Positions 1 to 64,000 of a stretch of 64,000 nt of DNA are shown here, piece by piece; positions within the stretch are counted from its first letter, which is position 1; the number at the start of each line of letters is the position of its first letter. A model generated the notes under the pieces. The model saw nothing but the letters and a program-made list of their open reading frames with translations, ran no database searches and had not been told where the DNA came from. The position numbers were made by a program, and so were the translations under genes. Source of the DNA: Fenollaria massiliensis (GTDB taxonomy: Bacteria > Bacillota > Clostridia > Tissierellales > Peptoniphilaceae); NCBI RefSeq assembly GCF_000312505.2, contig NZ_HG326227.1:1-64000 (forward strand). The letters are read 5' to 3'.

Positions 1-4
1 TTAT

Positions 5-89
5 GGAAGAGTACCCAAGTGGCTAAAGGGGGCGGACTGTAAATCCGTTAGCTAAGCTTTCAGTGGTTCAAATCCACTCTCTTCCACCA
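5..89 (+). tRNA. tRNA-Tyr (GTA)
   Basis: The 7-bp acceptor stem GGAAGAG/CTCTTCC closes the molecule and CCA is encoded. The anticodon loop reads CTGTAAA, giving anticodon GTA. A long variable arm lies before the T arm, as expected for tRNA-Tyr. It is first in the visible cluster, which probably extends upstream of the window. Confidence 0.95.
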
Positions 90-92
90 TAT

Positions 93-167
93 GCGGAAAT
101 GGCTCAGTGGTAGAGCATCGCCTTGCCAAGGCGAGGGTCGCGAGTTCGAATCTCGTTTTCCGCTCCA
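93..167 (+). tRNA. tRNA-Gly (GCC)
   Basis: Acceptor stem GCGGAAA/TTTCCGC, T-loop GTTCGAATC and encoded CCA are present. The anticodon loop CTTGCCA gives anticodon GCC. It starts three bases after the tRNA-Tyr CCA, so the two are co-transcribed. Confidence 0.95.
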
Positions 168-192
168 TATTTTTTTTAATACCGCAAAATTT

Positions 193-266
193 GCGGGTGT
201 AGCTCAGTGGTAGAGCCCCAGCCTTCCAAGCTGGTTGCGAGGGTCCGATTCCCTTCACCCGCTCCA
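193..266 (+). tRNA. tRNA-Gly (TCC)
   Basis: Acceptor stem GCGGGTG/CACCCGC with encoded CCA; anticodon loop CTTCCAA gives anticodon TCC. The T-loop reads GTCCGATTC instead of the usual GTTCGA. It complements the GCC isoacceptor just upstream. Confidence 0.92.
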
Positions 267-276
267 TACGTTACAT

Positions 277-354
<78 letters not shown>

Positions 355-355
355 T

Positions 356-390
356 AGCAGCAAAACTTAATATTCTTTTGCTGCTTTTTT
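356..390 (+). terminator. Rho-independent terminator after the first tRNA group
   Basis: A 10-bp stem (AGCAGCAAAA with TTTTGCTGCT) is followed by a T run ending at 390. It ends the first tRNA transcript (Tyr-Gly-Gly-Arg). Confidence 0.85.
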
Positions 391-402
391 GCATAAATAT
401 TA

Positions 403-436
403 TAACTCTATAGACCATCTGGCTACGAAGCGGACA
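403..436 (+). pseudogene. Remnant of a tRNA-Arg(ACG)-like sequence
   Basis: The segment holds CTGGCTACGAA, the anticodon arm of the intact tRNA-Arg(ACG) at 582-658, preceded by a decayed CTATAGA resembling GATAGAG. No acceptor or T arm can be found, so it is not a working tRNA. Its place after copy 1 of tRNA-Arg(TCT) mirrors the place of the intact ACG gene after copy 2. Confidence 0.55.
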
Positions 437-472
437 TTCTAGTTATGATATTACGATTAAATACAATAATGT

Positions 473-549
<77 letters not shown>

Positions 550-581
550 TTGCAGTAAAATTTAAATAATTTTGCTTGCAT

Positions 582-658
582 GCATCATTAGCTCAGCTGG
601 ATAGAGTGTCTGGCTACGAACCAGAAGGTCGGGGGTTCGACTCCCTCATGATGCGCCA
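582..658 (+). tRNA. tRNA-Arg (ACG)
   Basis: Acceptor GCATCAT/ATGATGC, anticodon loop CTACGAA giving ACG (the A is normally deaminated to inosine by TadA), T stem GGGGG/CTCCC and encoded CCA. Confidence 0.95.
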
Positions 659-662
659 CCTT

Positions 663-696
663 AGGACTAAGTATTTTCAACTACTTGGTCCTTTTT
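663..696 (+). terminator. Terminator of the tRNA cluster
   Basis: Stem AGGACTAAGTA with TACTTGGTCCT (one G-T pair), loop TTTTCAAC, then a T run. Ends the tRNA transcript before the ADP-ribosylglycohydrolase gene. Confidence 0.85.
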
Positions 697-731
697 CATA
701 TACAAATCATTATGATTATGGAGGTTGAATT

Positions 732-1508
732 ATGTCAAAATTAAGATCAGCTATATATGGTTTTGCTATTGGCGATGCATTAGGCGTGCCATACGAGTTT
801 AATGAAAGACACACATTTATTTGCACAGATATGATTGGTCACGGCACATGGAATCAAGAAGCAGGCACATGGTCCGATGATACATCGCTCACACTTGCTA
901 CTGCAAAATCAATTAAAGACAAAGGATGCATTGATTTAAAAGATATTAGAAAGAATTTTGAATCGTGGCTACATGATGATGAATTCACTGCAAACGGTAC
1001 TGTATTTGATGTTGGCGGAACTACACGCAAAGCTATTGAAATTGGTCATGGCATGGACGGCTTTCATGACAATGGTAATGGCTCACTTATGAGAATACTC
1101 CCACTAGCGTTTATAGATTCATCAGATGATGATATTGCTAATGTTTCAGCCATCACACACGCTCATGAAATATCGAAAAATGCTTGTATAGAATATATTC
1201 ATATAGCAAGAAAATTAATTAAGGGCGAAAAATATATTGATGAGGCAATAAAAAATATAGATGAAAGCGAAATTAAATCAGGCGGATTTGTTCTTGACAC
1301 ACTAAAAGCATCACTTTGGTGTATATTAAATACAGATAATTATAAGGATGCTGTATTAAAAGCAGTAAACTTTGGCAGTGATACAGATACAACAGCTGCA
1401 GTCACAGGTGGACTTGCTGGAATAATTTATGGATATGATACTATACCAAAAGAGTGGATAGATAAGTTAAAGAATAAAGAATTAATTGAAGAATGTTTAT
1501 TTGAATAA
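732..1508 (+). CDS. ADP-ribosylglycohydrolase family protein
   Basis: 258 residues. Seen: GDALGVPYEF near residue 14, WSDDTSLTLA near 47, NGNGSLMRILPL near 116 and GSDTDTTAAVTGGLAG near 216. The acidic DD and DTD groups are the di-Mg-binding residues of the DraG/ARH fold. Family members hydrolyse ADP-ribosyl bonds on proteins, nucleic acids or small molecules; the substrate here cannot be read from sequence. The protein is cytoplasmic (no signal peptide) and slightly short for the family. The start is supported by GGAGG at 720-724 eight bases before the ATG. It is a single-gene unit between two terminators, with no ADP-ribosyltransferase beside it. Confidence 0.88.
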   Translation: MSKLRSAIYGFAIGDALGVPYEFNERHTFICTDMIGHGTWNQEAGTWSDDTSLTLATAKSIKDKGCIDLKDIRKNFESWLHDDEFTANGTVFDVGGTTRKAIEIGHGMDGFHDNGNGSLMRILPLAFIDSSDDDIANVSAITHAHEISKNACIEYIHIARKLIKGEKYIDEAIKNIDESEIKSGGFVLDTLKASLWCILNTDNYKDAVLKAVNFGSDTDTTAAVTGGLAGIIYGYDTIPKEWIDKLKNKELIEECLFE

Positions 1509-1517
1509 ATTAGATAT

Positions 1518-1550
1518 GCTACTAAGTATTATAACTTAGTAGCTTTTTTT
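1518..1550 (+). terminator. Terminator of the ADP-ribosylglycohydrolase gene
   Basis: Stem GCTACTAAGT/ACTTAGTAGC (10 bp, perfect), loop ATTATA, followed by seven T. Confidence 0.9.
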
Positions 1551-1620
1551 GTGTTTTTAATAAAATAAACATTATAAATAAAAGAATTTTAACAGAATAT
1601 ATTTAAACGTTAAAAAATAC

Positions 1621-1649
1621 TTGACTGTTGAATTAATTTATGCTATTTT
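1621..1649 (+). promoter_or_regulatory. Sigma-A type promoter ahead of the broken ArsR-like gene
   Basis: -35 TTGACT at 1621-1626, 17-bp spacer, -10 TATTTT at 1644-1649 with an upstream TGC. It may still drive the gene at 1953, since no terminator is seen between them. Confidence 0.55.
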
Positions 1650-1679
1650 ATATTCAAAGATGGTAAGTATGATGTGAAA

Positions 1680-1917
1680 ATGAATGAGGTTCACATATTA
1701 AGCACACTAAAAGAGATTAATTTAGTAAGTAATTCTGCAAGATTGAAAATAATTACAACATTGGCACTACAGCAAAGACGGCACAAGACCTTTTAGATGC
1801 TTTATGAGTTAGCGGCTTAAAATACATTATCATTTAAGGCTTTTTGAAGAGAATGGAATTATTGAGTTTGTTTATACTGAGTTAATAAATGGAATAACGC
1901 AAAAATACTATAACTAA
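1680..1917 (+). pseudogene. Degenerate ArsR-type winged-helix regulator
   Basis: No open frame spans this stretch, but protein-like fragments appear in successive frames. The ATG at 1680 gives an N-terminal piece with SNSARLKIITTLAL, a second frame gives TAKTAQDLLDAL, and a third gives KIHYHLRLFEENGIIEFVY followed by a stop at 1915. The order (helix, helix, HTH recognition helix with YHLRLFEENG, beta wing) is that of ArsR/HTH_20 repressors, whose typical motif is SxHLxxLxxAGLV. At least two frameshifts and an in-frame stop break it, so no functional regulator is expected. Its former targets are unknown. Confidence 0.65.
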
Positions 1918-1952
1918 CAGAAGAAATTAAAATTATGATAGGAGGCAATAAA

Positions 1953-2468
1953 ATGGGATTGTTTAATTTATTTGGTGGCAAAAAAACAGTTGAGTTAGAT
2001 AATGTAAAAAGCAATGAAAACAAAAATCGCATGAGAGAAATCTTTGATAAGCAAGTAGATAATGGTTCGGAATATAAAATAGTTTATGCTTATTCAGAAG
2101 ATATTAGTGGTGCGAATTTCGTAGTGCTTCGTACCGTTTCCTATAAATACAGAAGTTTTATACTTGGCTATAAGGAAGATGATTTAAGTTTAGTTTTTCT
2201 TGAAGTAAGCCCTGATTTAAATCAGGTTGGAGAAGCACTTTTGTATAAACCACAAGATGTAAAGAAAACCAATTTTACAAAGATGGTAGGTGCATATTAT
2301 TTACAGTATGGAAGTTCGTTCAAGAAAGAATTTTTCAACTTTTTTGTTCCTGAGACTATTGATGATATAGTTAACCATGATTGGTATGATGAAGATACTT
2401 TTACTTACATTGACCAAAGAGAAGTACATGGCAGCTGGGTGGATTTTTGGAATAAATTTTGCAAATAA
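1953..2468 (+). CDS. Hypothetical cytoplasmic protein
   Basis: 171 residues from the ATG at 1953, chosen because AGGAGG at 1941-1946 lies six bases upstream; an in-frame ATG at 1935 precedes that site. I recognise no family. The N terminus MGLFNLFGGKK is followed by a charged helix, then a mixed alpha/beta body with YIDQREVHGSWVDFWNKF at the C terminus. No signal peptide, membrane segment or cysteine motif is seen. It lies 13 bases before a Nudix hydrolase gene and is probably co-transcribed with it, so a housecleaning or phage/stress-linked role is possible but unsupported. Confidence 0.7.
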   Translation: MGLFNLFGGKKTVELDNVKSNENKNRMREIFDKQVDNGSEYKIVYAYSEDISGANFVVLRTVSYKYRSFILGYKEDDLSLVFLEVSPDLNQVGEALLYKPQDVKKTNFTKMVGAYYLQYGSSFKKEFFNFFVPETIDDIVNHDWYDEDTFTYIDQREVHGSWVDFWNKFCK

Positions 2469-2481
2469 AAGGTAATTTATT

Positions 2482-2964
2482 ATGAAATTAAAACAAGCTT
2501 ACACTGTTATATACATCAAGGACAAGACTACTAATAAATTTTTGTTCTTATACAGAAATAAAAAGAAAAATGATATTAATCATGGCAAATACATTGGCAT
2601 TGGCGGTAAGATTGAGCCGGGCGAGTCGAAGGATGAGTGCATTTTGCGCGAGGTGTATGAAGAGACGAATCTTACACTTAAGACTTTTTATTACATGGGC
2701 GAGGTTCGCTACATCGACATAGGTTCTAGTACTTATGAAAAAATGTATGTATATTACAGCGATGATTATACAGGCGAGATAAAAGAATGTTCTGAGGGCA
2801 CTCTTAAGTTTATGAGTGAGGAAGAATTTTATAACAGTCCTCATTGGGAAGGGGACAAGATATTTCTTGATTATGCTCTAAAAAATAAAGCATTCAAATC
2901 TGTTGATTATTATTATCAAAATGGTGTTAATTTTAAAACTATATTATTAAATAGAGAGGTTTAA
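2482..2964 (+). CDS. Nudix hydrolase (MutT-like, 8-oxo-dGTPase type)
   Basis: 160 residues. The Nudix box is complete: GGKIEPGESKDECILREVYE followed by ETNL, near residues 41-64, fitting GX5EX7REUXEEXGU except Asn in place of the final Gly. This box binds Mg and hydrolyses nucleoside diphosphates linked to another group. Preceding GKYIGIGGK resembles the 8-oxo-dGTP diphosphatase subfamily of Firmicutes, so sanitation of oxidised nucleotides is a reasonable inference. The codon usage in the middle of the gene (GCG, GGC, GAG) is richer in GC than in the gene before it. Confidence 0.85.
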   Translation: MKLKQAYTVIYIKDKTTNKFLFLYRNKKKNDINHGKYIGIGGKIEPGESKDECILREVYEETNLTLKTFYYMGEVRYIDIGSSTYEKMYVYYSDDYTGEIKECSEGTLKFMSEEEFYNSPHWEGDKIFLDYALKNKAFKSVDYYYQNGVNFKTILLNREV

Positions 2965-2996
2965 CAAAAAGAAGGGATAGGCTCCAGGCCTATCCC
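2965..2996 (-). terminator. Terminator, mainly for the minus-strand reductase operon
   Basis: Perfect 9-bp stem GGGATAGGC/GCCTATCCC. Read on the minus strand it is followed by TTCTTTTTG, a usable T tract. It sits between the convergent Nudix gene and DUF3343 gene, so it may act in both directions. Confidence 0.8.
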
Positions 2997-3002
2997 TTGA
3001 TA

Positions 3003-3263
3003 TTAGCAAAATCTCATTCTATTTGGATCATCTCTTACGATGTCTTCCCAAAATCTATCTATCTTGATGGAATTTTTTTCTGCAAGCATCGCTATCTTTT
3101 CTCTATCTTTAGCTTCATAAATAATGCACAAGCCGCAGCAATGGTCCGCATTTCTCGGCGTTGGTGCTATGGTAACATCAAAGCCATTATCTTTAAGTAG
3201 ATAGTATAGTTTTGATGCAGTTTCTGAATCTCCCAAAAGAATGTAGTTTCTTAGCTCTTTCAT
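3003..3263 (-). CDS. DUF3343 protein, putative Se/S carrier-like
   Basis: 86 residues from the ATG at 3263; a TTG at 3275 would add four residues and overlap the upstream stop. No clear ribosome site is seen, suggesting translational coupling. The family signature is present: APTPRNADHCCGLC near residues 33-46, with three cysteines. DUF3343 proteins are small ferredoxin-fold-sized proteins that co-occur with selenium metabolism and HgdB-type reductase genes; their biochemical role is not established. It is last in the activase/reductase operon. A second DUF3343 gene lies at 7491. Confidence 0.8.
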   Translation of the reverse strand: MKELRNYILLGDSETASKLYYLLKDNGFDVTIAPTPRNADHCCGLCIIYEAKDREKIAMLAEKNSIKIDRFWEDIVRDDPNRMRFC

Positions 3264-3267
3264 TTTA

Positions 3268-4545
3268 TTAGTCAAGCATTTCTATGAAGGCACCGATTCT
3301 TGTCTTTAATTGTTCTGCGTCTTCATCTGTGTAGTCTGTTTCTATGCCCATAACTGGTATACCTAGCTTGTTAAGTTCTTTTTCTACGAAGTAGCCTTCT
3401 GTATCATATAGGTTACAGAACTTAAGGTTAAGGTCGATAACGCCGTCTGCTTTGTACTCTTTAGCTAGTCTTACGATATCGTCGATTCTTGCATGGTTTG
3501 GTGTGAAGCAAGCGCAGTTAATGCTGCCAAGGTATCTTTGAGCAAGATTATGAACCATAGTATCCATATCAGCGCCATCATCTTCTTCAACAAGTTTGTA
3601 GCTGTAACGAATTCCTGTACACATTTCTTCACAAACAACAGCTGCTCCTAGTGATTCGATGATGTGGTGCATCTTCCAGTTAGGTATTGAAAGTGGTGTA
3701 CCTGTTAGAAGTATTCTCTTTGCGCCTGGTTTATAAACTGAAACTTTATTTTTAACTCTTTCTTCAAGTTCGTCACAAAGCTTATTAATCATTTGTGTAG
3801 TTCTTTCTGGATCGTCATAGAAAGCAACTTGTGTGATAACTAAAACGTCTTTACCGCTTATTGGAACTAGATCGTTCTTTCTAAATTCATTAAGTCTCTT
3901 TAATGCTTTTCTCTTGTTGTTAACAATATGTATAGCCTTTCTTAGACCTTCTTCAGTAACTTTGTTACCAGTTAGTTCTTCGATTCTCTTGATGTAGCGT
4001 TTTATTTCTGCTTCCCATTTTTCGAAGTCTTCGTCTCTTTTCATTTGAGGTATGTCCATGATAAACATTGGTGCGTCTTCTGCAAGTATTTCCCAAGCTT
4101 TTTTCTTACCGTCACAAGTTGTTTCACCAACGAATAAGTCGGCTATTCTGAAGAATGGGCAAGTTCTGTCAAATCTTGCACCTAGTGATGCTTTGATTAG
4201 TGGGCAAGTTGCTGTAGGAAGTTTCTTTTCTCCTCCTGGTACCCAGAATTGTGATCCACTACAAAGTCCTGTAACTATTGCTCCAGCAGCTATAGGCACT
4301 TCATCTGGTACGTGTATACAGAATGTTCCAACTACTTTGCCACCGTTTTTTTGATGTTCGATTAATTCTGCTGGTCTAATACCGTGGATATCTCCAACTA
4401 CCATGTTCCAGTAGTCCATACCCTTTGGTCTGTTTTCTTGGCTTAGGAATACGTCTCCAAAAGCTCCTGGTAAAACTTCACATAGCATATCATGTTTTTC
4501 AATGTCCATGCCTAGTTTGTTCCACATTTCATGATTCTTATCCAT
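3268..4545 (-). CDS. HgdB-family reductase, probable double-cubane-cluster protein
   Basis: 425 residues, a single-chain member of the 2-hydroxyacyl-CoA dehydratase D-component (HgdB/BcrC) superfamily. Cysteines that could hold clusters: C76, C95, C114, C129, C144, C305, C309, C344, C346 and C377. The single-gene arrangement with an adjacent activase and a DUF3343 gene matches double-cubane-cluster ([8Fe-9S]) reductases, which use ATP-driven low-potential electrons; the physiological substrate is not known. A classical dehydratase would need a second, similarly sized subunit, which is absent. The AGGAGG site seven bases upstream supports the start. The operon is oxygen-sensitive chemistry, consistent with an anaerobe. 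Confidence 0.82.
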   Translation of the reverse strand: MDKNHEMWNKLGMDIEKHDMLCEVLPGAFGDVFLSQENRPKGMDYWNMVVGDIHGIRPAELIEHQKNGGKVVGTFCIHVPDEVPIAAGAIVTGLCSGSQFWVPGGEKKLPTATCPLIKASLGARFDRTCPFFRIADLFVGETTCDGKKKAWEILAEDAPMFIMDIPQMKRDEDFEKWEAEIKRYIKRIEELTGNKVTEEGLRKAIHIVNNKRKALKRLNEFRKNDLVPISGKDVLVITQVAFYDDPERTTQMINKLCDELEERVKNKVSVYKPGAKRILLTGTPLSIPNWKMHHIIESLGAAVVCEEMCTGIRYSYKLVEEDDGADMDTMVHNLAQRYLGSINCACFTPNHARIDDIVRLAKEYKADGVIDLNLKFCNLYDTEGYFVEKELNKLGIPVMGIETDYTDEDAEQLKTRIGAFIEMLD

Positions 4546-5272
4546 TTTGTCCTCCTTTTAATATACAGCCCTTGGGAGCTAGGTCGATTTTTTTGTAGCT
4601 CTCACAAATTGGGCTCTTTAGTGTATCCAGAATTATTTCTGGACAGGCTACATTAATACATTTATATTTAGTTTTATTAATGCCATTAATATTATCTTCT
4701 AAAACCTTTTCAAGAATTTTTACTCTTTTTTGAGGTTCAGCCACATATCTAATATAGTATTTAATAATGTTATACTCATACGGCTCAATCTTTTTTTCTA
4801 TCGTCTCTAAAAGTTCATCGATTTTAGAAAATGTTTTTTTATATTCTTTATATTTTTTCTCGTCAAAATTAAAGCCGTAAACTGATTTTATTATGCCGTC
4901 AATATCTGTTCCTGCAATATCCCCACTATATTTATAAATATATCTATCGCAATTAGCGCTAAAGACTTCTGTAAATTTTTTACAAATATCTTCAATCAAA
5001 AATATTTTCGATGAATAGATGAGTGGACACTTTTTTGTAGTCATGTAAATGGTAGTCGCGCTTATCATATCGCAGGTGTTATACTCGCCATATTGTAAAA
5101 TCTCAGTGTCAGTCGATTCGATTGGGTAGGGAACGAGGCCGTAGCTCATTAAGAATGCTTCGTCGATGTCTTTGGCAAAGTAGCCGATGACGTTATTCTC
5201 AGTCATTTTAAAAGTGACGGCTTCAACATAGGCATTGCGCCTTAAGTCTTTAAAAAATTCTAGGTCTATCAT
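4538..5272 (-). CDS. Cys-rich protein of the reductase operon, HgdB-like remnant or accessory
   Basis: 244 residues; not recognised with confidence. It starts inside the activase stop (ATGA overlap) and overlaps the reductase start by eight bases, so the three are translationally coupled. Cysteines cluster in NTCDMIS, KKCPLIY and DICKKF (N-terminal half) and in KCINVACPE, SPICESY and KGCILKGG (C-terminal third), spacing suggestive of an Fe-S protein. The N-terminal part (YEEAFLMSYGLVPYPIE-like region, residues 35-55) resembles the opening of HgdB-type proteins, but the length is little more than half of theirs. It could be a reduced second subunit or an electron-transfer partner. Confidence 0.6.
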   Translation of the reverse strand: MIDLEFFKDLRRNAYVEAVTFKMTENNVIGYFAKDIDEAFLMSYGLVPYPIESTDTEILQYGEYNTCDMISATTIYMTTKKCPLIYSSKIFLIEDICKKFTEVFSANCDRYIYKYSGDIAGTDIDGIIKSVYGFNFDEKKYKEYKKTFSKIDELLETIEKKIEPYEYNIIKYYIRYVAEPQKRVKILEKVLEDNINGINKTKYKCINVACPEIILDTLKSPICESYKKIDLAPKGCILKGGQNG

Positions 5273-6027
5273 TATTTTGCGAGTAGTGCAGCGCCTATGG
5301 CTCCAGCAAATCTTGCGTCTTTATGAGTTTTTACTGGTCCACCAAGTTTTTTGCTCAATAGCTCAACAGTAAATTCTGAGTCACAGAAACCACCAGTTAA
5401 GAAATAATTGTTTGAAGCATTTTTTCTATTGGCAAGGGCAGATACTTTCTTAACTATCGAGTCAACAACGCCTCTTGCGATGTCTTCACGAGGAGTTCCT
5501 TTGCCCATAAGTGAAATTACTTCTGATTCGGCAAATACTGTACAAACAGATGATATGTTAACTGATTTACCTTTTTTAGCAAATTCAAACATCTCATTTA
5601 GTGAAAGTCCAAGCCTATTGGCCATAACTTCCAAAAACTTTCCAGTACCTGCTGAGCACTTGTCATTCATGATAAAATCCATAACGTTTGAGTTTTTCAC
5701 AATAATTACCTTAGTATCTTGTCCACCGATATCGATAACTGTCATGTCCTCAGGATTTAAGAAGTGAGCTCCTTTTGCGTGGCACGTAATTTCAGTAACA
5801 GTTCTGTCAGCATAAGGCACACTGATTCTGCCGTAGCCAGTCGCAGTGATTTTAACATCATCTTCGCCGTATCCTAGTGATTTGATCCATCCTTTAATCT
5901 CTTCACCAGTTTCTTTACTATTCCAGCCGCTCGGCATAATTTTTTCGTGCAATATGTTCTTTTTTTCTTCGTCTAGGATAACAGCTTTAGAAGCAGTTGA
6001 TCCTATGTCAATTCCTATGTAATGCAT
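5272..6027 (-). CDS. ATP-dependent activase (HgdC/BcrD family) for the adjacent reductase
   Basis: 251 residues, the usual length of 2-hydroxyacyl-CoA dehydratase activases. GIDIGSTASKAVIL at residues 5-18 is the ASKHA phosphate-binding motif; VIDIGGQDTK at 97-106 is the second one. C124 in DKCSAGTGKFLE and C162 in SVCTVFAESE are the two cysteines that, from each monomer of a dimer, bind one bridging [4Fe-4S] cluster. ATP hydrolysis opens the dimer and drives an electron into the partner reductase. First gene of the minus-strand operon, with a good promoter at 6059-6087. Confidence 0.9.
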   Translation of the reverse strand: MHYIGIDIGSTASKAVILDEEKKNILHEKIMPSGWNSKETGEEIKGWIKSLGYGEDDVKITATGYGRISVPYADRTVTEITCHAKGAHFLNPEDMTVIDIGGQDTKVIIVKNSNVMDFIMNDKCSAGTGKFLEVMANRLGLSLNEMFEFAKKGKSVNISSVCTVFAESEVISLMGKGTPREDIARGVVDSIVKKVSALANRKNASNNYFLTGGFCDSEFTVELLSKKLGGPVKTHKDARFAGAIGAALLAK

Positions 6028-6058
6028 AATTCACCTCACTTAATACATACTTAATTTG

Positions 6059-6087
6059 ATTATATCTCATTAGGAAGCCATATTCAA
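6059..6087 (-). promoter_or_regulatory. Promoter of the activase/reductase operon
   Basis: On the minus strand: TTGAAT (6087-6082), 17-bp spacer, TATAAT (6064-6059), then about 30 bases to the activase ATG. Divergent from the yedE promoter. Confidence 0.75.
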
Positions 6088-6186
6088 TAAGTATAAAATA
6101 ATTTAATACTTAGAGGCTTTATTATAAATATTTTTAATAATAATTTTTTATAATAAAGACTTAAACTATAAAATTTTCTTATAATA

Positions 6187-6215
6187 ATGAAAAAGTCTTA
6201 TAATTATGATATACT
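6187..6215 (+). promoter_or_regulatory. Putative yedE promoter
   Basis: -35-like ATGAAA at 6187-6192, 17-bp spacer, TATACT at 6210-6215. AAAGGAGGG follows just before the yedE ATG at 6235. Confidence 0.5.
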
Positions 6216-6234
6216 CGTATAAAGGAGGGATATT

Positions 6235-7311
6235 ATGAAGAAAAAACAAAACTTAATGATCTTCATTGGAGGCGCCATTATCGGTATAATCGGAGCCTTA
6301 TTAATGCACTTCGGTAACCCTGGCAACATGGGTATCTGCGTTGCATGTTTCTTTAGAGACATAGCTGGAGCTCTAGGCTTACACGGAGCAAAGGGAGTTC
6401 AATATATAAGACCAGAAATTATCGGTTTTATATTAGGAGCTTTTATCATTTCTATGGCTACAGGCGAATTTAGAGCAAAGGGTGGCTCAAACCCAGCACT
6501 TCGTTTCGTTTACGGTTTCTTAATGATGATAGGCGCTTTAGTATTTTTAGGCTGCCCACTTAGAATGCTTCTAAGAATTGGCGCTGGAGACCTAAACGCT
6601 GTAGTAGGTTTACTAGGCTTTATAGGCGGTATATTAGTAGGTATTGTATTTATTAAAAAAGGTTACTCACTTGGTAGAAACCATGATCAATCAAAATTAT
6701 CAGGACTTATTATGCCAATATTTGCTGTAATACTTTTAGTTCTAGCACTAGCTAAACCTATGTTTATAAACTTCTCAGCAAAGGGACCTGGCTCAATGCA
6801 CGCACCATTTGTAATGTCATTATGCGCAGGACTTATAGTTGGAGCTATCTTACAAAGAACAAGACTTTGTACAGCAGCTGGATTTAGAGATGCAGTTTTA
6901 ATTAAAGACTACCATTTCTTATATGGCATCATTGGTATAGTTCTTGCAAACGCTGTATTAAACATGGCTCTAGGACAATTCAAACTAGGTTTTGCTGAAC
7001 AACCAATTGCTCACTCAGAACACCTATGGAACTTCTTATCAATGAGTTTAGTTGGTTTAACAGCAGTTTTACTAGGCGGTTGCCCAATTAGACAAACAAT
7101 ACTTGCTTCACAAGGTGATACAGACGCATTTATGACAGTTATCGGTCTTATCTGCGGAGCTGCTGCATCACACAACTTTAACCTAGCTTCATCAGGTAAA
7201 GGCACTACACCATCAGGAAGAGTAGCTGTCATAGTTGGACTTGTACTAGTAGCTATAGCTGCTTGCTACATCATAGCTGAAAGAAAGAAAGGAGCTCACA
7301 ATGGCAAATAA
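6235..7311 (+). CDS. yedE: YedE family putative selenium transporter
   Basis: 358 residues with roughly nine hydrophobic segments; an integral membrane protein of the YeeE/YedE (sulf_transp) family. Conserved Gly-Cys pore motifs are visible: GICVACFFRD near 31, LGCPLRMLLR near 102, RLCTAAGFRD near 206 and LGGCPIRQTIL near 281. Family members carry thiosulfate or, in selenium-using genomes, are linked to selenium uptake. Two facts favour the selenium role here: a TusA-like gene overlaps its 3' end, and selD/selA/selB are in the same window. SD AAAGGAGGG is eight bases ahead of the start. Confidence 0.85.
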   Translation: MKKKQNLMIFIGGAIIGIIGALLMHFGNPGNMGICVACFFRDIAGALGLHGAKGVQYIRPEIIGFILGAFIISMATGEFRAKGGSNPALRFVYGFLMMIGALVFLGCPLRMLLRIGAGDLNAVVGLLGFIGGILVGIVFIKKGYSLGRNHDQSKLSGLIMPIFAVILLVLALAKPMFINFSAKGPGSMHAPFVMSLCAGLIVGAILQRTRLCTAAGFRDAVLIKDYHFLYGIIGIVLANAVLNMALGQFKLGFAEQPIAHSEHLWNFLSMSLVGLTAVLLGGCPIRQTILASQGDTDAFMTVIGLICGAAASHNFNLASSGKGTTPSGRVAVIVGLVLVAIAACYIIAERKKGAHNGK

Positions 7312-7513
7312 CATTATAGATGCAAGAGGACTTTCTTGTCCAGAACCAGTTATATTAACAAAAAATGAAGCTGATAAAGGCACAAAGAGCATTACAGTTT
7401 TAGTTGACATAGAAGTTGCTAAAGAAAATGTATCAAGATTTCTTGAAAATGCTGGCTACAAAGTAGCAGTTAAGGAAAGTGGAGAAGATTTTGAAATCAC
7501 AGCAACAAAATAA
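7301..7513 (+). CDS. TusA/SirA-like sulfurtransferase (YedF N-terminal type)
   Basis: 70 residues, a stand-alone TusA domain. DARGLSCPEPV at residues 6-16 contains the CPxP motif whose Cys carries the persulfide or perselenide. Selenium-linked YedF proteins usually have an extra C-terminal domain; this one has only the TusA part, with the following DUF3343 gene perhaps supplying a partner. The start overlaps the yedE 3' end by 11 bases and is preceded by AAAGGAG, so it is co-transcribed and probably coupled. It would pass S or Se delivered by YedE to an acceptor. Confidence 0.85.
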   Translation: MANNIIDARGLSCPEPVILTKNEADKGTKSITVLVDIEVAKENVSRFLENAGYKVAVKESGEDFEITATK

Positions 7514-7763
7514 TGTTGTCATAGTAACATTCTATTCAATATCATCGTGCCTTATGCTAAATAATAAACTCAAAGAGATTGGTATCCAATCACTCATCAT
7601 ACCGACACCGAGAGATCTTTCTTCATCCTGTGGCAATAGTTTAGCCACTTCGATTAAAAATAGAGAAGCTCTTGAAAAGGTCATAGATGAATTTGATTAT
7701 GAAGTCGATAGAATTGAGGATTATTGTTTATACGAAAGCGAAAAATTAAAAGAGATATTATAA
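7491..7763 (+). CDS. DUF3343 protein of the yedE cluster
   Basis: 90 residues from a TTG at 7491, chosen because GGAG at 7481-7484 is well spaced; a GTG at 7479 is an alternative that adds four residues. Either start lies inside the TusA-like gene. The DUF3343 signature IPTPRDLSSSCGNS is seen near residues 31-44, with fewer cysteines than the paralogue at 3003. Another cysteine pair is absent, so it need not bind metal. The position directly after yedE/tusA ties it to selenium or sulfur handling; its activity is unknown. Confidence 0.78.
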   Translation: MKSQQQNNVVIVTFYSISSCLMLNNKLKEIGIQSLIIPTPRDLSSSCGNSLATSIKNREALEKVIDEFDYEVDRIEDYCLYESEKLKEIL

Positions 7764-7771
7764 TGGATTAA

Positions 7772-7796
7772 CAGCTACATTATGTGGCTGTTTTTC
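7772..7796 (+). terminator. Terminator of the yedE cluster
   Basis: Stem ACAGCTACA/TGTGGCTGT (one G-T pair), loop TTA, then TTTTT. Confidence 0.85.
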
Positions 7797-8018
7797 TTTT
7801 GGAAATAAATATGGAGAATTTACAAAATGTATATATAAATATAATAAAACATTAAAAAGCACAAAAAACATAGACAAAGATGCAATTTAAAAAGAATTTA
7901 AAAAATTATACAAAAAACACTACTTTTTATTGCACTTGAAAAAAATCTTTCATTACACCCAAAATTCTAGCAATAATTGTTACATTTCATAAAACTATAC
8001 ACAAAAACAAAATAAACT
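7797..8018. other. AT-rich intergenic stretch
   Basis: No coding region or structured RNA is recognised. It contains a CACTTGAAAAAAA string near 7935 like those in the promoter regions at 57480 and 59321, but no matching -10 box was found here. Confidence 0.5.
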
Positions 8019-8044
8019 ATGTTCATATTTAAAAATATGAACAT
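8019..8044. promoter_or_regulatory. Perfect 12-2-12 inverted repeat, candidate operator
   Basis: The left arm ATGTTCATATTT (8019-8030), two central A, and the exactly complementary right arm (8033-8044). There is no T run, so it is not a terminator. The 12-2-12 layout with TTCATA/TATGAA ends is that of ArsR/SmtB-family metal-sensor operators. It lies about 65 bp upstream of the -10 of the secreted-protein operon. Confidence 0.55.
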
Positions 8045-8110
8045 GTTTGAACTTATATCCACAAAGCCATTTTTTATTTTGGAGCACTAGCAATATTTAC
8101 AAAATTATTG

Positions 8111-8116
8111 TATAAT
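8111..8116 (+). promoter_or_regulatory. Probable -10 box of the secreted-protein operon
   Basis: TATAAT preceded by ATTG, 35 bases before the AAAGGAG ribosome site. No good -35 hexamer is seen at the proper distance (TAGCAA at 8088-8093). Confidence 0.45.
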
Positions 8117-8151
8117 TAAGATAAAGTATAAATAAAAAAGGAGAGTTTACA

Positions 8152-9633
8152 ATGAGAGCAAAAAAACTAATATTAACGTCAATCATAGCAGCCCAAGTAT
8201 TAACAGCAACAGCCCTAGCAGCACCAGACGAAGCAATCAAAGAATTTAAGAAAGTTCCGGCAATTAAACAAGAGGTTAAACACTTCCAAGGCGAAGTAAA
8301 ACTATTTATCATCAAAGACGGAGAAAAAGTCAGAGTCGATCAAAAGATGACAGATGGTTTAAGAGTAGTTAATGGAAGAACATGCGTAGGAGTAAGAGAC
8401 CTTGTAAACGTAATCGAAGGAGCTAAAGTAGAGTGGGACGGCGCTAACCACATAGTCGACATCACATATGATGGCAAGACAATATCATACCCAGTAGGAA
8501 AACCACTTATGTGGGCAGATGGCAAAGCAGTAACAATTGATGTGCCAGCACAAATCGACCCAGCAATATCAAAAACATTCTTACCTATAAGAAACATAGC
8601 AGAGACATTAGGCTTCAAAGTTGATTGGGACAATAAAGCAAAGGAAGTAGTATTAACACCAGGCGCAGCACAAACAACAACAGCTACAGCATCCCAACAA
8701 CCAAGACCAACAACACCACAAACACCTACACAAAATAGCAAGACAAAGATAACACTAGCTAGCGGTCAAACAGTAGATATAAATAAAAAACCTACAGCAA
8801 GACCTGAAGTTAAATTATCAGGAGGTTATACATTATATCAAGACAACTATACAGTAAGTGCATCTGATTTTATTGATAATGGAGATACTCTTATCTTTGG
8901 TAAAGGGACTGTATTTGAATCTGAAATTCCAAAAAGATTTAGAAGAGTAGAATCGTCTCCAGCAAATCCTGATTTTAAAATCATTGGAGAAAACAAAAAT
9001 GACAGTAGAATAGGAACATATATTATAGGAGAGGGAGAAATAACTTGGGAAAAATGTCGTAAAGAAAGAATAAAAAAAAGTGGAGAAAGTTTTATTATTA
9101 CTCAATCAGATACTTCTAATATAGAGATAGCCAAACAAAGTCCATACTTATTTCAATATATAGAAGAAGGTAATGAAGAAAAGTTTTGGAAATTATTAAA
9201 GGATAGAGAAATAAAAGAAAAGTATGTTAAAGAGTTTTATAAAAATAAAAAATTCTTAAAAAATAGTAATACTGCAACAGACCCTTTTGCTTCTCCATTT
9301 ATAGATACTTTTTATGATGGAACTGGAATATTTGATACAAACTTCTACAATTCTACGGGAAGCGGCTCTAATATTGACTCAATACTAGAAACTGAACCAA
9401 CATGTTATGTAACTACAGATGGATGGATATTTAGATTTGGAATAAACAAAGCTAAAGAAGTAAGTGAAGTTATTGTTGATAAGCTTATTTATTCTGTGCA
9501 AATTAATACTAGATGTATAAATATAGTAATAGATGTACCTAATTTTAAAATTAAACGCATAAATTCAAAAAATGGTTTTGACTTATCAAATAAAGCTTTA
9601 ACTATTACAGAAAGAGTAGAATATAAGGAGTGA
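8152..9633 (+). CDS. Secreted protein with copper-amine-oxidase-N-like (stalk) domain
   Basis: 493 residues. A Sec signal peptide is clear (KK, hydrophobic ILTSIIAAQVLTATALA, cleavage before APDEA at about residue 24). Residues 45-170 match the copper amine oxidase N-terminal domain common in Firmicute surface proteins: RVVNGRTCVGVRDLVNVIEG, VDITYDGKTISYPVG and FLPIRNIAETLGFKVDW. This domain is a non-catalytic wall or protein-binding module. A Thr/Pro/Gln linker (about 172-200) leads to a C-terminal region of 290 residues I do not recognise, including aromatic-rich DPFASPFIDTFYDGTG. No LPxTG or membrane anchor. The next gene overlaps or abuts it. Confidence 0.8.
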   Translation: MRAKKLILTSIIAAQVLTATALAAPDEAIKEFKKVPAIKQEVKHFQGEVKLFIIKDGEKVRVDQKMTDGLRVVNGRTCVGVRDLVNVIEGAKVEWDGANHIVDITYDGKTISYPVGKPLMWADGKAVTIDVPAQIDPAISKTFLPIRNIAETLGFKVDWDNKAKEVVLTPGAAQTTTATASQQPRPTTPQTPTQNSKTKITLASGQTVDINKKPTARPEVKLSGGYTLYQDNYTVSASDFIDNGDTLIFGKGTVFESEIPKRFRRVESSPANPDFKIIGENKNDSRIGTYIIGEGEITWEKCRKERIKKSGESFIITQSDTSNIEIAKQSPYLFQYIEEGNEEKFWKLLKDREIKEKYVKEFYKNKKFLKNSNTATDPFASPFIDTFYDGTGIFDTNFYNSTGSGSNIDSILETEPTCYVTTDGWIFRFGINKAKEVSEVIVDKLIYSVQINTRCINIVIDVPNFKIKRINSKNGFDLSNKALTITERVEYKE

Positions 9634-9638
9634 TGGAA

Positions 9639-12206
9639 TTGAATAGATATTTTAAAGTTATGCTTAGTATGATGTTTATCTTCATACTAGGCTTTTTTAA
9701 TACAAATGCATTGGCTAAAAAGAATTGCGTGGAATTACCACCAGAAATGCAAGACCATGCATCTATGATTTCATTTGGGCGTAGAGACTTAGACCCCAAA
9801 GGAAAGCCAAGAACATGGAAGACTAGGGATGGAGTACTAACAGCATGGATAAACCAAGAGACTGGAAATGTTGATTATGAGTATAAATTGACAAACTTAG
9901 AAGCATCAAAAGATGCCGATGGAAACGTTCAACAATTTGATATGGATAGGTTTCAATTTGATGCTGATGCAAAAAACAATAAAAAAGGTTCTAAATTTTA
10001 CCAAGAAGGAGGTATTGGCGATAAAAATTTACCACCAGAAATTTTAGGTACAACTACTGATGCACATTTAGAAACAGGAAAAGATGGAAAGCAATACCCC
10101 GTTATTAAGGGTACTAAAACACCAAGTCTTATAAGTGGAAACAGACAAGAACTTGCTTTCTATAATAAAGCATGTGAAATGTGGCAAAAATATAAGTCTG
10201 GAGAAAGAAAGAATCCTCCATCAGAAGCAGAATTACGAAAAGCATACAGAGGCTTAAATAATAATAACGAGTCAAAAGAAGCGAAAAAATGGGAAGACCA
10301 TGCAGTAAAAACAGCATTAAAAGGTGAACAAGCTAACATAGAAGCTATTATGGAAAACATAAGAACTGATGACGTTGTAATAGCGTTTAGATATAACTAT
10401 CCGCCACAAAAAATATGTGACGAAGATACACCAGAAGATGAAAGGGCTTGTGCTGAGTGGAATAAAGATTTAAAAATGTATCCAGTAACTTGTGATGACG
10501 GAACTGAAACAGGATATAAAGCACCTTGTATAATAGAAAAAACTGAGGATTTTAAGTCATCATATACTACAACAACTCCAAATAATAGTGATCCTTGGAA
10601 AATTAACGAAACTGGTTTATGTGATGATCAAATGCCAGGATATTTACAGTTTTCAGAGATAATGAATCCAATAGGTGATAGAAGCTTTTCAAATACTGAT
10701 ATATTAAACAATGGAATCAACAACTTTAATAAAAAGAAACCAATGGATAGATTTAATGATAACTACTGGAAAACATCTTATAGAGGAAATGGTAGTGAGG
10801 CTAGAAAGTGGAATCCATTTGTTGATGGAAATAAACTTTCAGGAATACCATATAAAGTTACTTGGACTGAGCATTTTAATGGATGGTATGATCAAGTATA
10901 TAGTATAAATCCAATAATAACAGAATCTATAAACCATGTAAGGGAAATGGAGGCAAGAAACTCAAGAGTTGCTTCAAAATATAATCAAAATGGTAATAAA
11001 TTTAAAGTATTTCTAAAAGCACCGAATAAAAGTATGGACGTAACTGCTCTTAATTTGAATACAAATACATGGGATAAAGCAAGAACAACAAATGGGTTCT
11101 GTACTAAACAATATTGGATTAAAGTAGAGCCGAGGTATGATATATATACTCATGAAATATACCAAAAGTATGATTGGCATCATAATATAGAACCATCCTA
11201 CGACTATAGATGTAAGTGTGTTGAATGGGAGTCATATCAAGCATGTGCATTCAGAAATACTGATGGTACTTGTGATAGATATGAAACAAGGTACAGATGC
11301 GTAAGAGATGAACTAGAAAAGTTTACAATAGGTGTAAATGAAAAGTATCCTGAAGGGGAAACAACAAAAGGTCCATTTTTATCAGGATCTATTCCACCAG
11401 TATATAAACAAAGACGTGAATATAAGTATAGAGAAACAGCTTTAGTTGAGTATCACACAATAATGAGACCATTTGGCAATACAAAACTAACACCAATACC
11501 AAAATCAAATGACAATTCTAAGATGAAGTCAGGATATGGATTCAACTATACAAGTGGTGTACAAATGATAACTGACTACGATAGGGAACCATCAACATAT
11601 AGATATAGACCAATTATGATTAGACCTAATAAAGCTACTAATTTAAATGTAAGAACTAACAACTACAGATCAAGTTATGGATTATTTGACTCAAATGTAC
11701 AGTATGATTCAAGAGCAAATGCACCAGAGAGGTCATCATCTATTGACAAGACATTTATAGAAGAAACACTTAGAAGTCAATTAAGAAGAACTACATTCAG
11801 ACCTAGGGTAATATCTAATGTAGAAATATATAATAAAAAATCAAAAGACTCTACTGAAATTGAGAGTGTGCCAGTAAAATCATCAATGGTAAGAAAGAGA
11901 CCAATTAAATGGGGTGAAATGACAAGTACATTCAGAATAAGTTCAGACCCAACAAAATATTACCATGCATTCTGGAGAACTAAAGGTGAACCTAATCTAA
12001 TACCAGCATATAGACCAGGACCACTTCATTATGTATACTTAGATTATCCATCAGGTAATGATTATACAGTGGCAAGCTTAGATACTGTAGACCTAAACGG
12101 TAGAGGTTTCTTTGCTACAGGTATGAATACAGGAACAATCAAGATAGTCGGCAACATGTGGGAGGACAGCTTCTCAAGACCAGACTTTAGAAAATCAGGA
12201 AACTAG
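9639..12206 (+). CDS. Large secreted protein of unknown function
   Basis: 855 residues from the TTG at 9639, preferred because AAGGAG at 9625-9630 lies eight bases upstream; ATG at 9633 or GTG at 9630 are alternatives. The N-terminal signal peptide reads VMLSMMFIFILGFFNTNALA with cleavage before KKNC. The mature part is rich in Trp, Tyr, Asn and Arg, with a Cys-rich patch around residues 515-550 (CKCVEWESYQACAF, DGTCDRYETRYRC) that may form disulfides. No known domain, anchor or repeat was recognised. It is co-transcribed with the stalk-domain protein upstream, so both probably act together on the cell surface or are released. An adhesin or matrix protein is possible but unproven. Confidence 0.75.
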   Translation: MNRYFKVMLSMMFIFILGFFNTNALAKKNCVELPPEMQDHASMISFGRRDLDPKGKPRTWKTRDGVLTAWINQETGNVDYEYKLTNLEASKDADGNVQQFDMDRFQFDADAKNNKKGSKFYQEGGIGDKNLPPEILGTTTDAHLETGKDGKQYPVIKGTKTPSLISGNRQELAFYNKACEMWQKYKSGERKNPPSEAELRKAYRGLNNNNESKEAKKWEDHAVKTALKGEQANIEAIMENIRTDDVVIAFRYNYPPQKICDEDTPEDERACAEWNKDLKMYPVTCDDGTETGYKAPCIIEKTEDFKSSYTTTTPNNSDPWKINETGLCDDQMPGYLQFSEIMNPIGDRSFSNTDILNNGINNFNKKKPMDRFNDNYWKTSYRGNGSEARKWNPFVDGNKLSGIPYKVTWTEHFNGWYDQVYSINPIITESINHVREMEARNSRVASKYNQNGNKFKVFLKAPNKSMDVTALNLNTNTWDKARTTNGFCTKQYWIKVEPRYDIYTHEIYQKYDWHHNIEPSYDYRCKCVEWESYQACAFRNTDGTCDRYETRYRCVRDELEKFTIGVNEKYPEGETTKGPFLSGSIPPVYKQRREYKYRETALVEYHTIMRPFGNTKLTPIPKSNDNSKMKSGYGFNYTSGVQMITDYDREPSTYRYRPIMIRPNKATNLNVRTNNYRSSYGLFDSNVQYDSRANAPERSSSIDKTFIEETLRSQLRRTTFRPRVISNVEIYNKKSKDSTEIESVPVKSSMVRKRPIKWGEMTSTFRISSDPTKYYHAFWRTKGEPNLIPAYRPGPLHYVYLDYPSGNDYTVASLDTVDLNGRGFFATGMNTGTIKIVGNMWEDSFSRPDFRKSGN

Positions 12207-12221
12207 ATAAAATAATAAGAT

Positions 12222-12247
12222 GAACGACAAGAGTTGTTCTTTTTTTA
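12222..12247 (+). terminator. Terminator of the secreted-protein operon
   Basis: Stem GAACGAC/GTTGTTC (G-T pair), loop AAGA, then eight T. Confidence 0.85.
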
Positions 12248-12265
12248 TTGCGTAGTGATGAATTT

Positions 12266-12294
12266 TTGATTTTTTCTTATAAATATGGTATAAT
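12266..12294 (+). promoter_or_regulatory. Strong cca-glmM promoter, near-leaderless
   Basis: TTGATT (12266-12271), 17-bp spacer, perfect TATAAT (12289-12294) with an extended TGG in front. Expected start of transcription at about 12301, only five or six bases before the cca ATG at 12307. Confidence 0.8.
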
Positions 12295-12306
12295 TTATTG
12301 TATATT

Positions 12307-13626
12307 ATGGAAAATTTAGATTACGCTATTGATATCTTGAAAAGATTAGGAAGTTCCTCATACATTGTTGGAGGTGCTGTGAGGGACTATTTGCTGTGCA
12401 AGGATGTATACGACATAGACATTTGCACGGCAAAGAAGCCTGATGAGATAATAAATCTTTTAAGTGATTATGAGCTTGATACTAAATTTATGAAATATGG
12501 CTCTGTCAAGATTAAGGGCGAGAATGCGATTGAGATAACTACTTTTAGGCGTGAAGATGATTACGCTGATGGAAGGCACCCGAGCACTTTAAGTTTTACG
12601 AGTGATGTCAAAGAAGACCTTATTAGGCGTGACTTCACCATAAACACCATGCTAATGGATGAGAATAAAAATATTTATGATTTTCTTCAGTCAAAAAAGG
12701 ATCTTGATGCGAAAATTTTAAGAACTGTGATTGATCATTACGAAAGTTTTGCCAAGGACTACTTGAGAATACTGCGTTTAGTGCGCTTTGCGGCGAAGCT
12801 AGGTTTTGAGATAGAGCAAGAGACTTTTAAGGCAGCGAAAAAATATGCGCCTTTCGTAAAAACTCTTTCAAAGGACAAATTTCGTGAAGAATTTAACAAG
12901 ATTCTGCTTCTTGACAATGTTCAATATGCTTTTACTCTTATGTACGAGCTGGGCATTTTGAAGGAAGTGCTTCCTGAGATTGATACCGAGTTTAATTACG
13001 ACCAGAACAATCCTTATCATAGCTACGATTTATTTACTCATACGATGAAGGCAGTTGAAGCGACTGAAAAAGACCTTCCAACGCGTCTTGCGGCACTTTT
13101 TCATGACGTTGCAAAACCATTGACACGTTCTGAAGATGGGGACATCTCGCACTACTACGATCACGACAAGGTTGGCGCCGAGATGGCAGTAGATATTTTA
13201 AAAAAATTTAATTATGATAAGAAGACTATAAATTTGGTTCATGATCTCATCTTAAAGCACATGAAGCAGGACCCGAACTTTGGAATCAAGGCTGTGAGAA
13301 GGCTTTATAATTATTATGGCAAGGACAATATCTATCGCTATCTTGATTTAATCAGGGCAGATACTATTGCGACTAGGCCTGGACGAGAGCTTGATAATAT
13401 CACAAAATTCGAGACTTACATAAAAGAGATAGAGGATAGTCTTGATAAAAGCGGCGAGCTGAAACTTGCTGTTAGCGGCGATGATTTGATTGCCATGGGC
13501 TATGCGCCGGGCAAAAAATTTGCGCATGCACTTGGAAAAATTAAAGAAATGGTGAGTTTAGGCGAGCTTGAGAACGACAGAGAAATTTTGCTCCCGCTTC
13601 TTAAAGAATATATGGAGGAAAAATAA
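12307..13626 (+). CDS. cca: CCA tRNA nucleotidyltransferase / poly(A) polymerase family
   Basis: 439 residues from the ATG at 12307; an in-frame TTG at 12298 falls upstream of the predicted transcript start. Class II nucleotidyltransferase head: GGAVRDYLL near residue 22 and DIDI near 37 (metal-binding DxD), followed by RRDFTINTM near 115 and the RNA-binding neck. An HD domain follows (LFHDVAKP near 260). It adds or repairs the 3' CCA of tRNA. The tRNAs seen in this window encode CCA, so repair is the likely main role. If poly(A) polymerase activity were present it would need testing. The stop overlaps the glmM start (TAATG). Confidence 0.9.
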   Translation: MENLDYAIDILKRLGSSSYIVGGAVRDYLLCKDVYDIDICTAKKPDEIINLLSDYELDTKFMKYGSVKIKGENAIEITTFRREDDYADGRHPSTLSFTSDVKEDLIRRDFTINTMLMDENKNIYDFLQSKKDLDAKILRTVIDHYESFAKDYLRILRLVRFAAKLGFEIEQETFKAAKKYAPFVKTLSKDKFREEFNKILLLDNVQYAFTLMYELGILKEVLPEIDTEFNYDQNNPYHSYDLFTHTMKAVEATEKDLPTRLAALFHDVAKPLTRSEDGDISHYYDHDKVGAEMAVDILKKFNYDKKTINLVHDLILKHMKQDPNFGIKAVRRLYNYYGKDNIYRYLDLIRADTIATRPGRELDNITKFETYIKEIEDSLDKSGELKLAVSGDDLIAMGYAPGKKFAHALGKIKEMVSLGELENDREILLPLLKEYMEEK

Positions 13627-14954
13627 TGAAGAAATTATTTGGCACGGACGGCGTTAGAGGCGTCGCTGGCGAGTTTTTAACTAGTGAATTTTCATACAAA
13701 TTAGGTAAATATATAGCAGACTACTTTATTGGCGGTGAGGGCAAAAAAGTTTTTATAGCTAGCGACACAAGAGAGTCAAAGGACATGATAAAACTTTCAC
13801 TTGCAGCAGCCATCACATCTATGGGACTTGATGTATATGATTTAAACGTAACATCGACACCAGAAGCAAGCTATATAATTAGCAAGAACGATTCTTTATT
13901 CGGCATCGTTGTCTCTGCATCTCATAACCCTTATGAATACAACGGTATAAAGGTTTTTAACAAGGACGGCTATAAGCTTGCGGACGAAGTTGAAGAAGCG
14001 ATTGAAACTAATATGCTAAATGACAAAGAAGTAAAAAAACCAGAGCGTTTTGGTAATTTCATCACTGATGAGATTGATAAAACTGAGTACGTAAGCTACT
14101 TATGCTCACTTATGAAGGACTACAGCGGCCTTAAAATTGTTTGCGATATGTCAAATGGAGCGAATTATGTGACTGCGAAAGAAGTTTTAAACGCATCAGG
14201 TGCTGAAATGATATACATTCACGACGAGCCAAATGGCAGAAACATCAATAAAAACTGCGGATCAACTCACTTAGAATCACTTATAGAAACTGTTAAAGAG
14301 AATAAGGCAGATATAGGTATAGCCTTTGACGGCGATGCGGATAGATTACAAGTGGTTGATAATGAAGGCGAGATTATGGACGGAGACCATATATTAGCAG
14401 CGCTTGCGACATATTTGAAAAAACATGATAAGCTTAAGAAGAATAAACTTGTTGCGACTATCATGTCAAACATTGGCCTAAAGAAGTATCTTGATACTAT
14501 TGGCGTAGAGCTTGATGTGACAAGCGTTGGCGATAGATATGTACTAGCTGAATTAATTAAGGATGACTTATCACTTGGCGGCGAACAATCGGGTCATATA
14601 ATATTAAAGGATTATCAAAATACTGGCGATGGCCTTTTAAGTGCGATATTTTTGATAAATGCCATGGTAGAGCTAAAAAAGACAGCCGCTGAATTAAACG
14701 GACTTATGAAAACATATCCACAAGTACTTTTAAACGCAAAAGTTACTAACGAGATAAAAAATAAAGTTTTAGATATAAAAAGCGTTAAAAACGCTATAGA
14801 TGAATTAATAAAGAACAACCCAGACATGAGGGTAGTCATCAGACCATCAGGCACTGAGCCGCTTCTAAGGGTTATGCTTGAGGGCGAGGATGAAGATGAA
14901 TTAAAAAGATTAGCTAAAGATTTAGTTGATTTGATAGAAAGAGAGACGAAATAG
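13626..14954 (+). CDS. glmM: Phosphoglucosamine mutase
   Basis: 442 residues, full length. It converts glucosamine-6-phosphate to glucosamine-1-phosphate for UDP-GlcNAc and peptidoglycan. Seen: KLFGTDGVRG at residues 3-11, active-site VVSASHNP with phosphoserine S99, Mg-binding DGDADR near 239, and the phosphate-binding RPSGTEPLLRVM near 411. Start overlaps the cca stop by one base, and mnmA starts two bases after its stop, so cca-glmM-mnmA form one transcript. Confidence 0.95.
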   Translation: MKKLFGTDGVRGVAGEFLTSEFSYKLGKYIADYFIGGEGKKVFIASDTRESKDMIKLSLAAAITSMGLDVYDLNVTSTPEASYIISKNDSLFGIVVSASHNPYEYNGIKVFNKDGYKLADEVEEAIETNMLNDKEVKKPERFGNFITDEIDKTEYVSYLCSLMKDYSGLKIVCDMSNGANYVTAKEVLNASGAEMIYIHDEPNGRNINKNCGSTHLESLIETVKENKADIGIAFDGDADRLQVVDNEGEIMDGDHILAALATYLKKHDKLKKNKLVATIMSNIGLKKYLDTIGVELDVTSVGDRYVLAELIKDDLSLGGEQSGHIILKDYQNTGDGLLSAIFLINAMVELKKTAAELNGLMKTYPQVLLNAKVTNEIKNKVLDIKSVKNAIDELIKNNPDMRVVIRPSGTEPLLRVMLEGEDEDELKRLAKDLVDLIERETK

Positions 14955-14955
14955 T

Positions 14956-16002
14956 TTGAAGAGAGTTTTAATAGCTTTATCGGGCGGGGTAGATAGCTCC
15001 GTCAGCGCATATTTACTAAAAAAGCAAGGATACGATGTAGTAGCTATCACATTTAATTTGTGCGACGATATTATTAAAGACAATTACACAAGGATGATAG
15101 AGGACGCAAAGAGAGTATCAGACTATCTTGGCATAGAGCATCACGTGGTTGATTACAAGGAAGACTTCAAAGAGAAGGTTATTGGGCCATTTATCCGCGA
15201 GTACGAGCTTGGTCATACGCCAAACCCTTGTATCTTTTGTAATAAAAATATTAAATTCAAAAGATTTCACGATGAGATGAAAAATTTTGATGCTGATTTT
15301 ATTGCAACTGGTCATTATGTTGAAAAATACGAAGAAGATGGTATTCATTATCTAGAAAAATCTTCAAATATCAGAAAAGACCAAAGCTATTTTTTATATA
15401 ATATCAAGCAAGATCAATTAAAAGACGCGATATTCCCTGTTGGTGCTATGGACAAGGACAAAACTAGAGCCATTGCCAAGGAAGCCGGCATACCTGTTTA
15501 TAATAAAAAGGATTCGCAAGAGATTTGCTTTATTGCAAATGATGATTATAAGGCATTTTTAAATAAATATTCAGAAAATATTAGCAAGAAGGGTCCTATT
15601 AAAGATAAGAGTGGCAAAGTGTTAGGTGAGCACGATGGCATTAGGAACTACACCATAGGCCAAAGGCGTGGACTAAATGTTGCTTTAGGTCAAAGAGCTT
15701 TTGTGACTAAGATAGATCCAATCCATAACGAGATTATTCTTGGACCAGAAGAGGATTTATTTAAAAAGACTGCTATAATTAAAGATGTCAACTGGATTTC
15801 AATTGATGAGATCGATGAAGATAAGGTATATACAGCAAAAGTTAGATATAGATCGAATGATGAAAAAGCAAAAATAAAGAAAAATGACGACGGTACTTAT
15901 ACAGTTACTTTTGAAGAGCCACAAAGAGCTATAACTCTTTCACAAAGCCTAGTTGTATACGATGGCAGAACTGTTGTAGGCGGCGGCGTTATAGTGGATT
16001 AG
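14956..16002 (+). CDS. mnmA: tRNA 2-thiouridine(34) synthase
   Basis: 348 residues from a TTG start. It activates U34 of Lys, Glu and Gln tRNAs with ATP and inserts sulfur taken from a cysteine desulfurase chain. Seen: PP-loop ALSGGVDSSV at residues 7-16, first catalytic cysteine C95 in NPCIFCNKNIKF, and C191 in DSQEICFI, which forms the persulfide. The C-terminal beta-barrel (GQRRGLNVALGQ) is present. The ribosome site is weak, consistent with coupling to glmM two bases upstream. Confidence 0.93.
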   Translation: MKRVLIALSGGVDSSVSAYLLKKQGYDVVAITFNLCDDIIKDNYTRMIEDAKRVSDYLGIEHHVVDYKEDFKEKVIGPFIREYELGHTPNPCIFCNKNIKFKRFHDEMKNFDADFIATGHYVEKYEEDGIHYLEKSSNIRKDQSYFLYNIKQDQLKDAIFPVGAMDKDKTRAIAKEAGIPVYNKKDSQEICFIANDDYKAFLNKYSENISKKGPIKDKSGKVLGEHDGIRNYTIGQRRGLNVALGQRAFVTKIDPIHNEIILGPEEDLFKKTAIIKDVNWISIDEIDEDKVYTAKVRYRSNDEKAKIKKNDDGTYTVTFEEPQRAITLSQSLVVYDGRTVVGGGVIVD

Positions 16003-16004
16003 CT

Positions 16005-16985
16005 ATGTTTTATGTAGATAAAATAATTAAAGGCTCATCGAGCGAAAAGGCTCTTGAAGAATTTTTATTAGATAAAGAAGTTATCTATGAAGATGTTGAT
16101 GCGAGCTACGCTATAAGAGATGCTGGTGATATAATCGCCACAGTATCAGTAAAGAAGAATCTAATCAAATTCTTCTACATTGACAAAGCGTATCAAGGCG
16201 AAGGACTAGCCATAGAGCTGATCAATAGTGCGCTTGAAGACATCATTTCCAAGGGATACAGAACTTATTTTGTGTTCACCAAGGCAAAAAATGAAAATAT
16301 TTTCACTTCATTATCTATGGACGTTATTGAAAAAACTGAAGATGTTGTGCTATTAGAAGGCGGATTCTTTAAATATGCTGATTGGATTCAAAATATTAAG
16401 AAAGACCTTGATAAAGATGAGTATAGTGCAATCGTTATGAATGCAAATCCACTCACACTTGGTCACGAATATCTAGTAGATAAAGCCTTAGAAGAGGCTC
16501 GTGACTTAATAATTTTCGTTTTAGAAGAGGATGCTTCATACTTTAGTACTAAGGATAGATATGAGATAGTTAAAAATCATTATCATAATAATGACCGTGT
16601 ACATGTGTATAAATCAGGTCCATACATTATTTCAAGAGCGACATTCCCAACATATTTTTTAAAGAAGGATACAGATAAACTCAAGGTATATACAGAGCTT
16701 GACGCAAAGATATTTGCAAAGCGCATAGCAAAGGACTTAAATATCAAAAAAAGATATTTTGGCACTGAGCCCATTGACAAAGTTACTGAAAAATATAATG
16801 AGATGATGAAGAAGATACTTTTTGAATATGGTGTTGAGAGCGAATTTATTGAGAGAAAAAAGATAAATAACGAGTATATAAGCGCATCAAAGCTTAGAGA
16901 AGGCATAGAAACAGATTTTGAAAGCATTAAAAAATACTTAAGCCAAGATGTGTATGAATATTTAAAAGAGAGGTGCTTACATTGA
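16005..16985 (+). CDS. citC: [Citrate (pro-3S)-lyase] ligase-like protein
   Basis: 326 residues. N-terminal GNAT-like domain (about 1-125, with YQGEGLAIELI near 67) followed by a nucleotidylyltransferase domain (AIVMNANPLTLGHEYLVDKA near 144, with the HxGH-like LGH, and ISASKLREGI near 297). This order is specific to CitC, which acetylates the thiol prosthetic group of citrate lyase acyl carrier protein. No citDEF genes are in the window, so the substrate may be encoded elsewhere, or the gene may have another acylation role. It starts two bases after mnmA and overlaps the next gene. Confidence 0.8.
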   Translation: MFYVDKIIKGSSSEKALEEFLLDKEVIYEDVDASYAIRDAGDIIATVSVKKNLIKFFYIDKAYQGEGLAIELINSALEDIISKGYRTYFVFTKAKNENIFTSLSMDVIEKTEDVVLLEGGFFKYADWIQNIKKDLDKDEYSAIVMNANPLTLGHEYLVDKALEEARDLIIFVLEEDASYFSTKDRYEIVKNHYHNNDRVHVYKSGPYIISRATFPTYFLKKDTDKLKVYTELDAKIFAKRIAKDLNIKKRYFGTEPIDKVTEKYNEMMKKILFEYGVESEFIERKKINNEYISASKLREGIETDFESIKKYLSQDVYEYLKERCLH

Positions 16986-18106
16986 TAAGTATAAAAGAAG
17001 TCAATGACAAAAAAACACTAAATGATTTCGTAGATTTTATTTATGAAAATTATGAAGGAGATAAAAATTTTGTTCCGCCACTAAGAAGTGACTATATTAA
17101 GTATGTTCAAGGTGTTGACAACGACCTAAATGAAGCCGGACCAAATATTAAGTACATCTGTTATGATGATGATAAAGTAGTTGGAAGACTTTTAGTTGGT
17201 GTGAATAACATTATTAATGAGTATCACGGCTTTAAAGAAGGATACATCTCTTTGTTTGAGTGCGTGGAAAATTATGAGTACGCTGAAAAACTTCTTGACA
17301 AGGCCATAGAATTTTTAAAATCTCATGGCATGACAAAGGTCAAGGGGCCTCTATCACTTCCAGGCGGCGAGGACAACAGAGGTTTTATCGTAGATAATTT
17401 TGATGCACAGCCATTTATAATGAACACATACAATAAAAAATATTATAATGACTTTTTTATAAAGTATGGCTTTGAAAAGTATTTTGACTGCTACGCATAC
17501 AAGGATACCATTGAAAATGCTGACATAGAGAGATATGAAAAGCTAGTTCCTTATGCAATGAAGAAATTTGATTTTAGAGTGGATAATATTAATCTTTCTA
17601 ATGTAGATAAGGACGCCATGGACATCATGAACGTTCTAGAAAGAGCACTGCCACGTGAGTGGGACGACTTCGCTCCACCAAGAGAAGAAGAGATCAGAAA
17701 GATAGTTAAGCAGCTAGTACCATTTGCCGATTCAGATCTTATATTTATAGCTAGAGACAATAAAACAAACGAGCCAATCGGTTTCAATATAACACTTCCA
17801 GATTATAATCAAGCAATTAAAAAGATGAATGGAAAAATGTTCCCATTTGGATTTTTAAAATTCTTGTATTATAAGAGAAAGATCAATAGAATTAGATTTT
17901 TCGTTTTATTCGTAGTGCCGGAGTATAGAAAAAAAGGCGTTACAAGCGTAATGTATTTAAAAACTTATCTTAACGCGCTTAAGAAGGGCTATACAGAGCT
18001 TGAAGGATCAACAATTTGGGAGTATAACAGAGATATGATGAACGACGTTGAAAGCTTTGGAGCAAAAATTAACATAACATATAGAATTTATCAAAAAGAT
18101 ATATAG
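16982..18106 (+). CDS. GNAT-fold protein (YghO-like)
   Basis: 374 residues from the TTG at 16982, which overlaps the citC stop and has GAGAGG eight bases upstream; a GTG at 16973 is the alternative. Seen: an N-terminal VNDKKTLNDFVDFIYENY, KGPLSLPGGEDNRGFIVDNF near residue 119, and a C-terminal acetyl-CoA-like region with VVPEYRKKGVTSVMYL near 305. This resembles the large YghO/GNAT family found across Firmicutes and Bacteroidetes, for which no reaction is established. Last gene of the cca transcript, with only a weak hairpin after it. Confidence 0.7.
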   Translation: MISIKEVNDKKTLNDFVDFIYENYEGDKNFVPPLRSDYIKYVQGVDNDLNEAGPNIKYICYDDDKVVGRLLVGVNNIINEYHGFKEGYISLFECVENYEYAEKLLDKAIEFLKSHGMTKVKGPLSLPGGEDNRGFIVDNFDAQPFIMNTYNKKYYNDFFIKYGFEKYFDCYAYKDTIENADIERYEKLVPYAMKKFDFRVDNINLSNVDKDAMDIMNVLERALPREWDDFAPPREEEIRKIVKQLVPFADSDLIFIARDNKTNEPIGFNITLPDYNQAIKKMNGKMFPFGFLKFLYYKRKINRIRFFVLFVVPEYRKKGVTSVMYLKTYLNALKKGYTELEGSTIWEYNRDMMNDVESFGAKINITYRIYQKDI

Positions 18107-18181
18107 TTTAGGGTGCCTAGCGCACCTTAAATTATTATCAAAGTTATATTTAGAGATATTTTGGGTAAAAATAATAAGTAC

Positions 18182-18531
18182 GGGGATGAATTTTGGTTTC
18201 GACGGGGGTTTGGAATTTAGAATAGCGAGCCGGATCGATGGATACGTTACATCTGTCAAAAAAATATAAACGCAGAAAACAATAATTTTGCATACGCTGC
18301 CTAGTTAGGCATCTCTCAATATAGAGTTTTCTCGTACGGCTTTATATTGGGTCAACTTAGACGAGAAAATCTTTTAGCCAAGCTTAAAAGTTAAAAGATT
18401 ATCTTAAAGCTAGCTAAGACTTTATTTTGCTTTTTAAATTGGTCTTAGTGAAAATTGATAAAAAGCTGCGCTCGGAGAAGTTCTTTAGGAAGGACTTTCG
18501 GACATGGGTTCGAATCCCATCATCTCCACCA
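18182..18531 (+). ncRNA. ssrA: tmRNA
   Basis: Starts GGGGATGAATTTTGGTTTCG and ends with a tRNA-like TTCGAATCCCATCATCTCC plus ACCA, so the acceptor stem GGGGATGA/TCATCTCC closes a 350-base molecule. The resume codon GCA is at 18272 and the tag reads AENNNFAYAA with stop TAG at 18302-18304. The tag ends in AYAA rather than the common ALAA; tagged proteins would be handed to Clp or FtsH proteases. Pseudoknot-forming repeats lie between the tag and the 3' end. Confidence 0.97.
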
Positions 18532-18538
18532 CCACAGG

Positions 18539-18566
18539 GGTATAGATAAAGTCTATGCCTTTTTTT
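18539..18566 (+). terminator. Terminator of ssrA
   Basis: Stem GGTATAG/CTATGCC (G-T pair), loop ATAAAGT, then seven T. Confidence 0.8.
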
Positions 18567-18858
18567 ATGTTTAAAGCTGTGTTTTAAAACATTTTTAGCG
18601 TTTGACTAAGATATGCATTTTAAAGAAAAGATTATGTTTTTTAAGAAAATTATAAATTTTAATCGCTATACAATTCTTTACAATAGTGACATTTACTTGT
18701 GTTAATTGATTTACTGGACAAAATATAAATTTATTTACAATGGACAGTGACTGCATATAAGAATAAGCAATTGCAAGCATTATAAAGCTTTATGAATAAA
18801 AGTTCATAAAGTTGTTTCATTTTTATCAAATTTGTGTTATAATATATTAGGTGATTCT
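18567..18858. other. Intergenic region before comEA, with a perfect inverted repeat
   Basis: No gene recognised. CTTTATGAA (18788-18796) and TTCATAAAG (18803-18811) form a 9-bp inverted repeat with a 6-base centre, 27 bp upstream of an extended -10 box TGTTATAAT (18836-18843... hexamer 18838-18843). The repeat could be an operator for comEA. The remainder is AT-rich with two TGGACA strings. Confidence 0.5.
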
Positions 18859-19470
18859 ATGGACATCGATAAAATCAAAAAAGGAATAAAAATATTTCTT
18901 ATAATATTACTAATAATATTCTTTATAAATATGATGAATAAAGACTTTTTTAATCAAAATGAAAAAGATGTAAAAGTAGATAAGGCCTTTGATACGGGCT
19001 CTAAAGACTCTTTGGATGAAAGTGACGAGGTCGATGTATATATTTATGCTCACATCACTGGCGAGATTAAAAAGCCTGGCGTATATAAGATGAAGTCTGG
19101 CACTCGTATGGATGATCTTGTGAAAGAAGCGGGCGGCCTTACTGAAGATGCTGACATAGACCAAATCAATCTATCTGAAAAGCTAGTTGATGAGGAGAGA
19201 ATAATTGTTCCTGCTAAAGGAGAAGCTAATGAAACGGATGAGACAAGTCATGCAGCAAGCGCTGTACAGTCTAAGAAGATTAACATTAACAAGGCTGATT
19301 TATTTGAACTAACTTCTATACCGGGCGTTGGCGAGAAGACTGCGCAAAAAATCATTGACTATAGAGAGAAGAAAAAGTTTAAAAAGATTGAAGATGTCAT
19401 GAACATAGATGGAATTGGTGAAAATAAATTTAATAATATGAAAGATTATATATGTGTAAATGGAAGGTGA
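18859..19470 (+). CDS. comEA: ComEA-type competence DNA-binding protein
   Basis: 203 residues from the ATG at 18859; an in-frame TTG at 18832 lies upstream of the -10 box and is rejected. Residues 9-26 form one membrane anchor (IFLIILLIIFFINMM). Residues 55-115 are an SLBB domain (HITGEIKKPGVYKM), and the C terminus is two helix-hairpin-helix motifs (ININKADLFELTSIPGVGEK; IDGIGENKFNNM). ComEA binds incoming DNA at the outer face of the membrane during transformation. ComEC is not in the window. Four bases separate it from selD. Confidence 0.9.
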   Translation: MDIDKIKKGIKIFLIILLIIFFINMMNKDFFNQNEKDVKVDKAFDTGSKDSLDESDEVDVYIYAHITGEIKKPGVYKMKSGTRMDDLVKEAGGLTEDADIDQINLSEKLVDEERIIVPAKGEANETDETSHAASAVQSKKININKADLFELTSIPGVGEKTAQKIIDYREKKKFKKIEDVMNIDGIGENKFNNMKDYICVNGR

Positions 19471-19474
19471 TTTT

Positions 19475-20518
19475 ATGATTAATGATGCAGATGTAAAATT
19501 AACAAGTTTCGCTAAGACATCTGGTTGAGCGGCTAAAGTAAAACCGGAGGTTTTAGATCAAATATTAAAAGGACTAGAAAAAAGTGCACCAGACCCAAAT
19601 CTATTGGTAGGGCTAGAAACAAGTGATGACGCAGCTGTATACAAGGTTAGCGAGGACAGAGCCATCATAGAAACATTAGACTTCTTTACGCCAATAGTTG
19701 ACGATCCATATACATTTGGTCAGATAGCGGCAGCAAACTCACTTTCAGACGTTTATGCCATGGGCGGAGAGCCAATACTTGCGATGAATATCTCATGCTT
19801 CCCAAATTGTTTATCGCCAAATATATTAAAATTAATATTAAAGGGCGGTTTTGACAAGGTTAAGGAGGCAGGCGCCTTGCTTATAGGCGGACACACTGTT
19901 CAAGACGACGAGCTTAAATACGGTATGAGCGTTACAGGTTTTGTTCATCCAGATAAAGTGCTTAGAAATACTGGCGTTAAAGATGGCGACGTGCTTATAT
20001 TAACTAAGCCTCTTGGACTTGGTATAATAAATACAGCTGTCAAGGGCGGCATCTGCGATAAAGACTCCTTAGATGAGGCGGTTTTAGTTATGAAAACACT
20101 TAATAAGAAGGCAAAGGATGCCATGGATGGCCTTGATGTACACGCATGCACAGACATAACAGGTTTTGGACTTATGGGCCACGTATATGAAATGCTTAGA
20201 AATACTGATGTAACAGTAGAAATTTATACAGAAAAGCTTCTTGTGCTAAAAGGAGCACTTGATTATGCGATGATGGGCCTTGTTCCAGCAGGTGCTTATG
20301 ACAATAGAGTTTTTGTTGGAGATAATTTTAGAATAGACGGTAAAATTAAAAGAGAGATGGAAGATCTTTTATTTGACCCACAAACTTCTGGAGGACTATT
20401 GATTTCACTATCAGAAGAGGACGCAAAGACATATATGGAAAGGATAAACCTTCCATTTGGTGTAAATATAGTTGCAAAGGCAAAAAAATTCGACGATAAA
20501 TATATTTTAATTAAGTAG
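19475..20518 (+). CDS. selD: Selenide, water dikinase, itself a selenoprotein
   Basis: 347 residues if the in-frame TGA at 19526-19528 is read as selenocysteine (residue 18). The frame from the ATG at 19475 gives FAKTSG-Sec-AAKVKPEVL, matching the active-site Cys/Sec loop of SelD, where Sec replaces the catalytic Cys. A standard gene call stops at this TGA and begins only at 19604, losing 43 residues. SelD makes selenophosphate from selenide and ATP. Seen further on: ETLDFFTPIVDDPYTFG, AANSLSDVYAMGGEP and DITGFGLMGH, all conserved. GGAAGGTGA precedes the start. It is followed by selA and selB. Confidence 0.93.
19526..19555 (+). promoter_or_regulatory. Bacterial SECIS element in selD
   Basis: After the Sec TGA, the sequence TAAAACC (19539-19545), loop GGA and GGTTTTA (19549-19555) gives a 7-bp hairpin whose loop is 17 bases after the TGA. 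That is within the distance at which SelB recognises bacterial SECIS hairpins. Confidence 0.7.
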
Positions 20519-20525
20519 GTGTGAT

Positions 20526-21905
20526 ATGAATTTATTTAGAATGATCCCAGGCGTTGATCAAGTCATGGAAAATGAAGAGATCAAGAAGCTTTTCGAGCTT
20601 CACGACGCTGGACTTATTAACGATACTATAAGAAATATCTTAGACGAGATGAGAGATGACATTAAGAAAGGACTTGATGAGGACTCGCTTAGAGCTAGAC
20701 TTAAAAATATTGATAAGACTGTTATAGAAAGACTTCAAGATGAACTTAATTATAGTCTTAGACCTGTGATAAATGCTACAGGTGTCATCATTCATACTAA
20801 TCTTGGCAGATCAAAATTACCTAAAACAGCTCAAGAAAATATTATGAGGCTATTATCAAGCTACTCAAATCTTGAATATGACCTTGAAAAAGGCGAAAGA
20901 GGACTAAGATACTCTCATATTGAAGAAAAACTTAAAAAGATTACTGGAGCAGAGGCGGCACTCGTAGTAAATAACAATGCTGCAGCCGTTATGCTTGTAC
21001 TTGATACGCTTAGCAAGAACAAAGAAGTAATCACTTCAAGAGGCGAACTTATCGAGATAGGTGGATCATTTAGAATACCTGACGTTTGCGAGAGAAGCTT
21101 AGCTACACTTAGAGAGGTCGGCACAACAAATAAGACTCATCTAAGAGATTATGAAAATGCTATAAATGAAGAGACTGGCGCGATTTTAAAAGTTCATACA
21201 TCAAATTACAAAATTTTAGGCTTTACAGAAAGCGTTAGCGCGAGAGAACTTGCGACTATAAAAGGCGATTTACCTCTTATAGAAGACCTTGGCTCAGGTG
21301 TTTTGATAAATCTTGAGGATTATGGTCTTGATCATGAACCAACTGTTATGGAATCAGTTGCAAGTGGCGTAGATGTAGTTACTTTCAGCGGGGACAAGCT
21401 ATTAGGCGGCCCACAAGCAGGCATTATTGTCGGCAAGGAAAAATACATCAGTCAAATTAAGAAAAATCAATTACTTAGAGCGCTTCGTGTAGATAAGATG
21501 ACTATAGCAGCACTTGAAACAATACTAAACTATTATATTGACAAGAACAAAACATTTGAGATACCAACTATAAAGATGATAACAGAGTCTTATGAATCAA
21601 TAGAGAAAAGAGCGGAAAAACTATTCTCAATGCTTGAAGGCGTGAATGGAGCTGAATTAAGTATAGTTGAAACAGCTTCAGAAGTAGGCGGTGGCTCACT
21701 TCCAAACCAATTTATTAAGTCAAAAGCAATTGAAATCGATCCAAAAAATATATCGGCTGCAAAGCTAGAAGAAAAACTTAGACACCTTGAAATACCAATA
21801 ATTGTAAGGATATATAAAGACAAGTTGCTCCTTGATTTAAGGACTATTGACGAAGAAGAATACGAAATTATTGCAAATGAAATTAGAGGGATTTTAGGAG
21901 ATTAA
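20526..21905 (+). CDS. selA: L-seryl-tRNA(Sec) selenium transferase
   Basis: 459 residues, the usual length. It converts Ser-tRNA(Sec) to Sec-tRNA(Sec) with selenophosphate, as a PLP-dependent decamer. Seen: PVINATGVIIHTNLGRSKLP at residues 80-99, EYDLEKGERGLRYSH near 117, and the PLP lysine K291 in VTFSGDKLLGGPQAG. It starts seven bases after selD and ends two bases before selB, so selD-selA-selB are one transcript. Confidence 0.95.
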   Translation: MNLFRMIPGVDQVMENEEIKKLFELHDAGLINDTIRNILDEMRDDIKKGLDEDSLRARLKNIDKTVIERLQDELNYSLRPVINATGVIIHTNLGRSKLPKTAQENIMRLLSSYSNLEYDLEKGERGLRYSHIEEKLKKITGAEAALVVNNNAAAVMLVLDTLSKNKEVITSRGELIEIGGSFRIPDVCERSLATLREVGTTNKTHLRDYENAINEETGAILKVHTSNYKILGFTESVSARELATIKGDLPLIEDLGSGVLINLEDYGLDHEPTVMESVASGVDVVTFSGDKLLGGPQAGIIVGKEKYISQIKKNQLLRALRVDKMTIAALETILNYYIDKNKTFEIPTIKMITESYESIEKRAEKLFSMLEGVNGAELSIVETASEVGGGSLPNQFIKSKAIEIDPKNISAAKLEEKLRHLEIPIIVRIYKDKLLLDLRTIDEEEYEIIANEIRGILGD

Positions 21906-21907
21906 TA

Positions 21908-23821
21908 GTGAAACATTTAATACTTGGAACTGCTGGTCACGTAGACCACGGGAAAACTTCTTTAATACGTGCGCTAACTGGCAGACAAACAGATAGGCTT
22001 AAGGAAGAACAAAAAAGAGGGATATCGATAGAGCTTGGCTTTACTTATTTTGATCTTGAAAAAGATTTAAGAGTAGGTATAGTCGATGTGCCGGGACATG
22101 AGAAATTTATCAGAAACATGGTTCAAGGCGTTAGTGGCATGGACCTTGTTATGCTTGTTATAGCAGCTGACGAGGGCATAATGCCTCAAACGATAGAGCA
22201 CTTAAACATACTTAGGATGCTTGGCGTTGAACACGGCTTTGTTGCTTTAACCAAGACTGATTTAGTTGATGAAGAGTGGATAGAATTAGTTACTTCAGAT
22301 ATCAGAGACGCTTTGAAAGGCACTTTTCTTGAAAATTCTGAGATAGTTAGAGTATCTAACAAAACTTTAGAAGGCATAGATGATATTAAAAATATTTTAA
22401 GAAAGCATGCCGATAGCTTTGAAAAAGAGGAAAAGAACGATACACCAAGACTTCCTATAGACAGAGTTTTCGTTATATCAGGCTTTGGAACCATAGTTAC
22501 AGGCACTCTTATGGATGGCAAGCTATCTCTACAAGATGAGATCGAGATATATCCAGAGAGAATCAAGACTAAGATTAGATCCATTCAGGTGCATCAAGAG
22601 CCACAAGATGTAGCTTATGATTCACAAAGATGTGCTCTAAACATTCCTGGCGTTAAAAAAGAAGATATACATAGGGGCAGCGTAATAAGCCTTCCTGATG
22701 CACTTAAGAACACTAATCTTATTGACGTAAAGATCGAGTGTATTAAGGATCAAGAAAGAGCTATTAAGAATGGCTCGAGAGTCTTCTTATATATAGGCAC
22801 TGAAGAAATTCTTGCTAGAGTTGTACTTTTAGATAGAGATGTGCTTAATCCTGGCGAAGAAGGCTACGCTCAACTAATTCTTGAGAGCGAAACAGTTTGT
22901 AAGAGGATGGATAGATTTATACTAAGATTTTACTCACCAATGTCGACAATAGCTGGTGGCGTCATACTTGAAACTAATCCAAAGAAGAAAAAACGTTTCG
23001 ATGAAGATGCTGTTGAAGAATTTAAAATAAATGAAAAGGGATCAGATACAGACGTTCTTAACAATCTTATCTACACAAGACAAGATGATTTCTTAAATAA
23101 AAAAGAAATTGCTAAATTATTAAGCAAATCAGAAGATTTAGTAGATAAGGAGCTAAATGACTTAGTTAATGAAGGTGCAATAAAAGTTTATGAGCTTAAA
23201 AATGGTCTTTATCCTATATCCTTAAGATATATACAAAATGTGAACGAAGAACTTATAGTTCATTTAAATAAGTACTATGAAAAATATCCACTTAGAAGAG
23301 GAATTTTTAAAGAAGAGATTAAGAATAGATTTTTCAAAAAACTTAATAACAATCAAAAGCTTTATGAATATGTTCTTGGACTTATACTCGATGAAGCAAG
23401 CCTAGAATTAAATGGTGAGCTAGTATCAATCAAAGGATACGCGCCAAGTTTATCGGATGAAGACAAAAAATCCATGGACATGGTTTTAAATATGATTGAA
23501 GAAGCAAAATATGATGGAATCACAAAAGAAGAAATTCAAGAAAAAATTAAGATTAATTCAGAATTTTTAAATGAAGCACTACAAGATTTACAAGCTAGCA
23601 AGAGCATATACAGGCTTCAAGATGACTATATAAGCTACAAATCCTTCTTAAATGCAAGAGAAGAGCTAATTAAGTTTTTAAATAATAATCAAGAGATAAG
23701 TTTAGCTGAGTTCAGAGACCTTATTTCGTCAAATAGAAAAATATCGCTTGCTTTGCTTGAAGATTTTGACAAAGCCAATTTAACTAAGAGGCTTGGCGAT
23801 AAGAGAGTATTAAAAAGGTAG
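21908..23821 (+). CDS. selB: Selenocysteine-specific elongation factor
   Basis: 637 residues from a GTG start. N-terminal GTPase: GTAGHVDHGKTSLIRAL at residues 6-22, DVPGHEKFIRNMVQG near 60 and TKTD near 117. EF-Tu-like domains 2 and 3 follow, then four C-terminal winged helices (about 380-637) that bind the SECIS hairpin. It delivers Sec-tRNA to UGA codons. tRNA-Sec (selC) is not in this window and must lie elsewhere. Confidence 0.95.
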   Translation: MKHLILGTAGHVDHGKTSLIRALTGRQTDRLKEEQKRGISIELGFTYFDLEKDLRVGIVDVPGHEKFIRNMVQGVSGMDLVMLVIAADEGIMPQTIEHLNILRMLGVEHGFVALTKTDLVDEEWIELVTSDIRDALKGTFLENSEIVRVSNKTLEGIDDIKNILRKHADSFEKEEKNDTPRLPIDRVFVISGFGTIVTGTLMDGKLSLQDEIEIYPERIKTKIRSIQVHQEPQDVAYDSQRCALNIPGVKKEDIHRGSVISLPDALKNTNLIDVKIECIKDQERAIKNGSRVFLYIGTEEILARVVLLDRDVLNPGEEGYAQLILESETVCKRMDRFILRFYSPMSTIAGGVILETNPKKKKRFDEDAVEEFKINEKGSDTDVLNNLIYTRQDDFLNKKEIAKLLSKSEDLVDKELNDLVNEGAIKVYELKNGLYPISLRYIQNVNEELIVHLNKYYEKYPLRRGIFKEEIKNRFFKKLNNNQKLYEYVLGLILDEASLELNGELVSIKGYAPSLSDEDKKSMDMVLNMIEEAKYDGITKEEIQEKIKINSEFLNEALQDLQASKSIYRLQDDYISYKSFLNAREELIKFLNNNQEISLAEFRDLISSNRKISLALLEDFDKANLTKRLGDKRVLKR

Positions 23822-23829
23822 GAAAATAT

Positions 23830-24513
23830 ATGCAAAAGATTTTATTAATAGATAGTGATGAAACCTTCGTTCAGGGGCTCAAATACAGTCTAGAACAAGA
23901 TGAGTATCTTATAGATACAGCATATAGCGCTGAAGAGGCACAAAAGCTTCTTAAGCCAAATGAGTACAATTTAATTATAATGGAGATAGACTTGCCAGAC
24001 AAAAGCGGTTTAAACCTATGTCAAGACATTAGAAGAGACTCAAATGTCGGCATAATCATATCAACAAATAATAAGGAAGAGATTAAAAAGATACTTGCGC
24101 TTGAATATGGCGCAGATGATTTTTTAGTTAAGCCATATAATATTCTTGAGCTTAAAGCGAGGATGAAGTCCTTATTTAGAAGAGTTCAAGGTGCAAGCGA
24201 TGATTCAAAGAACAGTATACTTGAGTTTAATCACTTTACTATAAACACCATTGGCAGAAAACTTTTCAAAGATGGCGTTGAAATTTCATTAACAGGTAAA
24301 GAATTTGATTTACTATATATACTTGCTTCGAATAAAGAAGTTGTTTTCTCAAGAAAAGACCTTTTAGAAAAGGTTTGGGGCTATCAATTCTATGGAGATG
24401 AAAGAACCGTTGATGTTCATGTCAGAAGACTTAGAAACAAGATAGAAGAAAGCAGCAAGAGACCAAAATTTTTAAAGACTAAATGGGGGGTAGGCTACTA
24501 CTTCGTAGATTAA
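23830..24513 (+). CDS. Orphan OmpR-type response regulator with Glu at the phospho-acceptor site
   Basis: 227 residues: receiver domain 1-120 and winged-helix DNA-binding domain 125-227 (VWGYQFYGDERTVDVHVRRL). The acidic pocket (D8, D10, E11), the conserved Ser/Thr (STNN) and Lys (FLVKPY) are kept, but the acceptor Asp is replaced by Glu at residue 52 (LIIMEIDLP). The paralogue at 53104 has Asp at exactly residue 52. Glu here often imitates the phosphorylated state, so it may act without a kinase. No kinase gene is adjacent. It follows selB by eight bases and precedes a flippase gene. Confidence 0.88.
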   Translation: MQKILLIDSDETFVQGLKYSLEQDEYLIDTAYSAEEAQKLLKPNEYNLIIMEIDLPDKSGLNLCQDIRRDSNVGIIISTNNKEEIKKILALEYGADDFLVKPYNILELKARMKSLFRRVQGASDDSKNSILEFNHFTINTIGRKLFKDGVEISLTGKEFDLLYILASNKEVVFSRKDLLEKVWGYQFYGDERTVDVHVRRLRNKIEESSKRPKFLKTKWGVGYYFVD

Positions 24514-24516
24514 TAT

Positions 24517-26085
24517 ATGGAAAAGAAAAAAACAAATAAATTTTTTAAGAATACTTTTATTCTTGTTATAGCAGGAATTTTAGTTAAGATTATAGGCGCT
24601 GTATATAGAATACCTATAACAAACATCATCATGGATACAGGGATTGGCTACTATCAAGCGGCTTATCCTGTGTATCAAATACTCTTAACAATATCAACAG
24701 CAGGTCTACCGATAGCGGTTGCAAAACTCGTTTCAGAAAATTATGCGCTAGGCAGGATAAAGGCAGCTCATAAAGTATTCAGAGAGTCGACAAAGCTAAT
24801 GTTCATCTTGGGCATAGCGAGTGCGCTCTTCGTTTATGTGTTCAGTCACCAAATTGTTGGCTTTTTACAAAATGAAAACAGCTGGTACTCATTAGTTGCA
24901 CTAATACCAGCCCTTGTATTTGCGCCACTTATGTCATCATTTAGAGGCTTTTATCAAGGTAAGGACAATATGGTGCCTACAGCCATCTCACAAGTTATTG
25001 AGCAGTTATTCAAGTTAATATTTGGGCTTATACTAACAAAGTATGCTCTTAGGATGTATGGCGTAGCCGTTGCAGCAGGCGCTGCACAATCAGGCGGTTC
25101 AATCGGAGCCATCTTTGGCTTTTTATTCTTGCTAATAGTATTTTTATTTAATTTTAAATCATATAAGGCAGAAGAAAAACTAGACCAAAGCGGCTTTGTC
25201 TATGGAGATAAAGAAGTAATAAGAAATATCTTATCAATCGCAGTACCTATCACCATAGGAGCATCAATCAATCCTCTTATGGATTTTATAGATACTAAAC
25301 TTGTTTTTATGAGACTTACAGATATTGGCTACACTATGAGCCAAGCAAATGATATGTTTGGCTGGCTAAAGGGCATGGCGACAACACTTATTAACATGCC
25401 TCAAGCTATATCCATAGCTTTGTCAATGAGTATAGTGCCACTAGTTTCGGCATACATGGTTAAAAAAGACGACGAAAAAATGCATCAAACAATATTTACA
25501 GGACTTAAGTTCACTTGTCTTTTTGCATTTCCTTGTGCACTTGGATTTATTGCCTTAAGTAAGCCTATAATATCATTAATTTATTATAATAATTCACCAG
25601 AAGCAATCAATGGAACAGCAGAATTACTTAGTATTTTAGCGATTAGTCTAATCTTTCTATGCCTAATACAAATTCTAACAGCTATACTTCAAGCGGTTGG
25701 CAAACCTGAAAAGCCAGTTAAAAACCTTGTCATTGGATCTATTGTGAAGATAATTTTAACTTATATACTAACAGGAATCGCATTCTTCAATGTAAAGGGC
25801 GCGGCTATAAGTACAAATGCTGCATTTTTAGTGGCGATGATACTAAATTATATCGATTTGGAAAAAATACTTGATAAAAAATATAATTTATTGTTCTATG
25901 CATTAAAAGTTTTAGCCGTAAGCATATTTATGGCAATTTCTGTTAAGGTAGCTTATGAACTTTTAAGCATGAGATTTTCACTTTTAATATCAACATCGCT
26001 ATCGATTTCATTAGGCATAATAGTTTATGGTGGTCTCGCACTTTTACTAAAATTGGTAAAAATTGAAGATTTTATATCAAAATAG
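24517..26085 (+). CDS. MurJ/SpoVB-like lipid-linked sugar flippase
   Basis: 522 residues with about 14 membrane helices; polysaccharide-biosynthesis/MviN-like superfamily. The N terminus (NTFILVIAGILVKIIGAVYRIPITNIIMDTGIGYYQ...) matches the Firmicute YtgP/SpoVB branch, whose members move lipid II across the membrane. Seen: AAYPVYQILLTISTAGLPIAV near residue 46 and SFRGFYQGKDNMVPTA near 145. It follows the response regulator with only three bases between, so the regulator may act on wall synthesis or be only co-transcribed. Assigning MurJ rather than SpoVB is an inference. Confidence 0.82.
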   Translation: MEKKKTNKFFKNTFILVIAGILVKIIGAVYRIPITNIIMDTGIGYYQAAYPVYQILLTISTAGLPIAVAKLVSENYALGRIKAAHKVFRESTKLMFILGIASALFVYVFSHQIVGFLQNENSWYSLVALIPALVFAPLMSSFRGFYQGKDNMVPTAISQVIEQLFKLIFGLILTKYALRMYGVAVAAGAAQSGGSIGAIFGFLFLLIVFLFNFKSYKAEEKLDQSGFVYGDKEVIRNILSIAVPITIGASINPLMDFIDTKLVFMRLTDIGYTMSQANDMFGWLKGMATTLINMPQAISIALSMSIVPLVSAYMVKKDDEKMHQTIFTGLKFTCLFAFPCALGFIALSKPIISLIYYNNSPEAINGTAELLSILAISLIFLCLIQILTAILQAVGKPEKPVKNLVIGSIVKIILTYILTGIAFFNVKGAAISTNAAFLVAMILNYIDLEKILDKKYNLLFYALKVLAVSIFMAISVKVAYELLSMRFSLLISTSLSISLGIIVYGGLALLLKLVKIEDFISK

Positions 26086-26105
26086 CAAAAAAATCGCTAT
26101 TTTTT
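26080..26105 (+). terminator. Terminator overlapping the flippase stop
   Basis: Stem AAATAGC/GCTATTT around a 9-base A-rich loop, then a T run. The stop codon TAG (26083-26085) is inside the left arm. Confidence 0.8.
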
Positions 26106-26136
26106 CATAAAAAATTAAAAAAAATGCAAAAAAACC

Positions 26137-26164
26137 TTGATTTTTAGAGAAAATAGGTTATAAT
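26137..26164 (+). promoter_or_regulatory. hup promoter
   Basis: TTGATT (26137-26142), 16-bp spacer, TATAAT (26159-26164). The leader to the ATG at 26223 is about 50 bases and contains AAAGGAGG. Confidence 0.75.
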
Positions 26165-26222
26165 ATAAGTATAGAAGAGCCACGAATGGCTTTTCAAGCA
26201 CTTTTTAAAAGGAGGATTTATT

Positions 26223-26522
26223 ATGAACAAATCTCAATTAGTTGCAGCTATGGCTGAAAAAACTGAAATGACAAAAAAAGACGTTGAAGCTTGTCTTAAC
26301 GCTTTCACAGGTGTTGTTACTGAAACACTTAAGAGCGGTGAAAAGGTTCAATTAGTAGGCTTTGGTACTTTCGAAGTAAAGGACAGAAAAGCTAGAGAAG
26401 GAAGAAACCCTAGAGATCCTAAACAAAAAATAAAAATTCCTGCATCTAAAGCACCTGTTTTCAAAGCTGGTAAGACTTTAAAGGAAACTGTAAACACTAA
26501 AGGTAAAAAGAAAGCAAAATAG
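26223..26522 (+). CDS. hup: HU-type DNA-binding protein
   Basis: 99 residues. The typical HU layout is visible: MNKSQLVAAMAEKTEMTKKD helix pair, VQLVGFGTFEVKDRKAREGR near residue 43, and RNPRDPKQKIKIPASKAPVF, the DNA-clasping arm with the conserved NP-like turn. A Lys-rich tail (KGKKKAK) extends it a little beyond the usual 90. A small basic chromosome-organising protein, dimeric. Codon choice here is that of a highly expressed gene. Confidence 0.95.
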   Translation: MNKSQLVAAMAEKTEMTKKDVEACLNAFTGVVTETLKSGEKVQLVGFGTFEVKDRKAREGRNPRDPKQKIKIPASKAPVFKAGKTLKETVNTKGKKKAK

Positions 26523-26558
26523 TCCCAAAAGGATATTTTCTTAAAACACAATAAGTAA

Positions 26559-26583
26559 AAAGTCAGGCTATGCCTGACTTTCT
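26559..26583 (+). terminator. Hairpin terminator after hup
   Basis: Perfect 10-bp stem AAAGTCAGGC/GCCTGACTTT, loop TAT. The T tail is short on this strand. Confidence 0.65.
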
Positions 26584-26606
26584 ACGATGTACATAAGGGT
26601 GATTTC

Positions 26607-26846
26607 ATGAGACTTGATAAGTTTTTAAAACTATCGAGAATTATTAAAAGAAGAACAGTAGCTAATGATGCTGCAAAAAGCGGCAAGATACTTATAAATT
26701 CAAAAGTAGCTAAACCAGGTGATGATTTAAAAGTTGGCGACATTATAACGACAACGTTTAATGAAGACCACAGAAGCTATGAAGTAGTATCCTTGCTTGA
26801 AAGTCCAAACAAGGATCAAGCTAAGCTGATGTATAAAGAGCTATGA
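26607..26846 (+). CDS. rqcP: S4-domain protein RqcP (YabO-like)
   Basis: 79 residues, one S4 RNA-binding domain starting MRLDKFLKLSRIIKRRTVAN, with SGKILINSKVAKPG near residue 25. RqcP/YabO stabilises the P-site tRNA on stalled large ribosomal subunits during C-terminal alanine tailing (ribosome rescue). The order hup-rqcP-divIC-S1 protein is the common Firmicute arrangement and supports the call. Confidence 0.88.
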   Translation: MRLDKFLKLSRIIKRRTVANDAAKSGKILINSKVAKPGDDLKVGDIITTTFNEDHRSYEVVSLLESPNKDQAKLMYKEL

Positions 26847-26865
26847 TTTGTAAGGAGTGATGATT

Positions 26866-27174
26866 ATGAAGAAAAATAAAAAAGGTGGAATAACGGCATT
26901 TAAATTAGGAATTATATCTTTATTTTTAATTGTATCAATCCATTTTTATAATCAAATAGCAACTTACAATAAATTAGTGAAAGAAGATAAAGCAAAGCAA
27001 GAAGAGATTGCAGAACTTAAGGACGAAATATCAAACGTAAAGGTATTGCTTTCTAAGTCTAAAACTCAAGAATTTATTGAACTAATAGCTAGAGATGAAT
27101 TAGGCATGATCAAGCCTAAAGAAATAAAAGTTGTTGACAAAGTCGACACAGATATATTTAAAGAAAACAAATAA
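26866..27174 (+). CDS. divIC: DivIC/FtsB-like septum formation protein
   Basis: 102 residues from the ATG at 26866, eight bases after AAGGAG (26852-26857); GTG and ATG codons at 26857 and 26860 are too near that site. One membrane helix (about residues 15-32, FKLGIISLFLIVSIHFY) is followed by a coiled coil (LVKEDKAKQEEIAELKDEIS) and a short C-terminal DELGMIKPKE. It is a bitopic divisome component that pairs with FtsL. The small rqcP gene is 19 bases upstream. Confidence 0.85.
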   Translation: MKKNKKGGITAFKLGIISLFLIVSIHFYNQIATYNKLVKEDKAKQEEIAELKDEISNVKVLLSKSKTQEFIELIARDELGMIKPKEIKVVDKVDTDIFKENK

Positions 27175-27198
27175 TAATTAAGGAGGATTTTGTTTTTT

Positions 27199-27699
27199 AT
27201 GACGCTTTCAGTTGGAGACATCGTGAGTGGAAAAGTTGTTAATATAACTAATTTTGGAGCATTTATCGAGATAGAAGGTGGACAGAATGGTCTTGTGCAT
27301 ATCTCAGAGATATCAAATGATTACGTAGAAAATGTTTCAGATGTTTTAAAAAAGGGACAAGAGGTTAAAGCTAAAGTTTTGTCGAATGACAACGGAAAAC
27401 TAAGTTTGTCAATTAAGCAAACTCTTCCAAAAAAGGAATTTGTTAAACAAAAAGATTTTAATAATAAAAAAGATTTTAATAATAAAAAAGATTTCTCAAA
27501 ACCAAGAAGAGATTTTTCTAAGCCACAAGCAAGAAAAGCTTATACTTGGGAAGGAGAAAGGACAGAATCTCAAGATTTAAGCTTCGAAGATAAAATTTCA
27601 AGGTTTTTGAAAGAAAGCACTGAAAAGATGGATCAAATGAAGTTTAAAGAAAACAGAAGAAGCAGTTATCATTCAAAAAAAGGTGACTATAGAAATTAA
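27199..27699 (+). CDS. S1-domain RNA-binding protein (YabR-like)
   Basis: 166 residues from the ATG at 27199; the TTG at 27190 is only three bases after the AAGGAGG site. The S1 domain covers residues 1-72 (SVGDIVSGKVVNITNFGAF, GGQNGLVHISEIS, VKAKVLSNDNGKLSLSIK). The rest is a basic, low-complexity tail with six-residue repeats (KDFNNK, twice, then DFSKP variants). Proteins of this type associate with ribosomes or RNA. Last gene of the hup-downstream cluster. Confidence 0.85.
   Translation: MTLSVGDIVSGKVVNITNFGAFIEIEGGQNGLVHISEISNDYVENVSDVLKKGQEVKAKVLSNDNGKLSLSIKQTLPKKEFVKQKDFNNKKDFNNKKDFSKPRRDFSKPQARKAYTWEGERTESQDLSFEDKISRFLKESTEKMDQMKFKENRRSSYHSKKGDYRN
27451..27498 (+). repeat. In-frame 18-base tandem repeat in the S1-protein gene
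   Basis: The unit AAAGATTTTAATAATAAA occurs twice exactly (27451-27468, 27469-27486) and a third time in part. It encodes KDFNNK, so copy-number change would keep the frame. Confidence 0.8.
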
Positions 27700-27729
27700 T
27701 TGCTTCTGAGTCTAATAAGTATTTAGCAA

Positions 27730-27762
27730 GGTTGAACAATTGTTCAGCCTTTAATTTTCTTT
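27730..27762 (+). terminator. Terminator before tilS
   Basis: Stem GGTTGAAC/GTTCAGCC (one G-T pair), loop AATT, then TTTAATTTTCTTT. It contains the codon at 27732 that would otherwise look like a tilS start. Confidence 0.75.
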
Positions 27763-27788
27763 ATATTTTATCTATGGTAGAGGTTAGT

Positions 27789-29144
27789 ATGAATAGTATA
27801 GAAAAATTTAGAAATTTCATCAAAGAAAATAATTTAATAAATAAATCAGATACCATAGTCAGCGCTGTATCTGGTGGCTCTGACTCTGTTTTTATGCTTG
27901 AAATGCTTCTTAGTATTAAAGAAGAATATAACCTTCACATTATAGTTTGTCACGTTAACCATGGTCTTAGAGGAGCAGAGGCACAAAGAGATGAAGATTT
28001 TGTAAAAAATCTTTCTGAAAAACATGGTCTTATATATGAAGTAGAGCACATTGACATGATGAGCTATGCCAAGGAGCACTCATTAACTTGTGAAGAAGCA
28101 GGCAGAAAGCTAAGATATATATTCTTTGAAGAGCTTAAAAATAAATACAAGGCAAATTCAGTTGCCATAGCTCACAATGAAAACGATGTAGCAGAGACCA
28201 TGATGCTAAATATATTTAGAGGCACAGGACTTGACGGACTTGAATCAATTCCACTAAGAAGAGATTTTTACATAAGACCAATACTTTGCTTTGAAAAATC
28301 AGAAATTCTTGAATATTTAAAAGAAAATAATATTAATTACGTTGATGACTCGACTAATTTCACCAACGATTACAAGAGAAATCTTATTCGTAACGAGATG
28401 ATACCATTTATTGAAAAGAATTTTAATGAGAATGTAATTGCGTCTATGGCTAGACTTGCAGCCATCTCTAAAGAGAACAATGAATATATTGAGATTATTA
28501 TAAATGATAAGTATAAAAGCATTGTCAAGGCGGGTAGCATTGACAGGGATGGTTTTAATAAGCTTCATCACTACGAAAAAACTATTATTTTAAGAAAATT
28601 TTTAAAAGAAAATTTAAAATATTTAAATAATATTAGTAAAGAAAATATTGAAGAGATGATCAATTTAATTTTGCTCGATTCGGGTAAAAAGTATGACATA
28701 GATAATAAACATTATCTTGTAAATGATTTTGATAAAACCACATTCAAAGTGCTTGATAAGAATGAGTTTTCAGAAGAAATATCGCTTGACTTTAAATTAG
28801 ATAAAGTATACAATATTTATGGAAGAAAATTTAAATTTGTCTTAAGTGATAAAATTCTTAGCAAAAAATATCTCGACTATGATTTATTAAAGGGAAAGCT
28901 TAGTCTTAGAAATAGAAGAAGTGGCGACAGATTCAACCCCTTCGGCATGAGTGGCTCAAAAAAGATTAAGGACTACTTTATTGATAAAAAAATTTCTTCA
29001 GATGAAAGAGCTAAAATTTTATTTTTGACAAATGATGAGGACATAGCTTGTGTTATTGGCTACGACATAGCTAATAAATACAGAGCAAACATAAAAACAA
29101 AGAACTATCTTAACATTATAATGGAGGATAATTATGGCTTATAG
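27789..29144 (+). CDS. tilS: tRNA(Ile)-lysidine synthetase
   Basis: 451 residues from the ATG at 27789, with AGAGGT seven bases upstream. PP-loop SAVSGGSDSVFML near residue 26, CHVNHGLRG near 56, and HNENDVAETMMLNIFRGTGL near 138, all TilS signatures. It converts the C34 of AUA-reading tRNA-Ile to lysidine and is essential. C-terminal TilS domain (LRNRRSGDRFNPFGMSGSKK near 378) is present. It overlaps hpt by eleven bases; tilS-hpt-ftsH is the conserved Firmicute order. Confidence 0.94.
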   Translation: MNSIEKFRNFIKENNLINKSDTIVSAVSGGSDSVFMLEMLLSIKEEYNLHIIVCHVNHGLRGAEAQRDEDFVKNLSEKHGLIYEVEHIDMMSYAKEHSLTCEEAGRKLRYIFFEELKNKYKANSVAIAHNENDVAETMMLNIFRGTGLDGLESIPLRRDFYIRPILCFEKSEILEYLKENNINYVDDSTNFTNDYKRNLIRNEMIPFIEKNFNENVIASMARLAAISKENNEYIEIIINDKYKSIVKAGSIDRDGFNKLHHYEKTIILRKFLKENLKYLNNISKENIEEMINLILLDSGKKYDIDNKHYLVNDFDKTTFKVLDKNEFSEEISLDFKLDKVYNIYGRKFKFVLSDKILSKKYLDYDLLKGKLSLRNRRSGDRFNPFGMSGSKKIKDYFIDKKISSDERAKILFLTNDEDIACVIGYDIANKYRANIKTKNYLNIIMEDNYGL

Positions 29145-29682
29145 AATTAAAGAAATTATGTTCACTGAAGAACAGATTCAAGAAAAAGTTTTAGAACTAG
29201 CAAAACAATTAACAGAGGATTATAAAGGAAAGAGCCCAATCTTTGTTGGGATATTAAAAGGATCCTTTGTGTTTATGGCTGACCTTATTAAAAATGTTGA
29301 CAATCACGAGCTTAGAGTTGATTTCATGAGAGCATCAAGCTATGGAAACAAAACTAAATCCGATGGCAAGGTCAATATCAAGTTAGATATGGAGTTTGAT
29401 CCAAAAGGTGAGGATGTACTTATCATTGAAGATATCATCGATTCAGGCTACACTCTTAAGTGTCTTCACGAGTACCTTTTAAACAAGGGAGCAAAATCAG
29501 TTAAGATAGTTACACTGCTTAATAAGAGTGAAAGAAGAGTTGTAGATATAAAGGTTGATTACGTTGGTTTCGAAATACCAGATAAGTTTATCATCGGCTA
29601 CGGACTTGATTTTAACGAGCACTTAAGAAATTTACCATACATAGGAGTTTTAGATGAAACTTGTTTAGGTGAGGAGGAATAA
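29134..29682 (+). CDS. hpt: Hypoxanthine phosphoribosyltransferase
   Basis: 182 residues. It salvages hypoxanthine and guanine with PRPP. The PRPP-binding motif [15 protein letters not shown] lies near residues 92-106; [14 protein letters not shown] near 36 and [20 protein letters not shown] near 151 are also typical. ATG at 29134 is preceded by GGAGG and overlaps the tilS stop, so translation is coupled. Confidence 0.93.
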
Positions 29683-29683
29683 T

Positions 29684-31501
29684 TTGAAAAGATCTTCAAT
29701 TAGAAATATAATTGTTTATGCATTTATATTGATACTTGTCTTTTTCTCTTTGAGATTTTTCTCGGGAAGTTTTTTCTCGGAGGATAGAGCCAATGTCAAT
29801 ACTTTCATAAACGATATTAAAGATGGAAAAGTAAAGAGAATTAGCCAAGAAGGCTATGGATTTAAATATACAAAAAATGACGGTAAAAGTGATTATGTTG
29901 AGGTAGATCCAAATGTTTGGCAGTCTATATATGATGATTATGTTAAAGATAGAGTTATAGCAAACAAGCTTCAATACGATGTGAGCATGCCTAAGGATAA
30001 CTCCATGATGATAAATATACTTATGATGGCAGGATCTATGCTATTCTTTATGTTTATCATGCGTGCGTTAATTGCACCGAGAGGACAAGATGGAACAAGT
30101 CCACAAAATTTTGGTAGATCTAGAGCGAGAGAATCAAAAACTGTCAATGGTAAAGTCATTAAATTTGCAGATGTTGCAGGACTTGTCGAAGAAAAAGAAG
30201 AATTATTTGAAATAGTTGACTTCTTAAAAAATCCTATGAAATATATCAAGCTTGGCGCAAGAATACCAAAGGGCGTTTTGCTAGTTGGTGAGCCAGGTAC
30301 AGGTAAAACATATCTATCAAAGGCAGTTGCTGGCGAAGCAGGAGTACCTTTCTATACTATATCCGGTTCAGACTTTGTAGAAATGTTTGTCGGCGTTGGT
30401 GCTTCAAGAGTTAGAGACCTTTTCCAAACAGCAAAGAAGAATGCACCTTGCATTGTGTTTATAGATGAGATTGATGCAGTTGGTAGACAAAGAGGCGCAG
30501 GCCTTGGCGGCGGCAACGATGAAAGAGAGCAAACACTTAATCAATTACTTGTAGAGATGGACGGTTTCACTCAAAATGAAGGCATTATCGTTATGGCGGC
30601 AACCAATAGACCAGATATACTTGATAAGGCTTTATTAAGACCAGGTAGATTCGATAGAAATATATATGTTTCGCTTCCTGATGTTAAGGCTAGAGAGGCA
30701 ATACTTGAAGTTCATGCAAAGAATAAAAAGCTTGATGAAGATGTTGACTTAGAAAATATTGCTAAGAAAACAGTAGGATTCTCACCAGCTGACCTTGAAA
30801 ATCTTCTTAATGAAGCAGCACTATTAACAGCTAGAGAAAATCTTGACAAGATACCTATGAGACTTGTTCAAGAAGCGTCAATCAAGGTAGTTGCTGGACC
30901 AGAAAAGAAATCACAAACTGTTATAGAAAAAGAAAGAAAGATAGTTGCTTATCATGAAGCAGGTCACGCTATAGTTAGTCACTACACAGATGAATTATAT
31001 CCAGTCAATATGATAACTATAGTTCCAAGAGGAAGAGCGGGCGGCTTCACAGAATATCTTCCAAAAGAAGATTTTAATTACACAACTAAGTCCATGATGG
31101 AGAATATGCTTAAATCACTACTTGGCGGTAGGATAGCTGAAGAGATTATATTTAAAGATATATCTACAGGCGCATCAAACGACATTGAAAGAGCAACAGA
31201 TATTGCGAAAAACATGGTTACTGTCTACGGTATGAGCGATAAGCTTGGACCAGTTTGCTATGACAATGAAGGCGAAAACGTTTTCATAGGCAGGGACTAC
31301 GGAAGAACAAAAGTTTATTCAGAAGAAGTTCAATACGCTATAGACCAAGAGATTAAAGACTTTATCTTGAAAGCAAAAGAAGAAGCAACTCAAATACTTT
31401 TAGAGCATAAGGATAAACTTGAAAAATTAGCACAAACACTTCTTGAAAAAGAAACAATCAATAGAAAAGAATTCTTAGAAGTTCTTGGAGAAAATCAATA
31501 A
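29684..31501 (+). CDS. ftsH: ATP-dependent zinc metalloprotease FtsH
   Basis: 605 residues from the TTG at 29684, six bases after GAGGAGG; a GTG at 29669 lies before that site. Two membrane segments (about residues 9-24 and 107-124) flank an extracellular domain. AAA+ domain: Walker [11 protein letters not shown] near 201, Walker [13 protein letters not shown] near 256, [23 protein letters not shown]. The protease zinc site HEAGH is near 422. It degrades misfolded membrane and some regulatory proteins, including ssrA-tagged ones. Confidence 0.95.
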
Positions 31502-31509
31502 GATTATTA

Positions 31510-31535
31510 AGCGGCTATAAATTTAGTCGCTTTTC
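31510..31535 (+). terminator. Terminator of ftsH
   Basis: Stem AGCGGCTA/TAGTCGCT (one G-T pair), loop TAAATT, then TTTTCTT. Confidence 0.75.
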
Positions 31536-31620
31536 TTATGCAAAAAATAAATTATATTATCATGATGAGACAAAATTATTACGGCAACAAAAATAATTTA
31601 CAATAAAAATTACAATAAAC

Positions 31621-31649
31621 TTGAAAAAAACTTTCTAAAATGATATAAT
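31621..31649 (+). promoter_or_regulatory. Promoter of the DUF819 permease gene
   Basis: TTGAAA (31621-31626), 17-bp spacer, TATAAT (31644-31649) with an extended TGA in front. Confidence 0.85.
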
Positions 31650-31685
31650 AACTATTGTAATAGTTTACTATAAAGGAGTGATTTT

Positions 31686-32900
31686 ATGTTTTTAGCAAGT
31701 TTTATTTCGCCTGAAAACACTTGGGCTCTTTGGTCAGTTCTAGCATGTTCAGCTGCTTTAGCAATATTCCTAGAACAAAAATACAAATGGGCTAACAAAG
31801 TAACAGGCTGTATCTTAGCGTTAACTATCACTATGATACTTTCAAACGTTAACTTTATTCCAGCAGATGCACCAGTTTATAATGCTGTTTGGGACTATGT
31901 AGTACCTCTAGCAGTACCAATGCTATTATTCAAAGCTAATATTAAGAAAATTGCTAAGGAATCAGGAAGAGTATTTATTATTTATCTATTAAGTTCAGTA
32001 GGAACAATACTTGGTTCTTTCGCAGCATTCTATATCTTAAGAGGCGCTATAAATGACCTTGGTAGAATTATCCCTATGTTCACAGGAACATACACAGGCG
32101 GAAGCGTTAACTTCGTAGCTATGGCTGACAACTATGCAGTTGATCAATCAGTTACAAGCGCCGCTCTAGTTGCAGATAACTTATTAATGGCTATCTACTT
32201 CTTCGTTTTAATAGCTTTACCAGGAATTTCATTCATCAAAAAAGCTTACAAGCATCCATACATTGATGAACTTGAAAAGAACGCAGATCTTAAAGACAGC
32301 AGCAAGACTATGGCAGCTCAATATTGGGGAGCAAAGAATATATCATTACTTGATATAGCAACAGTAGTTGCAAGTGCCTTCCTAATCGTTACAGTATCTG
32401 ATCTTATTGCTTCATTCTTAGGATCAGTTATACCAACAGGCAACTTTGTAATGCAATTATTCAATGGATTACTTGGTAACAAGTATCTAATCATGACAAC
32501 TATCACTATGATACTTGCATCAGTATTTAGCTCTTTCTTCGAAAAGATTAACGGTAGCCAAGAAATCGGTACTTTCTTAATTTATCTATTCTTCGCAGTA
32601 ATCGGCGCACCAGCATCATTAAAGTTAATAATCGAACAATCTCCACTATTATTATTACTAGCAGCAATCATAGTATTCACAAACTTAATCGTATCACTTA
32701 TATTTGGAAAGATTTTCAAATTCTCTATCGAAGAAATCATTATTTCTTCAAACGCAAACGTTGGTGGACCTACAACAGCAGCAGCTATGGCTGTATCTAA
32801 GGGCTGGCAAGCACTTATTGTTCCAGCACTATTAGTTGGTACACTTGGATACGTTCTAGGCAATTGGTACGGTATTTTAGTAGGTACAATACTTCAATAA
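31686..32900 (+). CDS. DUF819 family integral membrane protein
   Basis: 404 residues with about ten to twelve membrane helices. Family features: VPLAVPMLLFKANIKKIAKE near residue 76, MFTGTYTGGSVNFVAMAD near 131 and ISSNANVGGPTTAAAMAVSKG near 349. The two Gly-rich half-repeats suggest an inverted-topology transporter; no substrate is established for the family. It is a single-gene unit with its own strong promoter and terminator, and its codon choice (GCA, CTA, ACA) suggests good expression. GGAG ribosome site at 31675-31678. Confidence 0.85.
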   Translation: MFLASFISPENTWALWSVLACSAALAIFLEQKYKWANKVTGCILALTITMILSNVNFIPADAPVYNAVWDYVVPLAVPMLLFKANIKKIAKESGRVFIIYLLSSVGTILGSFAAFYILRGAINDLGRIIPMFTGTYTGGSVNFVAMADNYAVDQSVTSAALVADNLLMAIYFFVLIALPGISFIKKAYKHPYIDELEKNADLKDSSKTMAAQYWGAKNISLLDIATVVASAFLIVTVSDLIASFLGSVIPTGNFVMQLFNGLLGNKYLIMTTITMILASVFSSFFEKINGSQEIGTFLIYLFFAVIGAPASLKLIIEQSPLLLLLAAIIVFTNLIVSLIFGKIFKFSIEEIIISSNANVGGPTTAAAMAVSKGWQALIVPALLVGTLGYVLGNWYGILVGTILQ

Positions 32901-32934
32901 TTTTATTAATTAGTAAACTATAATTATTACAGGG

Positions 32935-32964
32935 TAAGCAGTCAGAAATGGCTGCTTATTTTTT
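32935..32964 (+). terminator. Terminator of the DUF819 gene
   Basis: Ten-bp stem TAAGCAGTCA/TGGCTGCTTA (one G-T pair), loop GAAA, then seven T. Confidence 0.9.
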
Positions 32965-32969
32965 AATCA

Positions 32970-32998
32970 TTGCAATGGATTTGTCTTTGTGCTATAAT
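32970..32998 (+). promoter_or_regulatory. Promoter of panT-coaX-dusB
   Basis: TTGCAA (32970-32975), 17-bp spacer, TATAAT (32993-32998) with extended TGC. A long in-frame extension of the next gene begins inside this promoter and is therefore not translated. Confidence 0.85.
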
Positions 32999-33051
32999 AT
33001 TTAGCGTAAATCAAACGGTATCCTTAGTGAACCGGAATGGAGGTAATTTAA

Positions 33052-33803
33052 TGAACATGAGCAAGAACTCAAAAAGAGTCGCGTACGCAGCTATTTATAT
33101 AGCTATAGTACTACTATTTGCATTTACGCCCATAGGTTTTGTTCCTGTAGGTTTAACAAATGCAACAACACTACATATACCAGTTATTTTGGCGGGCATA
33201 CTAGAAGGTCCACTTATTGGGGCCATAGTCGGTTTTGTCTTTGGCATAACAAGCATAATCAATGCTATAATCAAGCCAAATCCTATATCACTAGTATTTT
33301 TAAATCCAATTATAGCTGTTGTGCCAAGAATTTTGATAGGCTTAGTATCTGGTCTTGTATTTAAATTTATGAACAAAAGAGATGAAAAAACAAATAAGGC
33401 AATCACTTTAACAGTATTTGCACTAATTTTTATCTATTATTTAAGATGGGTCATCCTTTTCATCGCAAGTCCGGAGATTAAAGTCATAAACAAGCTAGTT
33501 AACGTAGGATTTTTATTAATTACGCTAATGATACTCATCTTTATCATTAAAGGCTCAAAAAAGTATAGACTTGATCTAGTAGTGCCAGCATTTATTGGGA
33601 CACTTGCAAACACTGGACTTGTCTTATCATTTATGTATTTAATTTATGGAAGCTTCATTGAAGGAGCGCTTGGACTTGAAGCAGGCGCTGCAAAGGGCTA
33701 TATACTCGCAATTGCGACAACAAACGCAATACCTGAGCTCATCATAGCGATTGTGGCTGTGACAGTAATCGCTTCAAGAGTATTATCAATTGAGAGGAGA
33801 TAA
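33052..33803 (+). CDS. ECF transporter S component, probably pantothenate-specific
   Basis: 250 residues from the ATG at 33052, preceded by GGAGG at 33040-33044; an ATG three codons later is possible. About six membrane helices. Seen: YAAIYIAIVLLFAFTPIGF near residue 10 and VILAGILEGPLIGAIVGFVFGI near 46, the S-component core that binds vitamin and the EcfT coupling helices. The next gene, coaX, phosphorylates pantothenate, so PanT is the likely identity. It needs EcfA/EcfT encoded elsewhere. A small hairpin CGGT/ACCG lies in the 5' leader. Confidence 0.8.
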
Positions 33804-33805
33804 TT

Positions 33806-34582
33806 ATGCTATTAGCAATGGATGTCGGCAATACTAACATAGTTTTAGGCTTGTTCGACGATAATAATATGATAGAAAGCTTTAGACTATCCACAGATAA
33901 GGATAAAACTTTGGATGAATATGGCATTATTTTTCATGATTTTTTGAATTTTGCAAAAGTTGATGCAAAAGAAGTGAATGCAGCCATCATCTCATCGGTT
34001 GTACCTCCTGTGACAGGACCACTTATTGATTCAATTAAAAAATATTTTAATGTTAATGCTGAACTTGTTGGCAAAAATCTTAAAACTAAGATCAACATTG
34101 TTATGGATAATCCAAAGGAGGTTGGCTCAGATAACATAGTAAACTCAGTTGCTGTTAGAGCCATCACAAATAAACCAGCTATAGTCATAGACCTAGGCAC
34201 AGCAAATACTTATCACTACTTAAATGAAAAAGGTGACTACCTTGGAGGCATCATCACACCAGGCTTTAAGATATCGATGGATGCTCTATCTGAGAGAACA
34301 TCAAAGCTTCCGCGCGTTGAGCTTGAAATGCCTGAGCACGTTCTTGGCAAAAATACTGTTGAGAGCATTAAAAGCGGTATTATGAACTCAAAAATCGGTG
34401 AGATGGACTACATCATAAAAAAGATTTTGGAAGAGATCGGAAAAACTAAGGAGGAGCTTCTAATAGTTGCAACTGGTGGACTTTCAGAAAAAGTTGCCAA
34501 ATACAGCGAATATGTTAATTTAATCGAGCCAAATCTAACTCTTCTAGGTCTTTACGAAATATATAAGATGAATCATGCTTAA
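33806..34582 (+). CDS. coaX: Type III pantothenate kinase
   Basis: 258 residues. First enzyme of coenzyme A synthesis: pantothenate to 4'-phosphopantothenate. ASKHA fold: LLAMDVGNTNIVLGLFDD at residues 2-19, ISSVVPPVTG near 64 and VIDLGTANTYHYL near 127 with GGIITPGF. Type III enzymes are not feedback-inhibited by CoA. Starts two bases after the transporter gene and overlaps dusB by eight bases. Confidence 0.94.
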   Translation: MLLAMDVGNTNIVLGLFDDNNMIESFRLSTDKDKTLDEYGIIFHDFLNFAKVDAKEVNAAIISSVVPPVTGPLIDSIKKYFNVNAELVGKNLKTKINIVMDNPKEVGSDNIVNSVAVRAITNKPAIVIDLGTANTYHYLNEKGDYLGGIITPGFKISMDALSERTSKLPRVELEMPEHVLGKNTVESIKSGIMNSKIGEMDYIIKKILEEIGKTKEELLIVATGGLSEKVAKYSEYVNLIEPNLTLLGLYEIYKMNHA

Positions 34583-35555
34583 AATATCGAATTTTGAGAT
34601 AAAAAATTCATTAGTCTTGGCGCCGATGGCAGGCTTCACTGACTATGCATTTAGGCACATAGCTTGTGAACTTGGCGCTGGCATGACAGTCTCTGAGATG
34701 GTTAATGTCAAAGGCCTTGTTCATGATGACAAAAAAACTTTGGATCTAACTAAAAGAATAAAAGATGAAGCCATCTACGCAGTACAAATTTTTGGAAGCA
34801 ATGAAGATGATTACAAAAGAGCGATAGAGGAGCACCTAAACGCTATGGACATAGATATCATAGACATCAACATGGGCTGCCCTATGCCAAAAATTACGAA
34901 AAATGGCGATGGCAGTGCGCTTTTAAAAGATACAGAAAAAGTATATAAGGTAGTCAAAGCTGCGAAAAGCGCTTCAGCTAAGCCAATTACCGTAAAAATA
35001 CGTATTGGCTGGGACGATGATAACTTAAATGGCGTAGACAATGCTAAGGCGATAGAAGAGGCAGGAGCAGACGCAATCACTGTTCATGGAAGGACTAGAG
35101 AAGCCTTCTACACAGGAAGCGCCAATTGGGACTACATCAAAAAGATTGTAGATGCAGTTGATATACCAGTCATTGCCAACGGCGATGTGGCGAGTCTTGA
35201 TGATTACAATAGGATACTTGAAGTGACAGGTGCAAGTGGAGTTGCCATAGGCAGAGGAGCGCTTGCAAATCCATTCTTATTTAAAGAGATAGCTAGCTAC
35301 TTAAAAGGCGAGGAATATATTTCTAAAGATTATCAAAAAATTGACATAGCTATAAGGCACATGGACCTAGATTTGGAGTTATATCCTAAGGAGCTATTAA
35401 AAAACAATATGAAAAAGCAGCTCTTACAGTACATCAAGGGCCTAAGAAACGCAGCGAAAGTGAAGAACGCCATTTGCGAGAGCAAAGACTTTGATGAAAT
35501 ATATGAAATTTTATTAAAGTATAGAGAATATTTAAAAAATAATATTGAGTACTAA
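34575..35555 (+). CDS. dusB: tRNA-dihydrouridine synthase (DusB type)
   Basis: 326 residues. FMN-dependent reduction of uridines in the tRNA D-loop. LAPMAGFTDYAFRHIACELG near residue 15, catalytic Cys in DINMGCPMPKI near 97, TVHGRTREAFYTG near 166, VIANGDVAS near 195 and GVAIGRGALANPFLF near 216 form the TIM-barrel signature. Co-transcribed with coaX; a coaX-dusB pair is common in Firmicutes. Confidence 0.92.
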   Translation: MLKISNFEIKNSLVLAPMAGFTDYAFRHIACELGAGMTVSEMVNVKGLVHDDKKTLDLTKRIKDEAIYAVQIFGSNEDDYKRAIEEHLNAMDIDIIDINMGCPMPKITKNGDGSALLKDTEKVYKVVKAAKSASAKPITVKIRIGWDDDNLNGVDNAKAIEEAGADAITVHGRTREAFYTGSANWDYIKKIVDAVDIPVIANGDVASLDDYNRILEVTGASGVAIGRGALANPFLFKEIASYLKGEEYISKDYQKIDIAIRHMDLDLELYPKELLKNNMKKQLLQYIKGLRNAAKVKNAICESKDFDEIYEILLKYREYLKNNIEY

Positions 35556-35560
35556 TATAT

Positions 35561-35587
35561 GCCAAGAGAAATCTTGGCTTTTCTCTT
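35561..35587 (+). terminator. Terminator of panT-coaX-dusB
   Basis: Stem GCCAAGA/TCTTGGC, loop GAAA, tail TTTTCTCTTG. The tail overlaps the next promoter's -35. Confidence 0.8.
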
Positions 35588-35614
35588 GCAATTATTTTTC
35601 ATTTCTTATATAAT
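35586..35614 (+). promoter_or_regulatory. Promoter of the phosphodiester glycosidase gene
   Basis: TTGCAA (35586-35591), 17-bp spacer, TATAAT (35609-35614). Confidence 0.8.
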
Positions 35615-35644
35615 AGAATAAAGTAAATGAAGAGAGGTAATTTT

Positions 35645-36763
35645 ATGAAGAAGAAAATTATGAGTATAGCCCTAGCTGGCATGCTTTTATTAAGTCAAGT
35701 GAATCTACTTGCAAAGACTGAGGTAAAACAAGTTAAGCTTAGAAATAGAAGCTGCAATGTAATTACTGTTACTGCTGATGATACTACTGCTTTTAAGGTA
35801 GTTAAGCCAAATATGAAGCAAGTTGGTGTTACAAATTTTAAAAATTTTATCGCTTCATATAAGCCAAGAGCAGCGATAAACGCAAATTATTTCGAAGCGT
35901 ACAAGGGCGGTTTTTACCCTTATGGCACGCAAATGACTGAGGGCAAAATGATAAACATGTCAGGTAATCACGCGAGCCTACTTGTTTTTGATAAAAATAA
36001 ATTCAAGATAGTGCAAGGTTTTCTTCGTTACAACGGTTTTCTTGATGGACAAAGAGAAAATGACTGGATAAATAAAAAAGCAAACACTTTTGAAATCTGG
36101 AATGTCAATGGCAATCTAACAAGTGAAAAGACTGCTTATGTATACAATTCATACAGAAACGCTCCTACTAAGTTTGGCGGTGGAACTGTTATAGAAGTTG
36201 TTGATAATAAAGTAAGTAAAGTATATAAATCATCTGAAAACATGGTTTTGCCAAAGAATGGCTACATAATTTACTATGGTAAAGAAGCCTGTGACGATAA
36301 ATACATTAATGATAGATTCCAAGAGGGAAGAACAGTTGAACTTGAATTAGTTTTGTCAAAGAAAACTAACGATGGCTTCGTGACTGAAACTGAGTTTGAT
36401 TACAATGGAGAAAAAATTCCATATACAAAGGTAAGTGAGATAATATCAGCTGGACCACTCTTAATAGAAAACTCTAAGAGCGTGTACGAAACTTATGTTA
36501 AAGGCATGGAAGCGAAGATGACAACTGGCGCAGGCGCAAGAACCTTGATAGGCATCAATAAATCAAATCAATTAGTCATGGTAACTACTTCGGGAACTAT
36601 GGCGCAAGTCACAGGTATAATGCAAGACCTTGGCTGCACAGATGCATTTAACCTTGATGGCGGTGCATCAAGCGCTATGTATGCGAACGGCAAGTACTTT
36701 AGAAATGCAGGTAGAGCGCTTAACACAGTATTTTTAGTACAAGATGTAAAGCCAGCTAAATAA
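35645..36763 (+). CDS. Secreted phosphodiester glycosidase-family protein (NAGPA/DUF2233)
   Basis: 372 residues from the ATG at 35645, eight bases after AGAGGT; the ATG at 35627 is upstream of that site. Signal peptide MKKKIMSIALAGMLLLSQVN with cleavage after LLAKT region. NAGPA domain: RAAINANYFEAYKGGFYPYG near residue 77, ISAGPLLIEN near 273, GAGARTLIGI near 299 and DAFNLDGGASSAMY near 337. Members hydrolyse GlcNAc-phosphodiesters such as wall teichoic or capsule linkages; the substrate here is unknown. It stands alone between terminators. Confidence 0.85.
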   Translation: MKKKIMSIALAGMLLLSQVNLLAKTEVKQVKLRNRSCNVITVTADDTTAFKVVKPNMKQVGVTNFKNFIASYKPRAAINANYFEAYKGGFYPYGTQMTEGKMINMSGNHASLLVFDKNKFKIVQGFLRYNGFLDGQRENDWINKKANTFEIWNVNGNLTSEKTAYVYNSYRNAPTKFGGGTVIEVVDNKVSKVYKSSENMVLPKNGYIIYYGKEACDDKYINDRFQEGRTVELELVLSKKTNDGFVTETEFDYNGEKIPYTKVSEIISAGPLLIENSKSVYETYVKGMEAKMTTGAGARTLIGINKSNQLVMVTTSGTMAQVTGIMQDLGCTDAFNLDGGASSAMYANGKYFRNAGRALNTVFLVQDVKPAK

Positions 36764-36790
36764 TTAAAGAAAAATAATTTATAAAAATAC

Positions 36791-36815
36791 GGCGATGGCT
36801 TAGTCCATCGCCTTT
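36791..36815 (+). terminator. Terminator of the phosphodiester glycosidase gene
   Basis: Perfect 8-bp stem GGCGATGG/CCATCGCC, loop CTTAGT, then TTT. Confidence 0.75.
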
Positions 36816-36818
36816 ACT

Positions 36819-36857
36819 ATGCAAAAAAAGAGTGGGCGTTAATTTGCTCACTCTTTT
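36819..36857 (-). terminator. Terminator of the minus-strand ABC operon
   Basis: Stem built from AAAAGAGTG at 36826-36834 and CACTCTTTT at 36849-36857. On the minus strand it ends in a run of seven T. The two convergent units therefore have separate terminators. Confidence 0.8.
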
Positions 36858-36868
36858 CTGTTTTATAT

Positions 36869-38278
36869 TTAATTTTGTCTCATCGCTTCAAGTGCACTTA
36901 GCTTAGTTGCCTTCTTAGCAGGGAAGTAACCAGATACTATACCTATAAGTGCTGAAAAAACAAGGGACGCTAGTGCAAGCCATACGGGTATGATTGACAT
37001 CTTTAACTGAGATGGATCAAAGTCTGGTGAGAAGCCGCCGCCGGACATGCTTCCTGCAAAGCCATATTTCACGCCCAAGTAGTTAATTAGGGCGCTTATC
37101 GCGTAGCTGAGGACTATACCCGCGAGGCCACCAAGCAGACCTATAAAGGCTGATTCAGTAAGGAACATCATCTTTATGTCTGAGACGCTCGCACCTATAA
37201 CCTTCATTACACCAATCTCTTTTGTTCTTTCATATATACTCATGACCATGGTATTTGAGATACCGATGGCTGCGACTAGTAATGATACGGCACCGATACC
37301 GCCAAGTATTAGTCTTTGTGTTTTAGATGAGTTATTGATTTCGACCAAAACGTCATTTAAAGAATGTGGTTTAAGTCCCATAGCTTCGATTTGCTCTTGA
37401 ACAATTTGAACGTTGTCAACGTTATCTACTTTAACTTTAATGTTATTATATTTATTGTCTTTATCATCACGTCTGCCATACATAGATCCGCCAAACATAT
37501 TTTGATTGGCGCCAGATTGTAATTTTTTAGCATCTTTTTTAATTTTTCTTAAATATTCTATAGGCATAACGATGTAATAATTATTCTCGTAATCATCGTC
37601 TCTAAATACACCGACCGCTTCGATGGGATACTTTACATTTGGCTTATTAGGCTCAGTACTTTGACCATCTGGATCGTAGCTAGTGCCTGTATCTAAAGTA
37701 AGAAACATCTTAGTTGTAAGTGGATCTCTTTCTTCGTCCTTTGAAGGACCGTTCATACGAGGCCTTTGCGGATTGCTTAGCCATCTAAGAACGTCTCTAC
37801 CCATGACAACTTTGTTCATATCGCCTTCTTGAAGAAGTCTGCCACTATCAAGCTTTATATCAAATTTAGCATATTCAGCAGGGTCTACACCGACTAATGT
37901 GGCATATCCTTGTAAATTTTTTACATTTATCCTAGCATCAAATTGTTCAGTTGCTAAAACCGCATCAACATGAGGAATTTTTTTAAGCTGTTCAACAGTG
38001 GCATCATCAAGCTTACCGACCTTATTAGTCTTTGGTTTCTTCTCACCATCTTCCTCATCCATACCTCCATATCTATTGGCAGGGTAGATGTCAATTTGAG
38101 TAAGTGAGCCCGCTGATGCAAGCTGCTTCTTAGTCGAATCCGTCATACCAAAGCCTAAGGATATCATCATGATGATGGATATAGAACCAATAACTACACC
38201 TAATACTGTTAAGAAGGTTCTTAATTTACGTCTATTAAGATTTCTCAAACTCATCAATATTAGATCTTTAGTCTTCAT
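36869..38278 (-). CDS. ABC transporter permease (MacB/FtsX type)
   Basis: 469 residues. The first membrane helix (about residues 17-40, TFLTVLGVVIGSISIIMMISLG) precedes a 280-residue extracellular domain, then three helices (about 325-460) make up the FtsX domain with GVMKVIGASVSDI near 356. MacB-type permeases move by mechanotransmission rather than substrate passage through a pore, typically exporting peptides or lipoproteins. It overlaps the surface protein gene and is last of three. The extracellular part is Asp/Lys-rich and lineage-specific. Confidence 0.85.
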   Translation of the reverse strand: MKTKDLILMSLRNLNRRKLRTFLTVLGVVIGSISIIMMISLGFGMTDSTKKQLASAGSLTQIDIYPANRYGGMDEEDGEKKPKTNKVGKLDDATVEQLKKIPHVDAVLATEQFDARINVKNLQGYATLVGVDPAEYAKFDIKLDSGRLLQEGDMNKVVMGRDVLRWLSNPQRPRMNGPSKDEERDPLTTKMFLTLDTGTSYDPDGQSTEPNKPNVKYPIEAVGVFRDDDYENNYYIVMPIEYLRKIKKDAKKLQSGANQNMFGGSMYGRRDDKDNKYNNIKVKVDNVDNVQIVQEQIEAMGLKPHSLNDVLVEINNSSKTQRLILGGIGAVSLLVAAIGISNTMVMSIYERTKEIGVMKVIGASVSDIKMMFLTESAFIGLLGGLAGIVLSYAISALINYLGVKYGFAGSMSGGGFSPDFDPSQLKMSIIPVWLALASLVFSALIGIVSGYFPAKKATKLSALEAMRQN

Positions 38279-40658
38279 CTATCTTCAAATCCTTTTCTTT
38301 CTTTTTGTTTTTAAGCTTTTTAAATACTACGAAGCCTATAGCGCCTAAGATTACTAAAGCTACTGGAATATAGAATAGTGGCTTCTTGTACCATGGAGTA
38401 TCTCCCATAGCTCCATCTGGAAGTGGCATACCATCTGGTCCAGCGTTAGGATCCATTGGCGGAGCTTCTTCAACAGTTATATTGATATCTTCTTCTTTTT
38501 CTTTTACTTCACCAGTTGAGTCCTCATAAGTAAATTTAAGCTTACCCTTTATTTCACCTGGTTCATTTGGCATGATTGAGCCTTCATAAACGTCTTGTCC
38601 ACCAGAGTTAAAGTTACCGATATAGTATGTGCCATTGTTAACAGTAGCATTATCAGCAGTTAGAGTTACTTTGAAGTTATATAGAGTAACCTTACCTGTA
38701 TTGTAGAAGTTTGCAGTGATTGGAATACTATCTCCAACCATGGCGTTTGTTTGATAATTTATTGGGTCTATATCAAGTTTTGATTCTTGATAAACTGGTA
38801 CGCCGATATTTTCACTTGATTTGTACTCGTTATTTTCATCATCTTCATATTCAAAGTTAGCAGTGATATTGTAAGTTTTAGCTGTTGCATCTGGAACGAC
38901 AAACATTTTGATAGTTTTTTCAACTTTGCCGCTCGGAGCGATTCTACCGATATAGAATGTATTTGAACTATCAACAGGAGTGAATACTGATGAGCCAGCT
39001 GTGTTTGAGTCGCTTTTACTTGTGTCTTGACTTGTTAGATCTATCTTAATATTCTTAACAGCTTTTTTAGCGTTTGTATTGTAGAATGATAGATTCATTT
39101 CAAATTCGTTTCCAGCAAGTGGAAGCTTTGGCTCAAATTCGTATCTGTCAATGATAAGCTTAGGTGTTGACTTCTTTGCATCCTTGCCATCTCCAGCATT
39201 GTCTGGATTATTTAAGAAAACGCCAACGATTTGTTCAACTGTTTTTGGTTCTTTGCCTTCAGTAAAATCATCAAGATATTCTATCTTAATATTGATTGGA
39301 TAGTTTTTAGTCGAGCCGCCCTTTGTTGTAAAGAACTTGTAACTAACTGTTTCTTCTTCGCCAGGAGCTAAATCTCTAACAAGTATGTCTGATACTGTTC
39401 TTGATACAACACCTGATGGGTCGTCGCTCTTAGCGCTTGCTCTGATCCTCTTAGCAACGGATTGACCTTGGTTTCTGATTTTAAAGCTTACATCGAATGT
39501 TTTGTTTACACCAAGTGTTGCTGAAGGGAATTTTAAGTCTTGTATAATTAATTGTGAGTCTTGTGAAGCGTCTCCGCCGATGTTGATAAAGGCAGTTGTT
39601 TCTTCTTTTATTGGCTCTTTATTGAATTCACTTTCATAGCTTAGATCAGTTTTTATTTCATAAGAACCAAATTTAGCAGTTTTTGCCACATTCATCTCAT
39701 AATATAAATATATTTTTTTACCTGCCTCAATAGCTTTAACTTTTTGAGTAGTAGTGCCGCCTCTAACTGATAAGCCAGCTGCAGCAAGACCAGATATGTT
39801 TAATTCAACGTTTTTAGCTAAAACATCTGAAATATTTTCAATTTCATAACCAAAGGCTACATAAGAGCCAGGTACAACGTTTGCTTCTGGAAGAACGTCA
39901 ACTCTATTAATCTTTAGTTGAGCCTTGTTTTTACTGCCTCCGTTAACTCTTACATAAGCTTCACCAGATACTTTTACGATTTCACCATCTATTCTTGTTT
40001 TTCCTGTAACAGAAATTTTATAAGTGCCTGCTTCAGCGCTTTGAGGTATTCTAACTCTTACTTCAACTTCGCGTCCACCAAAGGCATTTACAATATAGCA
40101 GTTGCTAGGACTATCGCTCGTAGCTTTAATACCATAAAAACTTAGTCCATAGAAATATCTATCTGCTTCAAAAATTACTGATGTGTCATCGCCTGGTTTT
40201 AATTCACTTGTTGAATTACTAATTAGATCAATTTCATCAATTTTTTCCTTTGGTCTTTCTTGTGGTTTTTTATATTCACCATCAACTCTTATATTTGTCT
40301 CGCCATATGCACTTTTATTTCCAATTTTACCTCTAACTGTCAATTTGTAAGTGCCTTGTTCTGCATTTGATGTGATTTTAACTTTAACTGTGATAATATT
40401 ATTGCTAGATGCAGTTGAAATAACATAACAATTGTTAAGACTGTTTGTATCAGCAGTTACATTAGTAATTGTATCATTACTATTTGAAGATTTAAAATTA
40501 TAAGTAACTGTATTGCCACGTTGTACTGGACTAGCTGGATCAGCTTGTAAAATTTCTTCTTCAATAATTGGTTTAGTTGTTTCCTCTGCATACATATTTA
40601 CACTCAAGGTGCTTATCATCATTATAGCAATTAATAAAATGCTAAATATCTTCTTCAC
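38268..40658 (-). CDS. Surface protein with CARDB/COG1361-type repeats
   Basis: 796 residues. Signal peptide at 1-24 (IFSILLIAIMMISTLSVNMYA), then a series of about five to six beta-sandwich repeats with the CARDB-like pattern (RGNTVTYNFKS, GSYVAFGYEIEN, VNKTFDVSFKIRNQG, AGNEFEMNLSFYN, VGDSIPITANFYNTG) and one C-terminal membrane anchor near residues 765-782 followed by a Lys-rich tail. Such COG1361 proteins beside MacB-like transporters are thought to be their extracellular partners; no substrate is known. It overlaps both neighbours (ATPase upstream, permease downstream), so the three are translated together. Confidence 0.82.
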   Translation of the reverse strand: MKKIFSILLIAIMMISTLSVNMYAEETTKPIIEEEILQADPASPVQRGNTVTYNFKSSNSNDTITNVTADTNSLNNCYVISTASSNNIITVKVKITSNAEQGTYKLTVRGKIGNKSAYGETNIRVDGEYKKPQERPKEKIDEIDLISNSTSELKPGDDTSVIFEADRYFYGLSFYGIKATSDSPSNCYIVNAFGGREVEVRVRIPQSAEAGTYKISVTGKTRIDGEIVKVSGEAYVRVNGGSKNKAQLKINRVDVLPEANVVPGSYVAFGYEIENISDVLAKNVELNISGLAAAGLSVRGGTTTQKVKAIEAGKKIYLYYEMNVAKTAKFGSYEIKTDLSYESEFNKEPIKEETTAFINIGGDASQDSQLIIQDLKFPSATLGVNKTFDVSFKIRNQGQSVAKRIRASAKSDDPSGVVSRTVSDILVRDLAPGEEETVSYKFFTTKGGSTKNYPINIKIEYLDDFTEGKEPKTVEQIVGVFLNNPDNAGDGKDAKKSTPKLIIDRYEFEPKLPLAGNEFEMNLSFYNTNAKKAVKNIKIDLTSQDTSKSDSNTAGSSVFTPVDSSNTFYIGRIAPSGKVEKTIKMFVVPDATAKTYNITANFEYEDDENNEYKSSENIGVPVYQESKLDIDPINYQTNAMVGDSIPITANFYNTGKVTLYNFKVTLTADNATVNNGTYYIGNFNSGGQDVYEGSIMPNEPGEIKGKLKFTYEDSTGEVKEKEEDINITVEEAPPMDPNAGPDGMPLPDGAMGDTPWYKKPLFYIPVALVILGAIGFVVFKKLKNKKKEKDLKIDED

Positions 40659-41367
40659 TTAATTGTGCCTCCTTTTTATCTGTGTTCATCTCGTCCTTCT
40701 CAATCAGTCCGTCACGCACGTGAACTATCCTGTCTGAGTAGACTGCTGTTTCTAAGTCATGAGTTACTATGATAAGCGTTTGCTTGTCTTTTTTTGTCAT
40801 AGTAGTCATTAGTTCCATAATCTCGACACTAGTCTTAGTATCAAGGTTACCTGTTGGTTCGTCTGCAAAGACTATCTTCGGTTTGTTTACAAAAGCTCTA
40901 GCTATACTTACTCTTTGCTGCTGACCACCACTCATCTCGCTTGGTTTGTGCTTCATTCTATCCTTTAGGCCTACCTTTTCAAGTAGATAAGCACTACGCT
41001 CATCTCTTTCTTTTTTAGAAATGCCTTTAAATATTAAACCTAAACCTACATTTTCAAGTGCAGTTAGGGTAGGGATGAGGTTATACGACTGAAACACAAA
41101 ACCAACATTTAGCTGCCTAAACTTAGTTAGGTCATCCTCATTAAGATTCTCAATGTGTATGCCGCCGACAATTATCTCTCCCGAGCTTGGCTTTTCAAGT
41201 CCAGCCATCATATTTAAAAGAGTAGATTTACCTGAACCAGATGGTCCAACAATGCATATCGCTTGCTCCTTATATAGAGTGAGGTCTATGCCTTTAAGTA
41301 CAAGAAGACTTTCTTTACCGATCTTAAATGCTTTTTTTAATTTTTTTAGTTCGATAATTTCTTGCAT
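40642..41367 (-). CDS. ABC transporter ATP-binding protein (MacB/LolD type)
   Basis: 241 residues. Walker A GPSGSGKSTLLN near residue 38, signature MSGGQQQRVSIARAF near 143, Walker B IVFADEPTGNLD near 164 and the H-loop VTHD near 200. First gene of the minus-strand operon, with TCCTCC (AGGAGG on minus) before the start. The C-terminal tail after residue 222 is charged. Confidence 0.9.
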   Translation of the reverse strand: MQEIIELKKLKKAFKIGKESLLVLKGIDLTLYKEQAICIVGPSGSGKSTLLNMMAGLEKPSSGEIIVGGIHIENLNEDDLTKFRQLNVGFVFQSYNLIPTLTALENVGLGLIFKGISKKERDERSAYLLEKVGLKDRMKHKPSEMSGGQQQRVSIARAFVNKPKIVFADEPTGNLDTKTSVEIMELMTTMTKKDKQTLIIVTHDLETAVYSDRIVHVRDGLIEKDEMNTDKKEAQLSEEDI

Positions 41368-41392
41368 GTTTCCTCCTTTATTATATATCTTG

Positions 41393-41398
41393 ATTATA
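41393..41398 (-). promoter_or_regulatory. -10 box of the ABC operon
   Basis: TATAAT on the minus strand with extended TGT, about 25 bases before the ATPase start. No strong -35 is visible. Confidence 0.6.
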
Positions 41399-41461
41399 AC
41401 ATAAAGGACGTATTAAATATATACAAAAGTGTTAAAACAATGAAAATTTTTAAAAAAAGTC

Positions 41462-41490
41462 TTGCATTTTAAATTAATTTATGTTATATT
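41462..41490 (+). promoter_or_regulatory. Promoter of the metal ATPase gene
   Basis: TTGCAT (41462-41467), 17-bp spacer, TATATT (41485-41490) with upstream TGT. Confidence 0.75.
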
Positions 41491-41496
41491 ATTATT

Positions 41497-41538
41497 AACA
41501 TATAAATACATGTTTATGTGTTCATATTTATATATGAA
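41497..41538. promoter_or_regulatory. Tandem inverted repeats, candidate metal-sensor operator
   Basis: AACAT-N8-ATGTT (41497-41514) is followed by TTCATATTTATATATGAA (41521-41538; TTCATA-N6-TATGAA). Both lie just downstream of the -10 box, where a repressor would block transcription. The second half resembles the palindrome at 8019-8044. ArsR- or CsoR-type control is an inference. Confidence 0.5.
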
Positions 41539-41578
41539 TGCAAAATAAAAAAATTATAAAAATATATAGGAGGCGGCC

Positions 41579-43597
41579 ATGGAAAAATTAATTTTAAATG
41601 GACTTACTTGTGCCAATTGCGCACAAAAGATAGAAAGCTTTGCAAATGAGCATGAATCAGTTGAAAGTGCTAGCTTGGATTTTATCAATTCGATTTTATC
41701 GATTGAAATTAAAGAAGGATCTGACGCTGAAGGCGCTTTAAGAGATATTACAAAATATGTTAATGACTTAGAGCCAGACGTTTTAGTTACACGCGGTGAA
41801 GCCGAGAGCGAAGAAGAAGAGGAAGAAGGCTTTTCAAAAATATTTTTAATAAGGATAGCTTTATCACTTCTAGGACTAGCTGCATATTTATTCATTGACA
41901 GTCCATATAAGATGGTCTTTTTTGGACTAGCATACATTGTTATTTCATACGATATAATCATACATGGACTTAAAGGCGTTTTTCGCGGTATACTTGCTGA
42001 AGAATTTTTAATGACAGTCGCAACAGTCGGCGCCATAATTATAGGTGAGTATCTAGAAGCAGTTTTAGTAGCACTTTTATATCAAATTGGTGAAATCATT
42101 AGTGACATCGCAGTTGACAAATCAAGAGATAAAATTAAAGAGCTTATAGTTAAGTCACCAGTTTTTGCTACTGTTTTAAATAATGGCAAAGAAATTCAAA
42201 GCGAACCATCTGAAGTAGCTGTTGGCTCTAAGATAATAGTTCGTGAAGGCGAGTCCATCGCCATAGACGGCATAGTTATTGAAGGAAGCGCAAAAGTTGA
42301 TAACGCTCACATAAGCGGTGAGTCAGAACCAGTTTATGTAGATGTCAATAATGAGGTTTATTCAGGTGCCATAGTTAAGGAAGGATACTTAATTATAGAA
42401 ACTACTAAACTTGCTAAGAACTCGACAGCGGCTAGAATACAAGATCTTGTTAGAAGCTCACAAAGCGATAAAGCTAATCTTGAGACAGGCGTTTCAAAAT
42501 TTGCAAGAGTTTATACACCAATTGTTGTTTTCATCGCAGCGCTTATTGCACTTGTAGCACCAGTACTAAAAATAATGCCGCTTAAGGAAGCTCTTCACAC
42601 ATGCTTTGCATTTTTAATAGTATCTTGTCCATGCGCAATCATCATTTCGGTGCCACTAGCATATTTCTCTGGTATAGGCAAGATGAGCAAAAACGGTATT
42701 CTTTTTAAAGGAACAAAATTCTTAGATCAATTTAGAAATATAAAAACATTTTGCTTTGATAAGACTGGTACATTAACTAGCGGTAAATTTAGACTAGTTA
42801 GCGTAGAAGCCTTTGACATAGATGAAGGAAAGGCACTTCACTTAGCAAGACTTGCCGAATATCACTCAAAGCACCCTATATCAAGAGCTATACTTGATAG
42901 TAGAGAGGATATTGATAAAGATGAGATAATTTCTTACACAAGCCTTAAGAATGGCGTGGAGGCTGAAACAAAATTTGGCAGCGTAAAAGTTATTACAAGT
43001 GAAAAGGAAAGTGAATACAAAGTTCTTGACACTTATCTTGACGATAAACTTATAGCGCATCTTTATATAGAAGACGAAATAAAAGAAGAGACAAAGAGAT
43101 TAGTTAATGAGCTTAAAGAAAGAAATGTTAAACCTGTTATGCTTACAGGCGATACTAAGATATATGCTGAGAAAGTTGCTCGCGATTTAGGCATAGACTC
43201 ATTCGAGGCAGAATTACTTCCTAAGGATAAAATAAAGTTTTTTGAAAAAGAACAAGGTAAAGATGGCCTCGTAGCCTTTGTTGGTGACGGCATCAATGAC
43301 TCGCCAGTTATTAAGAGAGCGGATATTGGTCTAAGCATGGGAGCACTTGGTTCAGATGCAGCCATCGAAGCGTCTGATATAGTTATCATGGATGATAGAA
43401 TTGAAAAGATAGTAAATATTTTCGATACATCACACTTTGTTAACAAAATTATTTTAGAAAATTTAATTTTCACAGGATTTGTTAAGGCGGCCATCATCAT
43501 TTTATCTTTATTCATACAATTACCTCTATGGTTAGCGGTTTTTGGCGATGTTGGCGTAACACTTATATCAGTTATAAACACACTAAGAATTAGATAA
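41579..43597 (+). CDS. Zn/Cd-type heavy-metal P-type ATPase
   Basis: 672 residues, P1B ATPase. N-terminal metal-binding domain with CANC (C11, C14), then an acidic run of seven Glu near 78. Membrane metal site C349-P-C351; phosphorylated Asp D393 in DKTGTLTSG; hinge VGDGINDSP near 563. The C-terminal helix with DVGVTLISVINTLRIR fits the Zn/Cd/Pb subgroup (CadA/ZntA), which exports divalent metals. The ribosome site AGGAGG is seven bases upstream. Probably metal-inducible via the repeats upstream. Confidence 0.9.
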   Translation: MEKLILNGLTCANCAQKIESFANEHESVESASLDFINSILSIEIKEGSDAEGALRDITKYVNDLEPDVLVTRGEAESEEEEEEGFSKIFLIRIALSLLGLAAYLFIDSPYKMVFFGLAYIVISYDIIIHGLKGVFRGILAEEFLMTVATVGAIIIGEYLEAVLVALLYQIGEIISDIAVDKSRDKIKELIVKSPVFATVLNNGKEIQSEPSEVAVGSKIIVREGESIAIDGIVIEGSAKVDNAHISGESEPVYVDVNNEVYSGAIVKEGYLIIETTKLAKNSTAARIQDLVRSSQSDKANLETGVSKFARVYTPIVVFIAALIALVAPVLKIMPLKEALHTCFAFLIVSCPCAIIISVPLAYFSGIGKMSKNGILFKGTKFLDQFRNIKTFCFDKTGTLTSGKFRLVSVEAFDIDEGKALHLARLAEYHSKHPISRAILDSREDIDKDEIISYTSLKNGVEAETKFGSVKVITSEKESEYKVLDTYLDDKLIAHLYIEDEIKEETKRLVNELKERNVKPVMLTGDTKIYAEKVARDLGIDSFEAELLPKDKIKFFEKEQGKDGLVAFVGDGINDSPVIKRADIGLSMGALGSDAAIEASDIVIMDDRIEKIVNIFDTSHFVNKIILENLIFTGFVKAAIIILSLFIQLPLWLAVFGDVGVTLISVINTLRIR

Positions 43598-43612
43598 TTT
43601 AATAAAATATTT

Positions 43613-43661
43613 AAGAAGTTCACAGTTAAGAGAAAATTCTCTATATGACTGTGAACTTCTT
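43613..43661 (+). terminator. Long hairpin between the metal ATPase and map
   Basis: Perfect 14-bp arms AAGAAGTTCACAGT (43613-43626) and its complement (43648-43661), with an inner AGAGAAAATTCTCT. No T run follows, and the right arm enters the map -35. It may be a terminator, an operator or both. Confidence 0.55.
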
Positions 43662-43688
43662 GACATATTGGCGTAAAATATATATAAT
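43660..43688 (+). promoter_or_regulatory. map promoter
   Basis: Consensus TTGACA (43660-43665), 17-bp spacer, TATAAT (43683-43688). Confidence 0.85.
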
Positions 43689-43716
43689 AATAGAATAGAC
43701 TTAAAAGGAGTGTTAT

Positions 43717-44475
43717 ATGATTTATTTAAAGACAAAGGATCAAATTAATAAAATGATTGATGCAGGCAAGATACTTATCAGCGTGCATCACGCCTTGAGA
43801 GACAAGGTTAAAGAGGGCGTAACAACTATGGAGTTAAACGATTTTGTTGATAATTTCATAGTAAGTCAAGGCGCTTATCCAGAGCAAAAAGGATACGAAG
43901 GTTTTCCTTATGCTATATGCGCATCAGTTAATGATGAGATATGCCACGGTTTTCCAAGCAAGGACGTAATTCTTAAGAATGGCGACATCATTTCCATCGA
44001 TATGGTTGTTAATTACAAAGGATGGATGGCTGATTCATGTTGGTCATATCCAGTAGGAAAACTTTCTGAAGAGGATCAAAAACTTTTTGATCACACAAGA
44101 GAGGCAATGTACAAAGCCATCAGCATAGTTGATGAAAACGTTAGGATAGGCGAGATTGGTAAGTGCATCGAAGCTTTTACTAAACCAAAGGGATATTCAA
44201 TAGTAAAAGAATTTATTGGTCACGGTATTGGTAAGAACATGCATGAGGACCCACAAGTTTTTCATTACGACGCTGGCATAAAAGGGCCAAGAATAGTTAA
44301 GGGTATGGCATTTACGATTGAGCCAATGATTTGCATGGGCTCAGCAGCTATGAAACTTGACAAGAACGGTTGGACTGCTAGAACAAAAGATGGTAGCAAA
44401 TGTGTTCAATTCGAGCATACTTTAGCTTTAACTGACAACGGAGTAATAATTACGACTGATCAAGGAGATGTTTAG
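43717..44475 (+). CDS. map: Type I methionine aminopeptidase
   Basis: 252 residues. It removes the initiator Met. Metal-binding Asp residues in ISIDMVVNYKGWMADSCWSYPVG near 91, the His in FIGHGIGKNMHEDPQVFHY near 167, and Glu in FTIEPMICMG near 200 and VQFEHTLALTD near 232 form the dinuclear site. GGAG before the start. It sits one base before the MATE gene. Confidence 0.94.
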   Translation: MIYLKTKDQINKMIDAGKILISVHHALRDKVKEGVTTMELNDFVDNFIVSQGAYPEQKGYEGFPYAICASVNDEICHGFPSKDVILKNGDIISIDMVVNYKGWMADSCWSYPVGKLSEEDQKLFDHTREAMYKAISIVDENVRIGEIGKCIEAFTKPKGYSIVKEFIGHGIGKNMHEDPQVFHYDAGIKGPRIVKGMAFTIEPMICMGSAAMKLDKNGWTARTKDGSKCVQFEHTLALTDNGVIITTDQGDV

Positions 44476-45828
44476 ATGAGAGATACGAGAGACTTAACAC
44501 AAGGAGAAATATCACCAATACTATTTAAGCTTGCAATTCCTTTGATGGGTACCTCGCTCTTGCAAATGTCATATCAAATCACAGACATGTTCTGGCTTGG
44601 CAAAGTTGGTACACAGGCGGTTGCGGCCGTCGGCATAGTCGGTCAATACCTTTGGCTGATTAGCTCACTAATAATACTGTGCCAAGTTGGACTATCTGTT
44701 GGTGTTTCACAAAGCTTTGGTAAATCAGATTTAGAAAAAACTAAAGATTATATAAGCGGCGGTTTTAGATTAGGCCTTATAATTGCCATGACAATCACAG
44801 CTATATTTATAATTTTTCACAATGAGCTCATAGGACTATATTCATTCAAAGAGGGTGACGCAGCTGTTCAAGAGCTAGCAAGTGAATACATGGTAGCAAT
44901 TGCCTTTGGTTTAGCCTTTATGTTCTTAAATCCACTCTTTGCAGCAACATTTAATAGCATGGGCAATAGCAAGACGCCATTTATAATAAGCTCAATCGGT
45001 TTATTAGTAAACATGGTTTTAGACCCAGTCTTTATATTTGTATTTCACATGGGAGCCATGGGTACAGCAATCGCCTCAGTTATAGCAACTTTAGTAATAT
45101 TCTTAATATATATTTACATAGGCTTTAAAAATGATTTAATTTATGTTAGAGTGAATTATCTTAAAAAAGTGCCAAGTGAAATAACAAATCACATACTTAA
45201 ACTTGGCATACCAATAACGCTTATGGAAGCGTGTCATGCAGCGGTATCTATGGTATTAACAGGCTATTTAACAAAGCTTGGTGCTTATGCGGTTTCAGCT
45301 ATGTCGATAGGCTCGCAGATAGAGTCAATATCTTGGATGACAGCAAATGGCTTTTCAGTTGCGAACACTGCTTTTACCGGACAAAACTTTGGCAAAGGCA
45401 CTTATGACAGGATAGTTCTTGGATTTAAAAAGTCCATGAGAATTATGTCAACGCTTGGAACAGCTACATCACTATTACTTATAGTATTTGCAACTCCGAT
45501 ATTCTCAGCGTTTTTACCAAATGACCCAGTTGCGATGCAGGCTGGAGCTGATTACTTAAGAATACTTGGCTATTCACAATTATTCATGGTTATAGAGATA
45601 GGAGTAACAGGATTTTTCAATGGCATAGGTAGAACGAAGGAGCCATCATACTCTGGAGTTATACTAAATTTAATGCGTATACCATTTGCAATATTCTTTA
45701 TGAAATACTATGGACTAGATGGCGTTTGGATAGCAATTTCACTATCGTCAATATTAAAGGGGATAGTTGCTTATGTTTGGTTTAAGATTATACTTAAAAA
45801 AGAGATAGAACCGAGGGTGATAGCATGA
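44476..45828 (+). CDS. MATE-family efflux transporter
   Basis: 450 residues, 12 membrane helices in two halves. The N terminus DLTQGEISPILFKLAIPLMGTS and MSYQITDMFWLGKVGTQAVA near residue 31, with VGLSVGVSQSFGKSD near 73, match the DinF/NorM branch. Substrates (drugs, cations) cannot be read from sequence. GAGGAGA is in frame just upstream through the map 3' end; co-transcribed with map. It ends overlapping the DUF1667 gene (ATGA). Confidence 0.88.
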   Translation: MRDTRDLTQGEISPILFKLAIPLMGTSLLQMSYQITDMFWLGKVGTQAVAAVGIVGQYLWLISSLIILCQVGLSVGVSQSFGKSDLEKTKDYISGGFRLGLIIAMTITAIFIIFHNELIGLYSFKEGDAAVQELASEYMVAIAFGLAFMFLNPLFAATFNSMGNSKTPFIISSIGLLVNMVLDPVFIFVFHMGAMGTAIASVIATLVIFLIYIYIGFKNDLIYVRVNYLKKVPSEITNHILKLGIPITLMEACHAAVSMVLTGYLTKLGAYAVSAMSIGSQIESISWMTANGFSVANTAFTGQNFGKGTYDRIVLGFKKSMRIMSTLGTATSLLLIVFATPIFSAFLPNDPVAMQAGADYLRILGYSQLFMVIEIGVTGFFNGIGRTKEPSYSGVILNLMRIPFAIFFMKYYGLDGVWIAISLSSILKGIVAYVWFKIILKKEIEPRVIA

Positions 45829-46162
45829 TGGTACAATGCGTCTGCTGCCCAGTTTGCTGCAGAATAAAAATTGATGGCGAAGAAATTTCTGGTAATCGCT
45901 GCGGAAGAGGATATAATTACGCAAAAAGCCTTCTTCAAGAAGAGGACGACTACGTTTATGGCAAGATTAGGATAGATAGTCTGATGGTTTCAGGTCTGCC
46001 AGTAAAAACTGATAAAAAAGTAAAAAAATTTATCATCAAGCAATATTAAAAGAAATATTTAATTTGCGCGCGAAGGCACCTATTAACGTAGGCGATGTAA
46101 TAAAGGAAAATATTTTAGATTTGGGTGTAAATATAGTTAGCCAAAAAAGAATACTTAAGTAG
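45825..46162 (+). CDS. DUF1667 protein with a -1 frameshift at an A7 run
   Basis: The first frame gives 74 residues ([20 protein letters not shown], a DUF1667 opening with five cysteines) and stops at 46047. Slipping -1 at A_AAA_AAA (46022-46028), which lies in the correct register, continues as [14 protein letters not shown] and [17 protein letters not shown] to a stop at 46160-46162. The joined product is 112 residues, the normal DUF1667 length, and the second half matches the family C terminus. DUF1667 usually accompanies FAD-dependent glycerol-3-phosphate dehydrogenase-like genes; here it stands alone after a MATE gene. A programmed frameshift, a true mutation or a sequence error can each explain it. 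Confidence 0.7.
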
Positions 46163-46170
46163 GAGGAATT

Positions 46171-46911
46171 ATGAAAAAGATAATTTTATTATTATTAATG
46201 ATGGCTATGTGCCTTAGTTTAACTGCATGTAGCAAAAAAAATGACAATGGTGGTGAGGGAGAAATGAAAAAAGAAAGAAGCGAAAGTGAAGTAACTACAG
46301 ATGATGCAGAACTTGTTCAACTACAAAATCCAAAAGCAGGTGACAAGGTAGCGACTATAAAGACAAATAAGGGCGAAATCAAGGTAAAATTATTCCCTGA
46401 AGTAGCTCCAAAGGCAGTAGAGAACTTTACTAAGCACGCAGAAGATAAATATTATGACAATTTAATCTTCCATAGAGTTATAAATGGTTTTATGATTCAA
46501 GGCGGTGACCCAAATGGTAATGGAACTGGCGGAGAAAGCATATTTGGCGGACCATTTGAAGATGAATTTGATATAAATACAAGAAACTTCAGAGGCGCTC
46601 TATGCATGGCCAATGCTGGTCCTAACACTAACGGATCACAATTCTTTATCGTACAAGGCCAAGCTGTTCAAGATGATATCATCAAGCAAATGGAAGAAGC
46701 TGGCGAAGATAAAGGATATCCAAAGGCTGTTGTTGACGCTTACAAAAAGATCGGCGGCGCATTCTGGCTTGATTATAAGCACACAGTTTTTGGCGAAGTA
46801 TATGAGGGTATGGACGTTGTTGACGAGATTGCAAAATCACAAGTTAACGAAAACGACAAACCTCTAGAAGACGTTGTAATTGAAAGTATTACAGTAGAAG
46901 ATTATAAATAG
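46171..46911 (+). CDS. Cyclophilin-type peptidyl-prolyl isomerase lipoprotein
   Basis: 246 residues. Signal peptide II with lipobox SLTAC, Cys at residue 21, then a short charged linker and a cyclophilin domain: [20 protein letters not shown] near 109, PFEDEFD near 131, [14 protein letters not shown] near 151 and [17 protein letters not shown] near 211. Extracytoplasmic protein-folding enzyme. AGGAGG before the start; the promoter, if separate, is not obvious. asnS begins ten bases after its stop. Confidence 0.9.
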
Positions 46912-46921
46912 GAGTGAGGGT

Positions 46922-48304
46922 ATGGATATTAGAGAACTTTTTAAGAGCTATAATGAGCTTGACGGAAAAACTGTTGAGGTTCAAGCTTGGATAAAAAATT
47001 TAAGAGCACAAAAAGAATTTGGTTTTATCGAAATTAATGATGGATCCTTCTTTAGTAGTGTTCAAGTTGTTTATGATAACACACTAGAAAACTTTGAAAG
47101 AGTTTCAAAGCTGTATCTAAGCGCATCAATCAGAGTAAAGGGCCAAGTAGTTCTTACACCAAATAATAAACAAGCTTTTGAGATAAAGGCAGAAGAGATT
47201 GAAGTTTTAGGCGATTCAACAGCTGATTACCCACTACAAAATAAGAGACACTCTATGGAATTCTTAAGAAGCATAGCTCACTTAAGACCAAGAGCTAACC
47301 TATTTAGAGCAGCTTATAGAATTAGATCATTAGCAGCCTTTGCTATACACAAGTTTTTCAATGAACAAGATTTCATTTATGTGCACACACCAATACTAAC
47401 AGCATCAGACGCTGAAGGCGCAGGAGAAATGTTCCAAGTAACTACACTTGATATAGATAATCCGCCAAGAACAGAAGAGGGCGCGGTTGATTACAGCAAA
47501 GACTTTTTTGATAAGCCAACACATTTAACAGTATCAGGTCAATTAGAGGGCGAAACATTTGCCATGGCTTTCTCAAAAATATATACATTCGGACCAACAT
47601 TCAGAGCAGAAAATTCAAATACAACTAGACACGCAGCAGAATTCTGGATGATAGAGCCAGAAATGGCATTTATGGATAACAATCAAAACATGGACGTAGC
47701 TGAAGCAATGCTTAAATACGTAATTAACTATGTTATGGAAAATGCTAAGGAAGAAATTGATTTTTGCAATCAATTCGTTGACAAAGGACTAATCGATAGA
47801 CTAAATCACGTTAGAAACTCTAATTTTGAAAGAGTTACTTATACTAGAGCTATAGAAATATTAAAAGAACATGAAGAAAAATTTGATGTTAAAGTTGAGT
47901 GGGGCATGGACCTACAAACTGAACACGAAAGATATTTAACTGAACAAATATTTAAAAAACCAATCTTTGTTACTGATTATCCAAAGGATATCAAAGCTTT
48001 CTACATGAAACTCAACCCAGACAATAAGACAGTTGCTGCTATGGACTGCTTAGTTCCTGGCATTGGCGAGATTGTTGGCGGTTCACAAAGAGAAGAAGAC
48101 TATGCTAAACTTGAAAAGAGAATAAATGAGCTAGGACTTGATATGGACTCATACACTTGGTATATGGATCTAAGAAAATATGGTAGCGTAGTTCACTCTG
48201 GTTATGGTCTTGGTTTTGAAAGACTTATCATGTATATAACTGGTATTGAAAATATCAGAGACGTCCTACCATTCCCAAGAACAGTTCATCACTGTGAATT
48301 CTAG
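46922..48304 (+). CDS. asnS: Asparaginyl-tRNA synthetase
   Basis: 460 residues. N-terminal OB-fold ([20 protein letters not shown] at residues 19-38) for anticodon binding, then the class II core: motif 2 [20 protein letters not shown] near 235 and motif 3 [16 protein letters not shown] near 425. The HAAEFWMIE form is characteristic of AsnRS rather than AspRS. It starts ten bases after the cyclophilin gene with GGAG. Confidence 0.94.
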
Positions 48305-48313
48305 GAGGACCCT

Positions 48314-50725
48314 ATGAAAGAATATAATCATAAAGATATAGAAGGCAAATGGCAAAAGATTTGGGCAGACAATAAAGCGTTTCATGCAGAAAACGATTCA
48401 GACAAGCCAAAATACTTTTTGATGGTTGAGTTCCCATATCCATCAGGAGAAGGTCTACACGTTGGTCACCCAAGGAGCTATACAGCACTTGATATAGTTG
48501 CTAGAAAGAGAAGACTTGAGGGATACAACGTTTTGTACCCAATGGGCTGGGATGCTTTTGGACTACCAACAGAAAATTATGCCATAAAGCACAAAATGAA
48601 TCCAAAGGATGTTACTAAGAGAAATGTTGCTCACTTCAAGCATCAATTGACATCACTAGGTCTTTCATTTGACTGGGACAGAGAGATAAACACAACTGAT
48701 CCAGAATATTACAAGTGGACTCAATGGATATTTATACAATTATTCAAAAAAGGTCTTGCTTATAAAAAGGAAATGAATATTAACTGGTGCCCAAGCTGTA
48801 AGATTGGTCTAGCGAACGAAGAAGTTATTCAAGGCCACTGCGAAAGATGCGGACATACAGTTGAACACAGAGTTAAAACACAATGGATGCTAGCTATAAC
48901 TAAGTATGCCGACAGACTTATAGATGACCTTGACACAGTTGATTTCATCGATAGAGTTAAGACACAACAAGTTAACTGGATAGGCAGAAGCCACGGTATG
49001 GAGCTTGATTTTGACATAGATGAAGTAGATGACAAGCTAAAAGTTTATACAACTAGACCAGATACCATCTTTGGTGTATCATACATGGTTATCTCACCAG
49101 AGCATCCACTTATAGAAAAATATAAAGATATTATCAAAAATATTGACGAAGTTCATGAATATCAAAATAAGGCAAAATTAAAATCTGATTTTGAAAGAAC
49201 TGAGCTTGTTAAAGAAAAAACTGGCGTTAAGATTGATGGACTTACTGCAATTAACCCTGCTAATGGAGAAAAAATTGCCATCTACGTATCAGACTACGTA
49301 TTAATGACTTATGGCACAGGCGCAATCATGGCAGTACCTGGTCATGATCAAAGAGATTATGATTTTGCAAAAGCCTTTGGAGAAGAGATTAAGGAAGTTA
49401 TTTCTGGTGGCGATATCAGTAAAGAAGCTTATACTGATACACAAAAAGGCATTTTAGTTAACTCAGACTTTTTAAATGGTCTTTCAGTTGACGAAGCAAA
49501 GAAAAAAATAATTAAATATTTTGAAGATAAAAAAGTAGGCGTAGTTAAGACAAACTTTAAGTTAAGAGACTGGGTATTCTCAAGACAAAGATATTGGGGA
49601 GAACCGATACCTATGGTATACTGCGAAAAATGCGGTTGGGTGCCACTTAACGAAGAAGATTTGCCATTAACATTACCAGACGTTGAAGCGTACGAACCAA
49701 CTGATACAGGCGAGTCACCTCTAGCTAAGATCGACAGCTTTGTTAATACAACTTGTCCTCATTGCGGCGGCCCTGCTAAGAGAGAGACAGACACTATGCC
49801 TAACTGGGCTGGTTCAAGCTGGTATTTCTTAAGATATACTGATCCAAAGTGTTCTACTGCACCAGCATCCATGGATGCGCTTAAGTACTGGATGCCAGTT
49901 GATTGGTACAACGGAGGTATGGAGCACACTACACTTCACTTACTATACTCAAGATTTTGGAATAAATTCCTATACGATATCGGTGTAGTGCCAACAAGCG
50001 AACCATATCAAAAGAGAACATCACATGGTATGCTACTTGCTCAAGACGGCGAAAAGATGAGTAAGTCAAGAGGCAACGTAATAAATACAGATGACATAGT
50101 TGAAGAGTATGGCGCAGACACACTTAGAGTTTTTGAAATGTTTATGGGTGACTACGAAAAAGTTGCTATGTGGTCAGAGACAGGTATACAAGGCTCAAGA
50201 AAGTTCCTTGAAAGAGTTTATCGCTTGATGGAAATAGTGAACGACGACGAAAATTATTCTAAAGACTTAGAACAAGACTTCCACATCACTATTAAGAAAG
50301 TTTCAGAAGACTTCGAAAACTTAAAGTTTAACACAGCAGTTGCTAAACTTATGGAGCTACTTAACAAAATTACTTCAAAGGGAAGCATCACAAGAAAAGA
50401 GCTTAAGACATATATCACACTTCTATATCCAATCGCACCACACATCACAGAAGAAATCAATGAGATGGTTGGCTTCGATACAGAGCTTTATAAATCAACT
50501 TGGCCTAGCTTTGATGAGGACAAAACCATCATCAAAACTATAGAGATACCAGTTCAATTCAATGGCAAAGTTAGATACACTGTTGAGATTGATAGAGATG
50601 CCTCTGAAGACGAAGTAAAAGAAAAAGTTTATTCACACGAACTTTTTGAAAAATCAAAGCAAGGCAAGAATATCGTTAAAGAAATATATGTAAAGAACAA
50701 AATATTTACAGTAGTAATTAAATAA
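48314..50725 (+). CDS. leuS: Leucyl-tRNA synthetase
   Basis: 803 residues, full length. HVGH form of the HIGH motif near residue 47 ([17 protein letters not shown]), zinc-binding CPSC/CERCG pair near 159 and 176, the editing domain near 245 (TTRPDTIFG), a second zinc CEKCG and CPHCGG, and KMSKS near 579 ([10 protein letters not shown]). Starts nine bases after asnS with AGGAGG. No T-box leader is seen for either synthetase gene. Confidence 0.95.
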
Positions 50726-50766
50726 TTTATAAAGAAAGATCTATTAGCTTAGGTCTTTCTTTTTTC
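50726..50766 (+). terminator. Terminator of leuS, identical to the one at 52618
   Basis: AAAGAAAGA paired with TCTTTCTTT around a small inner stem, then a T run. All 41 bases are repeated exactly at 52618-52658. Confidence 0.85.
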
Positions 50767-50819
50767 GCGCAAATATTTCTAAATGTGATATAATTATCTT
50801 AAGTAAGGAGGCGTTCAAT

Positions 50820-51848
50820 ATGAAAAAGAAAACAATAATACTTATAATCATATTGGCAATAATCTTTTTTATTAGATTTGGAGTACTTAGCTTTCCATAT
50901 ACAAGTGATGTGAAAGCATTTGTATATAGAGATGGTAAGTGGAGCGAATCAACTTTGCACATGGATTTAAATTATAGGCACAAGTTTTTTGCTGCCGATG
51001 AATTTACTGGTAGCATCTACATTGATGATGTAGATATAATGAAGTATTGGAAAGATTATTCAAGAATTAGCTCATCAGCTAAGAGTGGCGCTTGGAATGT
51101 TAAAGAGCTTGTGTATAACGTCAAGAATACTTATCTTGATGGTGAGTATCAAAACTCTAGCTTTAATAAAAACTATACAAAGAGCATAGGAAAGATTTAT
51201 TATAAAGACTTTCTTAAGTCTATAGTGATAGCAGTTAATGATTACAAGCTTGAAAGAAAAGCTGGAATTAATTATGTCGATACAAGTGAGATGAAGCCTA
51301 TCATAATTACGGCGGGCAATGTGAGCTTGGATGATATTAAGAAGATTAAAGAGAACGATATAGTTTTAGATAATGTCGATAGAGATGCTATAGATGATAT
51401 TAGCATAGAAAATAATATTAAGATGCCTATATTTAAAATTGAATTGACAAGGTGGAATGAAGGCAAAGAATATGCCCTTGAAAAAGAATATAAAGACTTT
51501 GATTGGAAAGCACCAAGCTCATTCGTCTCTGATGAAGACTTTAATAAAACTTTTGATGAAGTATATGACGAAGAGTACATCAAAGAAAAGATTGCAGAGC
51601 TTGAAAACTTTAAGTCTGGCTTCGTTAACGAGGTTAAACTTAATAAAAAGTCAGCACACAAAGAAGATGATATGATACTTACAGAAGTCACTTATGATAT
51701 TAAAGATGGCCAATTATACTCCGTTCTACTTATGAATAGAGGCGGTAGTGACAAGGGCTACATCGTTCAAAGCGTTTATACCATAAAGATAGATGAAGAT
51801 GGCAAGCAAGAATTTATTTCGGATAAGCTTGGTATATTTAGTAAGTAA
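50820..51848 (+). CDS. Hypothetical membrane-anchored protein
   Basis: 342 residues; no family recognised. One N-terminal membrane segment or uncleaved signal (residues 5-22, TIILIIILAIIFFIRFG), followed by an extracytoplasmic body rich in Asp, Lys and Tyr. Stretches such as TRWNEGKEYALEKEYKDFDW and a C-terminal TIKIDEDGKQEFISDKLGIFSK suggest beta-sheet. A small domain of the DUF-type secreted protein class is likely. The gene is flanked by near-identical hairpin terminators. TATAAT with extended TGA lies about 30 bases upstream and AGGAGG precedes the start. Confidence 0.7.
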   Translation: MKKKTIILIIILAIIFFIRFGVLSFPYTSDVKAFVYRDGKWSESTLHMDLNYRHKFFAADEFTGSIYIDDVDIMKYWKDYSRISSSAKSGAWNVKELVYNVKNTYLDGEYQNSSFNKNYTKSIGKIYYKDFLKSIVIAVNDYKLERKAGINYVDTSEMKPIIITAGNVSLDDIKKIKENDIVLDNVDRDAIDDISIENNIKMPIFKIELTRWNEGKEYALEKEYKDFDWKAPSSFVSDEDFNKTFDEVYDEEYIKEKIAELENFKSGFVNEVKLNKKSAHKEDDMILTEVTYDIKDGQLYSVLLMNRGGSDKGYIVQSVYTIKIDEDGKQEFISDKLGIFSK

Positions 51849-51858
51849 TATTGATATG

Positions 51859-51889
51859 AAGAAAGATCTTTTATAGGTCTTTCTTTTTT
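51859..51889 (+). terminator. Terminator of the 342-residue protein gene
   Basis: Stem AAGAAAGATC with GGTCTTTCTT around TTTTATA, then six T. A variant of the 41-base element at 50726 and 52618. Confidence 0.85.
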
Positions 51890-51934
51890 GATACAATTAC
51901 TATTATATAAATAAAATTAAAATAAATTTTACTA

Positions 51935-51963
51935 TTGACTTTAATAATGTTAAATGATATACT
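51935..51963 (+). promoter_or_regulatory. Promoter of the DUF2089 gene
   Basis: TTGACT (51935-51940), 17-bp spacer, TATACT (51958-51963) with extended TGA. Confidence 0.85.
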
Positions 51964-51990
51964 TAATATAGTCAAAGAAGAGGTGATCTT

Positions 51991-52290
51991 ATGGCAATAA
52001 ATATTGTTCCTGAATGGATGGCAAATCTTGAAGATGAAGACATTTCTTTCATAAAAAGATTTATACTAGCATCTGGATCATTAAAAGAGATTGCAAAACA
52101 ATATGATGTTACTTATCCAACGGTTAGGCTTAGGCTTGACAGGCTTATACAAAAGATACAAATTAGTGAGGATGCTGAGAGAGAGCCATACATTTCTTTA
52201 ATTAAGAGATTAGCTTTGGACGATAAAATTGATTTTGAAACAGCTAAGATATTAGTTTCAGAGTATAAGAAAGAAAAAGGGGTTGATTAA
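51991..52290 (+). CDS. DUF2089 family helix-turn-helix protein
   Basis: 99 residues. VPEWMANLEDEDISFIKRFI near residue 6 and SLKEIAKQYDVTYPTVRLRL near 31 form an HTH typical of DUF2089. Many family members add a zinc-ribbon start, which is absent here. A DNA-binding regulator is likely; target unknown, possibly its own operon with the small membrane protein that follows. GAGGTGA precedes the ATG. Confidence 0.82.
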   Translation: MAINIVPEWMANLEDEDISFIKRFILASGSLKEIAKQYDVTYPTVRLRLDRLIQKIQISEDAEREPYISLIKRLALDDKIDFETAKILVSEYKKEKGVD

Positions 52291-52291
52291 T

Positions 52292-52612
52292 ATGAAAAAC
52301 ATTTTGACTACTATGACAATAATTTTATTTGCTTTAATATTGTCGATATTCTTACAGGTATATTTATCAAAGCAAAAAAGTAAGTATTTTGGTTTAATTC
52401 TTCCTCTAATAAGTTTTGTATTTTCTTTGATTGTATTAGCAAATTATGTAGTGCCTAATGGATTGAAAATTGGACCATTTTTAATGAGCGTTTTAGGTAT
52501 ATTTTTATTCGCTAATACATTTACGTTAATTTACTTAGTAATTTATTTTACATTTAAACATAAAAAGAATTCAAGTTCCGAAATTGATAAGATGAATATT
52601 AAAGATTTGTAA
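52292..52612 (+). CDS. Small membrane protein
   Basis: 106 residues from the ATG at 52292, two bases after the DUF2089 stop; a TTG at 52283 overlaps that gene. Three membrane helices (about residues 3-20, 28-48 and 57-88). No family recognised. The DUF2089-membrane protein pair looks like a regulator with a co-expressed membrane partner, a common layout in Firmicutes, but no function is assigned. Confidence 0.75.
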   Translation: MKNILTTMTIILFALILSIFLQVYLSKQKSKYFGLILPLISFVFSLIVLANYVVPNGLKIGPFLMSVLGIFLFANTFTLIYLVIYFTFKHKKNSSSEIDKMNIKDL

Positions 52613-52617
52613 AGTAC

Positions 52618-52658
52618 TTTATAAAGAAAGATCTATTAGCTTAGGTCTTTCTTTTTTC
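52618..52658 (+). terminator. Terminator, exact copy of the one at 50726
   Basis: The same 41 bases with AAAGAAAGA/TCTTTCTTT stem and T run. Its last bases abut the -35 of the next promoter. Confidence 0.85.
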
Positions 52659-52687
52659 TTGACAAAAATAGCCATTACCATTACAAT
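52659..52687 (+). promoter_or_regulatory. Promoter of the glutaredoxin-like gene
   Basis: Consensus TTGACA (52659-52664), 17-bp spacer, TACAAT (52682-52687). Confidence 0.8.
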
Positions 52688-52731
52688 GAAGATAAGATAA
52701 ATTGCAAATATATCTGTAAAGGAGAAATGAA

Positions 52732-53016
52732 ATGAGTAAAGTACAAAAGAAAATAGTTTTCGGTAGCTCTATGTGTCCAGGTTGTCCACCATTTAAAAAA
52801 GTTATGGATGAATCAGGGGTACGCTTCCTATATCTAGACATAACAGAAAACCTTGCTAACATGAAAAAATTTTTAGCAGCAAGAGACAGTATGAAGGAAT
52901 TTGATGAGACTAAGAGAATAGGTAACATTGGTATACCATCTCTTATACTTGGTGACAACGAAAGAGCCATCCTAGATATAGATGAGCTAAAAGATTATCT
53001 AGACAGTTTAAAATAA
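52732..53016 (+). CDS. Glutaredoxin-like protein
   Basis: 94 residues, thioredoxin fold. The redox motif CPGC at residues 15-18 (SSMCPGCPPF) is a cysteine pair, and NIGIPSLILGDNE near 64 supplies the cis-Pro loop. In other Sec-using anaerobes related proteins carry Sec in the first position, but here it is Cys. It probably reduces disulfides or carries small thiols. Starts after AAGGAG; the hairpin following at 53025 lacks a T run. Confidence 0.8.
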   Translation: MSKVQKKIVFGSSMCPGCPPFKKVMDESGVRFLYLDITENLANMKKFLAARDSMKEFDETKRIGNIGIPSLILGDNERAILDIDELKDYLDSLK

Positions 53017-53103
53017 TTATTCGGGCCTTGTTAATGCAAGGCTCTGATTACATAAAGCGTTTAAAAAGATTATTATCGGGTAAAAATTGATAGAGGTGAT
53101 GAT

Positions 53104-53769
53104 ATGGGGGCTATACTTATAGCTGATGACGATGAAAATATAAGAAACGTGCTCAAGGAGTACTCAGTCATTAATGGCTATGAGGTGATCGAGGCAGTTG
53201 ACGGCATCGACGCGCTTAACAAAGTTAATAATAATGATATAGACCTTATCATCTTAGATATAATGATGCCAAAGCTTGATGGTTTCTCAGCTTACAATAG
53301 GATTAAGGAAGTAAAGGACGTGCCTGTTCTTGTTCTTAGCGCAAAAGGCGAGGAATATGACAAGCTTTATGGCTTTGAGATAGGTATCGATGATTATGTT
53401 GTCAAGCCATTTAGCCCGCGTGAAGTTATGGCGAGGGTTAAGGCGATACTTGCAAGGCACAAGACTGAGTCAAAAGCTAATGTTTACGTTAATGGCAGTT
53501 TGAAAATAGATTTCGATGCGAGAGAAGCTTATATCAATGATAAAAAATTAGATTTAACTCCAAAAGAGTATGAGCTACTTGCTTATCTATGTCAAAATGA
53601 AGGCATTGCTTTATCGCGTGACACCATACTTGAAAATGTTTGGGGTTATGATTTCTTCGGAGACAATAGAACTGTTGACACACACATAAAGATGCTTAGA
53701 AACTCACTTGGCTCTGAGAAGGAGATAATCAGTACGGTTCGTGGATATGGATATAAACTGGAGAAATAA
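53104..53769 (+). CDS. Response regulator, OmpR/PhoB type
   Basis: 221 residues. Receiver with acidic pocket ADDDEN at 7-12, phospho-acceptor D52 (LIILDIMMPKLDG), Ser (VLSAKG) and Lys (YVVKPFSPRE). C-terminal winged helix with WGYDFFGDNRTVDTHIKML near 180. VanR/PhoP-like. Kinase gene follows directly, so this pair is a cognate two-component system. Signal unknown. GAGGTGAT before the start. Confidence 0.92.
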   Translation: MGAILIADDDENIRNVLKEYSVINGYEVIEAVDGIDALNKVNNNDIDLIILDIMMPKLDGFSAYNRIKEVKDVPVLVLSAKGEEYDKLYGFEIGIDDYVVKPFSPREVMARVKAILARHKTESKANVYVNGSLKIDFDAREAYINDKKLDLTPKEYELLAYLCQNEGIALSRDTILENVWGYDFFGDNRTVDTHIKMLRNSLGSEKEIISTVRGYGYKLEK

Positions 53770-53770
53770 G

Positions 53771-55120
53771 ATGAAGAATAAATCATTATTCACAAAGTTA
53801 ATCAGCTATTTTTTAATATTCACTGTGCTGATACTATCAACAATGTGGCTATTTAACATAGTTTTCTTCAAAGAGATATACACGCAAAAGAAGAGAGAAC
53901 TCATTCAAAACACTGAAAAAGAAATTTCATCTTATTCAGGAAGAGATCTCGTCTCGTTTTTAAATAGTGTTGCAAGCAAAACTAGACTCGGCATAATTAT
54001 TTTCGATGAGAATGGTTTGGTCTTGTACCCAAATTATCTACTTGAGCTTGATAAGGAAGACCTTGACTTTGTTAAAAGTAATGAAGATAGTGTAGACTAT
54101 ATCAAGAAGCATGACGATAGAGAATACCTTGTATTTTTAAAGAGATACGAAACAGTTAACGCAAAATTATATATGAAGCTCATCGACAATCTCGATGAAG
54201 ATGGCTCGGTTAAGAAGATGCTAAAGGAAGAGCTTTTATACATAAGTCTCGTTGCAATAGTTTTAGCACTTGCTCTTTCATACTTTTTAGCAAAAAAACT
54301 TACTAAGCCAATCAAAAATCTTTCGGAAGCGTCCAAATTTTTGGGCACAAAGAGCTTTTCTGTAGAAGAAGAGGGCGGCTACGAAGAGATTGAGGAGTTA
54401 AAGAAGAGCCTTGAGAGTGCAAACGCAGATTTAAAGAGGACCATGGACTTTCGTGAGAATATCATTGCCAATGTATCTCATGACTTCAAAACGCCTCTGA
54501 GCGTGATAAAGTCTTATGCTGAGATGATTAAGGATATAACAGGTGATAATAAAGAAAAACGTGAGGAGAATCTTGACACCATCATCTCTGAGGCAGATAG
54601 GCTTAACACGATGATTAACGAGATGCTTGAAGCGTCAAAGAATGTAAGTGCCCTTGGTGAACTAAATTTAGAAAAGGTTTCGCTCGAAGCTATTTCCAAA
54701 GAGATTATAGATAAATTAAATACTGCTGAAAATAGAGAAAGAATTAAATTAGACGTAAGTGGCGATACTATGGTCATGGCTGATGAGAAGAAGATTAGAA
54801 GCGTTATATATAATTATTTGTCTAACGCATTAAATTATTCAAATGAGAATGAGGATGTTCTTGTAAGGATAACTGAAGAGGAAAAAGGCGTTAGATACGA
54901 GGTTATTGACCACGGCATGGGCATCAAAGATGAGGACATCAAGAGGGTTTGGGACCGCTATTACATCTCGAGCGCGAACCATGAGCTTAAAAAGTACTCT
55001 ACAGGCCTCGGCTTATACATCGCACGCGAAGTGCTTTTGCTTCACAAGGCAGAGTTTGGCGTAGAGAGCAGCTACGGAAAAGGATCGAATTTTTATTTTG
55101 TATTAAAAAAGGGAGTGTAG
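53771..55120 (+). CDS. Sensor histidine kinase
   Basis: 449 residues from the ATG at 53771 just after the regulator's stop, preceded by GGAG. Two membrane helices (about 8-30 and 155-174) bracket a sensor domain of about 125 residues; HAMP domain near 180-230; HisKA with phospho-His in VSHDFKTPLSVI near 236; HATPase with NYLSNALNYS near 345, DHGMGIKDED near 378 and TGLGLYIAREV near 410. Partner of the preceding regulator. A cell-envelope signal is likely given VanS-like layout. Confidence 0.92.
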   Translation: MKNKSLFTKLISYFLIFTVLILSTMWLFNIVFFKEIYTQKKRELIQNTEKEISSYSGRDLVSFLNSVASKTRLGIIIFDENGLVLYPNYLLELDKEDLDFVKSNEDSVDYIKKHDDREYLVFLKRYETVNAKLYMKLIDNLDEDGSVKKMLKEELLYISLVAIVLALALSYFLAKKLTKPIKNLSEASKFLGTKSFSVEEEGGYEEIEELKKSLESANADLKRTMDFRENIIANVSHDFKTPLSVIKSYAEMIKDITGDNKEKREENLDTIISEADRLNTMINEMLEASKNVSALGELNLEKVSLEAISKEIIDKLNTAENRERIKLDVSGDTMVMADEKKIRSVIYNYLSNALNYSNENEDVLVRITEEEKGVRYEVIDHGMGIKDEDIKRVWDRYYISSANHELKKYSTGLGLYIAREVLLLHKAEFGVESSYGKGSNFYFVLKKGV

Positions 55121-55122
55121 AT

Positions 55123-55530
55123 ATGAACTTTGATTTTTTAAAAGACATGAACATTGGTAATTTCAATAAGGATGAAGCAATGAACAAGATTGGTGAAATT
55201 GGCGAAGCAATCAAAACAAATACTGATTTGGCAAAGTATCAAGACCTAATCAATGACTTTTTGGACCTTGTTAAAGATTATTACAATGGCCATTATAAAG
55301 GCATTGAAAAGAAAAATATGCTATTTATCATCTCAGGACTACTAATAGTTTTGTATCCAAATTCATACAAGCAAAATGCTTTCTTCATCATAGCGTCGAA
55401 AATATTTGGCGTATCAATATTAATAAAGGCGATAGGCGAAGAAGTGGCCAAATATAGAGAGTGGAAGAAGAATTTAATTTCTATAGAGACTGATTTAGGA
55501 ACTATTGAATACAACGAAGAGGAATTTTAA
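55123..55530 (+). CDS. Small protein, possibly YkvA/DUF1232-like
   Basis: 135 residues. An N-terminal acidic helix (DMNIGNFNKDEAMNKIGEIG), then a hydrophobic region (about 68-107) and a charged C terminus EYNEEEF. VKDYYNGHYKGI followed by two hydrophobic helices resembles the YkvA fold, but the family's PDxIPD segment is not visible, so the assignment is weak. It begins two bases after the kinase and ends one base before cbiP, linking the two-component genes to the cobalamin genes in one transcript. Confidence 0.55.
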   Translation: MNFDFLKDMNIGNFNKDEAMNKIGEIGEAIKTNTDLAKYQDLINDFLDLVKDYYNGHYKGIEKKNMLFIISGLLIVLYPNSYKQNAFFIIASKIFGVSILIKAIGEEVAKYREWKKNLISIETDLGTIEYNEEEF

Positions 55531-56370
55531 ATGGCAAAGATAATGATATACGGCACGACATCGTCCGCAGGTAAATCGACGATAGCGACTGCTATGTGCA
55601 GATATTATAAAGACAAGGGCTACAAGGTTTGTCCATTCAAATCGCAAAACATGTCGAGAAACTCATTTAAGCTTCAAGACGGAAAACTTATTAGTAACGC
55701 TCAAGCGATACAAGCCTACGCCGCTGGAATCAAGGCTGACGAGTACATGAACCCAATACTTCTAGTGCCATCGTCTGACACAGGTAGCGACGTCTATGTG
55801 CTTGGCAAATTATATAAGCACATGAATACAAAGGAGTATTACTCGATTAAAAAAGAGCTAAAAGCGAAAGTAAAAGAAGTTTTTGAAGAGCTTGAAAAGA
55901 AATATGATGTGATGATTATAGAAGGAGCTGGCTCACCAGCAGAGATAAATTTACTTGAAGATGATTTCGTAAATACTGGCATGGCAGAACTTGCTGACAC
56001 AAATGCTGTCATCGTCGCAGACATTGACAAGGGTGGCGTCTTTGCTTCAATCTATGGCACATACATGATACTTGATGAAAAAGATAGATCAAGAATAAAG
56101 GGTTACATCATCAACAAATTTAGAGGCGATGCGAGCCTATTAGATGAAGGCATAAAAAAACTTCATGAGCTAACTGGCCTTGATTGCCTTGGCATAGTAC
56201 CATACACAAAGCTTGAGATAGCAGACGAAGACTCGCTTCACGACTACGAGAAAAAAGTCAACGCTCACATGGCTGAGCACGATGCGATGAATAATGAGAT
56301 CGATAGACTAGCTGATGTCTTCGAAAAGGCCATCGACATAGATAAGTTAAATGCAATACTTGGCTTATAA
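55531..56370 (+). CDS. cbiP: Cobyric acid synthase-like protein lacking the glutamine amidotransferase domain
   Basis: 279 residues against about 490-510 for normal CbiP/CobQ. The synthetase domain is complete: P-loop GTTSSAGKS at residues 8-16, FKSQNMSRNS at 36-45, IIEGAGSPAEINL near 129, VADIDKGGVFASIYGT at 162-177 and VPYTKLEIADEDSL at 223-236. After this, the amidotransferase domain with its catalytic Cys is absent. The last 25 residues (EIDRLADVFEKAIDIDKLN) look like the normal C-terminal tail, so about 200 residues appear to have been cut out of the middle. The enzyme would adenylate or phosphorylate cobyrinic acid diamide but must get ammonia elsewhere. Starts one base after the previous gene and overlaps cbiB. 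Confidence 0.82.
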   Translation: MAKIMIYGTTSSAGKSTIATAMCRYYKDKGYKVCPFKSQNMSRNSFKLQDGKLISNAQAIQAYAAGIKADEYMNPILLVPSSDTGSDVYVLGKLYKHMNTKEYYSIKKELKAKVKEVFEELEKKYDVMIIEGAGSPAEINLLEDDFVNTGMAELADTNAVIVADIDKGGVFASIYGTYMILDEKDRSRIKGYIINKFRGDASLLDEGIKKLHELTGLDCLGIVPYTKLEIADEDSLHDYEKKVNAHMAEHDAMNNEIDRLADVFEKAIDIDKLNAILGL

Positions 56371-57310
56371 ACTCATCGCCATACTTATAGGCGTTTTGCT
56401 TGATTTAATCTTAGGGGACCCTTATAACTTTTTTCATCCGGTTAAGGTCATGGGTAATGTCATTAGCTTTGAAGAAAGATTAATTCGAAGGACAGGGGCG
56501 AGAGGCGGCTTTTTGAAGCTGCTTGGACTAGTGGCGGTATTATTTAATATGAGCCTTGCATTTTTGTCCGGCTACTTGGCAATAATATTATTTAAGATCA
56601 ATAAATATTTGTATTTAATCTACACTTCATACATGGTCTATGTGTGCTTAGCCGCACGTTCACTTCACTTCGAAGCAGATATGGTAGTAAAAGAGCTAGG
56701 CCATTCGCTAGAGAGAGGCCGTAAGAGGCTTTCCTACATAGTTGGCCGTGACACAAGTGAATTAAGTGAAGAAGAGATACTTAAGGCAACCATCGAGACA
56801 GTCGCTGAAAACACTTCAGATGGTGTCATAGCGCCGCTTATCTACATCGCGATATATACACCACTTGGACTTGTTTATAAATTTATCAATACCATGGACT
56901 CGATGTGGGGCTACAAGAATGAAAAGTATGGTGATCTTGGTTTTTTCGCGGCAAAGATAGATGACCTAGTCAATCTAGTGCCAGCAAGATTAAGTGCGCT
57001 TCTTATATTAATCACGAACATCTTTAATAAAAATATTCTCTACGCATGCAAAACATTTTTTAAGTATAGATATGCACACGCAAGCCCAAATAGTGCCTTC
57101 CTTGAAGCGCCCATAGCAGGTCTTTTAAAAATTCGTTTAGGTGGACCACACAAATATTTTTCAAAAGTTGTCGACAAACCATATATTGGCGATATAGATG
57201 AGAAAGTGAATAAAAATGGCGTTTATTTCACCATAAAAGCGATGTATAAGGCACTTGCCTTATTGATATTAGCAATCGTAGCTATATATTTAAAATTAAT
57301 ATTAAAATAA
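56351..57310 (+). CDS. cbiB: Adenosylcobinamide-phosphate synthase
   Basis: 319 residues with several membrane helices. It joins aminopropanol (phosphate) to adenosylcobyric acid. Start overlaps cbiP by 20 bases. DLILGDPYNFFHPVKVMGN near residue 18, IVGRDTSELSEEEILKATIE near 129 with ETVAENTSDGVIAPLIY, and DSMWGYKNEKYGDLGFFAAK near 184 are CbiB signatures. The C-terminal LLILAIVAIYLKLILK is repeated in two diverged fragments downstream (57537-57596 and 59127-59149). Confidence 0.92.
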   Translation: MQYLAYKLIAILIGVLLDLILGDPYNFFHPVKVMGNVISFEERLIRRTGARGGFLKLLGLVAVLFNMSLAFLSGYLAIILFKINKYLYLIYTSYMVYVCLAARSLHFEADMVVKELGHSLERGRKRLSYIVGRDTSELSEEEILKATIETVAENTSDGVIAPLIYIAIYTPLGLVYKFINTMDSMWGYKNEKYGDLGFFAAKIDDLVNLVPARLSALLILITNIFNKNILYACKTFFKYRYAHASPNSAFLEAPIAGLLKIRLGGPHKYFSKVVDKPYIGDIDEKVNKNGVYFTIKAMYKALALLILAIVAIYLKLILK

Positions 57311-57489
57311 AAAAAATGCACTTATGTCAAAACAATCGTTTTACATCTCTGCATTTTTTTGTAAGCCAAGTTTTCAGGAAATTATTTTTGAAAAAGTATT
57401 TTCAAATTATACAGATTTTGCTAAGCTATATTAGTGTTTCAAATCACGAAAATTAAAATAAATAAAATTTTTTTATTCACTTGAAAAAA
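57278..57489 (+). repeat. Direct repeat, copy 1 (cbiB 3' end, terminator, flank)
   Basis: From the last codons of cbiB through the hairpin and on to the TTGAAAAA string near 57481. It is closely similar to 59125-59329, with scattered differences and small gaps. The two copies flank the MFS gene. Confidence 0.75.
57309..57360 (+). terminator. Terminator of cbiP-cbiB
   Basis: A long hairpin with AAAAAATGCA and TGCATTTTTT as outer arms and AAAAC/GTTTT as inner arms, ending in seven T. It could act in both directions. A near copy is at 59150-59200. Confidence 0.85.
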
Positions 57490-57502
57490 TTAAAGATAGT
57501 TG

Positions 57503-57530
57503 TTGACACCCCCCCCATTTATGATATCAT
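57503..57530 (+). promoter_or_regulatory. Promoter with a C8 tract in the spacer
   Basis: Perfect -35 TTGACA (57503-57508), then eight C (57509-57516) and ATTTATGA, then TATCAT (57525-57530); spacer 16 bp. Gain of one C would give the optimal 17 bp. It precedes the MFS gene. Confidence 0.7.
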
Positions 57531-57536
57531 TAGTAT

Positions 57537-57596
57537 ATGAGTACTTTATTAGTTATAGCGATTGCAGCCATATATTTAAAATTAATACTAAAATAA
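57537..57596 (+). pseudogene. Remnant of a second cbiB 3' end
   Basis: Reads MSTLLVIAIAAIYLKLILK then TAA, nearly the same as the CbiB C terminus LLILAIVAIYLKLILK. Most base differences from cbiB are at third codon positions (GCA ATC versus GCG ATT, GCT versus GCC), which points to a once functional, diverged allele. It is followed by AAAAAAATGCA, the first arm of the cbiB terminator. Confidence 0.7.
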
Positions 57597-57670
57597 AAAA
57601 ATGCAGTAATGTGAAAATATACATGATTATTTAATAGAAATATTTATCATGGAGAAAGATTGGTGAGAAT

Positions 57671-58882
57671 ATGAGTCAAACAAAAGAAACAAATATGAAA
57701 AATTTCAAAAAGACAAAAATAATATATATTATAATGATGTCTTTATATGGATTTGCAGATAAACTTTATGGTAGTATATATATTGCATTTATGCGATCTG
57801 CAAATTTATCTATGCTTCAAATATCTAATCTATTCAGTATTGAACAAATTTTATTAGCAATATTTGATTACCCTACTGGTACCATATCAGACAAAATAGG
57901 TAGGAAAAAAATAGCATCTCATGGCTTTATAACTTGGGGGATCAGTTTACTAATATTTGCTTATTCTAAAAGCTATACTTATTTTTTAATTTCAATGATT
58001 TTAATGGCATTAGGACTAGCACTTATCTCTGGAGCGCCAGGTGCCTGGCTTGTAGACCATATGATAAAAGATGGTGTTTACGAAGAAAGGACTAAAATAT
58101 TCCCACAAATACAAACTATAGTTAGTTTTTTTGCAATAATAGCATCTATTTTTTCATATTTTTTTATAGATATTTCTAATAGTTTGCCTATTATAGTTGC
58201 TGGACTAATCTCTATATTTACAGGTTTGTACTCATACGTTGTGGGAGAAGATAATTATGGATTTAGTAAGCATCCTAGTCTGTTGAAAACGTTGAATGAA
58301 AACTTGAAATCCTTTCTTAAAGATAAGAGAATGATATTCTTAACAATAAAAAAATTATTGTCGTATGTTTCTTTTGTGGCTTTTATACTTTATTGGCAAA
58401 TATATCTAACGGAGACACTAGAATTAGAAGCAAAGTTTTTACCAATATTTCTTATTATATTTATGTTTTCTTTAACTGCTGGAAATTATCTGTCTTCGAG
58501 AATTGCAAATAAGTTAGAGAATTATTATGTATCTATTGTTGGACTTATAGTAAGTGCTGTAGGTTTTGCATTATTAATTCTTGGGGATAATTTAATAACA
58601 TTTATTATAGGCTCTATTCTTATTGAAGTTGGATTTGGAATAGAACAAGCTATGACACCTACATGGACTATGGAATATATTAAAAGTGAAGTCAGAGCAT
58701 CATATGCTTCAATATTTAGTACGATACAATCCATTTTTGGATTCTTTATTATAAATTTGTTAGGCCTTTTCTCTGAATTAGCAGGTATAAATATTGTATG
58801 GCTACTTGGAATTGTAGTTATTTTTCTTGAAATAGGTATTGTTCTATTATTTGTTAAAAAATATAAATCAATAAGGAGTTAA
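57671..58882 (+). CDS. MFS transporter of unknown substrate
   Basis: 403 residues, about 12 membrane helices. Motif A appears as PTGTISDKIGRKKIASHG near residue 76, and the halves are separated by a loop near 195-215. GGTGAG lies seven bases before the ATG. The gene interrupts a cobalamin locus and is flanked by direct repeats, so it is probably an inserted accessory gene. Its codon use (ATA, TTA, TTT heavy) is more AT-biased than the cobalamin genes. A link to corrinoid transport is possible from context only. The promoter has a C8 tract, suggesting on/off expression. Confidence 0.85.
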   Translation: MSQTKETNMKNFKKTKIIYIIMMSLYGFADKLYGSIYIAFMRSANLSMLQISNLFSIEQILLAIFDYPTGTISDKIGRKKIASHGFITWGISLLIFAYSKSYTYFLISMILMALGLALISGAPGAWLVDHMIKDGVYEERTKIFPQIQTIVSFFAIIASIFSYFFIDISNSLPIIVAGLISIFTGLYSYVVGEDNYGFSKHPSLLKTLNENLKSFLKDKRMIFLTIKKLLSYVSFVAFILYWQIYLTETLELEAKFLPIFLIIFMFSLTAGNYLSSRIANKLENYYVSIVGLIVSAVGFALLILGDNLITFIIGSILIEVGFGIEQAMTPTWTMEYIKSEVRASYASIFSTIQSIFGFFIINLLGLFSELAGINIVWLLGIVVIFLEIGIVLLFVKKYKSIRS

Positions 58883-59092
58883 TAGTGAAATTATATGAAA
58901 TCATATATTAACATGTGTAATATCTAAATCATAAAATTTATAATTTTCAATGATGAAGAGCATGTTAATCTAATGAATAGATTGTTTAAAACTAAAAGTT
59001 TAATTAAAAGTTCATGATATGTCTTTTGAGTCTTTAAATCAATTGATGAATATATTACTATAACAACGAAATAATTTAGAAGAAAACAAAAT
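58883..59092. other. Intergenic, no gene recognised
   Basis: AT-rich; short open stretches (FNDEEHVNLMNRLFKTKS, then LNQLMNILL in another frame) hint at a decayed gene but fit no family that I can name. Confidence 0.35.
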
Positions 59093-59124
59093 GGATGCCA
59101 CCTATTTTGTATAGGCTAGCATCC
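59093..59124 (+). terminator. Hairpin after the MFS gene
   Basis: GGATGC/GCATCC outer stem with CCTA/TAGG inner stem, followed by GTTTATTT. Probable terminator of the MFS unit or old boundary of the inserted segment. Confidence 0.55.
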
Positions 59125-59329
59125 GTTTATTTAAAATTAATAATAAAATAAAAAAATGCACTTATGTCAAAACAATTGTTTTACATCTGTGCATTTTTTT
59201 GTAAGCTAAATTTTTAGGAAATTATTTTTGAAAAAGTATGCACATATTATATAGCTCTAATTAAGTCGTGTCCGTGTTTTGAATCACAAATAATAAAATT
59301 TATAAAAATTTATTATTACACTTGAAAAA
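59125..59329 (+). repeat. Direct repeat, copy 2 (cbiB 3' end, terminator, flank)
   Basis: Starts with codons for VYLKLIIK and a stop, then the same long hairpin (59150-59200), AGGAAATTATTTTTGAAAAAGTAT and an AT-rich end leading to CACTTGAAAAAAA. Its 3' end supplies the promoter of the riboswitch. Confidence 0.75.
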
Positions 59330-59350
59330 AATTTTTATATATGATATTAT
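59322..59350 (+). promoter_or_regulatory. Promoter of the riboswitch-cbiK/L operon
   Basis: TTGAAA (59322-59327), 17-bp spacer, TATTAT (59345-59350) with extended TGA. Confidence 0.8.
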
Positions 59351-59365
59351 ATAGGTGTAATTTTT

Positions 59366-59508
59366 GAATGTTCAATATAAAGGGAAGCTGGTGTAAATCC
59401 AGCACAGCCCCCGCTACTGTAAATAGTGACGAGTCTATGTATACCACTGGGAAACTGGGAAGGTTTAGATGAGGTTGATCTATAAGTCAGGATATCTTTA
59501 GAACGTTC
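59366..59508 (+). promoter_or_regulatory. Cobalamin riboswitch
   Basis: The conserved core is visible: AGGGAAGCTGGTGTAAATCC, CAGCACAGCCCCCGCTACTG and AAGTCAGGATAT. GAATGTTC (59366-59373) pairs with GAACGTTC (59501-59508) as P1. It senses adenosylcobalamin; a terminator follows at 59565, so ligand binding most likely stops transcription of the cobalamin genes. Confidence 0.93.
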
Positions 59509-59564
59509 GTATAAAGTTACTTCTTCGGTGGGAAGGAAAAACTTACTAAATATGTATGTTTTAT

Positions 59565-59599
59565 ATCCTTGATACCCCTATTCAAGGATTTTTATTTTC
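59565..59599 (+). terminator. Riboswitch expression-platform terminator
   Basis: Perfect 8-bp stem ATCCTTGA/TCAAGGAT, 9-base loop, then TTTTATTTT. It lies 57 bases after the aptamer. Confidence 0.8.
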
Positions 59600-59610
59600 C
59601 AAAAAACCGG

Positions 59611-59652
59611 CGAGAGAAAAGGCGCGCTTCTCCTATTTTTCCTTTTCTCTCG
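59611..59652 (+). promoter_or_regulatory. Stable leader hairpin before cbiK/L
   Basis: Perfect 12-bp stem CGAGAGAAAAGG/CCTTTTCTCTCG with an 18-base loop, ending 12 bases before the GGAGG of the next gene. An A run precedes it rather than a T run following, so it is not a plus-strand terminator. Possibly a second control or mRNA-stabilising element. Confidence 0.55.
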
Positions 59653-59674
59653 AGTACATATTATGGAGGTTCAT

Positions 59675-61051
59675 ATGAAAAAGGCAATATTACTTAGTTT
59701 TTTTGGCACAACAAGGCTTAGGGAACACGAAAGAGTCATTGATAAATTTATTAATGGCTTTAAAAATGAATTTAATGACTGTGATATTAAAATATGCTTC
59801 ACTTCAAGGATAGTTAAAAAGATACTTGAAAAAAAGGGCATGTCTTTTGATGATGAGTGTGAGGCTATTAAGAAGCTTAAAGAAGCTGGATACAAAGACA
59901 TAAGAGTAGTTTCGACAAACATCATCCCTGGAGAAGAGTATAAGAAGCTTAAAAATGTTTCAAATAGACTGACTACGCCATTTATCAGTAATAGCAAGGA
60001 TATAGCTAAGCTTATAGATGGAATGACTGCCTTTAAATTAAACGAAGGCGAAGAATTTATCTATGTTGGTCATGGTACTTATCACGTGGCTGATAGGATA
60101 TACGAAGACATTGACAATGCTTTTAGAGAAAAGAACAATAAATATCACATGATGAGCATTGAGGGTGAACTTGATCTTGATAGCGTTGTAGAAAATTTAT
60201 CTAAAGATACAAAAACAATTTATCTAAGACCATTTATGCTAGTTTCTGGTGTTCACATGCTTGAAGACATCGCTTCTGATGATGAGGACTCAATCAAGTC
60301 AAGGCTAGAAAAGCTTGGTTACGAAGTAAAACTTATTGACAAGGGTCTTGGAGAAGAAGATTATTTCTTAAACGACTCTATAGAAAAAGTTAAGGCAATG
60401 GAAGAGCCGCTACTAAATATAGTTGGCGTAGGACCTGGCGATGAAGATTTACTAACTGTCAAGGCTATACTTACTTTAAAAAATACAAACGCTGTCTTTG
60501 TTCTTGACAACAGAGGCCGTAATCTTGCTCTTGACACAGTTATGAGCTACGTTAAAGATAAGCCAATCATCAAGATGCCGTTTGATATGAAAAGTGCTAA
60601 CGAAGCTTTATATAATGATTTAAAACTTAAACTGGAAGAGACTTTAGCTGAGTATAGAGACGTGAGCTTCGTAACTATAGGCGATGCGGCAGTTTTTTCG
60701 ACACCTATGAATCTAAGTAAGATACTTGATAAAAAGATAAATATAAATCTAATTAATGGTATGCCATCTTTCGTTGCACTGACTGCCATGAATAAAGAGC
60801 TGCTTATTGAAAAAGGCGAAAGTCTTGTGATAAGCGATAACACAGAGCTAGTTGAGGCAGCAAAGCCTGACAGAGCTGTTATACTTAAGGGAACTCTCAA
60901 TAAAGAAGCTGTTTTAAAGCTTAAAGATACTTACGAGGCTGAATATTTTAAGAGAATATCGATGCCGAACGAAATGTATCTTACAGATGAGGAAGAAATA
61001 CGCAAGGATAACGATTATATCTCGCTATTCTACTTAAAGAAAAGGAAGTAA
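59675..61051 (+). CDS. cbiK/cbiL: Fusion of anaerobic cobalt chelatase CbiK and C20-methyltransferase CbiL
   Basis: 458 residues from the ATG at 59675, five bases after GGAGG. Residues 1-240: CbiK, with ILLSFFGTTRLREHE, YVGHGTYHVADRIYEDI (chelating His) near 130 and RPFMLVSGVHMLEDIASDDE near 185. Residues 245-458: tetrapyrrole methylase, with NIVGVGPGDEDLLTVKAILTL near 247 and VTIGDAAVFST near 335. The methylase best fits cobalt-factor II C20-methyltransferase (CbiL). These are consecutive steps (cobalt insertion into sirohydrochlorin, then methylation), so a fusion makes sense. Assignment of CbiL rather than another Cbi methylase rests on motif order. Confidence 0.85.
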   Translation: MKKAILLSFFGTTRLREHERVIDKFINGFKNEFNDCDIKICFTSRIVKKILEKKGMSFDDECEAIKKLKEAGYKDIRVVSTNIIPGEEYKKLKNVSNRLTTPFISNSKDIAKLIDGMTAFKLNEGEEFIYVGHGTYHVADRIYEDIDNAFREKNNKYHMMSIEGELDLDSVVENLSKDTKTIYLRPFMLVSGVHMLEDIASDDEDSIKSRLEKLGYEVKLIDKGLGEEDYFLNDSIEKVKAMEEPLLNIVGVGPGDEDLLTVKAILTLKNTNAVFVLDNRGRNLALDTVMSYVKDKPIIKMPFDMKSANEALYNDLKLKLEETLAEYRDVSFVTIGDAAVFSTPMNLSKILDKKININLINGMPSFVALTAMNKELLIEKGESLVISDNTELVEAAKPDRAVILKGTLNKEAVLKLKDTYEAEYFKRISMPNEMYLTDEEEIRKDNDYISLFYLKKRK

Positions 61052-61054
61052 ATT

Positions 61055-62071
61055 ATGCACGGAGCCAATTTTTATGATTATGATAAAAAACTCATAGATT
61101 TCAGCTCTAACATAAACGTATTTAATATGAACGAAAGACTTTTCTCAATTATCAGGGAAGATTTTGACCATGTCAATGTTTATCCTGATATAAAAGCGAG
61201 AGAAGCGATAGATAATGTAGCCACTTACTTGGCTTGTGATGCGTCTAATATTATCCTGGGCAATGGGTCTATAGAGATAATTGATAAGGCGATACACAGG
61301 GCGAGTCGAGTGGTTATTTTTGACCCTTCGTTTTACGAGTACGAGCTTAGAGCGAGTGTTTACAAAAAAGAACTGATTAGAATAAATTATAAGGATTTTA
61401 AAATAAATTTTGATGAATTAAATATTTTAAAGAAGAATGACTTACTTATACTCACTAACCCAAATAATCCTAATGGCAGATTATTAAAAAAAGAAGAACT
61501 AATTAAGGCGCAAGAAATTTGCAAAGAGCATGGTGCGACACTTTTACTTGACGAGGCCTTTATTGAGTTTACTCTGCATGATTATGACAGCATAAAATTA
61601 TTTAAGGATGAAGACGTGATTATTGTAAGAGCCATGACAAAGACATTTGCTTTGCCAGGCGTGCGCTTTGGCTTTGCCTATGCGCCTAAGGATTTCAAAG
61701 ACTACTACGATGAATTGAGTCTTGCTTGGTCGACTGGCTTTATACAAAATGAAGCAGCAAAATTATTGGCAAATAACGAAGAATATTTAAGTCAAACAAA
61801 AAAATATTATCAAGAAGAGAGAGCTAGATTAAAAAATTTATATAAAGATTTTAAAAATTTTGAGATGATAGATAGCGATGCGAATTTCTATTTAATTAAA
61901 TTAAAAAAATATAATGACGAAGAAATGTATAAGATTATGCTAGAAAAGGGTATATTAATAAGAAGGATGCAAGGCTACAAGAATATTGGGAAAAATTACG
62001 TGCGCCTTGCGATAAGAACTCGTGAAGAGAATGATTATTTAATCGAAAAACTAAGGGAGATAGAAAATTGA
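61055..62071 (+). CDS. cobD: L-threonine-O-3-phosphate decarboxylase
   Basis: 338 residues, fold type I PLP enzyme related to histidinol-phosphate aminotransferase. HGANFYDYDKKLIDFSSNIN at residues 2-21 is the CobD N-terminal signature. Also GNGSIEIIDKAI near 68, TNPNNPNGRL near 139 and the PLP Lys in RAMTKTFALPGVRFGFAY near 194. It makes aminopropanol phosphate, which CbiB attaches to the corrin. Starts three bases after the cbiK/L stop, with AAGGAAG upstream. Confidence 0.9.
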   Translation: MHGANFYDYDKKLIDFSSNINVFNMNERLFSIIREDFDHVNVYPDIKAREAIDNVATYLACDASNIILGNGSIEIIDKAIHRASRVVIFDPSFYEYELRASVYKKELIRINYKDFKINFDELNILKKNDLLILTNPNNPNGRLLKKEELIKAQEICKEHGATLLLDEAFIEFTLHDYDSIKLFKDEDVIIVRAMTKTFALPGVRFGFAYAPKDFKDYYDELSLAWSTGFIQNEAAKLLANNEEYLSQTKKYYQEERARLKNLYKDFKNFEMIDSDANFYLIKLKKYNDEEMYKIMLEKGILIRRMQGYKNIGKNYVRLAIRTREENDYLIEKLREIEN

Positions 62072-63369
62072 AAGGCATATGCATAGCCGCAATGAACTCA
62101 AATAGCGGCAAGACAACTATAAGTTTAGCTTTGGCAAGACTGCTTGCGAATAAAAATAATAAAGTGAAGTATCTTAAGAGTGGACCCGATTTTATCGATT
62201 CAAGACTCGGCTCATTCGCATCTAAGGGGGACTATGGTAATGTTGACATCTTCATGCAAAAGAGTGGCGCAACTGAAGTAGGTGCAAGTGATGCGGACTA
62301 CTGTGTTCTAGAAGGAGTCATGGGCTACCTAGACGGCATATATAATACGATGGAGGCATCAACTTATGCTAATGCAAAAGCTTTGGGACTTAAAACTGTT
62401 TTAGTACTTACACCAAAGGGCGAGATGTTTTCACTAATTGCTAAGCTAAAAGGCTTTACAGACTACGCTGATAATATTGTTGGCGTCATATTTAATAAAA
62501 CACATGCAAAATTATATACGATATATAAGGATCTAGTAGAAAAAGAACTTGGCTTAGAAGTTTTTGGCAATATCGAAATGGACGAGGACTTTGTTATAGA
62601 GGACAAGGACCTTGGACTAGAACTGCCAAGTGATATCAAGGCTTTTGATGAGAAGCTTGACAGAATAGCTGCAAAATTAGAAAAAGAGATAGATTTTGAA
62701 AAACTTTTAAAATATTTCGAAGCGGCAAAGACAGAAGCAAAAAAAGATTTTCCAAAATCAAAAACTAGAGTAGCGATAGCCTATGACAAGGCATTTAATT
62801 TCTATTACAAAGAGAATATTGATTTTCTAGAAAAATATTTTAATGTGAAATATTTTTCTGTGTTAGACGAGGAAGAAGTTCCTGAAGCTGATTTACTTTA
62901 CATTGGCGGAGGCAATTTAAAAGATCATTTAGAGATAATCGAAAAATCAAAATCCTTAGAAAGCATAAAAAAATATTATGATAATGGCGGAAAAATATTT
63001 ACCGAAGGTGAAGCGACTTACTTTTTAGCAGAAAGCTTTAACGAGCACAAGATGCTTGGCATTATGAATGGCAAGGCTGTTAGTGAAAAAAGGCTTCATA
63101 ACTTTGGTTACGCTTATCTAAAAGCACTTAGAAAGAATTTTTTATTTGATCAAGACAAAATTTTCCATTCGCAAGAATTTCATAAGAGCAGCTTAAGTGA
63201 TAATGAATTTAATTTATTTAAGGTAGAAAAACCATATAGAGAAGACACTTGGACGAGCTCTTTTGCAAACGAAAGAGTCGTTGCGATTGAGCAAAACATT
63301 TCCTTTGTTCAAGATGAAGAATATTTTTATAAAAAGATAGATAGTTTAAGAGGTGAAAATGATGTATAA
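62068..63369 (+). CDS. cbiA: Cobyrinic acid a,c-diamide synthase lacking the catalytic cysteine
   Basis: 433 residues, near normal length. Synthetase half: P-loop AAMNSNSGKTTISLAL at residues 7-22, SGPDFIDSRL near 38, CVLEGVMGYLDGIY near 79. The C-terminal domain has the usual fold marks (LLYIGGGNLKDHLEII near 276, LGIMNGKA, HNFGYAY, SQEFHKSS near 368), but where CbiA has AECGGLMYL this protein reads TEGEATYFL, with Gly314 at the nucleophilic Cys position. Only C5 and C79 occur in the whole protein. It should therefore not hydrolyse glutamine and would need free ammonia or a partner. Overlaps cobD by four bases. Confidence 0.85.
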   Translation: MKGICIAAMNSNSGKTTISLALARLLANKNNKVKYLKSGPDFIDSRLGSFASKGDYGNVDIFMQKSGATEVGASDADYCVLEGVMGYLDGIYNTMEASTYANAKALGLKTVLVLTPKGEMFSLIAKLKGFTDYADNIVGVIFNKTHAKLYTIYKDLVEKELGLEVFGNIEMDEDFVIEDKDLGLELPSDIKAFDEKLDRIAAKLEKEIDFEKLLKYFEAAKTEAKKDFPKSKTRVAIAYDKAFNFYYKENIDFLEKYFNVKYFSVLDEEEVPEADLLYIGGGNLKDHLEIIEKSKSLESIKKYYDNGGKIFTEGEATYFLAESFNEHKMLGIMNGKAVSEKRLHNFGYAYLKALRKNFLFDQDKIFHSQEFHKSSLSDNEFNLFKVEKPYREDTWTSSFANERVVAIEQNISFVQDEEYFYKKIDSLRGENDV

Positions 63370-63988
63370 TTACGACAACAACCCCATGAATATTGAAAAC
63401 ACAAGTATGGACATAATCGATAAGGAGCTTGAAGGCACTAAGTTTACTGATACCGAAAAGCTTATAGTGAAGAGAATGATTCATTCGACAGGCGATTTTG
63501 ATTATAAAAACATAATTGATATAAGAAATAATTTTCTTGATGAAGCACTTGATGCGCTTAAAAATGGTGCCAAGATTTATACTGATACAAGGATGACTAT
63601 GGCAGGCGTGAATGAAACTAGCTTAAAGAAGCTAAACTGCGAGATCATTAATCACATCAAGGACGACGACGTAAGGGAGCTTGCTAAAGAAAAAGGAACA
63701 ACAAGAAGCTACCAAGCGATAGAGAAGACTATAGGTGAAGACATAGCCATATATTCAGTAGGCAACGCGCCAACCGCTCTATATAGAATCATAGAACTGA
63801 TTAAAGAAGAAAAAATTCATCCAAAGGCAGTTATTGGTGTGCCGGTAGGCTTTGTTGGAGCTGCTGAATCAAAGGAAGCGCTTAGAGAAGTAGGCATAGC
63901 ACAAATCTCGACAGTAGGCAACAAAGGCGGCTCAAACGTAGCAGCATCAATAATTAACGCGCTTTTATATATTTTATACAGAAAATGA
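63359..63988 (+). CDS. cbiC: Cobalt-precorrin-8 methylmutase
   Basis: 209 residues from the ATG at 63359, six bases after AGAGGT and inside the cbiA 3' end; ATG at 63362 or GTG at 63353 are alternatives. RMIHSTGDFDY near 40 holds the catalytic His. TDTRMTMAGVN near 79, SVGNAPTALYRI near 135 and GVPVGFVGAAESKEAL near 158 are family signatures. It shifts the methyl group from C11 to C12. Gene order cbiK/L-cobD-cbiA-cbiC suggests more cobalamin genes beyond the window edge. Confidence 0.93.
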   Translation: MMYNYDNNPMNIENTSMDIIDKELEGTKFTDTEKLIVKRMIHSTGDFDYKNIIDIRNNFLDEALDALKNGAKIYTDTRMTMAGVNETSLKKLNCEIINHIKDDDVRELAKEKGTTRSYQAIEKTIGEDIAIYSVGNAPTALYRIIELIKEEKIHPKAVIGVPVGFVGAAESKEALREVGIAQISTVGNKGGSNVAASIINALLYILYRK

Positions 63989-64000
63989 ATAAATACGATA

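Follow-up and report, generated by a model that had tools for sequence, protein, structure and literature searches.

Introduction

Synthetases of the CbiA and CbiP kind take ammonia from a glutaminase site, and free ammonia can replace this supply. For CobB, a passage of a review states that glutamine or ammonia is accepted (PMC8123684). Comparable arrangements are described for other enzymes: human CPS1 keeps an inactive glutaminase domain, with Ser in place of Cys, and receives its ammonia from outside (in a passage of PMC4655335), and single-domain NAD synthetase has no glutaminase domain, uses ammonia and is presented as most likely the ancestral form (PMC3376133).

Here we describe the cbiA and cbiP genes found in a window of 64,000 nucleotides, the whole stretch of DNA analysed, from Fenollaria massiliensis, a human-associated bacterium. 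CbiA resembles glutamine-dependent CbiA/CobB (EC 6.3.5.11 / 6.3.5.9) in its place in the operon, in the order of its two domains and in its P-loop and E-x-H motifs, and it exceeds the cut-off of PRK01077, though not that of TIGR00379; it lacks the nucleophile Cys, the catalytic His and the Pro-Glu motif. Likewise, CbiP shares with glutamine-dependent CbiP/CobQ (EC 6.3.5.10) a complete N-terminal synthetase domain and the C-terminal tail, but has no GATase_3 domain and is 279 aa long, as compared with about 500. Descent and context identify the two proteins as CbiA and CbiP; since the defining features of glutamine-hydrolysing enzymes that we tested were missing, they should not be filed as such under EC 6.3.5.11 and 6.3.5.10.

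Both are probably (with a likelihood of roughly four in five) functional corrin amide synthetases that depend on ATP, no longer hydrolyse glutamine and use free ammonia directly. On this reading, they would operate like ammonia-type synthetases, an already known kind. Like CPS1, CbiA keeps a GATase domain whose catalytic Cys is replaced; unlike CPS1, the synthetase chemistry is different, the replacing residue is Gly, Ala or Ser depending on the lineage, and the partner CbiP has lost the domain outright. Neither a Cys-less CbiA nor a GATase-less CbiP was described in the titles and abstract openings of the openly licensed PMC matches listed. CbiA and CbiP are usually annotated as glutamine-hydrolysing, an annotation that would be wrong for these genomes, and the repeated paired loss is a natural test case for the reasons behind the retention of glutaminase domains in amidotransferases. 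Additionally, ammonia-only enzymes could simplify the cell-free production of vitamin B12, which, according to a passage of PMC10449867, requires glutamine regeneration.

CbiA retains a GATase shell

The cbiA gene occupies positions 62068-63369 of the + strand, starts with TTG and encodes 433 aa; its reading frame contains GGKIFTEGEATYF. The product scored 263 bits with NCBIfam PRK01077 (CobB/CbiA; cut-off 254) and 222 bits with TIGR00379 (cut-off 261.4). On the ATPase side, the motifs NSNSGKTT and LEGVMGYLDG are intact, and PF13500 and PF01656 are above their cut-offs. A preliminary description of this DNA had proposed that the C-terminal GATase domain is kept while its nucleophile Cys is replaced by Gly, with no other cysteine in the C-terminal half, and had suggested structure prediction and alignment as checks; both bear it out. 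PF07685 (GATase_3) matches residues 234-390 with 52.3 bits, and an AlphaFold2 model from 36 sequences (mean pLDDT 87.7, pTM 0.85) has a complete GATase fold, in which residue 314 occupies a turn between strand and helix. PurQ, HisH and GatD match the C-terminal half at Z 16-17; GatD, of MurT/GatD, is among the best structural matches (Z 16.6, rmsd 3.4, 194 residues aligned with CbiA 227-433). CbiA thus has, in the predicted structure, the fold of a class I (triad) glutamine amidotransferase but not its Cys-His pair. Searches of PDB sequences with CbiA and CbiP from the window returned no match at E 0.01.

We compared 36 CbiA proteins in an alignment (A1), in which several rows span the matched range only and one locus with stop codons (L147) was omitted. 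The nucleophile column holds Cys in 34 proteins and Gly in CbiA from the window (Gly314, codon GGT, 63007-63009, + strand) and in that of Fenollaria timonensis, 94% identical to it. There is no Cys anywhere beyond residue 200, and so no other cysteine of the GATase domain can substitute for the nucleophile, which rules out its relocation within the site. We found two losses beyond those in the preliminary description: the conserved His of GYPHIHF, present in all 34 Cys-bearing rows from the order, is Asn410 (codon AAC, 63295-63297, + strand), and the Pro-Glu of GGGYPE, present in all 34 rows of A1 from outside Fenollaria, is Leu284-Lys285 (62917-62922, + strand), making the motif GGGNLK. Three genomes of the genus Fenollaria carry identical CbiA and CbiP states, ruling out an assembly error. 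CbiA has retained its GATase shell and lost its glutaminase chemistry.

CbiA from the window leaves the A1 consensus at 18 of the 50 near-invariant positions of the ATPase domain and at 15 of the 41 of the GATase domain, so its acceptor or its activity may have shifted. The first of these figures would fit recruitment of CbiA to another acceptor or chemistry, with the a,c-diamide no longer made, but many of these positions are variable in the Cys-bearing CbiA proteins of the order as well, cbiA has cobD and cbiC as its neighbours, and we did not find a second CbiA in the Fenollaria genome; we consider such recruitment the least probable of the alternatives, and very improbable.

The GATase domain was excised from CbiP

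The presence in the same locus of a CbiP without its GATase domain, also indicated in the preliminary description, proved to be real. The gene (55531-56370, + strand) encodes 279 aa, and its synthetase domain scored 353 bits with PRK00784 (cut-off 273) over residues 3-239. Both profile searches and alignment with full-length CbiP, of about 500 aa, indicate that GATase_3 is absent. The last 30 or so residues correspond to the tail helix that follows the GATase domain in full-length CbiP; because this helix is kept while the domain is missing, CbiP was shortened by excision and not by truncation.

cbiA and cbiP are under purifying selection in a cobalamin gene cluster

The final 20 bases of cbiP are overlapped by cbiB (56351-57310, + strand; PF03186, 310.6 bits). 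Further on, a cobalamin riboswitch aptamer (59343-59514, + strand; RF00174, 86.9 bits, E 4.7e-20) sits ahead of the operon, between an MFS transporter gene and the gene for a CbiK-CbiL fusion of cobalt chelatase and C20 methyltransferase (59663-61051, + strand; PF06180, 166 bits; PF00590, 77.1 bits). Inspection of the letters shows a hairpin and then Ts a short way past the riboswitch. The cobalt chelatase and the CbiL-type methyltransferase of the fusion are joined in a single frame of 462 aa. The cbiA gene is flanked by cobD, for an aminotransferase of the threonine-phosphate decarboxylase type (61055-62071, + strand; TIGR01140, 238.7 bits, below the cut-off of 290.55), and by cbiC, for precorrin-8X methylmutase (63353-63988, + strand; PF02570, 241.1 bits). 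Beyond the window, the operon continues with CbiD, E, F, H, J, CobU and CobS, all above an NCBIfam cut-off, CbiG, above two Pfam cut-offs, and CbiT (76.5 bits, cut-off 78.3) and CobC (122.9, cut-off 162.9), both below. A cysteine-rich small domain protein of 98 aa (PF04071, 83.5 bits) is encoded between cbiJ and cobU (L227:6330-6626). Elsewhere, the window contains a tmRNA gene (18182-18531) and, at its start (5-655), six Rfam tRNA matches.

Among the three Fenollaria genomes, CbiA had a dN/dS of 0.04-0.06 in its ATPase domain and of 0.08-0.10 in what is left of its GATase domain, and CbiP one of 0.01-0.03, so both genes are under purifying selection. These values bear on whether the pathway could be on its way out, with the GATase domain of CbiA drifting. 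The additional losses at the histidine and the glutamine-site motif, and the higher dN/dS of the GATase domain compared with the ATPase domain, would agree with such decay, as would a frameshift of cbiJ in the assembly of the window itself (L227, approximately 5590-6346, past the window), which places the first 60 or so residues in another frame. However, 0.08-0.10 is far from neutral, the cbiA and cbiP frames are open in the three genomes, the riboswitch is present, and cbiJ of F. timonensis (L080) is intact in a single frame. The frameshift, possibly an error of sequencing or else a recent lesion, counts slightly against a functioning pathway; overall, we regard decay as improbable, if marginally less so than recruitment.

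Losses in CbiA and CbiP often coincide in the family and order

The preliminary description had inferred a parallel loss in both enzymes and called for a comparison with relatives, in which the loss was confirmed and found to be recurrent. In the family, 29 of 130 genomes have both CbiA and CbiP. CbiA has Gly in all 16 genomes with a short CbiP; among the 13 with a full-length CbiP, it has Cys in six and Gly in seven, and in two of these seven (G003 and G004) the CbiP Cys has also been lost, by substitution. Altogether, CbiA is Cys-less in 18/18 family genomes without a CbiP glutaminase versus 5/11 with one.

In the order, we found 91 CbiA-bearing genomes (29 from the family, 61 further ones and G043), the searches for CbiA and glutamine synthetase leaving out G172, G173, G177, G187 and G189. 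The nucleophile was readable in 89, with G160 and G192 cut by contig ends, and was Cys in 43, Gly in 30, Ala in 12 and Ser in four. CbiA lacked the Cys in 39/47 genomes with a short CbiP versus 7/41 with a full-length one, a count of 88 genomes that omits G043, with no CbiP row, and takes CbiP lengths from the reading frames found.

The losses can occur in either sequence. Eight genomes of the order (four in family f13, three in f9, and G243) combine a short CbiP with an intact CbiA Cys, indicating that CbiP can lose first; conversely, in five genomes of one genus (g3) CbiA is Cys-less and CbiP keeps its Cys, indicating that CbiA can lose first. The Cys is also kept in CbiP of G067 (FSICGGFQM). 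A full-length CbiP together with a glutamine synthetase occurs in six genomes with a Cys-less CbiA. No CbiA was detectable in 12 short-CbiP genomes of the order.

We also compared the 71 positions whose conservation among CbiA proteins with the Cys is 94% or higher, omitting G231. After the nucleophile, the strongest loss in Cys-less proteins was that of His181, in the ATPase domain (His in 34/34 Cys-bearing versus 11/45 Cys-less rows), which in the window is Asp181 (62608-62610, + strand), followed by His369 of HEFH (32/34 versus 15/45). The two CbiA proteins of f13 without the Cys retain His181. These losses fit a decay of glutamine coupling after loss of the Cys, in a pattern partly confounded by ancestry.

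A tree was built from the two ATPase domains by a quick method, with SH-aLRT support only and without G231, whose CbiA is split over contig ends. On it, the Cys changed at least six times, or was lost 14 times if never regained, and the short CbiP requires two changes. The two losses seem to have come about together on more than one occasion. Tests with independent pairs gave two to six pairs, mostly uninformative and too few for any significance; for CbiP length and Cys there were two pairs, with an average of 0.3 in the same and 0.3 in the opposite direction.

No replacement glutaminase was detected with PF07685 or PF00117

As an alternative to ammonia, the preliminary description had proposed a shared glutaminase acting in trans, and our searches with PF07685 and PF00117 do not support a dedicated one. 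A glutaminase encoded elsewhere would have to dock on the CbiA shell and on CbiP, supplying ammonia as GatD does for MurT, so that one subunit would have to suit both enzymes. Retention of the GATase fold of CbiA under selection would agree with this, and in g3 the Cys-bearing CbiP could feed the Cys-less CbiA. However, in the Fenollaria genome (99.94% complete) this CbiA is the sole match to PF07685, and, unlike in MurT/GatD, where GatD is a separate subunit, PF07685 reveals no such protein. The only two PF00117 proteins are GuaA (GICYG) and a PuuD-like hydrolase (GICRG), each with its own cysteine. Of the explanations that compete with direct use of ammonia we rank the trans glutaminase first, while still considering it unlikely.

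The conserved GICYG of GuaA rules out a loss of all class I glutaminases. With only these two PF00117 proteins, the genome contains no CarA, PyrG, TrpG or HisH in which a GATase domain can be recognised.

Neighbouring genes likewise speak against a subunit acting in trans. The comparison covered 61 loci of the order, of which 44 have a short CbiP. Apart from intact CbiA and CbiP genes, GATase_3-like frames occurred only in G231, where the frame is part of the CbiA split over contig ends, and in G176, where it is a 174-residue CbiA remnant with AESGG, in which Ser takes the nucleophile position. A similar broken CbiA/CbiP pair, also with AESGG, is found in G060 (L275:2324-4840), and ten loci outside the order held no extra frame of this type. 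Among the loci fetched, an active free-standing GATase neighbour is thus ruled out, the frames being CbiA genes or remnants of them with Ser at the nucleophile position. Besides its broken second CbiA/CbiP copy with AESGG, G176 carries two short CbiP copies (L183, L184).

Probable ammonia use and glutamine synthetase

If CbiA and CbiP use ammonia directly, free NH4+/NH3 from the cytoplasm would supply all six ring amides, with CbiA still amidating a and c, and the short CbiP b, d, e and g. The relict GATase shell of CbiA may serve stability, corrin binding or ammonia entry. The likely driver would be an ammonia-rich metabolism in cells unable to make glutamine; Fenollaria presumably ferments amino acids, and so we assume that ammonia is abundant around it.

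No PF00120 glutamine synthetase was detected in the three Fenollaria genomes, as compared with its presence in 74 of the 130 genomes of the family. Frames of around 640 residues with partial PF00120 matches were scored as present. Within the family, the enzyme occurs in 12 of the 13 genomes with a full-length CbiP, the exception being G003, versus one of the 16 with a short CbiP (G027, as a 648-residue frame with one stop). Among the 64 genomes of the tree, counted without G043 and the second CbiP copy of G176 (G176b), it was undetected in 35/45 with a Cys-less versus 4/19 with a Cys-bearing CbiA (Fisher p 4e-5, ignoring relatedness), and in 38/46 with a short versus 1/18 with a full-length CbiP (Fisher p 1e-8, again ignoring relatedness). 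Across five independent pairs, Cys and glutamine synthetase changed in the same direction in one and in the opposite direction in none. The link between loss of the Cys or the CbiP glutaminase and loss of glutamine synthetase, strong in the raw counts, is suggestive only, because independent pairs are few and mostly uninformative.

NAD synthetase type did not discriminate between these genomes. The Fenollaria enzyme is of single-domain size (239-241 aa), as it is throughout the 29 family genomes that carry CbiA, whether or not the CbiA Cys is present; in G017, its frame is in two pieces.

Short CbiP proteins outside the order

In a phylum-wide sample of 398 genomes, CbiP was found in 220, and most frames among the matches listed were of about 500 aa. 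Unlike for NAD synthetase, loss of the glutaminase domain is thus the simpler reading for CbiP. Nine short CbiP proteins in six other families lack the GATase domain, and a tenth genome with a short CbiP, G325, had no CbiA match. With the A1 profile, a CbiA was found in three of the ten (G351, G537 and G566, from families f49 and f137), and in all three the motif is AEGGG or AEGLG, with Gly in place of Cys. Conversely, 12 control genomes with a full-length CbiP (f55, f137) have CbiA, with AECGG in 11/11 that were readable; G493 is cut at the nucleophile by a contig end, and G525 was set aside, its CbiP reaching a contig end. The contrast within a family comes from f137 only (G566 versus G520), the short-CbiP genomes of f55 and the f49 control having no CbiA. 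No CbiA was detectable in the remaining seven short-CbiP genomes. Short cbiP genes from genomes with no detectable CbiA were seen at L167-L170, L228-L230, L234-L236 and L274. A gene pattern of CbiP without CbiA appears among the auxotroph or salvager types in a passage of a review (PMC8123684).

Together, the CbiP glutaminase was lost in at least six CbiA-bearing lineages: the large short-CbiP clade of the order, f9, G003, G004, f49 and f137. The CbiA Cys was lost in five of these six, with exceptions within the large clade, and retained in f9. We lean, by a modest degree, towards a wider interpretation, in which glutamine-free corrin amidation would have arisen repeatedly in a broad group of anaerobic Bacillota, the losses of the CbiP glutaminase and the CbiA Cys being paired, in either order, and accompanied by that of glutamine synthetase. 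The state of these genes would then read out an ammonia-rich, glutamine-poor life, and His181 and HEFH would have been remodelled after loss of the Cys, marking the former ammonia path.

Family f1 contains two CbiA/CbiP lineages, one with a full-length and one with a short CbiP, that lie far apart on the ATPase-domain tree, suggesting gene transfer or an old duplication.
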